Shown here: one piece after another, positions 1 through 64,000 of the stretch
Layout: every line of letters begins with the position of its first letter
How positions within the stretch are numbered: position 1 is the first letter of the stretch
Position numbers and translations under genes: made by a program
From: Salmonella enterica subsp. enterica serovar Choleraesuis
Lineage (GTDB): Bacteria > Pseudomonadota > Gammaproteobacteria > Enterobacterales > Enterobacteriaceae
DNA: 64,000 nt
Direction of reading: 5' to 3'
Assembly: GCA_022846635.1 (NCBI GenBank)
Contig: AP025685.1
Span: 620,001-684,000, forward strand
The notes under the pieces: model-generated
Told to the model about the DNA's origin: nothing
Databases searched by the model: none
Seen by the model: only the letters and a program-made list of their open reading frames with translations

Positions 1-253
1 ACTCCCAGGTATGTTTGGGAATTCGAAACTTAGCCATCAGCTCATCGCTGGAGACGACTTTTTCGACCACTTGCAGGCACATCTGGTGCAATTCTGCAGT
101 TACGGTCTCCAGCTTATCGACCTCAGCAGCGCTGAGGTGGTAGTAGGCCTCTTCGCTCCAGTACGGCTCGCCGTACATGGTGTGGAAGTTAAAGCCATAC
201 TCCTGAGCCTTAGCGCGCCAGTCCGGGCGTTCGGTAATATCCTTACGTTCCAT
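1..253 (-). CDS. ygiC: YgiC, glutathionylspermidine-synthase-like ATP-grasp protein (N-terminal part, runs off the window)
   Basis: Only the first 84 codons are visible. The ATG is at 253-251, three bases after the ygiB stop, so the two genes are almost certainly co-transcribed. The peptide begins [20 protein letters not shown] and continues with the tract [19 protein letters not shown], which I recognise as the start of enterobacterial YgiC. That family (about 386 residues) resembles the synthetase half of glutathionylspermidine synthase, with an ATP-grasp fold. No activity has been firmly assigned to YgiC, and the catalytic part lies outside the window. The neighbourhood tolC-ygiB-ygiC is the same as in E. 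coli. Confidence 0.93.
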
Positions 254-256
254 CTA

Positions 257-931
257 TCAGCCACCCATTGAGCGGTGATTGTTGCCGGTTGCAGAGGCAC
301 TACGATGCATGGTGGCCTGGCGTGCAACCGATTCACCAAACCCGCCGCGAGTTACGGTACTGGTGGTTGCCGGTTTCGGCGCCATCGCGGTTTTTGGTAC
401 GGTCATGCTGCGGCCAGGAGTTGCTGCGCCGAAGCTTTTACCGCTGGCATCGGTGTATTTACCGTAAGCCGGGCTGGATGGATTCTTGGATGAGAACAGC
501 GGCTGCTGGGCAAAGCCCGCGCCGCCGCCCATCATGCGACCCATCATATAGCCGGCCATCAGCGGCATCCAGAAACTGCCGCTGGATTGCGCCTGGGCCT
601 GGTTTTCACCGCTCATGCTGGCCTGAGCCGGTGCCTGCTGGCACTGGCCTTCACCAAATTCAGCTACACAGTCTTCGCGGGTCGCATATTTAGGTGCAGT
701 ACGTTCTGCTTCTTTCAGAGCGTTGTTATACGAGGTCTTGCACTGCTCGCTTTGGCCTGGGTTGGCCTGAGAGCAGTCGTCAGCATTCTGGTACATCTTG
801 ACGGTTTCATCGCTCTTCTCGCAGCCAGCCAGCATAAATACGGCGCTAACGGCCAGGGCGACCGGGGTCAGGTGGCGCGCGCTCCAGCTTTTGCGAAACG
901 AGGCGTGATTGATGCTTTTTGTCCGTTTCAT
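257..931 (-). CDS. ygiB: YgiB, DUF1190/UPF0441 lipoprotein-like protein
   Basis: A 224-residue protein of the UPF0441 (DUF1190) family. Near residues 24-37 a hydrophobic stretch ends in LAGC, a lipobox-like sequence that suggests a lipid-anchored envelope protein. Cysteines then occur in the acidic N-terminal half, for example in the DDCSQ and [12 protein letters not shown] segments. The middle is glycine and methionine rich ([13 protein letters not shown]), and the C-terminal third is a low-complexity Ala/Thr/Ser tail that ends in SMGG. The biochemical role is unknown. It sits between tolC and ygiC as in E. coli, and the tolC terminator lies in the 153-base gap before it, so its transcription probably depends on read-through or its own promoter. 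Confidence 0.93.
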
Positions 932-1054
932 ATCGATGGTCCTTGCCCAAAGGTAGTCTTTTCTTGTGCTGCTTAGGATAGGGGATGATTGGTTGAAAAT
1001 GAAGCGCAGAGGCCAGTGTGAAGGGGGATCTTTACGTTGCCTTACGTTGCAGTA

Positions 1055-1078
1055 AAAAGGGCGCCGGAGCGCCCTTTT
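1055..1078 (-). terminator. Rho-independent terminator downstream of tolC
   Basis: A perfect 10-bp inverted repeat (AAAAGGGCGC / GCGCCCTTTT) closes a CGGA tetraloop seven bases after the tolC stop codon. Read on the minus strand, the hairpin ends in a T-run. This is a textbook intrinsic terminator separating tolC from ygiB. Confidence 0.85.
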
Positions 1079-1084
1079 ATCAGC

Positions 1085-2533
1085 TTAGTTGCCGAGCATG
1101 CTTTCTGAAGCTGCGGCGGCTGCCTGCTGCATTTCAGGGCTGCCTGCGTAATCAGCACGCTGACGTTGCTGCTGATCTTCCGGCGCAACGACATCTGGCG
1201 TGGTAGAAACCGGCTGACCCAGTACGTTGTTTAAGGCAATCAGATCTTGCTCGTTGAGCGTACCCAGCGCAGATTTGATATTCAGCTCGTTAATCAGATA
1301 GGTATAACGCGCATTAGCCAGCTGCTGTTTCGCGTTATACAGCGCGGAAGTCGCAGACAGCACATCGACGATGGTACGAGTACCAACCTGATAACCGGCT
1401 TCCATCGCATCTAAAGAGCTCTGGGAGGAAACCACGGCCTGTTTGTAGGCATCGATGCTGCTAATGGATGCATTCACGTTGTTATACGAGGAACGCACGG
1501 TCTGCACCATGCTGCGGTGTGCGCTTTCCAGCTGCTCGCTAGAGCCGACAAACGCATACTGAGCCTGTTTCACTTTAGAGGTGACTGAACCGCCCTGGTA
1601 CAGCGGCAGGTTAAAGCTCAGGCCAACGGAGTTTTCACCCACGTGGCTGTTGTTGTATGCGGCACCGCCGGTTTTATGACCATTGTAATCCGTATCGGAA
1701 ACGCTGGAAGAAGCGTTGAAATCTATGGTTGGCATATGGCCGGTTTCTGCGTAGCGAATTTGCTCACGCGCCAGATCCTGGCTCAGACGCGCCTGCAACA
1801 GCGGCAGGTTACGCTGCTCGCCCTGCTTCAGCAGCGCGTTAATAGCTTTTGGTCTGGTGGTGTTAAAGTTGCTCACATTCAGTGAGGCCAGCTCTGGATA
1901 GTAGTTGCCGGTGACCTGGCGCAGTTTTTCAACCTGGTTATCCAGATTGTTACGCGCGGTAACTTCATCCGCCAGCACGGTATCGTACTGTGAGCGGGCG
2001 TTCTGCACGTCGGTGATTGCCACCAGGCCTACGTTAAAACGCTGGGTAGTCTGGTCTAACTGACGATAAACCGCCTGTTTCTGCGCTTCGATAAAGGACA
2101 GCGTATCGATAGCGTTCAGCACGTTAAAATAGGCCGTGGCACTGTTTAAGATCAGTGTCTGTTGGTCGGTCTGATAAGAGACGTCCTGAATACCTGCCGT
2201 TTTTTCCTGCAACGTCAGAGCGCGCCATTTAGACATATCGAAGATAGTCTGCGTTAATTTCAGCGACGCGCTGGTGCCGTTAGAGTTAACGCCATCGGCG
2301 TTACGAAAACCCTCGGTGTAGCTATAGTCTGCACCCAGGCCCAGTTGAGGTAATAGCGGACTGCGGGCTTCATTAATTTTTTCGAATGCTGCATCGCGGT
2401 CTGAAGCAGATTTGCGCAGCTCAGGGTTGCTTAAACGCGCTTGCTGATAGACTTGCATCAGGTTCTCTGCCTGGCTTACGGCACTGAAGCCGGTCAGGCC
2501 CAGACCGATAAGTAGTGGGAGCAGTTTCTTCAT
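1085..2533 (-). CDS. tolC: TolC, outer-membrane export channel
   Basis: TolC forms the trimeric outer-membrane channel-tunnel used by RND, MFS and ABC efflux pumps and by type I secretion. The 482-residue product starts with a signal peptide (MKKLLPLLIGLGLTGFSAVS, then QA before ENLMQ). It keeps the repeated helix-strand organisation of the family, including NPELRKSASDRDAAFEKINEA and the second-half counterpart. I chose the ATG at 2533 because AAGGA lies six bases upstream; an ATG two codons earlier would sit on the ribosome-binding site. The C-terminal tail (about the last 50 residues) is shorter and more divergent than in E. coli, where the protein has 493 residues. It is divergent from nudF, with a marbox-like site in between. 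Confidence 0.98.
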   Translation of the reverse strand: MKKLLPLLIGLGLTGFSAVSQAENLMQVYQQARLSNPELRKSASDRDAAFEKINEARSPLLPQLGLGADYSYTEGFRNADGVNSNGTSASLKLTQTIFDMSKWRALTLQEKTAGIQDVSYQTDQQTLILNSATAYFNVLNAIDTLSFIEAQKQAVYRQLDQTTQRFNVGLVAITDVQNARSQYDTVLADEVTARNNLDNQVEKLRQVTGNYYPELASLNVSNFNTTRPKAINALLKQGEQRNLPLLQARLSQDLAREQIRYAETGHMPTIDFNASSSVSDTDYNGHKTGGAAYNNSHVGENSVGLSFNLPLYQGGSVTSKVKQAQYAFVGSSEQLESAHRSMVQTVRSSYNNVNASISSIDAYKQAVVSSQSSLDAMEAGYQVGTRTIVDVLSATSALYNAKQQLANARYTYLINELNIKSALGTLNEQDLIALNNVLGQPVSTTPDVVAPEDQQQRQRADYAGSPEMQQAAAAASESMLGN

Positions 2534-2621
2534 TTGCATTCCTTGTTGTGAAGCCAAAATAAGTTATAAGCGCTGGCATGCGAAAATGACCGCGAATTCT
2601 AGCAGAAACTCGGCCCACTCC

Positions 2622-2641
2622 GGGTTGACCTAATGTGCCAT
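2622..2641 (-). promoter_or_regulatory. Candidate marbox (MarA/SoxS/Rob site) upstream of tolC
   Basis: On the minus strand the 20 bases read ATGGCACATTAGGTCAACCC. Compared with the marbox consensus AYnGCACnnWnnRYYAAAYn, all specified positions but one agree. It lies about 90-110 bases upstream of the tolC start codon and in the tolC orientation. E. coli tolC is known to belong to the mar/sox/rob regulon, so the site fits. No footprint can be inferred from sequence alone. Confidence 0.6.
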
Positions 2642-2742
2642 CGACGCGCGGTAATCATCAATTTACCATATAGCCAGCCAAACGGTAGGCGGCGGGCTAA
2701 TTTCAGCTCATTTCATCATTAAAACTTTGAAACGGTGCAACC

Positions 2743-3375
2743 ATGAATAAATCCCCTGAATCTCAGGTCAGTTTTGGAAAAAATGATGTGGAAATTATTG
2801 CACGAGAAACCGTATGGCGCGGTTTTTTTTCGTTGATTTTATATCGTTTTCGCCACCGCCTGTTTAATGGCGAAATGAGTGGTGAAGTTAAGCGGGAAAT
2901 TTTTGAGCGCGGCCATGCGGCAGTGCTGATACCCTATGACCCCAAACGCGATGAAGTTGTGCTGATTGAGCAGATCCGGATTGCCGCTATTGATACCAGC
3001 CCAACGCCATGGCTTTTGGAAATGGTTGCCGGAATGATAGAGCCTGGCGAAAGCGTGGATGATGTCGCGCGGCGCGAGGCTGAAGAAGAGGCCGGGCTCA
3101 GCGTCGGACGTACCAAACCAGTGCTAAGCTATTTAGCCAGCCCCGGCGGGACAAGCGAGCGTTTGTCTATCGTTGTGGGTGAAGTGGATGCCGCAACGGC
3201 TCATGGAATTCATGGGCTGGCGGATGAAAACGAAGATATTCGGGTTCATGTGGTAAGCCGGGAGCAGGCTTATCAGTGGGTTGAAGAGGGGAAAATAGAT
3301 AATGCGGCGTCGGTTATTGCCTTGCAATGGCTGCAACTGCATCACGAATCACTGAAAAATGAGTGGAATACCTGA
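2743..3375 (+). CDS. nudF: ADP-ribose pyrophosphatase NudF
   Basis: NudF is a Nudix hydrolase that splits ADP-ribose to AMP and ribose 5-phosphate. The 210-residue protein carries the Nudix box in the segment starting [20 protein letters not shown], with the REAEEEAG helix that binds the metals. The N-terminal [12 protein letters not shown] and C-terminal [19 protein letters not shown] segments match E. coli NudF closely. It begins the strand-sharing series nudF-yqiB-cpdA-yqiA-parE, and yqiB starts two bases after its stop. Divergent from tolC. Confidence 0.97.
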
Positions 3376-3377
3376 AT

Positions 3378-3809
3378 ATGAAGCGCTATACGCCTGACTT
3401 TCCAGAAATGATGCGCCTGTGCGAAACTAACTTCGCAAAGCTGCGTCGCCTGATGCCTAAGGATGAAGAAGCCGGAGCGGCAATCAACTATCAGGTCAAT
3501 AGCGCCAGTTACCGACTGACAGTCCTCGAGTCTACCCGCTACACTACGCTGGTGGAGATTGAGCAAACAAAACCAGCAGTGAGCTACTGGAGCCTGCCTT
3601 CAATGAAGGTGCGGCTCTATCATGACGCCATGGTCGCGGAAGTGTGTTCGAGTCAGCAGATCTTTCGCTTTAAAGCGCGTTATGATTATCCCAATAATAA
3701 GTTGCATCAACGCGATGAAAAACATCAAATAAATCAGTTTCTGGCCGACTGGCTGCGTTACTGTCTCGCCCATGGTGCGATGGCAACCCCAGTGTTCAGC
3801 GAACAATAA
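3378..3809 (+). CDS. yqiB: YqiB, DUF1249 protein
   Basis: A 143-residue cytoplasmic protein of family DUF1249 with no established function. The start at 3378 gives [16 protein letters not shown], the conserved family N-terminus, and lies two bases after the nudF stop, implying translational coupling. The segments [20 protein letters not shown] and [20 protein letters not shown] are nearly identical to E. coli YqiB. It has no signal peptide or membrane segment. Position between nudF and cpdA is conserved across enterobacteria. Confidence 0.95.
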
Positions 3810-3938
3810 TTATAAAAACGTGGCACAGACCACAAGAGTTCCTCCGGGCGCGATATTTTTACGTATCAGAGGGAATGGGCCGCTTTGCGGCCTGAAGGAT
3901 GTGAGCCAGGTTAGCATCGTAAAACCTAAGGACACCAA

Positions 3939-4766
3939 TTGGAAAGCCTGTTAAACCTCCCTGTAGCGCCGGGCGCTGCAGTCAGATTATTACAGATAAC
4001 CGACACGCACCTGTTTGCCAGTAAACAGGAGACCCTGCTTGGGGTCAGTACCTGGGACAGCTATCAGGCGGTGTTGGCCGCCATCGTAGAACAACAGCGA
4101 GATTACGATCTCATTGTTGCGACCGGCGATCTCGCACAGGATCACTCTGTTGATGCCTATCGCCATTTTGCTGAAGGGATCGCGCGCTTTAGCGAGCCGT
4201 GCGTGTGGCTGCCGGGCAACCATGACTTTCAGCCTGCCATGTATGGCACTCTGCGTGAGATAGGCATTTCACCCGCCAAGCGGGTGCTGGCTGGCGACAG
4301 CTGGCATATCATTTTGCTCGATAGCCAGGTTTTTGGGGTGCCGCACGGCGAGCTGAGCGACTACCAGCTTGAGTGGCTCGAACAACAGCTGCTACAGGAG
4401 CCAGAACGTCATACTTTGCTGCTGCTGCACCATCACCCGCTGGCTGCCGGCTGTAGCTGGCTCGATCAGCACAGCCTGCGTAACGCGCCGGCGCTGAACG
4501 ATATATTGTCTCGCCATTCTCAGGTGAAAGTGTTGCTGTGTGGGCATATTCATCAGGAAATGGATTGTGACTGGAATGGCCGCCGTCTGCTGGCAACGCC
4601 GTCGACCTGCGTACAGTTCAAACCGCATTGCGCCAGTTTTACGCTTGATACCATTACTCCGGGCTGGCGCTGGCTTACCTTAAATCCGGATGGTTCAATT
4701 GCAACCGAGGTCTGCCGTCTGGCCGATGCCAGATTCAGCCCGGATACGGCTTCTGAAGGCTACTGA
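3939..4766 (+). CDS. cpdA: 3',5'-cyclic AMP phosphodiesterase CpdA
   Basis: CpdA hydrolyses cAMP to AMP and so lowers the CRP-cAMP signal. The 275-residue product has the calcineurin-like metallophosphoesterase motifs in order: DTHLF (D22, H24), GDLAQD, GNHDF, a HHHPL cluster and GHIHQE. The start codon is TTG at 3939, not ATG; it gives [20 protein letters not shown], which matches E. coli CpdA, and TAAGGA lies just upstream. The TTG may limit expression. Its stop overlaps the yqiA start as TGATG. A 129-base gap separates it from yqiB. Confidence 0.97.
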
Positions 4767-5341
4767 TGGCTAATCTGCTTTATCTGCATGGTTTCAATAG
4801 CTCTCCATTATCGGCCAAAGCCACGTCGCTCCGACGCTGGCTGGCCGAACACCATCCGCATATCAATATGGTCACGCCGCAGCTTCCTGCTTATCCGGCT
4901 GAGGCTGCGGATATGCTTGAAAACCTGGTTCTGGAGCTGGGCGGCGAACCGCTTGGTGTTGTGGGTTCATCGTTGGGCGGTTACTACGCCACCTGGCTAT
5001 CGCAATGTTTTACTCTGCCTGCTGTGGTAGTTAACCCAGCGGTACGGCCATTTGAGCTGCTGACGGATTACCTGGGGGAGAATCAGAACCCCTACACCGG
5101 GCAACAATATGTGCTAGAGTCTCGCCATATTCACGATCTCAAAGTGATGCGAATTGACCCGCTGGAGTCCCCGGATCTCATCTGGTTGTTACAGCAAACC
5201 GGTGATGAAGTGCTGGATTATCGCCAGGCCGTGGACTATTTCGCCGCCTGCCGTCAGACCGTAGAGCCGGGTGGGAACCACGCTTTTGTGGGCTTTGAAG
5301 ATCATTTCAACCAGATAGTCGATTTTCTCGGATTACGTTAA
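4766..5341 (+). CDS. yqiA: YqiA, alpha/beta-hydrolase esterase
   Basis: A 191-residue serine esterase of the UPF0227 family. The N-terminus [19 protein letters not shown] gives the oxyanion segment, the nucleophile elbow GSSLGG carries S69, and the C-terminal [12 protein letters not shown] supplies the catalytic histidine. An Asp in the DEVLDY segment is the likely acid. E. coli YqiA has esterase activity on short-chain acyl esters; the physiological substrate is unknown. The start codon overlaps the cpdA stop by one base and parE follows after 42 bases, so all three are probably one transcript. Confidence 0.96.
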
Positions 5342-7276
<1,935 letters not shown>

Positions 7277-7295
7277 GCATGATGATTTAGGTTAT

Positions 7296-7320
7296 AAAAG
7301 GGCGCATTTCGCGCCCTTTT
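7296..7320 (+). terminator. Rho-independent terminator after parE
   Basis: A 10-bp stem (AAAAGGGCGC / GCGCCCTTTT) with a five-base loop begins about 20 bases after the parE stop and ends in T-runs on the plus strand. The stem is the same as that of the tolC terminator at 1055-1078. Confidence 0.85.
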
Positions 7321-7429
7321 TGCTGCCCGCCTTATTAAGGCCTCTGTTTCAGCCGGCGCTGCAACTAACTGAATTTTCAACGAGTGCCTGGGTAGATATC
7401 AATCAGAGAGGCTGGATAAATCCCTGAAT

Positions 7430-7458
7430 AAAAAAACGGCCAGCAATTGCTGACCGTT
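7430..7458 (-). terminator. Rho-independent terminator after ygiN
   Basis: The inverted repeat AACGG-C-CAGC-AATT-GCTG-A-CCGTT (one mismatch) lies 26 bases past the ygiN stop on the minus strand. It is followed in that direction by a run of seven T residues. It would terminate the mdaB-ygiN transcript. Confidence 0.75.
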
Positions 7459-7483
7459 GTTCATTGTATCTCGGAGGAGCTAA

Positions 7484-7798
7484 TCAGATACCGTCTTCGA
7501 GGATTTTGATGCTCATATCCAGCACGTCATCTTTAACCTGCTCGCTAAACGCTTTCATGTGCGGAGTGGCGAGATGCGCTTTCAGATGTTCAACGCTTTC
7601 CCACTTCTCAATCATCACGATGGAATCCGGAGCGGTGTTCTGGAAATCGACATTAGCGTTATGGTCAACCATAGGGCTATAGCCGTGGCAGCCATCTTCC
7701 TGCAACACGACAGGGACTAATTTTTTAAATACGTTCAGTACCGCTTCGCGATGATGTGAACCCGGACGGGTGCGAATGTCAGCAATTACTGTCAGCAT
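7484..7798 (-). CDS. ygiN: YgiN, quinol monooxygenase / quinone-cycle enzyme
   Basis: A 104-residue ABM-domain (antibiotic biosynthesis monooxygenase fold) protein. E. coli YgiN oxidises menadiol back to menadione and is thought to work in a quinone redox cycle with MdaB. The N-terminus MLTVIADIRTRPGSHHREAV and the segments GCHGYSPMVDH and EKWESVEHLKAHL are characteristic. AGGAG lies seven bases before the ATG. It is the distal gene of the mdaB-ygiN pair, with a 31-base gap holding an 11-bp hairpin. Confidence 0.96.
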   Translation of the reverse strand: MLTVIADIRTRPGSHHREAVLNVFKKLVPVVLQEDGCHGYSPMVDHNANVDFQNTAPDSIVMIEKWESVEHLKAHLATPHMKAFSEQVKDDVLDMSIKILEDGI

Positions 7799-7810
7799 GA
7801 TTTACTCCTG

Positions 7811-7837
7811 TTGCTTAACTGACGGACAGTTAAGCAA
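7811..7837 (-). other. Perfect 11-bp hairpin spanning the mdaB stop codon, upstream of ygiN
   Basis: TTGCTTAACTG and its exact complement CAGTTAAGCAA enclose a five-base loop. The mdaB stop codon (7830-7832 on the minus strand) lies inside the stem, and the ygiN ribosome-binding site follows a few bases later. On the minus strand no T-run follows, so this is not an intrinsic terminator; it is more likely an mRNA-processing or translational element. Confidence 0.6.
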
Positions 7838-8411
7838 AAATTTCCGCTAAATGTTTGCGATAAGCTGCCACATCGCGTGGGACGTCAGGCATTTTGATAA
7901 CGTCATTTGCGATGAAGGTTGGCAGCGGATCCATTCCAAGGAACTGGTTGGCTTTGTGGAACGGCAGGTAAACGCCGTCAACGCCAACGCCGTGGAAGAA
8001 CTGTTCTTTATCAGTAAAGGCTTCCATCGGGGCGTTCCAGGTCAGTGACAGCATATAGGTTTTACCCTGTAACAGGCCACCGGAACCGTATTTTTTTGAT
8101 GCATCGGAACGGGTACGACCATCGCTGGCATACAGCACACCGTGACCTTCAGTGAATACGTCGTCGATATATTTTTTAACGGTCCATGGTGCACCCATCC
8201 ACCAGCCAGGCATCTGCCAGATGATAGTGTCGGCCCATTCGAATTTTTTTACTTCAGCAGCAATATCGTACTCGGCATCAGGGCGAGTAACCTGCACGCT
8301 GTGGCCGGCATCGCGCAGAAAAGCTTCTGCGGTTTCAGTCAGGGTATCGTTCAGCTGGCCATTAGAGTGGGCGAATTTTTTAGCACCGTTGATAATAAGG
8401 ATGTTGCTCAT
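7830..8411 (-). CDS. mdaB: NADPH:quinone oxidoreductase MdaB
   Basis: MdaB is a cytoplasmic FAD flavoprotein that reduces quinones by two electrons, avoiding semiquinone radicals. The 193-residue product has the flavodoxin-like (NQO1/Kef ancillary) fold: MSNILIINGAKKFAHSNGQL for FAD phosphate binding, then WADTIIWQMPGWWMGAPWTV and the GGLLQGKTYMLSLTWNAP segment near the flavin. The sequence is very close to E. coli MdaB. It is divergent from parC across about 200 bases. In E. coli a ygiW-qseBC stretch lies between these genes; it is missing here. Confidence 0.97.
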   Translation of the reverse strand: MSNILIINGAKKFAHSNGQLNDTLTETAEAFLRDAGHSVQVTRPDAEYDIAAEVKKFEWADTIIWQMPGWWMGAPWTVKKYIDDVFTEGHGVLYASDGRTRSDASKKYGSGGLLQGKTYMLSLTWNAPMEAFTDKEQFFHGVGVDGVYLPFHKANQFLGMDPLPTFIANDVIKMPDVPRDVAAYRKHLAEIFA

Positions 8412-8610
8412 GGGTAAGTGTCCGGTTCAAAAAAGATGCGGCTATCTTAGCGTGATATAGATCACAGGAGAATGATGAAAAACAGCAAATACTTTTGCTC
8501 CAGCTGCAATAATCAAGCGTGCTGTGACTCGGGCTACCAGATAAGGTACTATCTGCGGCAATATTGCCGCCTGTTGGTCACAGGAACCAGACCCTGAGGA
8601 ATAACGATTA

Positions 8611-10869
8611 ATGAGTGAGTTGACTCATGATGGTGTAGAGCGCCAGCCGCTCCATCAGTTTACGGAAAATGCCTATCTCAACTATTCGATGTACGTCATT
8701 ATGGACCGCGCCCTGCCATTCATTGGCGACGGGCTTAAGCCGGTTCAGCGACGCATCGTATACGCGATGTCGGAGCTGGGGCTAAACGCCAGCGCTAAAT
8801 TTAAAAAATCAGCCCGTACCGTTGGCGATGTGCTGGGTAAATATCACCCTCACGGCGATAGCGCATGCTACGAAGCTATGGTGCTGATGGCTCAGCCATT
8901 TTCCTATCGTTATCCGCTGGTTGATGGCCAGGGGAACTGGGGGGCGCCGGACGATCCGAAATCTTTCGCGGCAATGCGTTATACCGAATCGCGCCTGTCT
9001 AAATATGCCAGCGTCCTGCTCAGCGAGCTGGGGCAGGGGACTGTGGACGAAGTCCCTAACTTTGACGGTACGTTGCTCGAGCCAAAAACGCTGCCGGCGC
9101 GCCTGCCGAATATTCTGCTGAACGGCACCACCGGTATTGCGGTGGGTATGGCGACGGATATCCCTCCTCATAACCTGCGGGAAGTTGCTACCGCCGCCAT
9201 CACGTTGCTGGATGAACCAAAAACCAGCCTTGATGCGCTGATGGATATTGTCCAGGGGCCGGATTACCCGACCGAGGCTGAGATAATCACCTCGCGCAGC
9301 GACATCCGTAAAATTTACCAGACCGGGCGCGGTTCGATTCGCATGCGTGCGGTGTGGACCAAAGAAGACGGCGCAATGGTCATTACCGCGCTGCCGCATC
9401 AGGTGTCTGGCGCTAAAGTTTTGGAGCAGATTGCCAGCCAGATGCGGGCTAAAAAGCTGCCGATGGTTGATGATCTCCGCGATGAATCTGACCATGAAAA
9501 CCCAACTCGCCTGGTGGTCGTGCCACGCTCCAACCGCGTAGATATGGAGCAGGTAATGAATCACCTGTTTGCCACTACCGATTTGGAGAAAAGCTACCGG
9601 GTCAATCTCAATATGATTGGTCTGGATGGCCGCCCGGCGGTGAAAAACCTGCTGGAAATTCTCAGCGAATGGCTGGTGTTCCGCCGTGATACGGTCCGTC
9701 GCCGCCTGAACTATCGCCTCGATAAAGTGATGAAACGCCTGCATATCCTCGAAGGTTTGCTGGTGGCGTTCCTGAATATTGACGAGGTGATTCATATTAT
9801 CCGTGAGGAAGATGAGCCGAAGCCGGTGCTAATGGCGCGTTTTGGGATCACCGAAACCCAGGCCGAAGCCATTCTGGAACTGAAGTTACGTCATCTGGCC
9901 AAACTCGAAGAGATTAAAATCCGCGGCGAGCAGGACGAGCTGGCAAAAGAGCGCGATCAGATTCAGGCGATCCTGGGTTCCGAGCGTCGGATGAATACGC
10001 TGCTGAAAAAAGAACTTCAGGCGGATGCCGAAGCCTATGGCGACCCGCGCCGTTCACCGCTGCATGAGCGCGAAGAAGCTAAAGCGATGAACGAGCACGA
10101 CATGCTGCCGTCCGAGCCAGTGACCATCGTTCTGTCGCAGATGGGCTGGGTGCGTAGCGCTAAAGGGCATGATATCGACCCTTCAGGTTTGAGCTACAAA
10201 GCGGGCGATGGCTATCTGGCCGCCGCGCGCGGTAAGAGCAATCAGCCGGTAGTATTTATTGATTCCACCGGGCGCAGTTATGCGTTGGACCCTATCGCGT
10301 TGCCTTCCGCTCGCGGCCAGGGCGAACCGCTCACTGCGAAGCTGACGCTGCCGCCGGGTGCCAGCGTCGATCGGATCCTGATGGAAGCTGACGATCGCAA
10401 ACTCCTGATGGCATCCGATGCGGGTTATGGTTTTGTATGTACCTTTAACGATCTGGTGGCGCGTAACAAGGCGGGTAAAGCCATGATCACGTTGCCAGAA
10501 AACGCGAAGGTACTGTCGCCGCTGCCGGTATATCACGAAGACGATATGCTGCTGGCCGTTACCGCAGCAGGCCGCATGCTCATGTTCCCGGTGGCTGACC
10601 TGCCGCAGCTGTCGAAGGGGAAAGGTAACAAAATCATCTCCATTCCGGCCTCTGAAGCCGCCAGCGGTAAAGACAGCCTGGTATGGCTAACCCTGGTTCC
10701 GGCCAATAGCGGTATCACCGTACATCTGGGCAAACGCAAGATTAAGATGCGTCCTGAAGAGCTGCAGAAAGTTCGCGCCGAGCGCGGACGTCGCGGTACC
10801 CTGATGCGCGGCCTGCAACGTATCGATAAAATTGAAATAGACACTCCTCACGCCGACAGTGAGGAGTAA
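8611..10869 (+). CDS. parC: DNA topoisomerase IV subunit A, ParC
   Basis: ParC carries out the DNA cleavage and rejoining steps of topoisomerase IV. The 752-residue protein has the catalytic tyrosine Y124 in AMRYTES (Y120 in E. coli numbering; the N-terminus here is four residues longer). The quinolone-determining segment reads [12 protein letters not shown], so the positions equal to S80 and E84 are the wild-type residues. The C-terminal beta-pinwheel DNA-wrapping domain starts about residue 490. GAGGA precedes the ATG. It is followed by its own terminator and then plsC. Confidence 0.98.
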
Positions 10870-10874
10870 CAAGC

Positions 10875-10900
10875 AGCGGGCGTCCGGCCCGCTACTTTTT
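10875..10900 (+). terminator. Rho-independent terminator after parC
   Basis: AGCGGGC and GCCCGCT form a 7-bp GC-rich stem with a five-base loop, beginning five bases past the parC stop. ACTTTTT follows. Confidence 0.75.
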
Positions 10901-11064
10901 CCGGTTAAATTCTTTCTGGGGCATTGTTTTGTTAGTGCTTTGCACATAACAATACGTGTTTTGGGATTCCTGGCGTTAAGTTCCTGGCGTCGTTTCGTGA
11001 TTAGTGCGGTGTCTTTCCCTGGTAAACCGCTATACTGGTCGGCGCTGTGGCTTAAGAGGTTAGT

Positions 11065-11799
11065 ATGCTAGCGATTGTGCGTTTCATTATTGTTGTAATT
11101 TACTCGATTCTGGTATGTCTGTTCGGCTGTATCTATTGCCTGTTCAGCCCGCGTAATCCACGTCATGTCTCTACTTTTGGCCGTATGTTTGGCCGGATGG
11201 CACCGGTATTTGGCCTCAAAGTGGAACGACGCCTGCCGCAGGGCTATGAGTCATTTGGCAATGCTATCTATATTGCCAACCATCAAAATAACTACGATAT
11301 GGTGACCGCCGCCAATATCGTGTTACCGCCAACGGTCACCGTTGGGAAAAAAAGCTTGGTGTGGGTGCCATTCTTTGGTCTGCTTTACTGGCTGACCGGT
11401 AACCTGCTGATTGACCGCGATAACCGCGCTAAAGCGCACACCACAATTTCTCAGGTTGTGAAGGCGTTCCAGAAAAGAAAAATTTCTTTCTGGATGTTCC
11501 CGGAAGGTACCCGCAGCCGTGGTCGCGGCCTGCTACCTTTTAAAACGGGCGCTTTCCATGCGGCGATTGCCGCAGGGGTGCCGATTATCCCGGTCTGTGT
11601 CTCTAATACCCATGACAAAATCCGGCTCAATCGCTGGAATAATGGCCTGGTGATCGTTGAAATGCTGCCGCCTATCGATATCAGCCAGTATGGTAAAGAC
11701 CAGGTGCGGGCGCTGGCGGTACACTGCCGCGAAGTTATGGCAGCGAAAATCGAAGAACTGGATAAAGAAGTTGCGCAGCGCGAGGCCGCGCAACGATAA
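11065..11799 (+). CDS. plsC: 1-acyl-sn-glycerol-3-phosphate acyltransferase PlsC
   Basis: PlsC is the inner-membrane enzyme that acylates lysophosphatidic acid to phosphatidic acid, the second acylation in phospholipid synthesis. The 244-residue product starts with a transmembrane segment (about residues 4-27). It contains the catalytic H-X4-D motif in ANHQNNYDMV (H73, D78) and the substrate-binding FPEGTRSRG motif. The C-terminal helix is charged (KIEELDKEVAQREAAQR), as in E. coli. AAGAGG lies upstream of the ATG. ftsP follows after 121 bases with two hairpins in the gap. Confidence 0.97.
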   Translation: MLAIVRFIIVVIYSILVCLFGCIYCLFSPRNPRHVSTFGRMFGRMAPVFGLKVERRLPQGYESFGNAIYIANHQNNYDMVTAANIVLPPTVTVGKKSLVWVPFFGLLYWLTGNLLIDRDNRAKAHTTISQVVKAFQKRKISFWMFPEGTRSRGRGLLPFKTGAFHAAIAAGVPIIPVCVSNTHDKIRLNRWNNGLVIVEMLPPIDISQYGKDQVRALAVHCREVMAAKIEELDKEVAQREAAQR

Positions 11800-11845
11800 G
11801 CCTCCGGGCTCTGAGCGCGTATGCGCGCAGCGTACGGATTTAGCC

Positions 11846-11897
11846 GGCGGTATAGCCGCCGAGTTGGTTGATGCCCGGCCAAGGTAACCTTGCCGGG
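11846..11897 (+). terminator. Two adjacent hairpins between plsC and ftsP, possible weak terminator
   Basis: The first hairpin is GGCGG/CCGCC with a TATAG loop (11846-11860). The second is CCCGGC(C)AAGG/CCTTGCCGGG with a three-base loop and one bulged C (11874-11897), followed by TGTGTTTGTT. The T-run is interrupted, so termination would be partial. Confidence 0.4.
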
Positions 11898-11920
11898 TGT
11901 GTTTGTTACATGGAGCAATT

Positions 11921-13336
11921 ATGTCACTCAGTCGGCGTCAGTTTATGCAGGCCACGGGTGTGGCGCTTTGTGCGGGAGCCTTGCCATTAAGCGCACGGGC
12001 CGCAGGCGCTCAGCAGTCTTTACCCGTTCCCCCTTTGCTGGAGTCGCGTCGTGGACAGCCGCTATTTCTGACTTTGCAGCGCGCACACTGGTCTTTCAAC
12101 GGTGCGCCGGCTAAAGCACAGGTGTGGGGGCTAAATGGCCGCTACCTTGGCCCGACAATTCGGGTGTGGAGCGGCGATGACGTTAAAATGATCTATAGCA
12201 ACCGTCTCCAGGAAAATGTAGCGATGACGGTGTGCGGCCTGCAGGTTCCCGGGCCGCTGATTGGTGGCGCTCCACGCATGATGTCTCCTAACGCCGATTG
12301 GGCACCTGTCCTGCCTATTCGTCAGGCCGCAGCGACCCTGTGGTATCGCGCTACGACGCCTAATCATGCCGCGCAGCAGGTTTATAACGGTCTGTGTGGG
12401 ATGTGGCTGGTAGAAGATGAAGCCAGCAAAGCGATGCCAATACCTAACCATTACGGCGTGGATGATTTCCCGATTATTATTCAGGATAAACGGCTGAATA
12501 ACTTTGGTGCGCCGGAATATAGCGAACCGGGCAGCGGCGGCTTCCTGGGTGATACGCTGCTGGTTAACGGGGCACAAAGTCCGTATGTAGAAGTATCGAG
12601 AGGCTGGGTGCGACTGCGTCTGCTTAATGCTTCAAACTCCCGGCGCTACCTGCTGCAAATGAGCGACGGGCGTCCGCTGCATGTTATCGCCAGTGATCAG
12701 GGCTTCCTGCCAGCGCCGGTCTCGGTTAAGCAGCTTTCCCTGGCTCCGGGCGAACGTCGCGAAATACTGGTTGATCTGACCGACGGCAAAGAGGTATCCG
12801 TTACCTGTGGGGAAGCGGCGGGCATTATGGATCGTATTCGCGGCTTCTTTGAGCCATCGACGATTCTGGTCTCAACTCTGGTGCTGACACTGCGCCCGAC
12901 CGGTCTGCTGCCTTTGGTGACTGACAATCTGCCGACCCGTCTGCTGGCTAACGAAATTGTCAGCGGTAATCCAGCTCGCAGTCGTGAAATTAAGCTCGGC
13001 GACGATCCGGGTATTAACGGTAAGCTGTGGGACATGAACCGCATGGATGTGACCACTCAGCAAGGCAGCTGGGAACGCTGGACGGTTACTGCAGATACGC
13101 CGCAGGCGCTACATATCGATGGGGTTCAGTTCCTGGTCAGCCGGGTTAACGGCGCAGCGCCATTCCCAGAAGATAGAGGCTGGAAAGATACAGTGTGGGT
13201 GGATGGGCAACTGGAGCTTCTGGTCTATTTTGGTCAGCCTTCCTGGAATCATTTCCCGTTCCTGTTCTCTAGCCAGACTCTGGAAATGGCCGATCGTGGT
13301 TCTATCGGCCAGATACTGGTAAACCCGGCACCATAA
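11921..13336 (+). CDS. ftsP: Cell-division protein FtsP (SufI)
   Basis: FtsP is a periplasmic protein with a multicopper-oxidase fold that lacks copper ligands and stabilises the divisome under stress. The 471-residue product starts with a Tat signal: SRRQFMQ at residues 4-10, a hydrophobic core, and a LSARA cleavage region. The cupredoxin-like segments [28 protein letters not shown] and [19 protein letters not shown] match E. coli SufI. I chose the ATG at 11921, which gives MSLSRRQF; an upstream in-frame extension has no supporting ribosome-binding site. It follows plsC as in E. coli. Confidence 0.96.
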
Positions 13337-13497
13337 ACTCGATATTAATGCGGGCCTTACGTGCGGGCCCGCATATTTTCCCGATTTTTCCTTCGTTAGC
13401 CCTGGCTATTCATCCTGGGAATAACCCTTCTTTTTCTACAGCAACACGACGTATAATCCGCACCCGGTTAATTTTTTATCACTTTGTCGGATTTACT

Positions 13498-15675
13498 ATG
13501 AGCGGTACCAGCCTGATTCAACCCGAGCGCGACCTTTTTTCCTGGCCTTTATATTGGGCCTCTTGCTTCGGGCCTGCCCCGTTTTTGCCCATGTCTCGCG
13601 AAGAGATGGACACACTGGGCTGGGACAGCTGCGATATCATTCTGGTTACCGGCGATGCTTATGTCGATCACCCAAGCTTTGGTATGGCTATCTGTGGCCG
13701 TATGCTGGAGGCTCAGGGATTCCGGGTGGGGATCATTGCTCAGCCGGATTGGAATAGTAAGCAAGACTTTATGCGCCTGGGCAAACCGAATCTGTTCTTT
13801 GGGGTGACGGCGGGCAACATGGATTCGATGATTAACCGCTACACCGCCGATCGCAAACTGCGCCATGATGATGCCTACACGCCGGATAACGTGGCGGGTA
13901 AGCGCCCGGATAGGGCCACCTTAGTCTATACCCAGCGCTGTAAAGAGGCATGGAACGATGTTCCGGTCATCCTTGGGGGGATTGAAGCAAGCCTGCGTCG
14001 TACCGCGCACTATGACTACTGGTCAGATACCGTGCGTCGTTCCGTTTTAGTGGATTCTAAAGCCGATATGCTTATCTTCGGTAACGGTGAGCGTCCGCTG
14101 GTGGAAGTGGCGCATCGCCTGGCGAGCGGTGAGCCGGTAGCGCAAATTGTTGACGTGCGTAACACCGCAATTATCCGCAAGCAGGCATTACCTGGCTGGT
14201 CTGGCGTTGACTCCACCCGTCTTGATACACCGGGAAAAATCGATCCTATTCCCCATCCATACGGTGAAGATCTGCCGTGCGCCGATGAAAAATTCCGGGT
14301 GCCCAAAAACGGCGGAGCAAAGCCTGTCACGGTGCAGGCTCCACGCCCTAAACCGTGGGAAAAAACCTACGTGCTGCTGCCGTCGTTTGAAAAAGTGAAA
14401 AGCGACAAGGTGATGTATGCCCATGCATCCAGGATCCTGCACCACGAAACCAACCCAGGCTGTGCCAGGGCGTTAATGCAAAAGCATGGCGATCGCTATG
14501 TCTGGATCAATCCACCGGCCATTCCGCTCTCAACTGAAGAGATGGATAGCGTGTTTGCGCTGCCTTATCAGCGCGTGCCGCACCCTTCCTATGGCAAGAG
14601 CCGTCTTGCGGCCTATGAGATGATCCGTTTCTCCATCAACATTATGCGCGGCTGTTTTGGCGGCTGCGCATTCTGTTCGATAACCGAGCACGAAGGACGC
14701 ATTATTCAGAGCCGTTCTGAAGACTCCATCATTAATGAGATTGAAGCGATACGCGACGAAGTTCCGGGCTTTACCGGTATCATTTCCGATCTCGGCGGGC
14801 CGACCGCCAACATGTATATGCTGCGCTGCACCTCGCCGCGCGCCGAGCAAACCTGTCGCCGTTTGTCCTGCGTCTATCCGGAAATTTGCTCACACATGAA
14901 TACCAATCACCAGCCGACTATCGATCTTTACCGCCGGGCGCGCAGCCTGCGCGGTATTAAAAAGATCCTGATAGCCTCTGGGGTACGCTACGATCTGGCG
15001 GTGGCCGATCCGCGCTATATCAAGGAGCTGGCAACGCATCATGTGGGCGGCTATCTGAAGATTGCGCCAGAGCATACCGAGGCTGGCCCCCTGTCGAAAA
15101 TGATGAAACCGGGAATGGGTAGCTATCACCGCTTTAAAGAGCTGTTTGATACCTATTCAAAACAGGCTGGAAAAGAGCAATACCTGATTCCGTACTTTAT
15201 CTCGGCGCATCCGGGGACAACCGATGAAGACATGGTCAACCTGGCATTATGGCTTAAACGCCATCGCTTCCGCCTCGATCAGGTGCAGAACTTCTATCCA
15301 TCGCCGCTGGCTAACTCTACAACCATGTATTACACCGGCAAAAACCCACTGGGTAAGATAGATTACAAAAGCGAAGATGTGGTTGTCCCGCGCGGCGATC
15401 GGCAGCGTCGTTTGCACAAAGCTCTGCTGCGTTATCACGATCCGGCCAACTGGCCGCTGATCCGTGAAGCGCTGGAGAAAATGGGCAAGAAAGAGCTTAT
15501 TGGCGGACGTCGAGATTGCCTGGTACCTGCGCCGACTCTGGAAGAGGTACGCGCTGCACGCCGTGGCCAGCGTGGTACTCGTACTGCCTTAACGCGCCAT
15601 ACGCCAATGGGGCATCAGCAGCAGAAAAAGCCGGTTAAAAGCGCCACGGCTCCTGCGCGCAATCGCAATAAATAA
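13498..15675 (+). CDS. ygiQ: YgiQ, radical-SAM protein of the UPF0313 family
   Basis: A 725-residue radical SAM enzyme with no assigned reaction. The 4Fe-4S cluster motif CX3CX2C is seen as CFGGCAFC at residues 386-393. The N-terminal domain contains [20 protein letters not shown], and the C-terminal domain (DUF3362) ends in a basic, low-complexity tail. The start at 13498 gives [16 protein letters not shown], matching the E. coli N-terminus; about 50 in-frame codons upstream are not conserved. It is convergent with dkgA across a shared terminator. Confidence 0.96.
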
Positions 15676-15714
15676 TTGGCCCAGACCGTTTATGTAAACG
15701 GGCTGGAGCCAAAA

Positions 15715-15753
15715 AAAACGACACCCGTAACTGCGCGTTGCGGGTGTCGTTTT
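15715..15753. terminator. Bidirectional terminator between ygiQ and dkgA
   Basis: A 13-bp perfect stem (AAAACGACACCCG / CGGGTGTCGTTTT) with a 13-base loop lies in the convergent gap. A-rich sequence flanks it on the left and T-rich sequence on the right, so it can serve both ygiQ and dkgA. Confidence 0.85.
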
Positions 15754-15778
15754 ACTTTATGTGGGTCAGCGGAAGTGA

Positions 15779-16606
15779 TTAACCGATAAAGGTTTCCGGA
15801 TCTGGCCCAAGCCGTTTGCCACAGTCGAGCCGGGCAATCTCTGCCAGTTCTTCACGCTCAAGGCGGAAGTCCCAGACATCAAAGTTTTCGACGATACGTT
15901 TTGGCGTGACCGACTTCGGAATCACGACCAGCCCGCTGTCGAGATGCCAGCGAATCACAATCTGAGCCGGAGTCTTACCGTATTTATCCGCCAGGCTGCG
16001 GATAACTTTCTGATCGAAAACGCCTTCACCACCCTGGGCTAAAGGGCTCCACGCTTCAGTCTGAATTTTATGGTTAGCGTTCCAGGTATTCAACTGACGC
16101 TGCTGGAATAGGGGGTGCAGCTCAATCTGGTTAATGACCGGAAGTACGCCAGTTTCATCGCCGAGACGTTGCAAGTGTTCAATATTGAAGTTACAGACCC
16201 CGATACTCTTAATCAGCCCCTGTTTTTGCAGATCAATCATGGCGCGCCAGGCGTCGACATAATTATCTTTAGAAGGGACCGGCCAGTGCATCAGGTACAG
16301 ATCGATGTAATCCAGTTTCAGTTTGCTCAGGCTTTCTTCAAGCGCTCGTTCGGCATCCTGCTGATCGGCATTCCATAATTTTGTCGTGATAAATAGATCT
16401 TCGCGCGGAAAAGAAGATTCGCTCAGCGCGATGCCGACGCCGTCTTCATTTTTGTAGGCGCTGGCGGTATCGATAGACCGGTATCCGGCTTCCAGCGCTT
16501 TGTGAATTGCAGTAATCACTTCGTCGTGACTGGCTTTCCAGACCCCAAGCCCGAGCTGCGGCATGAGGTTCCCGTCTTGCAGTTTGATGAGGGTAGGGTT
16601 GGCCAT
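15779..16606 (-). CDS. dkgA: 2,5-diketo-D-gluconate reductase A / methylglyoxal reductase DkgA
   Basis: DkgA is an NADPH-dependent aldo-keto reductase acting on 2,5-diketo-D-gluconate, methylglyoxal and other reactive carbonyls. The 275-residue protein shows the AKR catalytic tetrad: D46 and Y51 in DTASAYKNE, K76 in TTKLW and H107 in MHWPV. The C-terminal IPKSVTPKRIVEN segment binds NADPH. AGGAGG precedes the ATG. It is the second gene of the yqhD-dkgA pair, with about 100 bases between, including a GCCGGAG/CTCCGGC hairpin at 16631-16648 without a T-run. Confidence 0.97.
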   Translation of the reverse strand: MANPTLIKLQDGNLMPQLGLGVWKASHDEVITAIHKALEAGYRSIDTASAYKNEDGVGIALSESSFPREDLFITTKLWNADQQDAERALEESLSKLKLDYIDLYLMHWPVPSKDNYVDAWRAMIDLQKQGLIKSIGVCNFNIEHLQRLGDETGVLPVINQIELHPLFQQRQLNTWNANHKIQTEAWSPLAQGGEGVFDQKVIRSLADKYGKTPAQIVIRWHLDSGLVVIPKSVTPKRIVENFDVWDFRLEREELAEIARLDCGKRLGPDPETFIG

Positions 16607-16709
16607 TGAGTTCCTCCTTATAGCATGAATGCCGGAGCAGGCTCCGGCTTAGCTGTCGTTTTTAAGTCTGGTCTAAATACCCGAAAACGAAAGGTCTGGA
16701 GGATAAAGC

Positions 16710-17873
16710 TTAGCGCGCTGCCTCATAGATGCGGCGGCTAACGTCCAGAGTAATATCGCTATTTTCACCCAGAGCGGTCATGCCGTGTTCTTCCAATTTA
16801 TTAAGCAGCGCCGGGATAGAGCTGCCGTCAAGCTGGTAGTCAGACAGACGGGTGGCAACGCCCATTTTCTCGAAGAAGGCGCGGGTGGCGGCAATCGCAC
16901 CATCAATACGCTGCTCTTCACTACCGCTGGTAATGTTCCAGACACGAGCGGCGTATTGCAGCAGCTTAGCGTGTTTCTGCTGGCGTTTTTCATTCAGCAG
17001 AGAAGGCAGAACGACAGCCAGGGTCTGAGCGTGATCCAGACCGTGCATAGCGGTCAGTTCGTGGCCCAGCATATGGGTTGCCCAATCCTGAGGAACGCCG
17101 GCACCAATCAGGCCATTCAGCGCCATAGTCGCCGCCCACATGATGTTGGCACGCACGTCGTAGTTTTCCGGATCTTGCAGGGCAAGCGGGCCGTCTTCGA
17201 TAAGAGTTAACAGGATACCTTCCGCGAAGCGATCCTGAATCTTGGCATCAACCGGATAAGTCAGGTACTGCTCAACGGTATGTACGAAGGCATCTACTAC
17301 GCCGTTAGCAACCTGGCGTGGTGGCAGGGTGTAGGTGTATACCGGATCCAGTACCGCAAACAGGGGCTGAACGAATGGGGACTGGAAGGCGCGTTTGTCG
17401 CCAGTAGTTTTACGGGAGATAACCGCACCGCTGTTGCTTTCAGAGCCGGTAGCCGGCAGTGTCAGCACGGAGGCCAGAGGCACCGCGGATTTAATGTTCG
17501 CACCGTAATTTTCCAGGATTTCCCATGGATCCACGCCTTCGGCATAATTTGCCGCTGCCGCGATAAATTTGGTGCCATCCAGTACTGAACCACCGCCAAC
17601 GGCCAGCAGGAAAGTAATTTTTTCCTGTTTAACCAGCGCAACGGCTTTCATCAGCGTTTCATAGGAAGGGTTTGGCTCAATACCACCAAACTCAACGACC
17701 TCAAAACCTTTTAGCTGAGCCAGCGCCTGGTCAAGCACGCCGGTTTTTTTAACGCTGCCGCCGCCGTAAGTCACCATGACGCGAGCACCGGCTGGGATAT
17801 GGTTATGCAGTTCGGAGATAGCGCCTTTACCGAATAAAATGCGGGTTGGAGTGTGCAGGTTGAAATTATTCAT
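16710..17873 (-). CDS. yqhD: NADPH-dependent aldehyde reductase / alcohol dehydrogenase YqhD
   Basis: YqhD is an iron-family (group III) alcohol dehydrogenase that uses NADPH to reduce short aldehydes, including methylglyoxal, furfural and lipid-peroxidation products. The 387-residue protein has the nucleotide-binding GGGSVLDGTKF segment. The metal ligands lie in VVDAFVHTVEQY and GHELTAMHGLDHAQ. The sequence is close to E. coli YqhD. It is transcribed divergently from its activator gene yqhC, with about 190 bases between, so induction by aldehydes through YqhC is expected. Confidence 0.97.
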   Translation of the reverse strand: MNNFNLHTPTRILFGKGAISELHNHIPAGARVMVTYGGGSVKKTGVLDQALAQLKGFEVVEFGGIEPNPSYETLMKAVALVKQEKITFLLAVGGGSVLDGTKFIAAAANYAEGVDPWEILENYGANIKSAVPLASVLTLPATGSESNSGAVISRKTTGDKRAFQSPFVQPLFAVLDPVYTYTLPPRQVANGVVDAFVHTVEQYLTYPVDAKIQDRFAEGILLTLIEDGPLALQDPENYDVRANIMWAATMALNGLIGAGVPQDWATHMLGHELTAMHGLDHAQTLAVVLPSLLNEKRQQKHAKLLQYAARVWNITSGSEEQRIDGAIAATRAFFEKMGVATRLSDYQLDGSSIPALLNKLEEHGMTALGENSDITLDVSRRIYEAAR

Positions 17874-18062
17874 CTGTCTAATCCTGTTTAACTGAATATC
17901 AATGGGCAGTAGCTGCCGGATGGCCGATATTGTTCCTCTTTCTCAGGCATGGCTCAATGCTCATTCCTGCCTATCTATTGCCTGATTCTCTAAAGTGCTG
18001 GAGAATTGATAACCTTTATCAGACAATCAGCATCAGTAAATTTCCCCCGCGAGAAGTCAATT

Positions 18063-18962
18063 ATGAATCGTGATGAGCTGTGTCACTCACTCGCGCAGCG
18101 AGTTAAGGTTATAAAAAATAATGAAAATGGTGCTGGTGTATGGTTGCCTGATGTAGAGCTGTTTTACAGCACGGCCCCGGTTGCCCGTACCCCGGTAATG
18201 TATCAGCCGGGTATCATTTTTCTCTTTTCTGGCAGGAAAACGGGTTATATCAACGAGCGGGTGTTTCATTACGATGCTAACAATTACCTGTTGCTAACGG
18301 TGCCGCTGGCTTTTGAGTGTGAAACTAACGCTTCACCAGAGCACCCGCTGGCAGGGATGCGGATTAACATTAATCTGCCGCAGTTGCAGGATTTGATTAT
18401 CGAAATTGGTGAGGATGATGCTTTTCATCCGGCACATGTCTCCAGCGGGATTAACTCAGCTGTCTTATCCGATGGGCTGATGTGCAGCGCAGAGCGGCTG
18501 CTGGATACCCTGGAAAATCCGTTGGATGCCCGAGTGCTTGGCCGCCAGATAATCCGCGAGCTGCTGTATCTGACGCTATTGGGGCCATGCGGTGGGGCGT
18601 TAATGGCTTTGGTTAGCCGCCAGTCGCATTTCAGCCTGATAAGCCGGGTTATCCGGCGTATAGAATCACACTATACCGAGAACCTGAGTATCGACCGGCT
18701 GGCCTCAGAAGCGAATATGAGCGTCTCGGCTTTCCACCATAATTTCAAAGCCGTTACTAGCACCTCGCCGCTGCAATATCTGAAAAGCTACCGTTTGCAT
18801 AAGGCCCGTTCACTGATGCTACATGACGGCGTTAAAGCTAACACCGCGGCGCTTCAAGTGGGATATGAAAGCCCCTCCCAGTTTAGCCGGGAGTTTAAGC
18901 GTTATTTTGGCGTTACTCCGGGTGAAGATGCGGCGCGTCGCCGGGTGCCACCATTGGTATAA
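18063..18962 (+). CDS. yqhC: YqhC, AraC-family activator of yqhD-dkgA
   Basis: YqhC is an AraC/XylS-type regulator that senses reactive aldehydes and activates yqhD and dkgA. The 299-residue protein has an N-terminal AraC_N domain (about residues 20-170) and a C-terminal double helix-turn-helix: [21 protein letters not shown] and [21 protein letters not shown] chose the ATG at 18063, which has GAGAAG upstream; an in-frame ATG 57 bases earlier is less supported. It faces yqhD divergently as in E. coli. Confidence 0.94.
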
Positions 18963-18985
18963 GCGGCAACTATCCGCCTTCAGAC

Positions 18986-19019
18986 AATAAAAAAGCGGCC
19001 ATCGGGCCGCTTTTTTATT
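18986..19019. terminator. Bidirectional terminator between yqhC and yghB
   Basis: A perfect 15-bp stem, AATAAAAAAGCGGCC with its complement, closes an ATCG loop between the two convergent genes. T-runs follow on both strands. Confidence 0.88.
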
Positions 19020-19036
19020 GATAGCAGTATCTGCTA

Positions 19037-19690
19037 TCAGGCGAATTTTTTACGCACCACGATAACCAGCGCGCCGACCAGCCCTGAAAGCAGTAGGGCG
19101 ATTGGCAGAATCATCAGAATAGTCATGACCTGGTCTTCGTGCTGTTTCACAAATGGGATCATACTCAGCGCGTAGCCGAGGCCGGTAACCACTGAAACCC
19201 ACAGCAGGCCGCTCAGCCAGTTGAAGAACTGGAAACGGCGATTAGAAAGACCGGAAATACCCGCAATGGTTGGCAGCAGGGTACGAACAAATGCTAAAAA
19301 GCGCCCGGCCAGCAGAGCAAACAGCCCGTGACGGTCGAACATACTGGTGGCGCGCTGGTGATATTGCTGCGGTAGCTGATTAAGCCAGCCGCGCACCAAT
19401 TGAGTGTTACCAAGCCACCGCCCCTGAATATAGCTAAACCAGCAGCCGATGCTCGCGGCAACCGTCAGAATGATTATTGTTGGCATAAAGCTCATCACTC
19501 CCTTGGCTATCAGAGCACCGGCCAGAAGCAACAGGCTATCGCCAGGTAAGAAGGAAGCGGGCAGCAGGCCATTCTCTAACAGAAGCGTCGCGAACATTAC
19601 GCAGTAAACAATGCCAATGACATGGGGATCCGACAGGGCAGCAAAATCATGCTGCCACAGCGCGGAGATAATGTTCTCGATGACGACCAT
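19037..19690 (-). CDS. yghB: YghB, DedA-family inner-membrane protein
   Basis: A 217-residue polytopic membrane protein of the DedA/SNARE-associated family. In E. coli YghB and YqjA are redundantly needed for envelope homeostasis and cell division at high temperature. The family signature segments [20 protein letters not shown] and [19 protein letters not shown] are present, with the essential acidic and arginine residues. Several hydrophobic stretches and a basic tail (VVRKKFA) are visible. It is convergent with yqhC and 121 bases from metC on the same strand. Confidence 0.95.
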
Positions 19691-19811
19691 GGGGTAATCC
19701 TGTGGAATGGCGGTATAGCACTATTTTAACCAGAAATGGTGACGGAAAGTTAAATCAGTCACGAGAATATATCGTGACGCCTGTCCACTTCCGACACCAT
19801 CTGTGGCAACT

Positions 19812-20999
19812 TTACGCAATTCGCGCAAAGGCGGCTGCTAAATCTGCAACTAAATCTTCAACGTTCTCTAAACCGATGTGCAAACGGATAAGGGTGCCGC
19901 TAAATTCGACACTGCCACCGGGGCGGATAGCCGCCAGCTCTTCGGGCTGAGTGGCAAGGATAAGCGATTCATAACCCCCCCAGGAATAGGCCATACTGAA
20001 ATAGTGGAAATGATCCAGAAACTGGCTTAATTGCTGGTCATTAAGGCGTTCATTGAGCACAAAAGAGAATAATCCGCTGCTACCGCAGAAGTCTCTTTTC
20101 CAGAATTCGTGTCCTTTGCTGCCCGGTAATGCCGGATGGTTGACTTGAGCCACCTGCGGCTGGCTTTCCAGCCAGCGGGCGACCTCAAGGCTGCTTTCGT
20201 GATGCTGGCGCAAACGGACAGCTAAAGTTCGCAGGCCGCGGCTGGTGACATAGGCGGTGTCGGCATCCACCATTTGTCCCATCAGATAGGCATTTTCGCG
20301 TAGCTGATCCCAGCAGCGCTCGTTGGCGACGGCGGTACCAATCATCGCGTCGGAGTGGCCCACCAGATATTTAGTCCCTGCCTGAATAGAAATATCGACA
20401 CCCATCTCCAGGGCTGGCAGTAGTACACCGGCAGACCAGGTGTTGTCGAGCATAATAATGGCTTCCGGCTGCACCTGACGCACGGCTTTTACAATGGCAG
20501 GAATATCGTGAACCTCCATAGTAATTGAGCCAGGAGACTCCAGGAAAACGACCCGCGTATTTGGGTGAACGAGCTCAGCTATCTCTGCGCCGATTTGCGG
20601 ATCGAACCAGTCAACGGCAACGCCCAGTCGGGAAAGTATTTTGGTGCAGAAGTCCTGGCTCGGCTCATAGGCATTGCGGGTCATCAGTACCCGATCGCCT
20701 TGCTGCACAAAGGCCAAAATGGAATTAGCGACCGCCGCTGCACCACAAGGGAACAGTGCGCAACCGGCACCGCCTTCCAGTTCGCACATTGCCTCCTGCA
20801 GAGAGAAGTGGGTCAGGGTACCGCGGCGTCCATAAAACAATTCACCGTCCGCCCGGTGGGCCGTAGCGTGCTTCTTATCGGCGACGGTTTCAAAAACCAG
20901 GGAGGAGGCGCGCTGAATAACGCTGTTTACTGAACCCTGAGTAAAGCGCGGGCGTCGCCCGGCATTAACTAATGTCGTTTCGATGTGCTTTTTGCTCAT
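19812..20999 (-). CDS. metC: Cystathionine beta-lyase MetC
   Basis: MetC cleaves cystathionine to homocysteine, pyruvate and ammonia, the penultimate step of methionine synthesis. The 395-residue PLP enzyme has the Cys/Met-metabolism signature with the lysine in [11 protein letters not shown], plus FGRRG-type phosphate binding in [10 protein letters not shown] chose the ATG at 20999 ([16 protein letters not shown]), which aligns with the E. coli start; an in-frame ATG four codons upstream is possible. A MetJ-type met box lies 15-30 bases upstream. Divergent from exbB. Confidence 0.97.
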
Positions 21000-21013
21000 T
21001 GTAATATCCATCT

Positions 21014-21029
21014 TTGCGTCTGGATGTCT
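21014..21029 (-). promoter_or_regulatory. Candidate met box (MetJ operator) upstream of metC
   Basis: On the minus strand two adjacent octamers read AGACATCC and AGACGCAA. Against the met box AGACGTCT they match six and five of eight positions. MetJ binds tandem met boxes, and metC is a known MetJ target in E. coli. Confidence 0.6.
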
Positions 21030-21158
21030 AAAATACGCCGGATTGAAGAAAATCTGCAACGTGAATCCCTGCCAGATAGTGCATCACAATGTGACGGACC
21101 GCACGTTTTACTGCGTCAGCGCAAAGAAGCCCTGCGTGAAATAAGTCAATATGTAAAT

Positions 21159-21177
21159 ACTAATGAGAACCACTATC
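21159..21177. promoter_or_regulatory. Candidate Fur box upstream of exbB
   Basis: The 19 bases ACTAATGAGAACCACTATC match the Fur consensus GATAATGATAATCATTATC at 14 positions, all in the last 17. The site is 63-81 bases upstream of the exbB start, where iron control of exbBD is expected. Confidence 0.6.
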
Positions 21178-21239
21178 AATTCGATGTGTTTTTGCTATCA
21201 TGTCGAGGTTTTTCTCCCTTTTCGTGCTGGAGTGTTAGC

Positions 21240-21971
21240 GTGACTGAAAATTTGATGCAGACGGATCTCTCCGTCTGGGGCATGTACCACCATGCTGACA
21301 TCGTGGTTAAAGTGGTAATGATTGGTCTGTTGTTGGCATCGGTCGTTACCTGGGCGTTGTTCTTCGGTAAAGGGGCTAAGCTGCTTGCCGAAAAGCGCCG
21401 AATTAAGCGGGAGCACCAGCAACTGACAGAAGCGCGTTCACTGAACGACGCGCAGACCATCGCCAGTCATTTCGATGCCGGTAGCTTTGGCAGCCAGTTA
21501 ATTCATGAAGCGGTAAACGAGCGTGAGCTATCCGCAGAAAGCGATGATAATGACGGCATTAAGGACCGCACCAGCTTCCGTCTGGAGCGTAAAGTTGCTT
21601 TTGCTGGTCGCTACATGGGGCGCGGTAACGGTTATCTGGCAACCATCGGGGCTATCTCGCCGTTTGTTGGTCTGTTTGGTACCGTCTGGGGCATTATGAA
21701 CAGCTTTATCGGGATTGCTCAAACCCAAACCACCAACCTGGCCGTTGTCGCGCCAGGGATTGCCGAAGCCCTGCTGGCTACCGCAATCGGTCTGGTCGCT
21801 GCGATTCCAGCGGTAGTTATCTACAACGTTTTTGCTCGCGGTATCGCAAGCTATAAGGCTTCACTGGGTGATGTTGCCGCGCAGGTGCTGCTGCTGCAAA
21901 GCCGCGATCTGGATCTCGCATCCAGCCGCCAGTCACTGCCGGTAAATGCCCAGAAACTGCGCGTAGGGTGA
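21240..21971 (+). CDS. exbB: ExbB, proton-channel subunit of the TonB energy transducer
   Basis: ExbB forms the pentameric inner-membrane channel that, with ExbD, uses the proton-motive force to energise TonB for siderophore and B12 import. The 243-residue product starts at GTG (21240), seven bases after GGAG; it then reads [14 protein letters not shown]. Three membrane segments are visible (about 16-39, 133-155, 175-197). The most conserved part is [21 protein letters not shown] Fur-box-like site lies upstream. exbD follows after six bases. tonB itself is not in the window. Confidence 0.96.
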
Positions 21972-21977
21972 TGACCC

Positions 21978-22400
21978 ATGGCTATGCATCTGAATGAAAA
22001 TACCGATGACAGCGGTGAAATGCATGACATCAACGTCACGCCTTTTATCGACGTTATGCTGGTATTGCTGATTATCTTTATGGTTGCCGCGCCTCTGGCG
22101 ACGGTGGATGTAAAAGTTAATCTGCCAGCATCGTCGAGCCAGCCTCAGCCGCGTCCGGAGAAACCTGTCTATCTGTCGGTAAAAGCGGACAAGGCGATGT
22201 TCCTTGGCAACGATCCGGTGACTAAAGACAACATGGTGGCCGCGCTGAATACCGCGACCGGCGGCAAGAAAGACACCACGATTTTCTTCCGTGCTGATAA
22301 GACCGTTGATTATGAAACCATGATGAATGTGATGGATACATTGCATCAGGCCGGTTACCTGAAAATTGGTTTGGTGGGCGAGGAAGTGACTAAGTCCTGA
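21978..22400 (+). CDS. exbD: ExbD, TonB energy-transducer subunit
   Basis: A 140-residue inner-membrane protein with one transmembrane helix (about residues 23-43) and a periplasmic domain. The functionally essential membrane aspartate is D25 in NVTPFIDVMLVLL. It partners ExbB and TonB. The gene starts six bases after exbB, and a strong terminator follows, so exbBD is a two-gene operon. It is nearly identical to E. coli ExbD. Confidence 0.97.
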   Translation: MAMHLNENTDDSGEMHDINVTPFIDVMLVLLIIFMVAAPLATVDVKVNLPASSSQPQPRPEKPVYLSVKADKAMFLGNDPVTKDNMVAALNTATGGKKDTTIFFRADKTVDYETMMNVMDTLHQAGYLKIGLVGEEVTKS

Positions 22401-22427
22401 ACCGCGCGTCATAATCGGAATGAATAA

Positions 22428-22459
22428 ATGCCAGTCAGTTTTCTGACTGGCATTTTTTT
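22428..22459 (+). terminator. Rho-independent terminator after exbD
   Basis: ATGCCAGTCAG and CTGACTGGCAT form a perfect 11-bp stem with a TTTT loop, followed by seven T residues. Confidence 0.88.
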
Positions 22460-22961
22460 AATGTCCGGAGGCGGGTTCTATAACTTGAAATTATCGTAAT
22501 CAACATTGGTAAAACCAATAACCATGAATAACCCATGGTTAATAAAGTCGCCATCCCATTGACTAAAAGTTATACAAAGGCACGAAAGGTCCACACTTTA
22601 AGGCTAACCGGTTTCCTGCTTAAGTTTTTTGATTTGCATAAATATCAATTGATTAGGAGTTTATGCATTCTGCGAAATATTAACCCTGCTTTTTCGATTA
22701 TTAATATCTCTTCATCATTACAGTTCTTTGTCTTTGTTTTTACAGACAAAAAATCCATCAAAACAATTGTGTTAACTTTGAGTTTATATAATTTTAAATT
22801 TTAATAAAAATTTTTAACAACATCGGAAAAATGGTAAGGTTGTCGCGCACGATATTTAGCCATAAAAGAGGGCGATAGCCCCCAGTAAATATCGGGTCAG
22901 GGGCGTGGTTTCTGGCTGTGCCCTGGTTTCGCGATTACGTAAATATTGAGGCACATTAGAC
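22460..22961. other. AT-rich 500-bp gap before mqo
   Basis: No convincing gene is present. The middle (22600-22830) is strongly AT-rich and contains an 89-codon open frame at 22535-22804 with unusual composition and no clear ribosome-binding site, which I treat as chance. The last 150 bases should hold the mqo promoter and a long leader. No clear CRP or ArcA site could be picked out by eye. Confidence 0.5.
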
Positions 22962-24590
22962 ATGAGGAAGTTCGCACAAGACGGTTCTGATGTCAGAACC
23001 CGGGGTGGGCACGCTACGCCTGCAGAAAGTTCATCGGTTGATGTATTGCTGATAGGTGGCGGTATTATGAGTGCCACTTTAGGCACCTATTTACAGGCAC
23101 TGGAGCCAGGCTGGTCGATGATGATGGTCGAGCGTCTGGATGATGTTGCCCAGGAAAGCTCCAACGGCTGGAACAACGCCGGAACCGGCCACTCGGCCTT
23201 GATGGAGCTGAACTACACCCCCGAACAATCCGACGGTAGCCTCAATACCACCAAAGCCATTGCGATAAACGAATCCTTCCAGATAACCCGTCAGTTCCTG
23301 GCCTGGCAGGTGAAGAATGGCGTTATGCATCAGCCGCACAGCTTTATCAGCAGCGTACCGCACGTCAGCTTCGTCTGGGGCGAGCAAAACGTTAACTTCA
23401 TGCGTAAGCGTGTCCGTGCTCTGAGCCAGCACCCGCTGTTCAACGGCATGGAGTACTCGGAAGATCACGCCGAAATTAGTAAATGGGCACCTCTGGTTAT
23501 GAATGGACGTGATGCCGACCAGAAGGTAGCGGCAACCCGCACCATCGGCGGCACTGACGTTAACTTTGGTGAGGTGACGCGCCAGTTAACCGACAGCCTG
23601 AAGCGCAATTCTCAGTTCTCATTAGAGTTAAATACCGAAGTTCAGAGCCTGAAGCGCTCCGGCGAAGGCTGGCGGGTTTCGCTGCGCAATGCTAAAGGCG
23701 AACGTCGTACCGTGCAGGCGCGTTTTGTATTTATCGGGGCCGGCGGCGCTTCGCTACGTCTGTTGCAAAAATCTGGTATTCCGGCAGCGAAGAAATATGG
23801 CGGGTTCCCGGTGGGTGGTCAATTCCTGGTAACAGACAACCCGGAAGTGGTAAACCAGCATCTGGCTAAGGTTTACGGTAAAGCCTCGGTAGGTGCGCCG
23901 CCGATGTCGGTCCCTCATCTCGACACGCGGCTGCTGGATGGCAAGCGAGTACTACTCTTTGGTCCATTCGCAACCTTCTCCACCCGCTTTTTAAAACAGG
24001 GCTCGCTGATGGATTTGCTGGCCTCGGTTACGCCGTCGAATATGGTGCCGATGATGAAAGTCGGTATCGATAATCTCGACCTGGTGAAGTATCTGATTAA
24101 CCAGGTCATGTTAAGCGATGAAGATCGCGTAGAAGCGCTGCGTGAGTACTATCCTGAGGCGAACCCTGCCGACTGGCGGCTGTGGACGGCGGGCCAGCGG
24201 GTACAGGTTATCTACAACGATCCGCAAAAAGGCGGAGTGCTGAAACTGGGGACCGAAGTTGTCGCCGATGAAGAGGGTACACTTGCAGCGCTGCTGGGCG
24301 CTTCTCCAGGGGCCTCGACTGCGGCACCGATTATGTTGCGGTTGCTGGAGACCGTATTTAAGGAGCAGGTGGCCAGCGAAGCGTGGCAGCAGAAACTGCG
24401 TGCGATGATCCCGTCATGGGGCGTGGCGCTTAACGATGAGCCTGAGCTTGCGGCCAGCATTATGCAGTCCACCAGTGAAGCGCTGCAGCTCGATAGCCAG
24501 GTGCCGCTCAACCGACCGGTAGCAACGCCAGAGCCGGAAGAGCTGGAGAGCGCGGCCGAGGTGCACCAGATGGCGGATATTGCACTGTAA
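22962..24590 (+). CDS. mqo: Malate:quinone oxidoreductase Mqo
   Basis: Mqo is a peripheral membrane FAD enzyme that oxidises malate to oxaloacetate and passes electrons to quinone, bypassing NAD-dependent malate dehydrogenase. The 542-residue protein has the FAD dinucleotide fold at residues 28-40 ([13 protein letters not shown]) and the family segments [31 protein letters not shown] and [14 protein letters not shown]. The start gives [16 protein letters not shown], a short polar extension before the FAD fold. Followed by its own terminator and convergent with the GntP-like gene. Confidence 0.97.
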
Positions 24591-24596
24591 TGACAG

Positions 24597-24620
24597 GGCC
24601 GCCATCAGGCGGCCTTTTTT
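24597..24620 (+). terminator. Rho-independent terminator after mqo
   Basis: GGCCGCC/GGCGGCC with an ATCA loop and six T residues begins six bases past the mqo stop. Confidence 0.88.
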
Positions 24621-24650
24621 ATTGCCCGTGCTCAATAACTGGCTTCAGTG

Positions 24651-26147
24651 TTAGAAAAATAGCCAATTTATCAGCAGTAAAGTTACCGAGCCGGTAGCCC
24701 ACAGAATTGTGGAAGTTATACTCCAGACCCTAATTTGTTCGGATACTTCAGTCACCCCCAGCGAACGGTTCACCACCCAGAAGTAGGCATCGTTAAAATA
24801 CGAGAACATAAAGGAGCCAATGGTGCAGCCAAGTCCGGCAATGATGGGATCCAGCCCCAGAGTATTAATCATCGGCGCGGTAATACTGGCGGCGGTAATC
24901 ATAGCCACCGCCCCAGAGCCTTGAATCAAGCGAATCAACGTCGAAATAGTTAGTGGCAATAGTACGCCGGGCACCCCGATACTTACGATAAATTCGGCAA
25001 TCATATTTCCCGCGCCGGAATCACGAAGCACCATCCCTAATGCGCCACCGCCGCCGATCACCAGGAAAATGATCCCCGCTGAGCGGATAGCGCTTTCCAT
25101 ATTTTGGGTGACTTCTTTGCGATCGTAGTGGCTACCCAGGCCAATGGTAGCGATAAGCAGCCCGCTGCCGACGGCAATAACCGGGTGGCCCAAAGTCACC
25201 AGCATTTGCGCGACCATGCCTGTCCATTGCCCGGAGAATTGCTCAGCCAGCTTTAGCTCCTTACAGAAAGTCGCCAGCAAAATAAGAATGATAGGGACGA
25301 TAAGCGGTGCAAATGAGATAACCACGCCAGGCAGGCGCTGCTCATCTTGCGTTTGGGACGTCGTCGGGATCAGGCGCTCGCGGCTAAAACCTTCGCCATC
25401 AGCCGTAGGGACGATGTAAATAGAGTTTCCGAGACGGCGAGTATAAAGATATCCGGCGATAGCTACAGGCACCGCGACCAGCATGCTCCAGAGCATAAAG
25501 GTACCGATGGGCATATTGAACTGCGAAGCTACGCCAAACGGGCCGACCGCTGGCGGTATCATACTGTGGCTAATGACCAGGCCAGCCGCCAGAGTTGCAC
25601 CAAGGCCTACGACGGATTTACCGCTGCTGCGCGAAATCGCTTTGACCAGCGGTACCAATACAATAAAGGCTGAATCACAGAATACGGCCATCGAAACTAT
25701 CAGGCCTATGAGGATGAGTGCCAGCTCCTCCCGGCCCTGGCCGAGTAATTTAATAAATGTTTGGGCCATACGCTGAGAGGCGCCGCTAAGTTGCAACAGC
25801 GACCCCATCATGACTCCAAAACCTATCACAATACCGATATGGCCGAGGGTGCCGCCAAATCCTTTAGTAATAGAGGCAATCATCAATTCGCTTTGCATTC
25901 CCCCCAATGAGCCAGATATGACGGCGGCGATGATCAGCGCCGGAAATGCTGTGATGCGGGTTTTTAAGATCATAAAGAGTAGGGCACCGATTGCCACCAG
26001 CAGCCCGCCAATAACCCGTCCGCTTGTGGGATGCTGTTCACCGGCGCTGCCGATAAAAAAGATGGCAAGACCAATACACAACACAATAAAACCTTTTATA
26101 CCGGGACTCAGATGTGTCTTTTTCACTTCCAACAGGTTGTCAGACAT
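24651..26147 (-). CDS. GntP-family sugar-acid permease
   Basis: A 498-residue polytopic permease of the gluconate:H+ symporter (GntP) family, with a dozen or more hydrophobic segments. Typical family sequence is seen in VVGLGATLAAGLVISHSMIPP and in GSGAVAMITAASITAPMI. I chose the ATG at 26147 with GAGG upstream rather than the longer frame. It is the last gene of the DeoR-kinase-pdxA2-permease operon, 46 bases after pdxA2. The enzymes of the operon suggest that it imports a four-carbon sugar acid such as threonate or erythronate, or a precursor. The exact substrate cannot be read from sequence. Confidence 0.88.
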   Translation of the reverse strand: MSDNLLEVKKTHLSPGIKGFIVLCIGLAIFFIGSAGEQHPTSGRVIGGLLVAIGALLFMILKTRITAFPALIIAAVISGSLGGMQSELMIASITKGFGGTLGHIGIVIGFGVMMGSLLQLSGASQRMAQTFIKLLGQGREELALILIGLIVSMAVFCDSAFIVLVPLVKAISRSSGKSVVGLGATLAAGLVISHSMIPPAVGPFGVASQFNMPIGTFMLWSMLVAVPVAIAGYLYTRRLGNSIYIVPTADGEGFSRERLIPTTSQTQDEQRLPGVVISFAPLIVPIILILLATFCKELKLAEQFSGQWTGMVAQMLVTLGHPVIAVGSGLLIATIGLGSHYDRKEVTQNMESAIRSAGIIFLVIGGGGALGMVLRDSGAGNMIAEFIVSIGVPGVLLPLTISTLIRLIQGSGAVAMITAASITAPMINTLGLDPIIAGLGCTIGSFMFSYFNDAYFWVVNRSLGVTEVSEQIRVWSITSTILWATGSVTLLLINWLFF

Positions 26148-26192
26148 GATGACCTCGAAGAGCAAAGGGCGGGCCACAGGCCCGCTGCGAGA

Positions 26193-27188
26193 TTATTTTT
26201 TGAAGCAAGGGGCGTAGAGCGCAGCCAGTCTTACCGCCTCAATCATGCTTATAGGGTCGGCGATACCCTGACCGGCAATATCATTTGCCGTACCGTGATC
26301 GACTGAGGTGCGCAGGATGGGCATACCGTTGGTGATGGAGATGGTGCGGTGAAAATCGACCATCTTGGTCGCGATATGTCCCTGATCGTGATAGGGCGAC
26401 AGCACGGCGTCATATTTCCCTTGCAGGGCAAAATGGAACACGCTGTCGGCGGGTTTTGGCCCGCAAATATTGACCCCGCGTGCCTGAGCCATTTCAATGC
26501 CCGGCAGCAGTATGTCGTCATCTTCACTGCCAAATAGTCCGTGCTCGCCGCCGTGCGGATTAATGGCGGCGACGGTTAAGCGCGGATTATCCAGTCCCAA
26601 TTTTCTTAGCGCCTCAGCACAGCGAATGGCGTAATCGCAAACTTTCTCCGGTGTCAGGCTGCGAATAGCATCAATCAGCGACAGATGGCGGGTAAGAAAG
26701 AAAACCCTTAAATCGCGTACCTGAAACATAGTGAGCGGGTCCGGGGTGGCGGTTAGCTTGCCAAAAATCTCGGTGTGGCCAATAAAATCGACCTTCCCGG
26801 CCTTAAGCGACTCCTTGTTAATTGGCGTAGTGGCCACCGCATCAACCTCGCCCTTAAGGGCCAAATCTATAGAGTGTGCGATACAGGCATAGGCCGCTTT
26901 GCCGCACTGGCCTTGAATCTCCCCTTGTTTAAGGGCCGGCATATTTATTTCGCCGCGATTAATGAGATTTAATATACCAGGGCGTTTATCCATATGCTGG
27001 ATATCTTCAATAATATGAATATCAAGATTTACATTTGAAAACTGTAAAGCCTGCTGAATGACTTCAGGATGGCCAATAACGACCATATCGGCATATTGTT
27101 GCGCTTCGGTAGACGCAATGGTTTTTACGGTGATCTCTGGGCCAATGCCAGCGGCATCCCCCATTGGAATGGCGATTAATGGTTTCAT
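26193..27188 (-). CDS. pdxA2: PdxA2-type 4-phospho-sugar-acid 3-dehydrogenase
   Basis: A 331-residue member of the PdxA family. Dedicated PdxA makes pyridoxine, but the PdxA2 branch oxidises and decarboxylates 4-phospho-D-threonate or 4-phospho-D-erythronate to dihydroxyacetone phosphate. Residues in GDAAGIGPEI, the metal-ligand FIGHTEIF segment (H138), the SPYHDQGHI loop and the HGTANDIAG motif are all intact. The adjoining DUF1537 kinase supports the PdxA2 role over pyridoxine synthesis. Two adjacent ATGs exist; the second (27188) has AGGA seven bases upstream and is used here. Confidence 0.9.
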   Translation of the reverse strand: MKPLIAIPMGDAAGIGPEITVKTIASTEAQQYADMVVIGHPEVIQQALQFSNVNLDIHIIEDIQHMDKRPGILNLINRGEINMPALKQGEIQGQCGKAAYACIAHSIDLALKGEVDAVATTPINKESLKAGKVDFIGHTEIFGKLTATPDPLTMFQVRDLRVFFLTRHLSLIDAIRSLTPEKVCDYAIRCAEALRKLGLDNPRLTVAAINPHGGEHGLFGSEDDDILLPGIEMAQARGVNICGPKPADSVFHFALQGKYDAVLSPYHDQGHIATKMVDFHRTISITNGMPILRTSVDHGTANDIAGQGIADPISMIEAVRLAALYAPCFKK

Positions 27189-27209
27189 CATTATTTCCTG
27201 ATTTATATA

Positions 27210-28514
27210 TTAAGCAGTTTCGGGTTCAGATTTATTAGTTGAGACTTTAGTTGCCAGATAATCGATGCAGTGAATCAGGGTGTCATCATTGCCAACGAAG
27301 CCCCCTTTGGTAATTAATGGAATACCGTTGCATACACCGCCAGTTAAATGTCCATATACTGTTAAAGGCTCGACTTCGTCTTTTAAAATAACGCCGCTGC
27401 CTTGCATCCGTTTGGTAATAGCGATAATGACGTCTCCGCCACTGCCATACAACGCACTAATGGGTGAGTTTTTACTGGTTAAAACCTGAGTGGTTATTTC
27501 AGCAATGCCTTTATTTATCATGCAACTCACGTCGTGAGCGCTCATGGAATATTTTTTAGATAAATTATTAAGGCAGCAAATTTGGTCAGGTTGTTCAACG
27601 GTATCTATTCCTACCGTGTCAAATATTTTGGTTTTATTTATCAACTCCTTCACTAATGGTTGTGCCTGTTGAGGGTTAAGCGCTATGTTAATAAGTTGCT
27701 CTGCACTTAGCGTTTCGATATATACCTGGCGCTCATAGCGAAGTTTTTTTATTTGCCTTTGTGTGAGCTCTGAAATGCTGCCAATAGCAATAAATATTTT
27801 ATTTGTTCTTTTTCTGCCGCTGGAGAATTTTATATAGCTTAAATGGGCGGTAAACACGCCGGGGTCCACGCAGAATATGGGGATTTTTGAATGAGCCACT
27901 GCCTGGGCTATCTGTATAACATTATCGTCGGTGGTGGCATCAATTACGACGATCCGCGCATTACGTTGATAAAGCTCTGCCAGCTTTTGGCTCAGTACCT
28001 GCTCACCGGCAAGAACATCGCGCAGCGCAATATGTTCAACGTTCTTATTGGTCTGCTGGCGAAATAACTCCACTACCGAGGATTCCGTCATCGGGTTTTT
28101 GGGGTCATTGCGCATCATCGTATTTTGCAAAGGAATACCGTCTACCAGCAGCGAGCCGCCAACGCATATACGCCCGCTGGATGGGTAGACCGGTACCACT
28201 ACCGCCATCAGATAGGGAAATCGGTCAATGACCGCATCTACTTCAGCACCGAGGTTTCCCCGCAGCGTAGAATCGATGCGTTTGCTAATCAGGGTATTAG
28301 CCGGATCGATAATATCGAGATATTTTCCCACCCGCGCGTAGGCTTCGGCGGGGGGGATCGAACGCGAATCGGTAGAGAAAGAGACCACGTCGTACGCATC
28401 AAATTTATTATCCGATGAGTCCAGACAGGTCAGTGTAGTAAAACCCCGGGTACTTAGCAGTGCCGCAGTAGCATTTGCTCCCGTTAAATCATCCGCTATT
28501 ATAGAAATTCTCAC
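27210..28514 (-). CDS. Four-carbon acid-sugar kinase (DUF1537; D-threonate or D-erythronate kinase)
   Basis: A 434-residue kinase of the DUF1537 family, known to phosphorylate four-carbon sugar acids. The N-terminal substrate domain begins MRISIIADDLTGANATAALL and includes SKRIDSTLRGNLGAE. The C-terminal nucleotide domain holds GSGGDV and GGVCNGIPLITKGGFVGNDD. These are the family's paired signatures. It lies between the DeoR regulator and pdxA2 in one operon. It may be a DtnK or DerK type enzyme; sequence alone does not settle which stereoisomer is used. Confidence 0.88.
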   Translation of the reverse strand: MRISIIADDLTGANATAALLSTRGFTTLTCLDSSDNKFDAYDVVSFSTDSRSIPPAEAYARVGKYLDIIDPANTLISKRIDSTLRGNLGAEVDAVIDRFPYLMAVVVPVYPSSGRICVGGSLLVDGIPLQNTMMRNDPKNPMTESSVVELFRQQTNKNVEHIALRDVLAGEQVLSQKLAELYQRNARIVVIDATTDDNVIQIAQAVAHSKIPIFCVDPGVFTAHLSYIKFSSGRKRTNKIFIAIGSISELTQRQIKKLRYERQVYIETLSAEQLINIALNPQQAQPLVKELINKTKIFDTVGIDTVEQPDQICCLNNLSKKYSMSAHDVSCMINKGIAEITTQVLTSKNSPISALYGSGGDVIIAITKRMQGSGVILKDEVEPLTVYGHLTGGVCNGIPLITKGGFVGNDDTLIHCIDYLATKVSTNKSEPETA

Positions 28515-28544
28515 AGTGCCCCCTCAAGATGAATAAGTATCCGC

Positions 28545-29252
28545 TCATTCATTATCCGTTAAGACATGACTGAAATAATCCATGTCTGCAATTTTGTAAG
28601 GACAGAAAATATTCTCTTTACTGCTATCGGTTAATAATATTGCCTTAGCCGATTTACTGGCCGCCATCCATTTGCAATCAGCTTTTGCCTGGGTGGTGGT
28701 CATTGCGCCATTACCAGTAGAAAAACCATCGGCGCCAATAAAAGCAATGTCATAAGAGTGGTTAGCTAAAAAACGCAATGTTTCGGTGCTATAAGCCGTC
28801 CGGCTTTCCTTTGAAAGCTCACCTGGGCAGATGATAGTTGTTACCATCGGTTTTTCATTTAAAATAAATGCCGTATTAATATCATTGGTCATTACTGTGA
28901 GTGGAATATCAATAAGATATGCCAGCTCTTTAACGGTGGTGCCACCATCCATAAAAACAATTTGATTAGGAACTAACAATTTATATGCCTGGAGTGCAAT
29001 TCTCTTTTTGGCATCAGTGTTTGCCTGTGCTTTATCTTTATACTCTGGGCTCTTATCAATAAAATTTTTTATAATCTGTCCGCCAAAGACGACTTTAACC
29101 ATCCCCTGACTTTGCAATTCATCTACATCGCGGCGAATAGTCATTTGAGAGACTTCAAAATAGTCGGCCAGCTCACTTATAGTAAGTGAATCCTTTTCAT
29201 TTAATAACTGGATTGTGCGCTCAACTCTTTTCTCTTTGCTATATCGTGGCAT
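28545..29252 (-). CDS. DeoR-family transcriptional regulator of the sugar-acid operon
   Basis: A 235-residue DeoR/GlpR-type repressor. The N-terminal helix-turn-helix reads LTISELADYFEVSQMTIRRD (about residues 23-42), followed by the DeoRC sugar-phosphate-binding domain with DGGTTVKELA and IGADGFSTGNGAMTT. It is the first gene of the operon with the kinase, PdxA2 and the permease, and is divergent from the SIS-CBS gene. A phosphorylated pathway intermediate is the likely inducer. A cluster of TCACA/TGTGA repeats in the divergent gap is a candidate operator. Confidence 0.9.
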   Translation of the reverse strand: MPRYSKEKRVERTIQLLNEKDSLTISELADYFEVSQMTIRRDVDELQSQGMVKVVFGGQIIKNFIDKSPEYKDKAQANTDAKKRIALQAYKLLVPNQIVFMDGGTTVKELAYLIDIPLTVMTNDINTAFILNEKPMVTTIICPGELSKESRTAYSTETLRFLANHSYDIAFIGADGFSTGNGAMTTTQAKADCKWMAASKSAKAILLTDSSKENIFCPYKIADMDYFSHVLTDNE

Positions 29253-29297
29253 CTGTTTTTTTATATCTGATTTAACATGGCATCAGATTAACAGAGT

Positions 29298-29365
29298 TCA
29301 CAATATTGAATGTGATCGATGTCTCATAATAACATTGAAATCACAAAATCACATATGAATTCACA
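29298..29365. promoter_or_regulatory. Cluster of TCACA/TGTGA elements between the DeoR and SIS-CBS genes
   Basis: Five copies of TCACA or its complement occur in 68 bases: 29298, 29311 (as TGTGA), 29341, 29349 and 29361. Two of them form the inverted repeat TTCACA-N8-TGTGAT. TGTGATCGATGTCTCA at 29311-29326 also resembles half of a CRP site. The cluster fills the divergent promoter region, so it is a reasonable operator for the DeoR protein, for CRP, or for both. Confidence 0.45.
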
Positions 29366-29416
29366 AGGGATGTAATACCCTGCTGTACGCAGGTCATCTA
29401 AATTAACGAGGCTATT

Positions 29417-30415
29417 ATGAATCCAGAAAGTCGGTTAACCGCAGACACTATCATTGAGCAGGGGCGCTATGTGCTGGAGCAGGAAGCTATGGCGCTGCGT
29501 GCTGCCGTGAATACCCTTGATGATTCTTTTGCCCAGGCGGTGAATCTTATCCTTAACATACAAGGACGAGTCATTGTTACCGGAATGGGCAAGCCTGGCT
29601 ATATCGCCCATAAAACGGCGGCAACGCTTGCCAGCACCGGGACGCCCGCATTTTTTTTGCATCCGGCGGAAGGTGCGCACGGCGATCTTGGTATGGTGAC
29701 ATCACAGGATGTGGTGCTGGCCATTTCAAACAGCGGCGAAACGGCAGAGTTAATTAACATACTGCCGGTAATAAAAAGGATCGGTGCATCCCTTATCTCT
29801 ATTTGTGGCGATCCTCAATCTACCCTGGTGCGCCATAGCGATGTGTTTATCAGTGCACAGGTTTCTGCTGAATGTTGTCCACTCAATCTGGCGCCAACCA
29901 GCAGCACCACCCTGGCTTTGGCGCTGGGAGATGCTCTGGCGGTCGCGCTAATGCATCAGCGTGCGTTTAAAGCGGAGGATTTCGCGTTATATCATCCCGG
30001 CGGCGCACTTGGCCGACGGTTGCTGCTAACGGTTGGGAAAGTTATGCGTACCGGGCTGGCCGGATGTTGCCTGACTCGTGACAAAACGATCCTGGATGCT
30101 CTGTTTGCGATGACCAGCCATCTGTCGGGAGCCGCTGTGATTGTTGATGAGCACAATCACTTGCAGGGTATTGTTACCGATGGTGATATCCGTCGTTATG
30201 TTATGCATAACAACTTATTTATGACTCAGCCGGTCACGGAAATTATGAAATCCCATCCTCTGACTATTTATGAAGACTGCCTGGTGGATGAGGCCATTCG
30301 CGTCATGGAGCAGCATAAACCGGCACCGGTAACGGTTCTCCCGGTGCTTAATCGCCGCGATCGGGTGTGTGGGTTAATTCATATTACCGATATGCTGAGT
30401 AAAAAAGTTATCTGA
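29417..30415 (+). CDS. SIS-CBS sugar-phosphate isomerase (KpsF/GutQ/KdsD family)
   Basis: A 332-residue protein with an N-terminal SIS domain and two C-terminal CBS repeats (about 205-332), the layout of arabinose 5-phosphate isomerases. The catalytic positions reported for KdsD are all present with the same numbering: K59 in GMGKPG, H88 in EGAHGDLG, E111 in NSGETAEL, E152 in AECCPLNLAP and H193 in YHPGGALG. It is therefore probably an active isomerase. No capsule, Kdo or glucitol genes are near. Instead it is divergent from a four-carbon sugar-acid operon, so its substrate may differ from arabinose 5-phosphate. Confidence 0.88.
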   Translation: MNPESRLTADTIIEQGRYVLEQEAMALRAAVNTLDDSFAQAVNLILNIQGRVIVTGMGKPGYIAHKTAATLASTGTPAFFLHPAEGAHGDLGMVTSQDVVLAISNSGETAELINILPVIKRIGASLISICGDPQSTLVRHSDVFISAQVSAECCPLNLAPTSSTTLALALGDALAVALMHQRAFKAEDFALYHPGGALGRRLLLTVGKVMRTGLAGCCLTRDKTILDALFAMTSHLSGAAVIVDEHNHLQGIVTDGDIRRYVMHNNLFMTQPVTEIMKSHPLTIYEDCLVDEAIRVMEQHKPAPVTVLPVLNRRDRVCGLIHITDMLSKKVI

Positions 30416-30846
30416 GCAGTGTATTCGCGGGCGGTATCTGGCTGATGCCGCCGCTCTGCAAATGAGATTTATCAATAACTAATTCCATATTTTAAATATG
30501 GTTATTGCCGGTCGAGTTTTTAATATCTATTCAACTATCTCCTCCCCGCTTTACTCTCCCCATACCCGTCGAAACCAGCATCAATATTAATAATGGCTTT
30601 AGTTCGGCAGTCAGGGGAATTGAGCCCCAAAGTGTTTAATTAAAACAGGTCTCTTGCTAAGTAAATAAAAAAGGGGACGGAGTCGATTAGTTTGTGCTTG
30701 TACAAAAAATAACCCGTTTGAATGTGCAGTTAATGCCCCTGACCTTTGAAAAGTGATATCGATCATTCTTTGACTGGCGATTATTGGAAAAATAGCGCCC
30801 AGGGACGTTCAAGGACATTTTGTTAATTCAAACGAGGATGGGCTTT
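30416..30846. other. 430-bp intergenic region upstream of the histamine genes
   Basis: No gene is seen. Notable elements are a GGCGG/CCGCC hairpin just after the isomerase gene without a T-run, a CCATATTT/AAATATGG palindrome near 30484-30501, and an FNR/CRP-like palindrome at 30753-30766. Composition is AT-rich in the middle. The region should carry the hdcT-hdc promoter. Confidence 0.5.
30753..30766. promoter_or_regulatory. FNR/CRP-like palindrome upstream of hdcT
   Basis: GTGATATCGATCAT matches the FNR consensus TTGATnnnnATCAA at eight of ten positions and also resembles the CRP site GTGA-N6-TCAC. Its centre is about 87 bases before the hdcT start. Control of histidine decarboxylase by low oxygen or catabolite state would be biologically sensible. 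The match is modest. Confidence 0.3.
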
Positions 30847-32193
30847 ATGGGAAATGTAAGCGCGGGTACCGCGCATAAAATGGGGCTAACGGCACTAACG
30901 CTGGTTACCGCCTCTAATATGATGGGCTCCGGGGTATTTATGCTACCGACCAACCTGGCCGGGGTGGGGTATATATCTTTGTGGGGCTGGTTATTTACTA
31001 TTATCGGCGTTATTGCCATTGCGCTGGTATTTGCCAAAACCAGCCTGGTTACGCCGCGTACCGGCGGTATAGTCGCTTACGCCAGCGATGCTTTTGGCCC
31101 ATTTATCGGATTTCAAACGACGGTTTGCTACTGGATTAGCGCCTGGGTAGGCAACGTGGCGCTGCTGGTGGCAGGTGTGGGCTACCTCAGTTACTTTTTC
31201 CCAATTTTGCACAATCCGGTTTACGGCAGCATTACGGCAATCGTCATCCTGTGGGCGTTTATTGTATTAGGGAGCTTCGGAGCGAAAACCGCCGGACGTG
31301 CGCAATCCTTTACCGCCACCTGTATGCTGATTGTCGTATTAGGAGTGGGGATCGTTGGCTGGTTCTGGTTTGAGCCTAAGTTGTTTACCGAAGTGTATAA
31401 CGGTACCGGCCAGAGCAACGGCTCGGCGATTGTTTCTGCCGCATCTATTGCGCTGTGGGGCTTCCTTGGCGTTGAGTCTGCGGTGGTATCCAGCGGCCAG
31501 GTTGATAACCCGGAGCGCACCGTTCCTCGCGCCACTGTATACGGTCTGCTGATTGCCTCTGTCTGCTATGTAGGTAGCTGCACCGTTATTATGGGCCTGG
31601 TTCCTCACGCTGAGCTGGTGAAATCCGCCGCTCCATTTGCCGATGCCGCTCGCTATATGTTTGGTGATATGGCCGGTAACATCGCATCAGCCATGAGTAT
31701 TATCGCTTGTTTCGGGTCTATCTCCGGCTGGTTGATCCTACAGTCCGAAGGGCCACGCGCTGGCGCTCAACAGGGCCTGTTCCCGAAAGTATTTGCTGAT
31801 ACCAATAAACACGATGTGCCAATGAAAGGGCTGATTATTTCCGGCGTGTTGATGAGCATCGTGCTGCTGCTTACCGCCTCTCCAGACCTCGCGGATCAGT
31901 TCAAAGTTGTTATTTTAATGTCGGTATTCGCTTCGCTGCTACCTTATATGTATGCCCTAATTGCGCTGCCAATCATTATGGTTTCTAAAAAGCTCAATCG
32001 CGGGCCGACCTTTATGTTCTACTGCGTGCTGACCGTGATTGGCATGATTTACAGTATCTTCGCTTTAATGGGGTCAGGTAGTGATTCCATCTTCTGGGGC
32101 ACAATTATGATGATGGTGACTATTCCGCTGTTTTCATTTGTTGCCGCTGGCCGTAATAAAAAAGGTCAGGAAATTCTTTACCTCGAAAAATAA
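30847..32193 (+). CDS. hdcT: Histidine/histamine antiporter HdcT (APC superfamily)
   Basis: A 448-residue APC-superfamily antiporter related to CadB, PotE and AdiC, with about 12 hydrophobic segments. The first helix contains the GSGVF motif (ASNMMGSGVFMLPTNLAG), and PRTGGIVAY follows as in CadB. It lies 36 bases before histidine decarboxylase, so it most probably exchanges histidine for histamine. I chose the ATG at 30847 with GAGGA eight bases upstream; an in-frame extension of nine codons is not supported. The same transporter-decarboxylase pairing is known in Morganella and other Gram-negative histamine producers. Confidence 0.88.
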   Translation: MGNVSAGTAHKMGLTALTLVTASNMMGSGVFMLPTNLAGVGYISLWGWLFTIIGVIAIALVFAKTSLVTPRTGGIVAYASDAFGPFIGFQTTVCYWISAWVGNVALLVAGVGYLSYFFPILHNPVYGSITAIVILWAFIVLGSFGAKTAGRAQSFTATCMLIVVLGVGIVGWFWFEPKLFTEVYNGTGQSNGSAIVSAASIALWGFLGVESAVVSSGQVDNPERTVPRATVYGLLIASVCYVGSCTVIMGLVPHAELVKSAAPFADAARYMFGDMAGNIASAMSIIACFGSISGWLILQSEGPRAGAQQGLFPKVFADTNKHDVPMKGLIISGVLMSIVLLLTASPDLADQFKVVILMSVFASLLPYMYALIALPIIMVSKKLNRGPTFMFYCVLTVIGMIYSIFALMGSGSDSIFWGTIMMMVTIPLFSFVAAGRNKKGQEILYLEK

Positions 32194-32229
32194 TCTTAAA
32201 TTATCGTCTGTTACAACATGGAGTTTATT

Positions 32230-33366
32230 ATGACTTTATCTATCGCCGATCAAAATAAATTGGATGCATTCTGGTCTTACTGCGTAAAAAACCGTTATTT
32301 TAATATCGGTTATCCAGAGTCTGCTGACTTTGACTATTCGATGCTGGAACGTTTTATGCGCTTCTCCATCAATAACTGCGGCGACTGGGGAGAATATTGT
32401 AACTACCTGCTCAACTCCTTTGATTTTGAAAAAGAAGTGATGGAGTATTTTGCCGGTCTGTTCAAAATCCCATTTGATGAAAGCTGGGGTTATGTGACCA
32501 ATGGCGGTACCGAAAGTAATATGTTTGGCTGCTATCTTGGCCGTGAGCTGTTCCCGGATGGCACGCTTTATTACTCTAAAGATACCCACTATTCCGTGGC
32601 AAAAATCGTCAAGCTGCTGCGCATCAAATCACAGCTGGTAGAGTCTCAGCCGAATGGCGAAATCGACTATGACGACCTGGCCAATAAGATTAAATCTTCA
32701 GGCGAACGCCACCCGATCATTTTTGCCAACATTGGTACTACCGTTCGCGGTGCTATCGATGATATCGCTGAAATCCAGCGCCGCATTGCGGATCTAGGTA
32801 TTCCGCGCCACGAATATTATCTGCATGCGGATGCGGCTCTGAGCGGGATGATCCTGCCGTTTGTTGATGAGCCTCAGCCATTCACTTTTGCCGATGGTAT
32901 CGACTCCATTGGGGTTTCTGGCCATAAAATGATCGGCTCGCCAATTCCGTGTGGCATCGTGGTCGCCAAGAAACGCAATGTCGACATGATTAGCGTGGAA
33001 ATTGACTATATTTCGGCACACGACAAAACCATCTCCGGCTCCCGTAACGGCCACACACCATTAATGATGTGGGCAGCAGTGCGCAGCCATACCGAAGCCG
33101 AATGGCGTCGCCGAATCAGCCATAGCCTGACCATGGCCAAATACGCGGTCGATCGCTTTAAAGCGGCGGGTATTGAAGTGATGTGCCATAAAAACTCCAT
33201 CACCGTGGTATTCCCGAAACCTTCGGAATGGGTATGGAAGAAACATTGCCTGGCGACTTCCGGTAACGTCGCGCACCTGATAACCACGGCCCACCATCTG
33301 GATAGCTCGCAGATAGATGCCCTGATTGATGATGTGATTACCGACTTAAAGCAGCGGGCGGCCTGA
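32230..33366 (+). CDS. hdc: Pyridoxal-phosphate histidine decarboxylase Hdc
   Basis: Hdc converts histidine to histamine and CO2, consuming a proton. The 378-residue product is a group II PLP decarboxylase closely resembling the Morganella and Klebsiella/Raoultella enzymes. It begins [20 protein letters not shown]. The PLP lysine is K233 in [10 protein letters not shown]201 in HADAA pairs with the cofactor nitrogen, and H120 in DTHYS stacks on the ring. Length equals the Morganella enzyme. It is not the pyruvoyl type of Gram-positive bacteria. With the antiporter it forms an amino-acid-dependent acid-resistance and energy-generating pair. Confidence 0.96.
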
Positions 33367-33373
33367 GAAGAGA

Positions 33374-33516
33374 GCAGCGGTAAGCACCGCTGCACCCCAT
33401 AGATCTGGTGGGTCTCAGCGCCAACCGTTACCCACCAGAACTTCGCATTATAAGGACTCGTGGCATATAAAACAGCCATTTCCGGCGCAAAACCACAAGG
33501 CGAGCGCCAAATGGCT
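33374..33516 (+). promoter_or_regulatory. Structured leader between hdc and the second hisS: three hairpins
   Basis: Hairpin A at 33374-33393 is GCAGCGGT/ACCGCTGC. Hairpin B is TCTGGTGGGT (33404-33413) with ACCCACCAGA (33430-33439), a perfect 10-bp stem. Hairpin C is AGCCATTT-CC-GGCGC (33474-33488) with GCGCCAAATGGCT (33504-33516), 13 bp with a CC bulge. It ends five bases before the AGGAG of hisS. None has a T-run, so they are not simple terminators. The GCGCCAA in loop B repeats the 3' arm of hairpin C, so the 5' arm of C could pair with either. This makes a switch between structures possible. Confidence 0.55.
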
Positions 33517-33532
33517 CACTCAGGAGCTATCT

Positions 33533-34801
33533 ATGAATACCAGTTTGCGGGCAATCCGCGGCATGCGTGATGTGCTGCCCGAAGAGACGCCAATATGGCA
33601 ATGGCTGGAAACTAAATTCCGCCAAATGGTTTTTCGATATGGCTATCAGGAGATGCGTTTGCCGCTGCTGGAGCCGGTGGCGTTGTTTGAACGCGCCGTT
33701 GGCGAAGCAACCGACATTGTGTCGAAAGAGATGTACAACTTTATGGATAAGAGCGGGGAGCACATCACCCTGCGTCCGGAAGGCACCAGCGGCTGTATGC
33801 GTGCGGTGCTGGAAAATAATCTGTGCTACAACAAAACGCAGCGCCTGTGGTATCAAGGCCCAATGTTCCGCTACGAGCGCCCGCAGAAAGGGCGGTTGCG
33901 CCAGTTCACTCAGTTTGGCGCTGAAGCCTTCGGCATGGCCGGGCCGGACGTAGATGCCGAAATGATCTTCATGCTTCGCGACCTGTTCCAGGAGCTTGGG
34001 CTACTGAACCACGTGCGTCTGGAGATTAACTCGCTCGGCACCCCGGAAGAGCGCAAGGCTCATCGCGAGCAGCTGGTCGCCTGGTTTAACGCGCATCGCG
34101 AGCAGCTGGATGAAGACAGCTTAAAGCGGCTGGAAACCAACCCATTACGCATTCTCGACAGTAAAAATCCCGATATGCAGCCAATGCTGGAACAGGCACC
34201 GAAGCTGCTCGACTTCCTCAATGATGAATCCCGCCATCACTTTGCCATGGTATGCGAACTGTTGGATAAGGCATCGATTCCTTATCGGGTTAATCCGCGC
34301 CTTGTGCGTGGCCTGGATTATTACACTCGCACCGTATTTGAGTGGATAACCGAGGAGCTCGGCTCTCAGGGTACCGTGTGCGGGGGCGGTCGCTATGACG
34401 GCCTGGCCGAGTTATTTAACCCTAAACCGCTTCCGGCCTGCGGGTTTGCTATTGGTATTGAGCGTCTGCTACTGCTAATTCAAACCGTAAGCCGCCAGGA
34501 TAATCCGCAGTGGCATTTTTGTCCGGATGTAGTTATCACCAGCGAATTACAGGACAGCGGGCTTAAGGCTCAGTTGCTGGCTGAAACGCTGCGACAGCGG
34601 GTAGAAGGGCTGAGCGTACTGGTGGATTGCAGCGGTGCGAAGCTTAAGCGTCAGCATCAGAATGCGCTGCAAAACAAATGTAAAGTCATCGTCACCATTA
34701 ATGCAGACTCCGGGATCCGCCTGTGGGATCTTGCTGCATCCCAGCAGATGGATGTCACTGAAAAAGAGCTGGTGAGCTGGCTGCAACAGCAGGGTCGCTA
34801 A
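33533..34801 (+). CDS. hisS: Second histidyl-tRNA synthetase (complete, probably active paralogue)
   Basis: A 422-residue class II HisRS. All catalytic positions are present with E. coli numbering: E83 and T85 in LRPEGT, R113 in the motif 2 segment MFRYERP, Q127 and E131 in FTQFGAEAFG. VRGLDYYTRTVFEW, GGGRYDG and motif 3 GIERLLLL are also intact, and an anticodon-binding domain follows (about 330-422). The housekeeping hisS normally lies elsewhere in the core (near bamB), so this is an extra copy placed with hdc. Histamine operons of Morganella are reported to carry a hisRS too. A likely role is to keep histidyl-tRNA charged while Hdc drains histidine (inference). Confidence 0.93.
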   Translation: MNTSLRAIRGMRDVLPEETPIWQWLETKFRQMVFRYGYQEMRLPLLEPVALFERAVGEATDIVSKEMYNFMDKSGEHITLRPEGTSGCMRAVLENNLCYNKTQRLWYQGPMFRYERPQKGRLRQFTQFGAEAFGMAGPDVDAEMIFMLRDLFQELGLLNHVRLEINSLGTPEERKAHREQLVAWFNAHREQLDEDSLKRLETNPLRILDSKNPDMQPMLEQAPKLLDFLNDESRHHFAMVCELLDKASIPYRVNPRLVRGLDYYTRTVFEWITEELGSQGTVCGGGRYDGLAELFNPKPLPACGFAIGIERLLLLIQTVSRQDNPQWHFCPDVVITSELQDSGLKAQLLAETLRQRVEGLSVLVDCSGAKLKRQHQNALQNKCKVIVTINADSGIRLWDLAASQQMDVTEKELVSWLQQQGR

Positions 34802-34807
34802 CTCTGT

Positions 34808-34852
34808 AAATAGCCGGCGCACGGTATAAATTTGGACGCGCTGGCTATTTTT
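34808..34852 (+). terminator. Long hairpin with T-run between hisS and the fusion gene
   Basis: AAATAGCCGGCGC (34808-34820) pairs with GCGCTGGCTATTT (34838-34850) over 13 bp with one G-T wobble and a 17-base loop. Five T residues end the structure. It begins six bases after the hisS stop. It can act as an intrinsic terminator or attenuator. Its inner stem GGCGC/GCGC is shared with hairpin C upstream of hisS. Confidence 0.6.
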
Positions 34853-34921
34853 CCCTCTATTGTTTGAATGCCATTCATCATTTTCAGGATGTAATGATGC
34901 CCCTGATGGGAGAGCTGGATA

Positions 34922-36742
34922 ATGGCAAGAAAAAACAGGCTTTTTATACCCGGTATGCCGCATTTGGTGCAGCTACGTGGACATAACGATGATGCGTTAT
35001 TTCGTGAATCGGAAGATTACACATCGTTTGGCCGCTGCCTGATTCAGGCCGCCCGGCGTTACGAGGTCGCAATCCACAGCTGGTCTTTAGCGCCAGAACG
35101 TATCTTGTTATTACTTAGTGCGCCGGACAAACAGGCGCTTGGTCGCTTTATACAGCATATAGGACGTAGTTACGTCCCTTATTACAATCGCCGCTATCAG
35201 CGTCACGGATCTCTTTGGGATAACCGTTATTTAAGTAGCCCGCTGGAGCCTGGGGTCTACTTTTTGCTGGTGAAGAAATATATCGAATGTGGTGAAGACG
35301 GCGTCAGCGGTCGCCACAGTTTTGGCGAGCAGCCAACAGATAGCATTACGCCACATCCGGTTTGGCAACAGCTCGATGCTGACCCCTCCCGGTGTCAGGA
35401 ACGTTATCAGGATTTTTGCCGCTCACCGCTAAATGCAACCCTGGTAGCCCGCATTCGCACAGCGCTTGAGCAGAACTGCCTGCTGGCAACGCCCAGAGTC
35501 AGCCAGAAACTGGAAAGCCGTCTCGAGCGTCCACTTCAGGCGCGCCATAGCGGGCGGCCGCGCAAGCACCATTATAATCCTGTCGAACAGTGGACGTGGC
35601 TGGAGCAGCAGGCCGAAGTCTTTCTGCGCCAGCACGGATACCAGCAAATTCGCCTGTCCCTGCTGGAGCGTCAGCCGCTATTTGCCGCAGGCGGGCCAAT
35701 GCTTTCCGGCAACGGGGAACTGCGCGGCGACGGCACCACCGGCTGCCTGCGTCTTATTGCCGCCCACCAGCATATTCCGGCCATGAGTCGGTTGTGGTAC
35801 GCCGGGGTGATGTTCCCCAAAACCGCCCCCAGCGTTGGCGTGCAGCAAAATCATCAGATAGGCATTGAGGCGTTTGGTATGCCTGGGGTGGATATAGAAC
35901 TCGAACATCTGGTAATGCAGGTTAACTTCTTCCGCCTGCTGGGGCTGAGCGACCGGGTAGAGCTGCATATCAACATGCTGGGTGAGGCAACGGCATTTGA
36001 ATCTTTCCGTCAGGCTTTGCGCGAGCATTATGGCCCATTGGCTCACATGCTGGCACCAACCCAACAAAAGTGGCTGGAGCAGCGCCCGGAATGGCTGCTG
36101 AATCATGATGATATTTTGCTGCAACGCCTGGCGCTCAACGCGCCGCGCCTGAATGATTTTGTCTCTGGTCAGTCGCAGGAGCGATTTTTGGCTTTGCAGC
36201 GGTCCCTCAGTGCTCTCGGGGTTGCCTGGCAACACGATCGCGGGCTTTTCCCCCGTAATGATTACTGCCAGCTGGTCTTTGAATGGCGCAGCCAGACCCT
36301 GGGCAATAACCTGGTTCTGTGCCGCGGCGGGCGCTACGACGCCTGCGCCAGCCGGATTCTTGAGCGGCCGGTCTATGCCTGCGGTTTTGCTTTTATGGTT
36401 GAGCCGATAATGGTGCTGTTGAGCGATACCCGGCATCGGGATAAAACGCGCCGCGAAGTCGATGTGGTGATTATTCCTGAGCAGCCGCGGGTCGCGGCCG
36501 CCGCGCTGTTACTTGGCCGCCAGCTACGTCAGCAGTTTCCACATCTCAGTATCGTGAACGACGGTTCAAACTTTCGCAGCTCAACCCGGCTGAAAAACGC
36601 CAGGCGGCTAGGCGCACGGTTTGTGGTGCAAATGATGGGTGATGGGGAGACGCTGCTGATTCAGGATAACCAAAACCAGCAATACGTTGAGTCATCGGCC
36701 GGGCAAATATTTGAACATTTGGCTAAAAATCTGCTTATCTAA
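34922..36742 (+). CDS. Fusion of a decayed IS200/RAYT-type transposase domain with a HisRS-like domain
   Basis: A single uninterrupted 606-codon frame with GGGAGAG seven bases before the ATG. Residues 1-215 look like a complete REP-associated (Y1) transposase: RLFIPGMPHLVQLRG, GSLWDNRYLSS, a candidate tyrosine Y120 in KKYIE, TPHPVW and a terminal GRPRK. The catalytic HUH site, normally like NHVHLLL, reads ERILLLL (59-65), so metal-dependent cleavage is probably lost. Residues about 220-606 follow HisRS in order. Motif 2 R113 is replaced by P299 and the motif 3 GIER arginine is gone (VEPIMVLL). The histidine-pocket equivalents Q312 and E316 and an RGDGTTG version of LRPEGT remain. I infer a nucleic-acid-binding, perhaps histidine-sensing protein, not a synthetase. 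Confidence 0.85.
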   Translation: MARKNRLFIPGMPHLVQLRGHNDDALFRESEDYTSFGRCLIQAARRYEVAIHSWSLAPERILLLLSAPDKQALGRFIQHIGRSYVPYYNRRYQRHGSLWDNRYLSSPLEPGVYFLLVKKYIECGEDGVSGRHSFGEQPTDSITPHPVWQQLDADPSRCQERYQDFCRSPLNATLVARIRTALEQNCLLATPRVSQKLESRLERPLQARHSGRPRKHHYNPVEQWTWLEQQAEVFLRQHGYQQIRLSLLERQPLFAAGGPMLSGNGELRGDGTTGCLRLIAAHQHIPAMSRLWYAGVMFPKTAPSVGVQQNHQIGIEAFGMPGVDIELEHLVMQVNFFRLLGLSDRVELHINMLGEATAFESFRQALREHYGPLAHMLAPTQQKWLEQRPEWLLNHDDILLQRLALNAPRLNDFVSGQSQERFLALQRSLSALGVAWQHDRGLFPRNDYCQLVFEWRSQTLGNNLVLCRGGRYDACASRILERPVYACGFAFMVEPIMVLLSDTRHRDKTRREVDVVIIPEQPRVAAAALLLGRQLRQQFPHLSIVNDGSNFRSSTRLKNARRLGARFVVQMMGDGETLLIQDNQNQQYVESSAGQIFEHLAKNLLI

Positions 36743-36761
36743 TCTCTGCGCTATCAGGCAT

Positions 36762-36791
36762 AAAAAAACCGACCTTCAGGTCGGTTTTTTT
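36762..36791. terminator. Bidirectional terminator between the fusion gene and pheP
   Basis: A perfect palindromic hairpin, AAAAAAACCGACC-TTCA-GGTCGGTTTTTTT, sits between the convergent genes with T-runs in both directions. Confidence 0.88.
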
Positions 36792-36794
36792 ACA

Positions 36795-38198
36795 TCAGGC
36801 GTTATTGCTACGCCGCATAACCTTAAAGGCAATGAACAGCACCAGCACCCATACCGGCAGTAATATCGCGGAGATTCGGGTGTCAGGCATGATAAGCATC
36901 AGCACCAAAATCATTCCTAAAAAGGTGATACACAGATAGTTGCTGAACGGATGTAGTGGGGTTTTAAATTTAGTATCCCGCCCGCGACGGCGCAGCTGTG
37001 CTTTAAACTTCAGGTGCGCCAGGCAGATCATAATCCAGTTCAGTAGTAGCGTGGCCACAACCAGAGCCATCAGCAGACTAAAGGCTTTCTGCGGTACCAG
37101 GTAGTTAATCAAAATAACTAACGAGGTAATAATCGCCGATAGGGCCAGCGAGTTTACCGGTACGCCGCTGCGGCTTACCCTGGTCAGGAATTTAGGTGCG
37201 TTGCCCTGAACCGACAGACCAAACAGCATACGGCTGTTGGAGTAAACGCCGCTGTTATAAACCGACAACGAAGCAATCAGAATCACGAAGTTCAGCGCCG
37301 AAGCGACCATGTTGCTGTCCAGCTCATGGAAAATCATTACGAACGGGCTGCTGCCCGGCTGAATCTGAGTCCACGGATAGAGCGTAAGCAATACCAACAG
37401 CGAGCCGATATAGAAGATAAGGATACGGTAGACCACCTGGTTGGTCGCTTTGGGGATAGAACGTTCCGGATCGCTGGCTTCTGCCGCCGTAATACCGATA
37501 AGTTCGAGGCCGCCAAACGAGAACATGATCACCGCCAGCGACATGATAAGCCCTTTCCAGCCGGTCGCCATAAAGCCGCCGTACTGCCACAGGTTTTCAA
37601 TACCCGCTTTCGAACCACCTTTATCACTGAACAGAATATACAGACCAAAGGCTATCATCCCGAGAATGGCGACCACTTTAATAAGCGCAAACCAGAACTC
37701 GGACTCACCGTACAGCCGCACATTAACCAGGTTTACCGCGTTAATCAGAATGAAGAACACGGCAGCCCAAATCCAGGTTGGCACATCAGGGAACCAGTAC
37801 TGCATGTAGATCCCGGCGGCGGTCAGCTCGGCCATACCTACCAGAATAAACATGACCCAATAGTTCCAGCCGGAAAGGAACCCGGCGAATGGCCCCCAGT
37901 ATTTATAAGCGAAATGGGAGAAAGAGCCGGATACTGGCTCCTCAACCACCATTTCGCCCAGTTGACGCATGATAAGAAACGCGATAATTCCGGCCAGCCC
38001 GTAGCCCAGCAGTACCGCGGGGCCTGCCATTTGAATCGCAGGGCCAATCCCGAGGAACAGACCAGTGCCGATGGCACCCCCGAGGGCGATAAGTTGAATA
38101 TGGCGGTTATGCAGACCGCGATGCAGCGTCGGCTGATCGTCCGAAGCGCTGATGGTTGACGTCGTATCTGACGTTTCTGGCTTGTTGCTCACAGCCAT
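36795..38198 (-). CDS. pheP: Phenylalanine-specific permease PheP
   Basis: A 467-residue amino-acid permease (APC superfamily, about 12 membrane segments) in the inner membrane. The N-terminal segment beginning LHRGLHNRHIQLIALGG and the stretch SVYNSGVYSNSRMLFGLSVQ are nearly identical to E. coli PheP, and more so than to AroP as far as I recall them. It imports phenylalanine by proton symport. The N-terminal cytoplasmic tail is Ser/Thr rich and slightly longer than in E. coli. In E. coli pheP lies in another part of the chromosome, so the position here marks a rearrangement or accessory junction. Confidence 0.93.
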   Translation of the reverse strand: MAVSNKPETSDTTSTISASDDQPTLHRGLHNRHIQLIALGGAIGTGLFLGIGPAIQMAGPAVLLGYGLAGIIAFLIMRQLGEMVVEEPVSGSFSHFAYKYWGPFAGFLSGWNYWVMFILVGMAELTAAGIYMQYWFPDVPTWIWAAVFFILINAVNLVNVRLYGESEFWFALIKVVAILGMIAFGLYILFSDKGGSKAGIENLWQYGGFMATGWKGLIMSLAVIMFSFGGLELIGITAAEASDPERSIPKATNQVVYRILIFYIGSLLVLLTLYPWTQIQPGSSPFVMIFHELDSNMVASALNFVILIASLSVYNSGVYSNSRMLFGLSVQGNAPKFLTRVSRSGVPVNSLALSAIITSLVILINYLVPQKAFSLLMALVVATLLLNWIMICLAHLKFKAQLRRRGRDTKFKTPLHPFSNYLCITFLGMILVLMLIMPDTRISAILLPVWVLVLFIAFKVMRRSNNA

Positions 38199-38270
38199 CC
38201 CCTGTCTTTTTCAGTAAGGCGCACGTTTTAACACTTAGTTACAGGAGTGGCAATCGTTGCGCGCCAGAAG

Positions 38271-38295
38271 CCCGGCGGCGATGCGTGCCGCCGGG
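38271..38295 (-). terminator. Possible terminator hairpin after yghU
   Basis: CCCGGCGGC and GCCGCCGGG form a 9-bp GC-rich stem with a seven-base loop, 14 bases past the yghU stop on the minus strand. No T-run follows, so it is a weak candidate. Confidence 0.35.
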
Positions 38296-38308
38296 CGGGG
38301 TTTTAGGC

Positions 38309-39157
38309 TCAGGAAGGGAATAGCTGGTCGAGATCGGAGGCCTGATGCCGCTCTTCAAGATGAGGTTCACCCATCGTGCGGTTTACCACTCGTCCACGTG
38401 CCACCGCTGGGCGGGCGGCTATCTCTTTGGCCCAGCGCTGCACGTGCGTGTACTGCCCGGCATCAAGGAAGGTGGCCGCGTCGTAGGAGTAACCCAGCAC
38501 CAGCCCGCCATACCATGGCCAGATCGCGATATCGGCGATGCTGTACTCGTCGCCGGCAACGAAACGATGGTTAGCCAGCTGCTTATCCAGCACATCCAGC
38601 AGGCGTTTAGCCTCCATGGTAAAGCGGTCAATGGCGTATTCGATTTTCAGCGGCGCGTAGTGATAGAAGTGGCCAAAGCCGCCCCCAATATAGGGTGCAG
38701 ATCCTTGCAGCCAGAATAGCCAGTTGAGCGCCTCGGTACGCCCGGCGAGATCTTTAGGCAACAGATGGCCAAATTTCTCCGCCAGATAAAGCAGGATGGC
38801 GCCCGACTCAAACACCCGCTGCGCAGGTGTTACTGACGTGTCCAGCAGCGCCGGGATTTTTGAGTTTGGGTTGATGGTGACAAAATCACTACCAAACTGG
38901 TCGCCGTCCTGAATACGGATGAGCCAGGCATCGTACTCGGCTTCGCTCACGCCCAGCGCCAGCAGCTCTTCAAGCATGATAGTTATTTTCTGGCCGTTGG
39001 GTGTCCCCATGGAGTAAAGCTGGAGCGGATGCTTGCCGCGCGGCAGCGTTTTCTCGTGGGTGGCACCGGATACCGGGCGGTTGATGCTGCCCCAGGTGCC
39101 GCCATCTTTCGGCTCCCAGCGCCAGACTTCCGGTGGCTGATAATTATCGTCTTTCAT
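38309..39157 (-). CDS. yghU: YghU, disulfide-bond oxidoreductase of the glutathione S-transferase family
   Basis: A 282-residue GST-fold protein of the Nu class. E. coli YghU binds two glutathione molecules and has disulfide-bond reductase activity. The thioredoxin-like domain contains LYSMGTPNGQKITIMLEELL, and NPNSKIPAL plus RVFESGAILLYLAEKFG bind glutathione. The all-helical C-terminal domain ends in ERHQASDLDQLF. I chose the ATG at 39157 (MKDDNYQPPEV) with GAGG five bases upstream; a preceding adjacent ATG is poorly spaced. It stands alone downstream of leuE on the same strand. Confidence 0.95.
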   Translation of the reverse strand: MKDDNYQPPEVWRWEPKDGGTWGSINRPVSGATHEKTLPRGKHPLQLYSMGTPNGQKITIMLEELLALGVSEAEYDAWLIRIQDGDQFGSDFVTINPNSKIPALLDTSVTPAQRVFESGAILLYLAEKFGHLLPKDLAGRTEALNWLFWLQGSAPYIGGGFGHFYHYAPLKIEYAIDRFTMEAKRLLDVLDKQLANHRFVAGDEYSIADIAIWPWYGGLVLGYSYDAATFLDAGQYTHVQRWAKEIAARPAVARGRVVNRTMGEPHLEERHQASDLDQLFPS

Positions 39158-39299
39158 CATGGCCTCAGTGGTTGTGAAACTGGCTAAAGTGTAGCAGCCG
39201 CGGCCAGGCGTTAGATTCATGAAATGACTATGTCGCACATAATCATTAATAAGACAGGAAGCCGAGGCTGGCTCCAGGGCCAGCTTCAGTTATTGAGCC

Positions 39300-39962
39300 T
39301 TACTCCAGCGAGGCCAGCGCCAGGCGCAGACCGAATCCCAGGAACAGCAAACCCACGCCGACGGTGGCTGAGTTCGCCAGCCGCCGCTTGCGCGCGAACC
39401 ATGCGGCCAGTGAGGTGCCAGTGAAAATCAGGAAGGTGAGGTAGCTAAAGCTACAAACCTGCACCGTCAGCCCCAGAATTAAAAATGGCAGCATCGGATG
39501 CGGATAACCCGGCGCGACAAACTGAATAAAGAACGCCACAAAGAACAGAATGGCTTTTGGGTTCGACAGGCTCAGTAACAGCGCTTTACGGAAGGGCGCT
39601 TTGCTGACCGGTTTGGGCGGCGGAGTGGGGGATACTTCCGTCAGAGTGGGATTACGGCGTTTTTGCCACACTCCTTTCAGCATTGAAAAGCCGAGGTAGC
39701 ACAGATACACCGCGCCCAGGCTCTTAACAATCAAAAATAGCAGCGGCCAGGTTTTTAGCAGCGAGGCTACGCCTAGCGCCGAAAGCGTCATCAAAATAGC
39801 ATCGCCGACAAACACTCCACAGGCCGCCTGATAGCCGCGCGCTACGCCACTGCGGGCGGCGGTGGTCAGCACGTAGATAGAATTAGGGCCGGGCAGCAGG
39901 ATGATGCCGAGCGTTGCGACGAAATAAGTCCAGTAATTTACGACGCCTAAAGATTCAAACAT
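39300..39962 (-). CDS. leuE: LeuE-like leucine exporter (LysE/RhtB family)
   Basis: A 220-residue inner-membrane exporter of the LysE/RhtB family with about six hydrophobic segments. The family signature is seen in LGIILLPGPNSIYVLTTAAR and in LSNPKAILFFVAFFIQFV. The N-terminus MFESLGVVNYWTYFVATLG resembles E. coli LeuE (YeaS), which exports leucine and related amino acids. A Pro-rich cytoplasmic loop (TPPPKPVSK) follows the third segment. A GCTGGC/GCCAGC hairpin at 39264-39287 lies just past the stop. Divergent from the dfo cluster across 580 bases. Confidence 0.85.
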   Translation of the reverse strand: MFESLGVVNYWTYFVATLGIILLPGPNSIYVLTTAARSGVARGYQAACGVFVGDAILMTLSALGVASLLKTWPLLFLIVKSLGAVYLCYLGFSMLKGVWQKRRNPTLTEVSPTPPPKPVSKAPFRKALLLSLSNPKAILFFVAFFIQFVAPGYPHPMLPFLILGLTVQVCSFSYLTFLIFTGTSLAAWFARKRRLANSATVGVGLLFLGFGLRLALASLE

Positions 39963-40544
39963 GAGATTCCTTACATGAAAAACAGAGCAACCGCAGACAG
40001 CGGATGCTAATGCTGGCAGGCAGCGAAGCATAACGATGGCTAAAAATAGCGCGCCTGTGGTTCCAGGCCAATACCTACTGAAAACGTGCGGAGAATTTAG
40101 CGTAAAAGTCCGTGACGATAAGGTTTCCCGATAGTTTCTGCGCTCAATTTTCTAGGCGACCAGAAGGCGGGTGCAACAGATAAAACGCAGTAACCCATTA
40201 CTGAGAGCGGGCGACTTTTATTAATTATCCAGCTATCCCCATGATCCCAATCACATTTCAACGGTAATAAAAACTTATCAATAAATTCTTATGGATTTAA
40301 CAATCAATGATAATTATTATCATTAGCACTCTCGTTAAGAGGATTGTTTCGTGAGATAACTTATACCCCTAATCTTTTAGTGGTTGATCGCGCCATAACG
40401 CGGCATTGCCACATTTAGCGTTACTCATCGAGTTCTACGCCATTTCAAATCTACACAAAGCGATCTGATGCCAGACATCAGGCGGACTGCTGTTGCTTTT
40501 ATTTAACGGCAAGGAATTATTTTATCTTTTAAAAGGGTCTCAAC
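39963..40544. other. 580-bp intergenic region upstream of the desferrioxamine genes
   Basis: No gene is supported. The region should hold the leuE promoter at its left and the iron-controlled dfoJ promoter at its right, with a Fur box at 40303-40321. About 220 bases separate the Fur box from dfoJ, so a long leader or a second promoter is likely. Confidence 0.5.
40303..40321. promoter_or_regulatory. Fur box upstream of dfoJ
   Basis: ATCAATGATAATTATTATC matches the Fur consensus at 15 of 19 positions. The palindrome extends to about 40325 (AATGATAAT-TATTATCATT), allowing overlapping Fur dimers. It precedes the siderophore genes, so iron repression is expected. Confidence 0.75.
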
Positions 40545-42101
40545 ATGGTTACTGGCACTCATTCGAACTCCGAATGCGTTTCTCAACCCTCCGCAAGCCA
40601 GCCTCTGGACTGCGCCGGGTTTTTGTTTAATGACCAGCAGCTTGTTTCTTACTCTCGCCAGACTCAGGCGGCCATCGCGCTGGTACTTCAACGTATGGGG
40701 CAGGTCGATAAGCCGTTCAGCGGCATTTTGCCTCATGAGCTGGCCCCCTTGTTTGCCAGCGTCGATCTCGACCAGCCCTTAGGCTCCAGCGCTGAAGCGC
40801 TTGAGGAGCTGAGCAAACTGTGGCTGAAAGACGCGGTGTGGTTCCATCATCCGCGCTATGTCGCGCACCTGAATTGCCCGGTTGCTCTGCCTTCATTGCT
40901 GGCGGAGCAGCTCATGAGCGCAGTTAATAGCTCGGTCGATACCTGGGACCAAAGCGCCGGGGCCACGCTGATTGAACAGAAGGTGATTGACTGGACACTA
41001 CAGCGCCTGGGCTTACCGGAGGGGGCCGACGGTATTTTCACCAGTGGCGGTACTCAGTCTAACCTGATGGCGATGCTGCTGGCGCGTGATAGCTGGTACC
41101 AGCGCCATCACAACGGATACCTGATTAAACAACGCGGACTGCCGCCGGAAGCCGCGAAATGGCGGATCTTCACTTCCGGGTTAAGCCACTTCAGCATCCA
41201 GAAGTCCTGCGCCATCCTGGGCCTGGGCTACGATGCGGTCGTTACCGTCGAGACCGATGAACACTACCGGATGGATGCCGAAAAATTGGCCCAGGCGCTT
41301 CGCCACAGTCGCGAACAGGGGCTGATACCTATCGCCGTTGTCGCTACCGCCGGAACGACCGATTTTGGCAGTATCGACCCCATCACCGACATTGCCTCTT
41401 TGTGCGAGCAGCAACAGCTCTGGCTGCATGTGGATGCGGCTTACGGCTGCGGTTTGCTGGTCTCGCCAACCCAACGCCAGCGTCTGGCAGGCATTGAGCG
41501 CGCCGATTCGGTAACTATCGACTATCACAAATCCTTCTTCCAGACCGTTAGCTGCGGAGCCTTCTTCACGCGGGATGCGCAAAACCTCGGCCACGTGACA
41601 GTGCATGCCGACTACCTCAACCCGCTCAGCGCACAGCAGGAAGGTACGCCGAACCTGGTCAACAAAAGCATTCAAACTACCCGCCGTTTTGACGCGCTGA
41701 AAATGTGGATGACGCTGCGGGTAATGGGATCCGACGTGCTGGGCCAGGGATTTGATGCGCTGCTGGCACTGGCGGAACTGACTCATCAGCGCCTGGCCGA
41801 GCACCCGGAGATCGAGGTATTGCACGCGCCGGAGCTGACGACCCAGGTATTTCGCTTTGTCCCGCAAGAAGAGCTGAGCGCTAGCCAGCTGGATGAGATT
41901 AATGCCCAGATTCGTAAGGCGCTGTTCCGCGATGGCAATGCCGTTGTTGCCGGAACCAAAGTGGCGGGCCGCCAGTATCTCAAATTCACCCTGTTGAATC
42001 CGGCAACCGGAATAGCAGATATCGAACGGGTTATTGCGCTGATAGCGCAAAACGGCAAACGGCTGACCGGGCAGATTAGCCTGCAGGCCACTCCTGCGTG
42101 A
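40545..42101 (+). CDS. dfoJ: Lysine decarboxylase DfoJ of desferrioxamine synthesis
   Basis: DfoJ makes cadaverine, the diamine backbone of ferrioxamines. The 518-residue protein is a group II PLP decarboxylase of the DdcC/glutamate-decarboxylase type. The cofactor lysine is K329 in DYHKSFFQ and D297 in HVDAAYG contacts the ring nitrogen; FTSGGTQSNLMAML binds phosphate. Its stop overlaps the region just before dfoA (11 bases between the stop and the chosen dfoA start). A Fur box lies upstream. It could in principle use ornithine to make putrescine, but the dfo context favours lysine. Confidence 0.92.
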   Translation: MVTGTHSNSECVSQPSASQPLDCAGFLFNDQQLVSYSRQTQAAIALVLQRMGQVDKPFSGILPHELAPLFASVDLDQPLGSSAEALEELSKLWLKDAVWFHHPRYVAHLNCPVALPSLLAEQLMSAVNSSVDTWDQSAGATLIEQKVIDWTLQRLGLPEGADGIFTSGGTQSNLMAMLLARDSWYQRHHNGYLIKQRGLPPEAAKWRIFTSGLSHFSIQKSCAILGLGYDAVVTVETDEHYRMDAEKLAQALRHSREQGLIPIAVVATAGTTDFGSIDPITDIASLCEQQQLWLHVDAAYGCGLLVSPTQRQRLAGIERADSVTIDYHKSFFQTVSCGAFFTRDAQNLGHVTVHADYLNPLSAQQEGTPNLVNKSIQTTRRFDALKMWMTLRVMGSDVLGQGFDALLALAELTHQRLAEHPEIEVLHAPELTTQVFRFVPQEELSASQLDEINAQIRKALFRDGNAVVAGTKVAGRQYLKFTLLNPATGIADIERVIALIAQNGKRLTGQISLQATPA

Positions 42102-42112
42102 GGGATTTCGCA

Positions 42113-43414
42113 ATGAAAGAGACTATCTACGATTTTATCGGTATTGGTATTGGGCCATTTAACTTAGGAATGGCCTGCCTGGCTGAGCCGCTGGAAGGGG
42201 TTAATGGCCTGTTCCTCGATCAGAAAAGCGGCTTTGACTGGCACCCGGGGATGATGCTGGAAAGCTCTCATCTTCAGACCCCTTTTATGGCGGATCTGGT
42301 GACACTGGCTGACCCTACCAGCCGCTATAGCCTGCTCAACTACATGAAGCAGAAAGGAAAAATATATCAGTTCTACATTCGGGAGAACTTTTTCCTGATG
42401 CGCAAAGAGTATAACCAGTACTGCCAGTGGGCCAGCGAACAGCTGAGCAACCTGCGCTGGAATACTCGCGTTGAGAATGTGCGGTGGCTGGCTGAGCGCG
42501 AATGTTACGAAGTGCATAGCGTTGACACTAAAACCGGTCAGGGTCTTAGTCTGCTGACCCGTCGGCTGGTGCTGGGCACCGGGCCGGTAGCCTGGATGCC
42601 GGAGTGCTGCCGCCCGCTGCGCGACCGGCTGGTGCACTCCAGCCAGTATCTGGCAAATAAAGAGCGGCTACAGAAGCAAAGTTCGGTCACGGTGCTGGGC
42701 AGCGGCCAGAGTGCAGCGGAGATTTTTTACGACCTGCTAAGCGATATTGATAAACATAACTATCGCCTGAGCTGGATAACCCGCGCGCCGCGTTTCTTCC
42801 CGCTGGAATACACCAAACTGACGCTGGAGATGACCTCTCCTGAGTGGGTGGACTACTTCCATGCGCTGCCTGCGGAAAAACGCGATGCCATCAATGCGAC
42901 CCAGAAAGGATTGTATAAAGGTATCAATAGCAGCCTGATTAACGATATCTACGATTTGCTGTACGTGAAGCGCCTGGATGGCGAGCTGGACGTACACATG
43001 TTTACCCACTCGGCGCTGACCGGACTGAGCGCGATGCCGGACGGTCAGCTCAGGCTAACCCTGCACCAGGACGAACAGGGCGAAAGCTACACCCGCAATA
43101 CCGAAGGTCTGGTCATGGCGACCGGCTACCACTATCAGCCGCCGATGTTTATTGAGGGCATTAGCTCTCGCCTGCGTTGGGATGATAAAGGCCGCTATGA
43201 CGTACAGCGCAATTACAGCATCGACCGCAGCAATACGATATTTGTCCAGAACGCCGAGCTGCACACCCACGGTTTCGTCACGCCGGACCTCGGCATGGCC
43301 TGCTACCGCAACTCAATGATCCTGCGGGAAATCGCGGGACGTGAAGTGTATCCGGTGGAGCAGCGTATCGCCTTCCAAACCTTCCCGGCACAATCGGAGA
43401 GCCGCTATGAATAA
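42113..43414 (+). CDS. dfoA: Cadaverine N-monooxygenase DfoA
   Basis: A 433-residue flavin-dependent N-hydroxylase of the IucD/SidA family. It hydroxylates cadaverine to N-hydroxycadaverine. The FAD fold is GIGIGPFNLG near residue 8, the NADPH site is VLGSGQSAAEIFYDLL near residue 195, and the C-terminal ATGYHYQPP motif is present. GAGGGA seven bases before the ATG at 42113 supports that start; a GTG overlapping the dfoJ stop is possible but less likely. It overlaps dfoC by eight bases. Confidence 0.94.
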   Translation: MKETIYDFIGIGIGPFNLGMACLAEPLEGVNGLFLDQKSGFDWHPGMMLESSHLQTPFMADLVTLADPTSRYSLLNYMKQKGKIYQFYIRENFFLMRKEYNQYCQWASEQLSNLRWNTRVENVRWLAERECYEVHSVDTKTGQGLSLLTRRLVLGTGPVAWMPECCRPLRDRLVHSSQYLANKERLQKQSSVTVLGSGQSAAEIFYDLLSDIDKHNYRLSWITRAPRFFPLEYTKLTLEMTSPEWVDYFHALPAEKRDAINATQKGLYKGINSSLINDIYDLLYVKRLDGELDVHMFTHSALTGLSAMPDGQLRLTLHQDEQGESYTRNTEGLVMATGYHYQPPMFIEGISSRLRWDDKGRYDVQRNYSIDRSNTIFVQNAELHTHGFVTPDLGMACYRNSMILREIAGREVYPVEQRIAFQTFPAQSESRYE

Positions 43415-45764
43415 CGTACTTTATTCCTGCGCCCGGCCAGCCGGGCTGTTCACGCTACGCCCATGGCAGCCCGAAGATGCCGCCATGGTGCACGGCTGGG
43501 TTACTCAGCCTTACGCCAGCTTTTGGGGCATGGGTCAGCAGAGCGAGGAGCAGGTCGCCGGGTTTTATAACAACCTCACCGCCGGTAACCCCAATGCCAC
43601 GCTTATCGGCTGCTGCGATGGCCAGCCGGTCTTTTTGATGGAGTTCTATCGGGCAGCCGATGACGAGGTCGGCAAATTTTATCCTGCTGCCGCCGATGAT
43701 TACGGCATGCACCTGCTGCTGGCCCCGCCCGAAAAGCCACGGGCTCAGTTCAGCTGGCAGGTGTTCTGCACCGTAATGGACTACATGTTCAGCCTGCCGC
43801 AGGTGGCCAGGGTGGTGGTGGAGCCAGATGCCCGCAACCATAAAATCCACCGCCTCAATAAGCGGGCCGGATTCCGCTATCAGCACACTATCGATATGGG
43901 CCACAAAACCGCCTGGCTCGCCTTTTGTCAGCGCGAGGACTATCAGAAAGCGCTTTTTCAGGAAACGTTAACCATGAACAACAGCTCCGCACTTCTTCAC
44001 GGCCAGCACCTGCATGGCGAACACTGGACGACGGCCAACCGCCTGCTGGTGCGTAAGGCTATTGCCGAATTCGCCCACGAAAAACTGCTCGCCCCCCAAT
44101 TACAAAGCGACGGCAGCTGGCTGCTGGCCGTGCCGGAAGGTGAGGCAGTGTATACCTTCCGCGCCCGCCGCCTGGCGCTTGACCACTGGTCAGTAGATGC
44201 CAGCTCGCTCGCTAAAAGTGAGAACGGCCAGCCGCTGGCGCTGGATGCTCTGCAATTTATCGTCGAGTTTTATCAGCAGGTCGGTATCCCTGACAACATG
44301 CTGGCGACATATATGGAAGAGATCTCCAGCACTTTATGCAGCAGTGTTTACAAGTTGCAGAAAGGCAATCCGGACAGCCAGGCCCTGGTGCATGCTGATT
44401 TCCAGACCGTAGAGGCTTCAATGACCGAAGGGCACCCTTGCTTTGTGGCGAACAACGGGCGCATTGGTTTTGATGCCCGCGACTATCTGGCCTATGCGCC
44501 GGAAGCCGCGACTCCAGTACGCCTTATTTGGGTGGCGGTGCATCGCCGCAACGCGCATTTCGCCAGCCTCGATGAGCTGAGCTACCAGACGCTGATGTGC
44601 GAGGAGCTGGGCCAGCACACGATTGATAACTGGAACGCACGTCTAATGGAGCAGGGGCTGGAGCCGCAGGATTACCTGCTGATGCCGGTACATCCATGGC
44701 AGTGGTACAACAAACTGCTGACAGTCTTCGCCGCCGATATCGCCAGCCGCGATATTGTCTGGCTGGGTGAGGGGGATGATAGCTATCAGGCCCAGCAGTC
44801 AATCCGCACTTTCTTCAACCATAGCCAGCCGCAGAAACGCTACGTTAAAACGGCACTGTCGGTACTCAACATGGGCTTTATGCGCGGTCTGTCGCCTTAT
44901 TACATGGCGACCACTCCGGCAGTCAACCAGTGGCTGGAAGGCGTGGTAAATAACGACGAGTGGCTGCAACAGTGCGACTTCCGCATCCTGCGTGAAGTCG
45001 CAGCCATCGGTTATCACAACCGTTATTACGAACGCGCGCTGAAGGGCGATTCAGCCTACAAAAAAATGTTCGCTGCGCTGTGGCGTGACAACCCGGTTGC
45101 CCGACTACAGCCGGGGCAGCGCCTGATGACCATGGCATCGCTGCTGCATATCGATCACCATAATCAACCGCTGCTTCCGGCGCTGATTAAAGATTCGGGC
45201 CTGGAGCCGCAGGCGTGGATCGATAGCTATCTGAATTGCTACCTCAGCCCGCTGCTACACTGCTTCTATAAGCACGACCTGGTGTTTATGCCACACGGCG
45301 AGAACCTGATTCTGCTGTTTGAAAACAATGTGCCGGTCAGCGCCTATATGAAAGATATCGGCGAGGAGATAGCGGTACTCAATCCGGATGCGGTGCTGCC
45401 GGAAAAAGCCCAGCGTCTGGCGGTGGATGTGCCGGAATCGCTGAAAATTCTGTCGCTGTTTACCGATGTGTTTGACTGCATCTTCCGCTTTATCAGCGCC
45501 ATTTTGGATGACAGCGACACCATGACTCAGGAGCAATTTTGGGAACGCGTGGCGGCGTGTATCACCCGCTATCAGCAGGCTCACCCGCAGATGGCCGCGA
45601 AGTTTGAACGCTACGATATGTTTGCACCTTCATTCCAGCTGTCGTGCCTGAACCGCCTGCAACTGGCTAACAACCAGCAGATGGTCAACCTGGCCGATCC
45701 TGCCGGGGCACTGAAATTTGCTGGTGAGCTGGAGAACCCGGTTGCGGCATGGAAGAATCGCTAA
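43407..45764 (+). CDS. dfoC: DfoC, acyltransferase-NIS synthetase fusion for desferrioxamine assembly
   Basis: A 785-residue two-domain enzyme. Residues 1 to about 188 form a GNAT-like acyltransferase (LRPWQPEDAAMVHGWV; VVVEPDARNHKIHRLNKRAG) that should succinylate or acetylate N-hydroxycadaverine. Residues about 190-785 form an IucA/IucC-type NIS synthetase (HPWQW near 429, MPHGENLILLFENNV near 630) that condenses the units to ferrioxamine. The same fusion is known in Erwinia and Pantoea DfoC. The gene overlaps dfoA by eight bases. A ribosome-binding site and ATG occur exactly at the domain boundary (43974). A terminator follows the gene. Confidence 0.94.
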   Translation: MNNVLYSCARPAGLFTLRPWQPEDAAMVHGWVTQPYASFWGMGQQSEEQVAGFYNNLTAGNPNATLIGCCDGQPVFLMEFYRAADDEVGKFYPAAADDYGMHLLLAPPEKPRAQFSWQVFCTVMDYMFSLPQVARVVVEPDARNHKIHRLNKRAGFRYQHTIDMGHKTAWLAFCQREDYQKALFQETLTMNNSSALLHGQHLHGEHWTTANRLLVRKAIAEFAHEKLLAPQLQSDGSWLLAVPEGEAVYTFRARRLALDHWSVDASSLAKSENGQPLALDALQFIVEFYQQVGIPDNMLATYMEEISSTLCSSVYKLQKGNPDSQALVHADFQTVEASMTEGHPCFVANNGRIGFDARDYLAYAPEAATPVRLIWVAVHRRNAHFASLDELSYQTLMCEELGQHTIDNWNARLMEQGLEPQDYLLMPVHPWQWYNKLLTVFAADIASRDIVWLGEGDDSYQAQQSIRTFFNHSQPQKRYVKTALSVLNMGFMRGLSPYYMATTPAVNQWLEGVVNNDEWLQQCDFRILREVAAIGYHNRYYERALKGDSAYKKMFAALWRDNPVARLQPGQRLMTMASLLHIDHHNQPLLPALIKDSGLEPQAWIDSYLNCYLSPLLHCFYKHDLVFMPHGENLILLFENNVPVSAYMKDIGEEIAVLNPDAVLPEKAQRLAVDVPESLKILSLFTDVFDCIFRFISAILDDSDTMTQEQFWERVAACITRYQQAHPQMAAKFERYDMFAPSFQLSCLNRLQLANNQQMVNLADPAGALKFAGELENPVAAWKNR

Positions 45765-45833
45765 GCGCCGACAGATGCGCCTGGCTTAAACCGGCGGCCC
45801 GCTGCGGCGGGGCCGGTAATAAATACGCTATAC

Positions 45834-45859
45834 GCGGCCCGGTAACGGCCGCTTTTTTT
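45834..45859 (+). terminator. Intrinsic terminator between dfoC and dfoS
   Basis: GCGGCC/GGCCGC with a seven-base loop is followed directly by seven T residues. It lies 14 bases before the dfoS start codon. It should end the dfoJAC transcript or attenuate entry into dfoS. Confidence 0.75.
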
Positions 45860-45873
45860 CATCATGGTTCTGG

Positions 45874-47115
45874 ATGCATGACATGTCGGTGTTTACGCCT
45901 GTTTCAAGGCTGTCCTGGCGGCAGCTGGTTTTTCCTTTTTCACTGGTGTTATTCGAATTCACTACCTATATCGCTCACGATATGGTTCAGCCTGGAATGC
46001 TACTGGTCACGGGGGAGTTTGGCGTCGGGCCAGAGTGGGTATCGGCCTCGCTGACGGCTTATCTGATGGGCGGTATTTTGCTGCAATGGCTGCTCGGCCC
46101 GTTGTCTGATAAGACCGGACGCCGTCCGGTGCTGCTGGCGGGCGTGGCTTTATTTGCTCTGGCCTGCGGGCTGACCCATTGGGCGGCAACCATCGAGCAG
46201 TTTGTCGGGCTGCGGTTTGTGCAGGGCATAAGTCTGTGCTTTATCGGCGCGGTCGGTTACGCCGCCATTCAGGAGGCGTTTGATGAGACCCGCAGCGTAA
46301 GGATTATGGCGCTAATGGCGAATGTGGCGCTGCTTGCTCCCCTGGTGGGGCCGCTGGCCGGGGCCGCTCTGCTGTCGGTCACTTCGTGGCGCACAATGTT
46401 CTGGGTCTTTGCCGCGCTGTCGGTGATTTCATTTATTGGCCTGTGGCGGGCGATGCCGGAAACCGCAGGCGACCGGCAGGTTTCCATCCGAATCTCTTCT
46501 CTGGCTCGAGGATACTGGCGTCTGCTGGGCGATCGTCAGGTGCTATCCGGCTCACTGGCAATCGGCCTGGCGGCGGTACCGGTACTGGCCTGGGTGGCGC
46601 TGGCTCCGGTGATTTTGATTCATGACCAGGGCATGTCGCGTATGGACTACGCCCTGCTGCAACTGCCGGTATTCCTGGCGATGATTGGCGGTAACCTGAC
46701 GCTTAGCTACCTGGCAGGGCGGGTCACTATCGAGCAGCCCCTGCGCTTCGGGGCATGGCCGCTCTGTTTTGGATTGCTTCTGGTGCCGTTAGGTCTGCTA
46801 ACCGGTAGCCACCAGGTGCTATGGCTGGTGACCGGGCTGAGCATCTACGCTTTTGGGTCCGGGATGGTAAACGCCGGGCTATACCGCCTGACGCTGTTTT
46901 CCAGTAGTGAAGGGAAAGGGCTGGTGGCGGCGTTGCTGGGTATGCTGAGTATCCTGGTATTTGCGGTCGGTATAGAGCTGGCGAAGTTTGTCTGGTTTAA
47001 CGCATCAATGATGGGATTCAGCCTGGTCAATCTGGCGAGCGGCGCGCTGTGGTTGGTATTGGTGGTCGGTTTTCTGAGGGAATATGCCCGGCGCAGCCGG
47101 GTAACGCCGCTCTAA
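45874..47115 (+). CDS. dfoS: DfoS-type MFS siderophore exporter
   Basis: A 413-residue major-facilitator transporter with about 12 hydrophobic segments. The loop 2-3 signature is GPLSDKTGRRPVLLAG, and the segment LAPLVGPLAGAALLSVTSWR is typical of the Bcr/CflA drug-resistance branch. Placed directly after dfoJAC, it most likely exports ferrioxamine, as proposed for dfoS of Pantoea. Two ATGs, at 45874 and 45883, are both possible; neither has a strong ribosome-binding site. A terminator sits immediately upstream. Confidence 0.88.
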   Translation: MHDMSVFTPVSRLSWRQLVFPFSLVLFEFTTYIAHDMVQPGMLLVTGEFGVGPEWVSASLTAYLMGGILLQWLLGPLSDKTGRRPVLLAGVALFALACGLTHWAATIEQFVGLRFVQGISLCFIGAVGYAAIQEAFDETRSVRIMALMANVALLAPLVGPLAGAALLSVTSWRTMFWVFAALSVISFIGLWRAMPETAGDRQVSIRISSLARGYWRLLGDRQVLSGSLAIGLAAVPVLAWVALAPVILIHDQGMSRMDYALLQLPVFLAMIGGNLTLSYLAGRVTIEQPLRFGAWPLCFGLLLVPLGLLTGSHQVLWLVTGLSIYAFGSGMVNAGLYRLTLFSSSEGKGLVAALLGMLSILVFAVGIELAKFVWFNASMMGFSLVNLASGALWLVLVVGFLREYARRSRVTPL

Positions 47116-47147
47116 AGGTGCGTTGATTACTCCATCCGGTCGCATAT

Positions 47148-47169
47148 CGGGGCGGCAAACGTCGCCCCG
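47148..47169 (+). terminator. Weak terminator-like hairpin after dfoS
   Basis: CGGGGCG and CGCCCCG form a 7-bp stem with an eight-base loop about 30 bases past the dfoS stop. The following sequence has only scattered T residues. Confidence 0.4.
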
Positions 47170-47320
47170 TTGCCTGTTAATTGTTCACTTTATTGATTTG
47201 CATTCCCGCCGTAAAAGTTCGTCCGTGATACAACATGCGAATTCTGGTGCTAAAAGTGAGCACTCCGCGCCAGAATTCCTTTTAAACCCGTAGGGTTACT
47301 TCACAGGATGAAAATACGGT

Positions 47321-48793
47321 ATGGATAAACTGACTCCGCTTAAGCCCATTCCTGCACTGATTTCCATCGCGATTGGTCTCATCATCTGGTTCATTATTCC
47401 CGTACCCCAGGGCGTTACTCCCAACGCCTGGCATTTGCTGGCGCTGTTTGTGGCGACGATCGCGGCCATTATCGGTAAGGTGCTGCCAATTGGCGCGGTG
47501 GCAATGATAGCGATTGCGCTGGTGGCATTAACCGGCGTGACCAACCCAGGGAATCCTTCGGCGGCGCTGAATGATGCCCTAAGCGGTTTCTCCAACCAGC
47601 TTATTTGGCTTATCGGGATCTCTATTATGGTGTCGCAAAGCCTTAACCGTACCGGGCTGGGCGCACGCATTGGCTATTACTTTATTTCACTGTTTGGCCG
47701 TAAAACGCTGGGGATAGCCTATGCGCTGGCGCTGGCCGAAACCACGCTGGCACCGGTAACACCCAGCAATACCGCGCGCGGCGGCGGGATTATCCACCCC
47801 ATTATGCGCTCCATCGCCGATAGCTTTGATTCCCGGCCCGAAAACGGTTCGGCGGGAAAAATCGGTCGCTACCTGGCGCTGGTTAACTACAACATTAATC
47901 CGATAACGTCGGCGATGTTTATCACGGCGACTGCGCCCAACCCGCTAATTGTGAGCCTGCTGGCCAAAGATACTCACGCTAAGTTTGAACTTAGCTGGTC
48001 GGCCTGGGCATTGGCGGCGCTGGTTCCAGCGCTGCTGTCGCTCATTGTGATGCCGCTGGTTATCTACTGGCTCTATCCGCCTGAGATTAAACACACGCCA
48101 GATGCTCCAGAGTTCGCTCGCAGCAGGCTTCGTGAACTGGGCCCGATTACCCAGCCTGAAAAGATAACGCTGGCTGTATTTGTCCTGCTGTTACTGATGT
48201 GGGCCGGCGTACCGGAGTTGGTTTTGGGCGCATCGTGGGCAGTTAACCCGACGACCGCGGCCTTTATCGGTCTGGCATTGCTGCTTGCCAGCGGGGTATT
48301 GAGCTGGGATTCGCTGCTCGCATGCAAAGGGGCGTGGGACACCGTGACCTGGTTTGCCGCCCTGGTAATGATGGCGACCTGGCTCGGCAAGCTGGGGCTG
48401 GTCGGGTGGCTGTCGCAAACGGTAGGAGCCGGAATCGACCATATTGGTCTGGGGTGGGCGGGCGGCGCGCTGCTGCTGGTACTGGTCTATGTTTACTCGC
48501 ACTATCTGTTCGCCAGTACCACGGCGCATATTACCGCGATGTTCGCCGCATTCTTTGCCGCTGGCCTTGCGTTAGGGGCACCGCCCGCGCTACTGGGCCT
48601 GGTGCTGGCTTTCTCCTCGTCGCTGATGATGTCGCTGACTCATTACGGTACCGGCACCGCGCCGATTATTTTCGGTTCAGGTTATGTCACGCTGGGCGAA
48701 TGGTGGAAAACCGGATTGATAATCAGCGTGATCAATCTGATTATCTGGATAGGTGCCGGGGGCCTGTGGTGGAAACTGCTGGGATATTGGTAA
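47321..48793 (+). CDS. DASS-family (SLC13) anion:Na+/dicarboxylate transporter
   Basis: A 490-residue polytopic protein of the divalent anion:sodium symporter family, related to CitT, TtdT and YbhI. Two pseudo-repeat substrate motifs are visible: LAPVTPSNTARGGGIIHPIM in the first half and YSHYLFASTTAHITAM in the second. The C-terminal half also has THYGTGTAPI. The substrate is probably a di- or tricarboxylate but cannot be named. A LysR gene follows on the same strand and a divergently read catabolic set converges on it, so all may be one regulon. Confidence 0.88.
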   Translation: MDKLTPLKPIPALISIAIGLIIWFIIPVPQGVTPNAWHLLALFVATIAAIIGKVLPIGAVAMIAIALVALTGVTNPGNPSAALNDALSGFSNQLIWLIGISIMVSQSLNRTGLGARIGYYFISLFGRKTLGIAYALALAETTLAPVTPSNTARGGGIIHPIMRSIADSFDSRPENGSAGKIGRYLALVNYNINPITSAMFITATAPNPLIVSLLAKDTHAKFELSWSAWALAALVPALLSLIVMPLVIYWLYPPEIKHTPDAPEFARSRLRELGPITQPEKITLAVFVLLLLMWAGVPELVLGASWAVNPTTAAFIGLALLLASGVLSWDSLLACKGAWDTVTWFAALVMMATWLGKLGLVGWLSQTVGAGIDHIGLGWAGGALLLVLVYVYSHYLFASTTAHITAMFAAFFAAGLALGAPPALLGLVLAFSSSLMMSLTHYGTGTAPIIFGSGYVTLGEWWKTGLIISVINLIIWIGAGGLWWKLLGYW

Positions 48794-48947
48794 ATCGGTA
48801 ACTGAAATTCCGGGTATTGGTATTTGTTATTTCTAAGTTGCAAATGTGTGAAGTATGTTGTGGGAAAAAGCTTCAAATTGCCCGCTTTTCGCCGTCAAAT
48901 GGGAGCTGTCACTTTGTCTGGCTTTAACCCGCAATGAGAAATCACCG

Positions 48948-49853
48948 ATGCCAAATTATACCCTGCGTCAGCTTAAGTATTTCGTTACTACCGTGGGTTG
49001 CGGCAGCGTCGCGGAGGCCTCGCGTAAGCTGTTTATCGCCCAGCCCTCCATCTCTACCGCGATTAAAAGCCTTGAAGAGAGCTTTGGGGTTCAGCTGTTT
49101 ATCCGTCATCACGCTCAGGGGGTCTCGCTAACCCCTTCCGGTACTCGCTTCTATAACAAAGCGCAGAAGCTGCTGCGCATGGCCCATGAGTTCGAGCAGA
49201 ATACCCTGGCGGATAATGATCTGGTCTCCGGGCGCATTGATATTGGCTGCTTTGAAACCGTTGCCCCGCTGGTGCTGCCGAAGCTTATTCGGGGGTTTAA
49301 AGAGCGCTATCCCGGTGTTGAAATCTTCATTCGTGATGGTGAGCAGCATGAGCTGGTGCAGGGGCTGACGGCAGGGGATTTCGACCTGGCGCTGCTCTAT
49401 AACCACGATCTTAATGCCAGCATCACCACCCAACAGTTGGTGGAGCCGCGCACGCCTTATGTGCTGCTGCCTGCCGATCACCCGCTGGCCGGGCAAAGCG
49501 AAGTCACTCTGTCGCAGCTGGCACCTGAACCTATGATCCTGCTGGATGTTATGCCGAGCCGTCATTACTTTGTCGATCTGTTTACCCAGGCTGGATATAC
49601 GCCGAATATTGTTTTCAGCTCACCGTCGATTGAGATGGTGCGCGGCATGGTCGGCCAGGGTTTCGGCTTTGCCATCCTGGTAACCCGGCCATACGGCAAT
49701 CATAGCTATGACGGTCAGCCGCTGGCGGTCGCCCGTTTAAAAGGAAAGGTGGAAGGCTCCGGGCTGGTGGCTGCGTGGCTGACTCAAAGCCCGCTAACTA
49801 AACCGGCCCGGCTGTTTGTGGCTTACTGTGAGCGGATGCTGGTGGATATGTAA
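48948..49853 (+). CDS. LysR-family transcriptional regulator
   Basis: A 301-residue LysR-type regulator. The winged helix-turn-helix is at the N-terminus (MPNYTLRQLKYFVTTVGCGS, then KLFIAQPSISTAIKSLEESF), followed by a periplasmic-binding-protein-like effector domain. The start at 48948 places the helix-turn-helix at residues 5-65 as usual; a 31-codon upstream extension is not expected. It follows the DASS transporter by about 150 bases and ends five bases from the stop of the M20 deacylase gene. It probably controls one or both. Confidence 0.93.
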   Translation: MPNYTLRQLKYFVTTVGCGSVAEASRKLFIAQPSISTAIKSLEESFGVQLFIRHHAQGVSLTPSGTRFYNKAQKLLRMAHEFEQNTLADNDLVSGRIDIGCFETVAPLVLPKLIRGFKERYPGVEIFIRDGEQHELVQGLTAGDFDLALLYNHDLNASITTQQLVEPRTPYVLLPADHPLAGQSEVTLSQLAPEPMILLDVMPSRHYFVDLFTQAGYTPNIVFSSPSIEMVRGMVGQGFGFAILVTRPYGNHSYDGQPLAVARLKGKVEGSGLVAAWLTQSPLTKPARLFVAYCERMLVDM

Positions 49854-49858
49854 CGCGC

Positions 49859-51007
49859 TTAGCGTTGCATCCAGCGGCACAGATTGCCCAGCATCGCGCT
49901 GCATTTCTCCATCTGGGTTATAGCGATAAACTCGTCCGGCTTATGGCCCTGTTCCATACTGCCTGGGCCGCATACCAGCGTGGCGATTCCAGCTTCAGAG
50001 AACAGCCCGCCTTCGGTGCCGAAGGCAACGGTGTCAAAGTCACTGCTGCCGCACCACTGGGTTAACCACTCGGCAAAGGCCGACTGGCGGTCGGTCAGAA
50101 GTGCCGGATAGCGGCTTAGCGGCAGCCAGCTAATAGCGCTATTAGCTGAAACCTGGCGCATGGCCGGAAGCAGTGTGTGGTCGGCATAATGCTTGAGGTC
50201 GTCTATCAGCTCATCAACCGGCGTGTCGGGCAGATGGCGGATTTCAAAATCAAACTGGCAGTGCTCTGGCACAATATTTAGCGCGCTGCCACCTTCAATA
50301 GTGCCTACCTGAACGGTGCTGAATGATGGTGAGAAACGCGGGTCGGTGGTGTTTTTCAGCCCCTGGCCCAGCTCCCCTAACCGATTAATTAACCGCGCCG
50401 CATACTCCACGGCATTGACCCCATCGGGCGCATACGCCGAATGGCAGGCGTGGCCGCGCACTGCACAGCGCATCGCCAGCTTACCTTTGTGCCCATAAAC
50501 CGGGCGCATTTCGGTTGGCTCGCCGATGATGCAAATCTCCGGCCGTTCTTCCGCCTGGTTGAGGGACTCAATCAGGCTGCGAACGCCCAGGCAACCAACC
50601 TCCTCGTCATAGGAGAACGCCAGATAAAGCGGAACGTTGAGTGGCCTGGCCAGAAAATCAGGCACCGCCGCCAGCACGCAGGCGATAAACCCTTTCATAT
50701 CGGCGCTGCCCCGGCCGTAGTAACGTCCATCGCGCTCGGTGAGGGAGAAAGGGGGAACACTCCAGGCCTGACCATCGACCGGCACCACGTCAGTATGCCC
50801 GGAAAGCATTACGCCGCCCGGCCCTGGAGGCCCCATGCGGGCCAGCAGGTTCGCCTTGGTGCCTTCCGGGTTGTGAAATAACTGGGTGCTGACGCCAAGG
50901 CCCGCCAGGTACTGACGAATATAACTAATCAGCGCCAGGTTAGATTCCCGGCTGGTGGTATCTTCGGCCAGCAGAATAGCCAATTGCTCGTGCGCGCTGC
51001 TACTCAT
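49859..51007 (-). CDS. ArgE-like M20 metallo-deacylase
   Basis: A 382-residue M20 family amidohydrolase like acetylornithine deacetylase. Zinc-binding segments appear in order: SGHTDVVPVDG, GRGSADMKGF, YDEEVGCLG (catalytic glutamates), IGEPTEM and a C-terminal GHKPDEF. It is not in an arginine operon; the core argE normally sits with argCBH. Together with a DUF1028 protein and a RidA-like protein it probably removes an acyl group from an unidentified N-acyl compound. The gene overlaps the upstream DUF1028 gene by eight bases, implying coupled translation. Confidence 0.88.
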   Translation of the reverse strand: MSSSAHEQLAILLAEDTTSRESNLALISYIRQYLAGLGVSTQLFHNPEGTKANLLARMGPPGPGGVMLSGHTDVVPVDGQAWSVPPFSLTERDGRYYGRGSADMKGFIACVLAAVPDFLARPLNVPLYLAFSYDEEVGCLGVRSLIESLNQAEERPEICIIGEPTEMRPVYGHKGKLAMRCAVRGHACHSAYAPDGVNAVEYAARLINRLGELGQGLKNTTDPRFSPSFSTVQVGTIEGGSALNIVPEHCQFDFEIRHLPDTPVDELIDDLKHYADHTLLPAMRQVSANSAISWLPLSRYPALLTDRQSAFAEWLTQWCGSSDFDTVAFGTEGGLFSEAGIATLVCGPGSMEQGHKPDEFIAITQMEKCSAMLGNLCRWMQR

Positions 51008-51674
51008 CGCCAGGAACTCCGTAAGATGGGGCAGTGCGCGGATCCAGTGCTCTGGTTTGATAGGCCTCCAGCTGTGGCTCGTAGGCTATCCATAGTTCGC
51101 TCAGGGCATCCAGTGGCGCGCTATCGTGCCAGTCAACCCGCAGATCGACGATTGGCCAGGAATGTTCTCCCGCCACTTTGACGGCGGCAGAATGTACCGG
51201 CCCCGCTTCGCCACCGGCGTCCAACGCGGCATGCATAGCCGCCAGCAGCCGGGCGGCCAGCGGGCCTGGCGTCTGTTCAAAAGTGCTGACCAGCGCCTCA
51301 ATCACCTGGGGTGAGGCCAGCATATTACCGGCAGCTACGCACTGTTCGCCTTGCACCGAATGGTAAGTTCCCAGGCTGTGGCTGCCGCTAAATACGGCTG
51401 AATTGCCTTTAGCGTCCAGTACCGTCACCTGCCGCCAGTCGCTAAACGGATCGTCCGCCATACCCAGGCTCAGGGCTTTATCCGGGCCGTGGCCCTGGGC
51501 CAGTTGCTCGAGAATGCGCGGGCCGAGGGCGGGCAGGGTAATATTTTGGCTCGATACCGCCCCGACGCCCGCCAGCAGCCATGGGCAGCGTGCGCCAACC
51601 GCAATACTCGATGAGCTGATGGCGATGCCCAACTGCCCGGTATGCGGGCAGCGTCCGGCAATAGAGAAAGTCAT
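51000..51674 (-). CDS. DUF1028 protein, Ntn-hydrolase-like
   Basis: A 224-residue DUF1028 protein. Family features are the N-terminal MTFSIAGRCPHTGQLGIAIS, GARCPWLLAGVGAVSSQN and AAGNMLASPQVI. The fold is thought to resemble Ntn hydrolases, but no reaction is established. It overlaps the RidA-like gene by four bases (ATGA) at its start and the M20 deacylase by eight bases at its end. The three are therefore a tightly coupled unit. Confidence 0.9.
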   Translation of the reverse strand: MTFSIAGRCPHTGQLGIAISSSSIAVGARCPWLLAGVGAVSSQNITLPALGPRILEQLAQGHGPDKALSLGMADDPFSDWRQVTVLDAKGNSAVFSGSHSLGTYHSVQGEQCVAAGNMLASPQVIEALVSTFEQTPGPLAARLLAAMHAALDAGGEAGPVHSAAVKVAGEHSWPIVDLRVDWHDSAPLDALSELWIAYEPQLEAYQTRALDPRTAPSYGVPGDE

Positions 51675-52111
51675 AACGCCCCCTTAGCGCTCTCCCCATC
51701 AGGGATGACGGCGATAACGTCGATTTCCATTAACCATTGAGGTTGCGCCAGGCCCGCAACCACCAGGCCGGTAGAGATAGGGAATACCCCTTTCAGCCAT
51801 TTGCCTACTTCCTGATAAACCGCTTCGCGATAACGAGGATCGGTAATATAGGTGGTGGTTTTAACGATATGAGACAGGTCGCTACCGGCTTCGGTAAGCA
51901 GCTGGCTAACGTTTTTCATCGCCTGTTCAGCCTGGGCGCGCGGGTCGCCAAGCCCGACCAGATTGCCTTCAAAATCGGTACCCACCTGGCCGCGAACGTA
52001 GATGGTATTGCCTGCCCGCACCGCCTGACACAGGTCATTATCCAGTGTCTGGTTAGGGTAGGTCTCTTTAGTGTTAAACATCCGGATACGGGTATGGGTG
52101 ACGGGTTTCAT
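51671..52111 (-). CDS. RidA-family (YjgF/YER057c) enamine/imine deaminase-like protein
   Basis: A 146-residue RidA-family protein. The segment YVRGQVGTDFEGNLVGLGDP resembles the family's substrate-side strand, and KTTTYITDPRYREAVYQEVG is typical. The start at 52111 gives MKPVTHTRIRMFNTKE; a longer in-frame extension overlaps the permease gene and is rejected. RidA proteins hydrolyse reactive enamines or imines. I do not see the canonical catalytic arginine context clearly, so it may be a non-deaminating branch. The NCS1 permease stop is ten bases upstream. Confidence 0.9.
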   Translation of the reverse strand: MKPVTHTRIRMFNTKETYPNQTLDNDLCQAVRAGNTIYVRGQVGTDFEGNLVGLGDPRAQAEQAMKNVSQLLTEAGSDLSHIVKTTTYITDPRYREAVYQEVGKWLKGVFPISTGLVVAGLAQPQWLMEIDVIAVIPDGESAKGAL

Positions 52112-52121
52112 AGCGGTTTCC

Positions 52122-53549
52122 TTATACGGGCTGGCTTTTGCCAGATTGTTGGGAAGCAGAGTAAGACGTTTTCTGGCGCGTAGCTCCGCTGCGGCGGGCC
52201 AGCCAATAATAGAGCGGCGACGTGACGACCAGGCCAACCAGCCATGAGAGGTCGGCACCGTCAATGTGCGCTGAAATTGGGCCAACATATAGCGGGGTAT
52301 TCATAAATGGGATCTGCACCAGAATACCGACGGCATAAGCCAGCAGAGCCTGAGCGTTGTAGCGCCCATAAATACCGCCATTAACCTGAAAAATAGACTC
52401 GATGTCGTACTGGCCCTTATGGATCGCATAGAAATCAATCAGATTGATAGCAGTCCACGGCACCAGAACCACCAGCAGCGCCAGCACCAGATCCACAAAG
52501 TGGCCGATGAAATTCGCCGCTCCTGAAACGGCGATCGCGGCGCAGCCCACCAGAATAATGACCGACAGCAGCGCCCGGCTGCGGCTGGTTGGTCGCCAGC
52601 GCCAGGCAAAGGTTTGTATCAGGGTGATCACTGACAGCACCGCGCCATATAAATTAAGGGCGTTATGGCTTATCACGCTCAGCAAAAACAGCACTAACAT
52701 CCATGGGCCTAATACCCCGGTCGCCTGTTTTACCGCGTCCATGGTATCGGTGCCGACCGGGGTCGCCAGAACTGCTACCGCGCCAAAAATAAATGCCAGG
52801 CTGGAGCCGAGCGTAGAGCCAAGCCAGGTCGCCATAAAGGTAGAAAATACCGATACGTTTTCCGGAAGATAGCGTGAATAGTCAGATACATAAGGGGCAA
52901 AGGCGATTTGCCACAGAGCCGAAAGCGAGACGGTAGCCAGCCAGCCGGAAATATTAAAACCGCCGCGGGTCAGAAAGTCTGCGGTATGGACGTGGGTAAA
53001 AATATAGCCAAAGCCCAGCAGGATACCGATGCCCAGCACCCAGGTACCGATACGGTTGAGTACGTGGATAAACCGATAGCCAATAATCCCGATAATGCCG
53101 GAACCCACCGCGCCGATAATAATGCCGACCGGCACCGGTACCGGGTTAACCACGCCGTGTAATGATTTGCCTGCCAGTACGATATTTGAGGCGAAGAAAC
53201 CGATATACATGATCCCGGCAATAGCGACCACCAGCAGCGATCCCAGCGATCCGAACTGGGCGCGGCTCTGGATCATCTGTGGGATCCCCATCTGCGGGCC
53301 TTGTGCTGAATGCAGCGCCATCAGCACGCCGCCTACCAGCTGGCCAACCAGAATTGCGGTGATCCCCCAAACCAGGTTGAGATGAAATAGCTGCACGCCG
53401 AGCGCGCCGGTTACGATGGGTAATGGCGCGATATTGCCGCCAAACCACAGTGTGAAAAGATCCCTGACCTGTCCGTGGCGCTCTTGGGGAGGAATGTAGC
53501 CGATAGTATGTTTCTCTATCAGCGGTGGGGCCGTTTCATTAACAGACAT
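52122..53549 (-). CDS. NCS1-family nucleobase/hydantoin-type permease (CodB-like)
   Basis: A 475-residue permease of the nucleobase:cation symporter 1 family with about 12 hydrophobic segments. The N-terminal cytoplasmic segment before FTLWFGGNIAPLPIVTGALG is typical of CodB-like members. Substrates in this family include cytosine, purines, allantoin and hydantoins. It is the first gene of a minus-strand operon with the RidA-like, DUF1028 and M20 genes, so it probably brings in their nitrogenous substrate. Confidence 0.88.
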   Translation of the reverse strand: MSVNETAPPLIEKHTIGYIPPQERHGQVRDLFTLWFGGNIAPLPIVTGALGVQLFHLNLVWGITAILVGQLVGGVLMALHSAQGPQMGIPQMIQSRAQFGSLGSLLVVAIAGIMYIGFFASNIVLAGKSLHGVVNPVPVPVGIIIGAVGSGIIGIIGYRFIHVLNRIGTWVLGIGILLGFGYIFTHVHTADFLTRGGFNISGWLATVSLSALWQIAFAPYVSDYSRYLPENVSVFSTFMATWLGSTLGSSLAFIFGAVAVLATPVGTDTMDAVKQATGVLGPWMLVLFLLSVISHNALNLYGAVLSVITLIQTFAWRWRPTSRSRALLSVIILVGCAAIAVSGAANFIGHFVDLVLALLVVLVPWTAINLIDFYAIHKGQYDIESIFQVNGGIYGRYNAQALLAYAVGILVQIPFMNTPLYVGPISAHIDGADLSWLVGLVVTSPLYYWLARRSGATRQKTSYSASQQSGKSQPV

Positions 53550-53871
53550 GATGCGCTCCAGGACACGTAAGGCCTCGGGGCAGGCAGCCTGCCGCCGGGC
53601 GTGATTAGATTGTTCTCGTCGATAATGCGGGCGGTTTTATCCGTGAGTAAAATATAAAAAAGCTGCTTATTAACGATAAAAAAACAATCCCTGTACTGAG
53701 CCATCGCATTCATCAATACCTGCTGTTTTCAGCATATTGATTACTTATTGCTGTACTAAGTCGATAAGTAAAAATCACCAAAAAATCAAACTATTAAGTA
53801 AAAAACAGCGTACAACTCTCAGGGAAGAGCCAGAATAATTTCATCTGACCCTTACCCTGGCCTGCGTGGGC
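53550..53871. other. 320-bp intergenic region upstream of the NCS1 permease
   Basis: No gene is supported. Three TTACTTA/TAAGTAA-type elements lie at 53741-53748, 53764-53771 and 53794-53801; the first two are inverted with respect to each other. They could be an operator for the permease operon. The region is AT-rich and contains the presumed permease promoter. Confidence 0.45.
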
Positions 53872-55128
53872 TTATTTTTGCGGCGTCCATTCCAGATATT
53901 TGCGGCGGGTTGCGATGTGGTCGGCAATAAATTTAGCGTCGTGCCACACGCCCCATATAAAGCTGGAGCCGCGCCGCGACAGCCACGGCAGGCCGAGGAA
54001 ATAGACACCAGGCTCACTGGATACGCCGCGCTGATGGCGGGGTTTGCCCTGCTCATCAAAGGCATCCACTTCCAGCCAGCTATAGTCAGCGACATAACCG
54101 GTTGCCCAAATGATGGTGGTGACGCCGGCGGAGCTCAGGTTTAGCTCGGTCAGTGGTTGCGTCATACATTCTGGATCCGGTAGAAACTCCCGTGCCTGCG
54201 GCTCTTCTGGCAGGTCTGCGCCATTGCTGGCGATCCACGCATCGGCGGCATCCAGCAGTGCCAGATAGTTTTGGTCGCCGCGCACAATGTTTTGCGCCAG
54301 ATCGGCAGAGAAGGTCGCCACGTCGCGCTCAAAACTGCGGGTTTGTCCCACCAGTTTAATGCCCTGAGAAGCCAGCACGCGGAAATCAACGGTGTGGCCG
54401 CCGCGCGCGCCGCTTACGGCAATAGTCACATGCTCTTTACCCGGCTGAGTAGTGGCATCCCACAGGCCAAGTACGCCCAGCCACCAGCAAAAATCTCGCC
54501 CACGATAAGCGCGCGGCGGGCGGTCATGCGCACCTACAGACAGATAAACTTCCCGCCCGGAGCGGCGCAGCTCATCGGCGATCTGCACGCCCGAGGAACC
54601 CGCTCCGACGACCAATACCGCACCATCAGTGAGTTGCTGTGGGTTCTTATAATTGGCGGAATGCATCTGGTGGATGCCTTCTACTTTAGGAGCAATGGCC
54701 GGAATAACCGGGCGCTGGAATGGTCCGGTCGCAGCCACCAGATAATTAGCTTCAATGGTGCCAATGGTGGTTTCAATGGTGAATCCCGGACGCCCCTGAT
54801 TGCGCGCAGCGTGCAGTACTTCAACGCCGGTTTTAATCGGAGCCTGAAATTTTTCCGCATAGCTGGCGAAGTAATCGGCCACCCGGTCTTTAGCCACAAA
54901 GTCACCATCTTCCGCGCCGGGGAAGGTCATATTAGGAAAGCGGTCATGCCAGGCAGGGCCATTCGCCACCAGCGAGTCCCAGCGCCCGCTGCGCCAGGCT
55001 TCGGCAATACGGGCCTTTTCCAGTACCAGATGAGGAATATCCAGATTGGTAAGGTGTTCACTCATCGCGATGCCTGCCTGACCGGCGCCGACTATCAGCG
55101 TATCGATGATGATTTTTTCTGTTGCCAT
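53872..55128 (-). CDS. Flavin-containing monooxygenase-like FAD/NAD(P)H oxidoreductase (CzcO-like)
   Basis: A 418-residue class B flavoprotein monooxygenase-like enzyme. The FAD fold is VGAGQAGIAMSEHL at residues 13-26, and the NADPH fold is VVGAGSSGVQIADEL near residue 168. A conserved ATGPFQ segment and the C-terminal ATGYVADYSWLE motif also fit. The substrate is unknown. It lies upstream of the permease operon on the same strand but 320 bases away, so it may be separately transcribed. It could oxidise the compound imported by the neighbouring permease. Confidence 0.85.
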   Translation of the reverse strand: MATEKIIIDTLIVGAGQAGIAMSEHLTNLDIPHLVLEKARIAEAWRSGRWDSLVANGPAWHDRFPNMTFPGAEDGDFVAKDRVADYFASYAEKFQAPIKTGVEVLHAARNQGRPGFTIETTIGTIEANYLVAATGPFQRPVIPAIAPKVEGIHQMHSANYKNPQQLTDGAVLVVGAGSSGVQIADELRRSGREVYLSVGAHDRPPRAYRGRDFCWWLGVLGLWDATTQPGKEHVTIAVSGARGGHTVDFRVLASQGIKLVGQTRSFERDVATFSADLAQNIVRGDQNYLALLDAADAWIASNGADLPEEPQAREFLPDPECMTQPLTELNLSSAGVTTIIWATGYVADYSWLEVDAFDEQGKPRHQRGVSSEPGVYFLGLPWLSRRGSSFIWGVWHDAKFIADHIATRRKYLEWTPQK

Positions 55129-55876
55129 AACTGTGCCCCTAAATGACCCAATAGAGGTGAAGAACAGGCCTCACCGCGTGTCACCTGAGACTATGCAAAT
55201 GTTACAAAACGGTAAAATATTAAAAATATCGCCACTGATGATAAATTTTTTGGGGGAGGGGGGCAGGGCTGAAGAATCTGCCCTGGCGCAGAGGAAAGTG
55301 CGGCCGTGGATAGCGCTAATTTACCCTCAGCTTCTTTTGGGCGAGTGGCGAGTATTGAAGGCTGCCGATCGGCAGAACGTCAGCCATAGATTTATTGATT
55401 ACGTTCATTGGCCATCACTTTATAGAGTGCTTAATAAATCTCCAGTTAATTCAGAATGATAATAGAGAGTGACATTAGCCAGTAAGAATTTATGCAGCCA
55501 GGGCACTGAGCTATCACCCTGCTATTGCAATGAGTTTTAACAAAATTAATCAGTGACAAGACGGCGAAAAAATAAATTAGGATTTATCAACACATCTCGC
55601 GAGATCAAATATAAGAATTATTCCTTATAAAGTGAAATGTTTTTTATTTGATATATATTAAAAAGTTATCTTTAAGCAAAAAAAAGTATTTGTTAGCATT
55701 TTGCTGTCCCAAGGGAAAAGGGAATAAATATCGTGGTGGATAAATTGATTGGGCACCGGATTTAGCTAAATGGAATTATAAGGATAGTAAAGAGCTATCA
55801 GAATTAACGGGCATTAGTTTCGTTATTCTCGGGCTCTTTATTTTTTAGGATAAAAAGATTAATACAGGATACAAAC
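55129..55876. other. 750-bp AT-rich gap upstream of the fimbrial operon
   Basis: No convincing gene is present. A 117-codon frame starting within the flavoprotein gene and ending at 55459 shows no recognisable features and is treated as chance. From about 55540 to 55870 the sequence is very AT-rich with many A and T tracts, as is usual for H-NS-controlled fimbrial promoters. I saw no pair of perfect inverted repeats like the fimS phase switch and no recombinase gene. Confidence 0.5.
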
Positions 55877-56425
55877 ATGAAATTGAATAAAGTAGCCGTG
55901 GCTATGGCATTCACCGCTGTTCTGAGCACGGGTTCCGTTTTGGCGGCAGATCCGGCACCGGCACCTGCTACCACTAACGGTTCAATTGAACTTCAGGGTG
56001 AGCTGGTTAATACCGCCTGCGGTCTGGCGCCAAACTCAAGCCCGGTTAGCGTCGATTTCGGTCAGGTGCCGGTATCTGCTCTTAAAGACGGTAAGATTAA
56101 AGATGTGCAGAAGAATATCGAACTGCAAGACTGCGATACTACCGTGGCTAAAAGCGCCGTTGTTTCTTACACCCCAACCAGCACCAACCCGAATGATACC
56201 ACTCTGGCGGCCTTCACTTCCGGGACTGCGTCAGGCGCCGGTATTGGCCTGAAAGACAGCGCCAGCCAGGATGTAAAATGGGGCCAAAAAACGACTCCAG
56301 TTACTCTGGTAAATGGCACTAATAAAATACCATTCGTGGCTTTCCTGAAGGCTGATAACGACACCAACACTGTTACTGCAGGTACCTTTCAGTCGACTAT
56401 CAATTTCCAGATCGACTACCAGTAA
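55877..56425 (+). CDS. Major fimbrial subunit (FimA-like pilin)
   Basis: A 182-residue pilin precursor. The signal peptide is MKLNKVAVAMAFTAVLSTGS with cleavage after VLA, followed by a short Pro/Ala linker. The N-terminal donor strand region is GSIELQGELVNTACGL. Two cysteines, in NTACGL and QDCDTT, form the pilin disulfide, and the protein ends in the usual INFQIDYQ. It is the first gene of the operon and is followed by a strong hairpin, which fits a high-abundance shaft subunit. Family: chaperone-usher fimbriae. Confidence 0.92.
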   Translation: MKLNKVAVAMAFTAVLSTGSVLAADPAPAPATTNGSIELQGELVNTACGLAPNSSPVSVDFGQVPVSALKDGKIKDVQKNIELQDCDTTVAKSAVVSYTPTSTNPNDTTLAAFTSGTASGAGIGLKDSASQDVKWGQKTTPVTLVNGTNKIPFVAFLKADNDTNTVTAGTFQSTINFQIDYQ

Positions 56426-56442
56426 TATCTGACTGCACTTCG

Positions 56443-56462
56443 ACGCGGGGAGCTCCCCGCGT
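56443..56462 (+). other. GC-rich hairpin after the major pilin gene
   Basis: ACGCGGGG and CCCCGCGT form a perfect 8-bp stem with an AGCT loop 17 bases past the stop. No T-run follows. Such hairpins often protect pilin mRNA or attenuate downstream transcription, raising the ratio of major to minor subunits. Confidence 0.6.
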
Positions 56463-56504
56463 TATTGATAGATAAATTTTGGTTTCACGGACAATTCCAA
56501 CTTT

Positions 56505-57053
56505 ATGGACATTAATAAAGGGATGTTAGTCATAGGCCGTGCGGCGGTTATTTTATTTGTCAGTAGCTCTGCGGCAATGGCTATTATTCCCGGACAATTA
56601 TCGATGTCCGGCGAGCTCATCGAAGCCGGGTGTGAAATCGATCCGCAGTCCCGTCATTTATCTGTCGATTTTGGTGAGATAGCGGCTCGCGATATTAATT
56701 TTAAAAATGAAAGTCGAACCAGTCGCCCATTTTCTATTCGATTAACCGGATGCTCCACATTAATTGGCGGCGATGGCGTTAGCCACTATCCGTTAGCCAG
56801 CATTACTTTCCTCGGCGATATCGCCGGTAGTGATGCCAGCGTTCTAAAAGTTGATGGGGCAGGAGAGGGGTTTGGGATAAGGATCCGCGATCGCCATGGA
56901 GCCACGCTTATTTTTGGGCGTGAATCTCCCGGATACGAATTAAGTGAGAATGACAGTGTGCTGCGTTTTACCGCCACCCTGGTTCCGGTACACAACTTTA
57001 TTAAAGCCGGCGACTTTTTCGCCAGCGCGCGTTTTTTTATTGATTACCAGTAA
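56505..57053 (+). CDS. Fimbrial subunit (FimI-like)
   Basis: A 182-residue secreted pilin-fold protein. It has a signal peptide (MDINKGMLVIGRAAVILFVS, then SSAAMA), a cysteine pair in EAGCEIDP and LTGCST, and a C-terminal FFIDYQ. Its place directly after the major pilin and before the usher is that of FimI. It may be an anchor or a terminator of pilus growth. Confidence 0.87.
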   Translation: MDINKGMLVIGRAAVILFVSSSAAMAIIPGQLSMSGELIEAGCEIDPQSRHLSVDFGEIAARDINFKNESRTSRPFSIRLTGCSTLIGGDGVSHYPLASITFLGDIAGSDASVLKVDGAGEGFGIRIRDRHGATLIFGRESPGYELSENDSVLRFTATLVPVHNFIKAGDFFASARFFIDYQ

Positions 57054-57115
57054 GTGAGTGCCCAGGCAGGCAGTAATACCGGCCGGATTTACGGGTTTTT
57101 TCAGGATGAAATGTC

Positions 57116-59587
57116 ATGGTTCTCAGGCTCAAAACAAAATTAAAAATAATAGCGCTCCATGTTTTTGTCACCTGTTACTGTCCGGTGGCGCTGGCCGATA
57201 CTGCCATCGAATTTAATACCGATGTATTAGATGCCGCCGACCGTACTCATGTCGATTTAACCCGTTTTGCCAGCGATAACTATGTGACCCCTGGCGTCTA
57301 TTTGCTGGATGTTCAAATAAATGGTCGCAGTATCGATCAGGAAAAAGTGCGCTACATCCCTCTGGCCGGTGGCAAAGAGAGCCGCGCCTGTCTGAGTGAA
57401 GATCTTATCTCCCGTTTGGCTCTAAAAGATGAGGCCAGGGAAAAAATTACCGCGATAAGCGAAGGCTGTTTCACGCTGGAGAATCTGCCGGGCGCCCGAC
57501 TGACTAACTATGCCGGGACGCTAAACATTGTCGTCCCTCAGGCATGGATGAAATATAACGACCCGGACTGGACTCCGCCTGAGCGGTGGGACAACGGTAT
57601 TGCCGGGGCAATTTTCGATTACAGCCTGAGCGGCCAGACCACCCATCAGTTAGATCACAGTGAAAATTACAGCTCGCTTTCGGGCTATGGCCAGGCCGGT
57701 TTTAACGTCGGCGGATGGCGTCTGCGCGGCGAGTATCAAACCAGCTATTACAGTACTAACCATCAGTTCGATTTTGACTGGAACCAGTTCTACGCTTATC
57801 GCCCGCTGCCGATGATGGCCGCCAAACTGACGGTAGGGGAGATTTACCTTAATTCGCAAGTGTTCGATACCGTGCGCTTTACCGGAGCAAACCTGATAAG
57901 CGATGAGCGTATGTTGCCGCCGAACCTTCAGGGATATGCGCCGGAAGTTCATGGGATAGCGAAAAGTAGCGCCAAAGTTACCGTTAGCCAGAATGGCAGA
58001 ACGATTTATGAAACCACGGTTCCCGCCGGGCCGTTCAATATCCAGGATTTGCGCAGCTCGGTGCGCGGTACGCTTGACGTTCGGGTTGAGGAGCAGGATG
58101 GATCGGTTTCTACCTTCCAGGTTAATACGGCAAATCTGCCTTATCTGACCAGGCCTGGCTACGTGCGCTATAACATAGCAGGCGGGAAGCCCTCGAACTA
58201 TAACCATAAGTTACAGGGGCCGGAGTTTGTCTCCGGGGACTTTTCATGGGGGATCTCTAACGCCTGGTCGCTCTATGGCGGAACCCAAACGGCGGGTACA
58301 GATTACAGCGCACTTTCGCTGGGGGTCGGTCGCGATCTCTATGTTATCGGCTCAATGTCGTTTGATGTCACTCAGTCATTCAGTAAAGACCGGGATGGCA
58401 ACCGACTCTCCGGCTCCTCATACAAAGTGAGCTACGCCAAGACCTTTGATGATTACAACAGCTCTATCAACTTTGCCGGTTATCGGTTTAGTGAAAAAGA
58501 GTACCGCACCATGTCGCAGTATCTCGACGATCGCTATGACGATTATGACAACGTGGGCCGGGAGAAAGAGTCTTACACCATTACCGGGACTAAAACTTTC
58601 TGGGCCGATAAACCCGATCGGGCTACCACGGTATTCCTTACGTTTACCCATCAGAACTACTGGGACAGAGGCAGTCAAAATCGCTACGGAATGTCTCTGG
58701 GCCGCTCGCTGCGCGTTGGCTCTATTAAAGGTATCACTACCAATCTCTCGGCTTATCGCACTGAATATCGCGGTCGTCAGGATGACTCACTGGCGCTATC
58801 CATCTCTATTCCGGTAGGCGATAACAAATGGGCCGGATTGGATCTGCAATCTAACAACGGCAAGACCAGCCCGATGGCCAGCTACACCGACAACAGCGAC
58901 TACAACAATCTCTGGCGAATTCGTGCCGGTGCGAGCCAGAACGGTTATGCCAATGTTGATGGTTACTACCAGCGCCGTTCGCAGCTGGCCGAAATCAATG
59001 CCAGCGCCAGTTATCAGCAGGATCGCTATATGGCGTTAAGCAGCACTCTGCGCGGCGGATTCACTGCCACTCGCCACGGCGCGGCTATGCATAACAGCGG
59101 CGCGACCCTCGATACCGCTCGCATTATGGTCGATACCAATGGAATCAGCGGAGTTCCCCTCAATAACGGTCAGGCAAGGACCAACGCCTTTGGCATTGCG
59201 GTAGTACCGGATGTAGTGAGTTACACCAGCTTTGATACCCGGGTCGATGTCGACGATATGGATAGCAGTATCGAAGCCGCGAAGGGAATTAGCACGACGA
59301 CGCTGACTGAAGGGGCTATTGGCTATCAGGCTTTCGGTATGGCGAAAGGTGAAAAAATGATGGCCACGATCCGTCTGGCTGACCACAGCGTGCCGCCGTT
59401 TGGTTCTGAAGTTTTCAATGACGATGGGGTGAGCGTTGCCATGGTTCTGGATGGCGGCGTGGCCTGGCTTGCCGGAGTTAATCCCGATGAGAAGCTGAAG
59501 GTGAATTGGGCGGGTAAAACGCAGTGTCAGGTCGCCGTTCCCAAACAGGTATCCACAGCGACGACCGTGCTATTGCCTTGCCAGTAA
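57116..59587 (+). CDS. Fimbrial outer-membrane usher
   Basis: An 823-residue usher that forms the 24-strand secretion pore and assembles the pilus. A signal peptide is followed by the periplasmic N-terminal domain (EFNTDVLDAADRTHVDLTRF). The barrel contains the plug region, with YEATVPAGPF-like sequence seen as YETTVPAGPFNIQDL, and the C-terminal domains end in VLLPCQ with a paired cysteine. It resembles FimD. Here it precedes the chaperone gene, the reverse of the fim operon order. Confidence 0.95.
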   Translation: MVLRLKTKLKIIALHVFVTCYCPVALADTAIEFNTDVLDAADRTHVDLTRFASDNYVTPGVYLLDVQINGRSIDQEKVRYIPLAGGKESRACLSEDLISRLALKDEAREKITAISEGCFTLENLPGARLTNYAGTLNIVVPQAWMKYNDPDWTPPERWDNGIAGAIFDYSLSGQTTHQLDHSENYSSLSGYGQAGFNVGGWRLRGEYQTSYYSTNHQFDFDWNQFYAYRPLPMMAAKLTVGEIYLNSQVFDTVRFTGANLISDERMLPPNLQGYAPEVHGIAKSSAKVTVSQNGRTIYETTVPAGPFNIQDLRSSVRGTLDVRVEEQDGSVSTFQVNTANLPYLTRPGYVRYNIAGGKPSNYNHKLQGPEFVSGDFSWGISNAWSLYGGTQTAGTDYSALSLGVGRDLYVIGSMSFDVTQSFSKDRDGNRLSGSSYKVSYAKTFDDYNSSINFAGYRFSEKEYRTMSQYLDDRYDDYDNVGREKESYTITGTKTFWADKPDRATTVFLTFTHQNYWDRGSQNRYGMSLGRSLRVGSIKGITTNLSAYRTEYRGRQDDSLALSISIPVGDNKWAGLDLQSNNGKTSPMASYTDNSDYNNLWRIRAGASQNGYANVDGYYQRRSQLAEINASASYQQDRYMALSSTLRGGFTATRHGAAMHNSGATLDTARIMVDTNGISGVPLNNGQARTNAFGIAVVPDVVSYTSFDTRVDVDDMDSSIEAAKGISTTTLTEGAIGYQAFGMAKGEKMMATIRLADHSVPPFGSEVFNDDGVSVAMVLDGGVAWLAGVNPDEKLKVNWAGKTQCQVAVPKQVSTATTVLLPCQ

Positions 59588-59630
59588 CCGGCAGGTGCGG
59601 CGTCACGTAACTTAATAAATAAGGTCAAAA

Positions 59631-60383
59631 ATGAGCAAGATAACATTTAACCGTTACTGGTCGGTCGGGTTAATCCTGGCCGCCGTCAGCGCGGCATCGC
59701 AGGCGGGCGTCTCCCTGGATCGCACTCGCCTCATTATTACCGAGAAAGATAGCTCAGCCAGCGCCAATCTGAGCAATACCAGCCCGGATGTGCCATTCCT
59801 GGCCCAGTCGTGGGTTGAAGATGATAAAGGGCAAAAAATTAATGCGCCGCTGATGGTGCTGCCCCCGCTCCAGCGTATTAATGGCGGCCAAAAAGGCATC
59901 GCCAGGGTGACTAAAACGGCCGGAATAGAAAGCCTGCCTAAAGATCGCGAGAGTCTGTTTTATCTCAATGTTCGTGAGATCCCGCCCAAGCCGGATAAGC
60001 CGAATGTTCTGCAACTAGCCATGCAGTCGCGTATCAAGCTGTTCTATCGCCCTGCGGCAATTATCCCTAAGAACAAATCGGCTATCTGGCAGGATCGGGT
60101 GGTGTTTCATAAAAACGGCGCTCAGATGCGTGCCGAAAATCCAACGCCGTATTACATCACCGTCATCGGCCTTTCCCGGCATGGCGGTAGCGACGCCGAT
60201 CGTATCACCCGTTTTCCGGGAATTATGATCCCGCCTAAAAGCAGTCTGGATTTCTCCATTACCGATCCTTCGGTGAGCAGCTTCTCCATGATGTACGTCA
60301 ACGACTACGGTGGGCACCCGGAACTGAAGTATCGCTGCGCAGGGAGTGAATGTCGGGCGTTGCCAGAGGCCGAGCAAGGTTAA
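59631..60383 (+). CDS. Periplasmic fimbrial chaperone
   Basis: A 250-residue PapD/FimC-type chaperone with two Ig-like domains. The signal peptide ends at ASQAG. Subunit-anchoring residues appear as the arginine in GVSLDRTRLII and the lysine in AMQSRIKLFYRP. The G1-strand alternation lies in ESLFYLNVREIPPKP. It donates a strand to each pilin and hands it to the usher. The C-terminal extension has two cysteines (RCAGSECRA), an unusual added disulfide candidate. Confidence 0.94.
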   Translation: MSKITFNRYWSVGLILAAVSAASQAGVSLDRTRLIITEKDSSASANLSNTSPDVPFLAQSWVEDDKGQKINAPLMVLPPLQRINGGQKGIARVTKTAGIESLPKDRESLFYLNVREIPPKPDKPNVLQLAMQSRIKLFYRPAAIIPKNKSAIWQDRVVFHKNGAQMRAENPTPYYITVIGLSRHGGSDADRITRFPGIMIPPKSSLDFSITDPSVSSFSMMYVNDYGGHPELKYRCAGSECRALPEAEQG

Positions 60384-60398
60384 GTAAGAGGATGAGTC

Positions 60399-61022
60399 AT
60401 GCGCAATATCAGGATGATAGGTATGGTGGCCATGCTGTCTGTCGCGACCGCGGCCTGGGCTGATACGCCGGTGATGCCACAGCATCGCGATAACGATCGG
60501 ACAAGTGAAGACGGTGGAACGGTACATTTCTACGGCGCGGTTTATGCCTCTCCCTGCGTGCTGGCCGCTGGCAGTCGCATCCAGGCGGTAGATCTTGGCC
60601 CGATAAGCGCGCGTCGTTTTCATCAGGCTGGCGATCGCAGCCAGCCGGTAACCGTGTCGCTCTATTTTCAGGACTGCCTGAAAGGGGCAGCCCAGAGCCG
60701 TAGCGGGCTGTCATCTCTGGCGCAGGGAAATGAATGGCGCGCGCGTACCACCGGGGAGTCAGCGGTTCAGCTTACGTTAATTGGCGAATCTGACCCGGTT
60801 AATCCGCAGCTGTTGAGGACAACGGGAGAGAGCCGCGGAGCAGGGATCCGCCTGATGGATGCCTCTGGCAAAGCTTTGAACCTCCAGACCACCCAGCATC
60901 CTTATCTGATAAAGCCGGGCGATAGCGTTATTACGCTCACGGCGGCGCTTGAATCGACCGGTCGCGACGTGATGGCCGGGGAATTTAGCGGCCTGCTGCG
61001 CATCAAAATGGAGTATTTGTAA
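60399..61022 (+). CDS. Minor fimbrial subunit (FimF-like)
   Basis: A 207-residue pilin-fold protein with a signal peptide (MRNIRMIGMVAMLSVATAAW, then ADT). The cysteine pair is in YASPCVLA and YFQDCLKG, with an LRIKMEYL C-terminus. A short charged insert (HRDNDRTSEDGG) precedes the donor-strand region. Its stop overlaps the start of the adhesin gene as TAATG, which couples their translation. Confidence 0.85.
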   Translation: MRNIRMIGMVAMLSVATAAWADTPVMPQHRDNDRTSEDGGTVHFYGAVYASPCVLAAGSRIQAVDLGPISARRFHQAGDRSQPVTVSLYFQDCLKGAAQSRSGLSSLAQGNEWRARTTGESAVQLTLIGESDPVNPQLLRTTGESRGAGIRLMDASGKALNLQTTQHPYLIKPGDSVITLTAALESTGRDVMAGEFSGLLRIKMEYL

Positions 61023-62092
61023 TGTCTGCGCGCAAATATGGAGTTGTGATTCAGGCCGCCATTGGGCTAATCAGCCTGCTGCCGTGGGTATGCGAAGCGG
61101 CATTCGACGGTGAAATTCGGTCAACTCAGGGAACACAAATTTATAATATCGACATTGGTAATATGAATATCACCTCCAATGTCGCGGGAGCTGAATATAG
61201 CTTTCCTTTTAGCCTTTCGGAGAATTATCCGGGGGAGGCTTATTGCACCCACTTAATGGATCAGAAGGCCATATTATTTAGCGGCGAAGCATCTGTCCTA
61301 CAGCCGGGTAGTACTCCCCAGTTTCTTAAGCTTAACGACTACATGGATGTTAAGGTCGAAATCTTTATTGGCGGCTGGGAGCAGCAAAACCATGCTGTGC
61401 CATTTAATGATGTTACTAACAAAGCCGATCAAAATACTTGTAACCCTGCCAGTCCTAATAATCACGGTGGCTGGCAGGCACTCACCCAGAAATTTAACTC
61501 TGGGGGTAAAGGGGTAGTGACCTTTAAATTAACTAAGCCAATTATCAATGGTGTTAATTTGCAGGGCACTGAAGTTGCGCGCTTATTCGGACGTCTGGAT
61601 GGTGGAGTCGCCGGGCGCGGTACCCCAATGGCTCAGGTTAATCTGAACTCAGGTATTTTAACGGTGGCCGACAAATGTATTTTTAATAACGGCTCACCCA
61701 TCAATGTTGCCTTCGGTACTATTCCTGGAACCGGCAGTAAATTGAATGGGGTGGACTATAGCCAGCCGGTGCCTATCCATGTCAAATGCCAGGGCGGCAG
61801 TTTCTCTACCGGAAATATGAGCGTCAAACTCTCTATTCGTCAGCCAAATCCGGCCGGATTTAATAGCGATTATCTTAGCACCACGGGAGCAAATGACCGC
61901 AGTAATCTCGGCATTGTATTGCGTGATTCGGGCGGTAATACGGTGGTGCCGAATCAGTTTTATCCGGCTAAAGGTTTTACCAATAATGAAGGGGACTGGA
62001 ACCTGACTGCGGCCCCGATTGCCAACAACAGCGTTGATATTCCAGAAGGGGATTTTAGCGCTTCGGCAACGGTTGTCGCTGAATTTCAGTAA
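61022..62092 (+). CDS. Two-domain fimbrial tip adhesin
   Basis: A 356-residue secreted protein, twice the length of a pilin, as expected for a FimH/MrkD-type adhesin. The signal peptide is followed by a receptor-binding domain (about residues 28-205) that contains its own cysteines (EAYCTHL, NTCNPAS). The C-terminal pilin domain begins near GILTVADKCIF and ends in SATVVAEFQ. The receptor cannot be deduced. In most fim-like operons the adhesin is last; here another pilin follows. Confidence 0.85.
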   Translation: MSARKYGVVIQAAIGLISLLPWVCEAAFDGEIRSTQGTQIYNIDIGNMNITSNVAGAEYSFPFSLSENYPGEAYCTHLMDQKAILFSGEASVLQPGSTPQFLKLNDYMDVKVEIFIGGWEQQNHAVPFNDVTNKADQNTCNPASPNNHGGWQALTQKFNSGGKGVVTFKLTKPIINGVNLQGTEVARLFGRLDGGVAGRGTPMAQVNLNSGILTVADKCIFNNGSPINVAFGTIPGTGSKLNGVDYSQPVPIHVKCQGGSFSTGNMSVKLSIRQPNPAGFNSDYLSTTGANDRSNLGIVLRDSGGNTVVPNQFYPAKGFTNNEGDWNLTAAPIANNSVDIPEGDFSASATVVAEFQ

Positions 62093-62101
62093 GGAGCCCA
62101 C

Positions 62102-62650
62102 ATGCAAAGGTTGCTCACGTTTACGCTAACACCGCTGTTATTTTTAGTTGCCTGGCCGGGCTGCGCCAACACGGAGCTTATCGGCGGGGATATTAAATTT
62201 ACCGGTACCGTACAGGCGCTGCCCTGCAGTATTGCGCCGGGGTCAGAAAAAATACCGGTGGATTTCGGCACACTATCGACCAAAAGCCTGTCAGGCGGCG
62301 GCAAAAGCTCGCCTAAGGCATTTGCAATTCATCTTCAGGATTGCACTTCGGCGGTGTGGAACTCGGTCACGGTGACATTTAACGGCGATCGGGCGGCCAA
62401 TATGAACGAGCGCCTGGCGATTAAACCGGTACCACCGGGAAATGCCAGCGGTATCGGCATCGGCCTCCAGGAATCAGATGGCACGGAGATAAAACTGGGT
62501 GAGCCCACCAGGGCGGTTTCAATTAGCAATGCAAATCTGCAATTGGATTTTGCTGCATTTATTGAAGCCGATCCGGATGCGGTGAAAAACGGCACTTTAA
62601 GCCCCGGCGCTTTTGTTGCCACCGCAAACTACACCCTGAATTACCAATAG
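62102..62650 (+). CDS. Minor fimbrial subunit (FimG-like)
   Basis: A 182-residue pilin-fold protein with a signal peptide ending near GCAN, donor-strand segment GDIKFTGTVQALPCSI, second cysteine in HLQDCTSAV and C-terminus NYTLNYQ. It lies nine bases after the adhesin. It is probably an adaptor between tip adhesin and shaft. The regulator gene follows after 22 bases. Confidence 0.87.
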   Translation: MQRLLTFTLTPLLFLVAWPGCANTELIGGDIKFTGTVQALPCSIAPGSEKIPVDFGTLSTKSLSGGGKSSPKAFAIHLQDCTSAVWNSVTVTFNGDRAANMNERLAIKPVPPGNASGIGIGLQESDGTEIKLGEPTRAVSISNANLQLDFAAFIEADPDAVKNGTLSPGAFVATANYTLNYQ

Positions 62651-62672
62651 CCGAACAGCAAGGTCAGGAGTT

Positions 62673-63341
62673 ATGGATAATCAATATTTTATTTACGACA
62701 AGGACTCATTTTTTGGCCGTGGCATGAAAACGTTAATCCTCGATTACCTGGTAAAAGAGGAATTATCCTGCTGCTGTTATAACGACTTTGGCACGCTGAT
62801 GAGCTCTATTAACTCACCGGAGTATAACGGCAAAAAACGCAGCTTACTTTTTGATATTAACAGCCTGCCGGCCGATCGCTTTGCTGCCATTAGCCAAATC
62901 CGCCAGATAAGTATGTGCGGTGATTTACGCGTGGTGGTGTTATTGCGGCCCAGCAACATACCGCTGTTCTTTGCCTTGTATTCATTGATTCCGGCGGCGA
63001 GCTGGTTATTAAAAACCGAGTCACTCTGTTACGTCACGCCTTTTCTCCATGAGTTAAGCACTCATACGGAAAAGAGAAACGCTTTTAGCCATTCTCTGGT
63101 GAGTTATACCCGCTCATGCTGGCTGTCTGGCGATGTGCATAAAATTATCTCCAGCTATGACTGGTGGCTGATGGAAGAGATATTTAAAGGAAAATCACTG
63201 ACCAAAATCGCCTACGAAGTTAAAAGCGATGTTCAGCGCCTGAGTTATCACAAACGGCGGTTAATGAAAAAGCTTAATGCGCGTAATAACGCCGATCTGG
63301 TGCAAATATTTAGCGGGCTGGTGGCCTCGGTACCCCATTAG
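62673..63341 (+). CDS. LuxR-type helix-turn-helix regulator at the end of the fimbrial operon
   Basis: A 222-residue protein whose last 60 residues form a LuxR (GerE-like) DNA-binding domain, seen in MEEIFKGKSLTKIAYEVKSD and QRLSYHKRRLMKKLNARN. The first 150 residues show a receiver-like length but no clear phosphoacceptor pattern, so it may be phosphorylation-independent. Position suggests control of the fimbrial genes, of the downstream peptide gene, or both, like FimW/FimZ-type regulators. It has a somewhat higher AT content than the core genes. Confidence 0.85.
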   Translation: MDNQYFIYDKDSFFGRGMKTLILDYLVKEELSCCCYNDFGTLMSSINSPEYNGKKRSLLFDINSLPADRFAAISQIRQISMCGDLRVVVLLRPSNIPLFFALYSLIPAASWLLKTESLCYVTPFLHELSTHTEKRNAFSHSLVSYTRSCWLSGDVHKIISSYDWWLMEEIFKGKSLTKIAYEVKSDVQRLSYHKRRLMKKLNARNNADLVQIFSGLVASVPH

Positions 63342-63436
63342 TTTTTAACTGATGAATCTTATTCAAGAATTTGCCGGGTAAGTATCCCGGTAAATAACCA
63401 CGTAGTTAATATCAAGGAAATTAAACAGGAGTCATT

Positions 63437-63634
63437 ATGAAAAAGATCAACGCAATTGAAGCAGCAGGCGTTATTGGCGGTCACTGCAAGACTTGCTCCA
63501 GCACCTATGAAGTCGTCTCCATTGGCGGTAAATCTTCTTGCAAACTGGTTACCACCTGTACTGATAAACACGGCACCACCACCACCATGAAAGACGCGCC
63601 GAATAATATGTGTCAGGTACCTAACGCCGCGTAA
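63437..63634 (+). CDS. Small cysteine-rich peptide with a double-glycine leader
   Basis: A 65-residue peptide with AGGAG upstream of the ATG. The first 15 residues, MKKINAIEAAGVIGG, look like a double-glycine leader of the kind cleaved by C39 peptidase ABC exporters. Cleavage would release a 50-residue core with five cysteines (HCKTC, SSCKL, TTCTD and NMCQV). It may belong to the uncharacterised DUF4762 group of enterobacterial small proteins; I am not certain. A CCGGG/CCCGG hairpin at 63374-63390 precedes it and a strong hairpin follows. The next gene encodes a CXXC thioredoxin-fold protein. A bacteriocin, signal or adhesion-related role is possible but unproven. Confidence 0.75.
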   Translation: MKKINAIEAAGVIGGHCKTCSSTYEVVSIGGKSSCKLVTTCTDKHGTTTTMKDAPNNMCQVPNAA

Positions 63635-63654
63635 TTTTCTCAGCGTATTTGTTT

Positions 63655-63678
63655 GGGCATGGAGACGACTCCATGCCC
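63655..63678 (+). other. Perfect 10-bp hairpin after the small peptide gene
   Basis: GGGCATGGAG and CTCCATGCCC enclose an ACGA loop 21 bases past the stop. Only two T residues follow, so it is a weak terminator or an mRNA-stabilising element favouring the short upstream gene. Confidence 0.6.
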
Positions 63679-63708
63679 TTGCCGCGTTATCAAGGAAAGA
63701 GGCAGGTT

Positions 63709-64000
63709 ATGCAATTAAAACGCAGAACTTTTTGGGCGTGGACTTTATTCGTCATTATTATTTCATCGTTAATGACAGTATTAAGTTATCACCTGTTTGT
63801 ATTTAACACCTTCTCGACAAAGGGCGAGTCACAGGCATTTCGTGATATAGGCGCGGCTCAGGCAGCGCAAAGCCCGATTAAAACGCCCAATAGCATTATT
63901 GAAGTGATGTCTTATGGCTGTCACTACTGCGCGATGAACGAGGCCAATATCGCGGCCTTCAGGCAATCGCTGCCCCGGGAAACCTCTTTTAAAGTTATTC
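63709..64000 (+). CDS. Membrane-anchored DsbA/thioredoxin-fold protein (N-terminal part, runs off the window)
   Basis: The first 97 codons are visible. A basic N-terminus (MQLKRRTF) and a hydrophobic helix (about residues 9-33) form an uncleaved signal anchor. A thioredoxin-fold start follows: SIIEVMSYGCHYCAMNEANI, with active-site CHYC near residues 78-81. The CXHC-like centre is of the DsbA type, which favours disulfide formation or isomerisation. Because it follows a five-cysteine peptide gene, folding that peptide is a plausible job. The rest lies outside the window. Confidence 0.82.
   Translation, partial: MQLKRRTFWAWTLFVIIISSLMTVLSYHLFVFNTFSTKGESQAFRDIGAAQAAQSPIKTPNSIIEVMSYGCHYCAMNEANIAAFRQSLPRETSFKVI

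Follow-up and report, generated by a model that had tools for sequence, protein, structure and literature searches.

A candidate histidine-sensing regulator of the histamine operon with a disarmed transposase domain and a histidyl-tRNA synthetase-like domain

What is the function of a protein that joins a transposase domain to a histidyl-tRNA synthetase (HisRS) domain, has lost catalytic residues of both, and is encoded beside the genes of histamine production? The question arises from a 64,000-nucleotide stretch of DNA from Salmonella enterica serovar Choleraesuis (hereafter the window, to which coordinates refer unless another record is named), in which four genes follow one another in one direction. 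These are hdcT1, encoding a histidine-histamine antiporter (30820..32193, + strand; TIGR04298 above cut-off; the start is probably at a downstream ATG, 30838 or 30847), hdc, encoding a PLP-dependent histidine decarboxylase (32218..33366, + strand; NF002748 above cut-off), hisS2, encoding a second HisRS with intact catalytic motifs (33533..34801, + strand; TIGR00442 above cut-off), and, as the last gene of the cluster, the fusion gene (34922..36742, + strand). A palindrome with A/T tails, AAAAAAACCGACCTTCAGGTCGGTTTTTTT (36762..36791, assigned to neither strand), is likely a bidirectional terminator ending the cluster, and a gene for a phenylalanine-type permease converges on the cluster beyond it; the palindrome was seen by reading the sequence and is absent from the listing of a separate scan. 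In the papers found, the hdc cluster is given as hdcT1-hdc-hdcT2-hisRS (PMC12072131), and they mention no dedicated regulator. The reading that we favour, and consider rather probable from the sequence comparisons below, is that the fusion is a one-component transcription regulator of the hdc operon, derived from a domesticated transposase, that would bind an operator and sense histidine or tRNA-His. Elsewhere in the window, at 40545-45764, lies a likely hydroxamate siderophore cluster, with genes for a diaminobutyrate/lysine-type decarboxylase, an amine N-monooxygenase and an IucA/IucC-type synthetase, then an MdfA-type exporter; the N-monooxygenase is related to histamine N-monooxygenase (TIGR04439, below cut-off).

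The reading frame is open throughout its 606 codons, as the first-pass annotation had described, and a domain search placed two Pfam domains in the one protein, Y1_Tnp at residues 32-122 (E 2e-6, which exceeds the gathering score) and tRNA-synt_His at residues 221-496 (E 1.2e-17), in agreement with the transposase-HisRS fusion proposed there. The N-terminal domain, residues 1-215 (34922..35566, + strand), is a dead Y1 transposase domain of TIRYT/RAYT-like type that has lost the HUH motif and ends in an invariant GRPRK. Residues 216-606 (35567..36739, + strand) form a dead HisRS-like domain, comprising catalytic and anticodon-binding regions, from which catalytic arginines have been lost and in which histidine-pocket residues are kept. 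Judged by homology, a domain of DNA-binding type and one of ligand type would be combined in a single chain. A full-length AlphaFold model made from 4 alignment rows was poor (pLDDT 49) and was set aside. No described protein with this architecture was found, and a literature search, most subscription papers lying outside its reach, returned no paper joining HisRS to REP-associated transposases and none in which a Y1 transposase serves as a regulator.

Twelve divergent enterobacterial genomes encode the fusion, in each case without a break in the frame. The recurrence of the same architecture in multiple genomes rules out an assembly error or a single-genome oddity, and the open frames and their conservation across the 12 genomes rule out a pseudogene. 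The 12 distinct proteins (605-633 residues) align over their full length and are 41-65% identical to the window protein, those of K. aerogenes NCTC10006 and Pantoea sp. BAV 3049 at 62% and 65%, respectively; further full-length homologues are found in Pantoea sp. 1.19 and in a Pluralibacter MAG. Pfam tRNA-synt_His was detected in all 12 and Y1_Tnp in 10. The K. aerogenes relative (LR134122.1 537709-539490) is annotated hisS_3, histidyl-tRNA synthetase, despite its missing catalytic residues. In the family sample of 392 genomes, one per species, 11 carry the fusion, the window's own counted, and the cluster hdc gene is found in exactly those 11 (Fisher p 1.4e-21), which bears out the linkage to hdc for which a survey had been suggested. 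The fusion gene adjoins hdcT1-hdc-(hdcT2)-hisS2 in every one of the 12 clusters, lying co-directionally downstream in eight and divergently upstream of hdcT1 in the remaining four; the divergent arrangement is typical of local regulators. In the order and class samples, all matches to the N-domain profile (the window excepted) were stand-alone genes or fragments, and three longer open frames that were inspected contained no sensor fusion of comparable type. A scan of viral contigs with the N-domain profile returned nothing, and phage records gave no match.

The C-terminal half matched HisRS better than HisZ in a profile comparison. It has the HisRS fold, as judged from a profile match to 1htt (E 7e-71), and a structure model of this half (pLDDT 77.5) gave HisRS entries as the best PDB matches (E 1.5e-28), among them 4e51 and 1kmm (E about 1e-28 to 1e-27), whereas the HisZ equivalog TIGR00443 scored 74.7 bits against a cut-off of 271.65 (E 7e-21). 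We mapped key residues, numbered as in E. coli HisRS, whose roles in the pocket and in activation we take to be those seen in HisRS structures. With HisS, including hisS2, the fusions share the fold, the C-terminal anticodon-binding region and the histidine-pocket residues: position 83 (E83) is acidic (D or E), and Q127, E131, Y264 and Y288 are each present, in 12/12, and R113 is present in 10/12. The fusions differ from HisS in lacking the N-terminal RGMxDxLP segment, the activation arginine R259 (HisA; 0/12) and the motif 3 arginine R311 (0/12); all catalytic and pocket residues are kept in the hisS2 products of the same clusters (12/12). The first-pass annotation had reported both motif arginines as lost and Q312 and E316 of the window protein as retained. 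The latter two residues are indeed present and the motif 3 loss is general, but the motif 2 arginine is kept in 10 of the 12 proteins, being lost only in the window fusion (P299) and in one other homologue, which has C at this position. The HisRS-like halves group as a single clade with support 100/100, clearly separate from both hisS2 and the housekeeping HisS, which shows that the domain did not arise by recent copying of hisS2. With R259 gone, the affinity for free histidine may be reduced.

It is conceivable, although we consider it improbable, that the fusion binds an operator as proposed here but senses uncharged or charged tRNA-His rather than free histidine, in the way that GCN2 senses tRNA through a HisRS-like domain. 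The full HisRS length is kept, with the anticodon-binding region, and tRNA charging would be relevant to the cluster because hisS2 is next door; however, the invariant positions include the amino-acid pocket, and the anticodon-binding region is less conserved, with Pfam HGTP_anticodon reached in only 1/12.

When residues 1-215 were used as a profile on the order and class samples, many stand-alone Y1 genes of about 240 residues were matched (E to 2e-53), in which NHVH and YIELNP are intact in nearly all those compared. None of the 12 fusions retains either HUH histidine, a PERIL-type sequence standing in place of the NHVH-type one; the window protein reads PERILLLL, which corroborates the HUH loss noted earlier as ERILLLL. 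The position of the catalytic tyrosine is Y in seven fusions and F in five, the N-P that follows it is lost, and the NPVRAxMV stretch is gone. What the fusions have in common with TIRYT/RAYT-like Y1 transposases (PMC3733652; PMC6006769) is the Y1 core, the GRxYVxYxNxxYxRxGxLWexR region and a C-terminal H-x2-[YW] and R-x3-[YF] pattern; what sets them apart, in addition to the lost residues, is the added HisRS-like domain. Q78, G81, R82, Y84, V85, N89, Y92, G96, L98, W99, R102, H145 and L151 are invariant among the fusions, as is GRPRK at the domain joint, and many of the invariant N-domain residues are common to fusions and active transposases. The transposase halves form one clade (support 100/100) with a long stem. 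The label "decayed" given earlier to this protein is misleading, since both halves are strongly conserved and each forms a single clade.

The identification of the domain as a RAYT holds in so far as it is Y1- and RAYT-like, but its nearest relatives are stand-alone RAYT-like proteins with TIRYT-type terminal repeats and not the GTAG-REP RAYTs. Later work has placed most TIRYT examples in a subclass with a helix-turn-helix-like C-terminal part (PMC6006769); residues 143-215 of the fusion gave no Pfam match to such a part. A stand-alone RAYT-like gene with GGGGACAGA terminal repeats and a C-terminal GRPRK (locus L053) most resembles the fusion in the style of its site and of its joint; it was considered as a possible ancestor type, but a long branch makes its place in the tree unsure. 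At another locus (L122), an intact RAYT-like transposase seems to share a 427-codon frame with an NYN/PIN-like domain and with copies of the terminal repeat that are in frame.

Comparison of the 500 bases before hdcT1 in the 12 clusters revealed a single near-invariant block, an A-rich stretch followed by GGGGACRGAGT, an element that is new here. In the window the proposed operator is AAAAAAGGGGACGGAGTCGATTA (30667..30689, + strand), with the core GGGGACGGAGT (30673-30683, + strand). With at most one mismatch, GGGGACRGAGT was found upstream of hdcT1 in 12/12 clusters, against 0.125/12 expected from shuffled sequences, and it was the sole site of its kind in each comparison locus (13-20 kb). 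Conservation in the region peaks in this block, at 1.79 bits per column versus 0.29 in the surroundings, and the block, near-invariant where its surroundings have diverged, is under selection. The 14-base sequence AAAGGGGACRGAGT occurs exactly once in the whole genome from which the window comes, at the hdcT1 promoter. A second operator copy in the genome, with one mismatch, falls within a gene, apparently argA, and was taken as chance; the window holds one more GGGGACRGAGT-like site with one mismatch, at 58216, about 22 kb from the fusion gene. Three loci with an hdc gene 70-75% identical and no adjacent fusion (L113, L114 and L124) carry no copy of the element nearer than two mismatches. Two of these, on Klebsiella and E. 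coli plasmids (L113 and L114; hdc about 75% identity), have no antiporter, hisS2 or fusion annotated next to hdc. The third (L124) is a second hdc, at 2816 of its contig and of 70% identity, beside siderophore-like genes and with neither fusion nor operator; this short contig may represent contamination, and the same assembly holds a fusion-bearing hdc cluster.

The element stands at a fixed distance from other promoter features. A CRP/FNR-type box, AGTGATATCGATCATT (30752..30767, + strand), is centred 76 bp past the end of the operator core, and in all 12 clusters a TGATN4ATCA box has its centre 74-76 bp beyond the element. A putative -10 hexamer, AAAAAT (30788..30793, + strand), lies 28 bp past the centre of the box, and a -10-like hexamer (TAGAAT, TAAAAT and similar) is found at the 28-bp offset in 8/12 clusters. 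The predicted layout fits a CRP/FNR-type box near -41.5 and an element near -120. As a separate matter, conservation of the box in all 12 hdcT1 promoters suggests that histamine production is under oxygen or catabolite control.

The fixed distance from the CRP/FNR-type box argues for an operator at the promoter and against an RNA or single-strand hairpin. The first-pass annotation had suggested that the protein could report histidine level and bind hairpins in its own operon; a histidine reporter linked to hdc remains likely from the sequence, but the comparison does not show the hairpin target, the conserved element being a promoter-upstream site with no convincing stem (z 1.7, versus 10.3 for transposase flanks). 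RAYT relatives do act on single-stranded hairpins (PMC8266576), and the fusion might likewise bind hairpins in operon RNA or single-stranded DNA and exert control after transcription has started. We think this very unlikely, given that the conserved site lies upstream of the predicted promoter with fixed spacing and little stem potential, and that no Rfam match, hence no known RNA element in the operon, was found within the 64-kb window.

The origin of the element is suggested by its near-identity to the terminal repeats of the transposase relatives. In the flanks of the stand-alone relatives, GGGGTC[AG]GAGT occurs in 48 copies at 19 of 58 loci, versus 0.25 in shuffled sequences. Their terminal-repeat consensus, ATAAAAGGGGTCAGAGTCAATTA, and the hdc element consensus, AAAAAAGGGGACGGAGTCAATTA, agree at 20 or 21 of 23 positions, depending on how core position 7 (A/G), variable in both sets, is counted. 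When only the flanking positions were scored, which had not been used in defining the element, the hdc sites had a mean of 6.3, whereas controls had a mean of -9.2 and a maximum of -4.0. The terminal repeats of TIRYT transposases were reported by Di Nocera and colleagues to share GGGGWSAS (PMC3733652), a motif type that GGGGACRGAGT fits, and the repeat core common to both sets is GGGG[AT]C[AG]GAGT. In most relatives the motif reads GGGGTC, compared with GGGGAC at the hdc site, a difference that counts against the favoured reading. The relatives' motif also sits between short inverted repeats that are largely gone in the hdc promoters, as would be expected if a substrate for strand cutting had become a plain binding site. 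There are no terminal repeats around the fusion gene, and the only copy in the comparison loci lies upstream of hdcT1; the fusions thus have one promoter site, unlike the transposase genes with several around them. Among the stand-alone loci (L030-L087) the terminal-repeat motifs differ by clade (GGGGTCAGAGT, GGGGTCGGTGAC, GGGGTCAGAGCCC and GGGGCCAGGT), and repeat and protein therefore probably co-evolve.

These observations bear on two further explanations. HisZ is a catalysis-free HisRS paralogue that regulates another enzyme, and the fusion, which scores on TIGR00443 (below cut-off), could by that precedent be a non-DNA-binding partner of HisS2, HisS or the decarboxylase, with the dead transposase part as a scaffold. 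We give this little credence: it leaves the terminal-repeat-like element and the divergent gene arrangement unexplained, and many N-domain residues common to active transposases are invariant. HisZ has in common with the fusion its nature as a non-catalytic HisRS paralogue and a regulatory role, which for the fusion is presumed from sequence. It differs in that the fusion's match to it is weaker than to HisS, in that the fusion carries a transposase domain as well as an anticodon-binding region, and in that no hisG linkage was present in the loci seen. The element could belong to another protein, as a regulator's site or a fossil transposase insertion unrelated to the fusion, and co-occurrence alone cannot prove contact, nor does the site match most transposase flanks at one base (A for T); but this is highly improbable for a sequence that is under selection, has at least two mismatches at the close hdc homologues without an adjacent fusion, and finds its match in the flanks of the very transposase group from which the fusion's domain derives.

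The presence of two disarmed halves beside the hdc genes, and of a promoter bearing the recognition sequence of the transposase family, suggests that the fusion is probably a histidine-sensing switch. According to this model, the Y1 domain would have lost strand cutting and retained target recognition, and would bind the A-rich GGGGACRGAGT element about 75 bp upstream of the CRP/FNR-type box at the hdcT1 promoter, the operator being a retained copy of the terminal repeat that its transposase relatives recognise. The HisRS-like domain would form no histidyl-adenylate and would instead sense free histidine, or charged or uncharged tRNA-His, through the kept pocket; the protein is probably dimeric, like HisRS, and ligand occupancy would alter its activity at the promoter. 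Activators usually bind far upstream, near -120, and because the site lies at such a position, activation would be expected when histidine is plentiful, a sign of control that we hold to be little better than an even guess. The distance and phasing suggest joint action with the CRP/FNR-type activator. Counting against the model, the stand-alone relatives may act on single-stranded DNA, whereas the operator would need duplex binding. We would neither favour nor disfavour the idea that a single-strand (Y1) transposase was domesticated jointly with its terminal repeat, the one as transcription factor and the other as operator, and that the transposase was then made histidine-responsive by fusion to a dead HisRS.

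The proposed regulator has partial parallels among known proteins. BirA, which acts at the operator of metabolic genes, has a class II synthetase-like ligand domain joined to an N-terminal DNA-binding domain, and by analogy the fusion would be similarly built; however, BirA is catalytic and has a winged helix-turn-helix, whereas the fusion consists of a dead Y1 transposase and a putative dead HisRS sensor. The TldR proteins are dead TnpB-derived regulators that use a guide RNA. They would be analogous as IS200/IS605-related genes domesticated as regulators through loss of catalysis, but TldR descends from the nuclease TnpB, whereas the fusion would employ a TnpA-like Y1 domain with its own terminal repeat as the target. 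We know of no metabolite-sensing regulator in which a Y1/HUH transposase supplies the DNA-binding domain, and the fusion, if the model is correct, would be the first known such use and would illustrate with unusual clarity the joint domestication of a transposase and its target. It would also show a route by which an aminoacyl-tRNA synthetase becomes a sensor within a transcription factor, and would account for a gene that bears the annotation "histidyl-tRNA synthetase" but encodes neither a synthetase nor a transposase. Histamine from enteric bacteria causes food poisoning and is linked to gut inflammation. The analysis names a candidate regulator, site and likely ligand for the hdc cluster, and the fusion, if it acts as proposed, would be a dedicated switch for bacterial histamine production.
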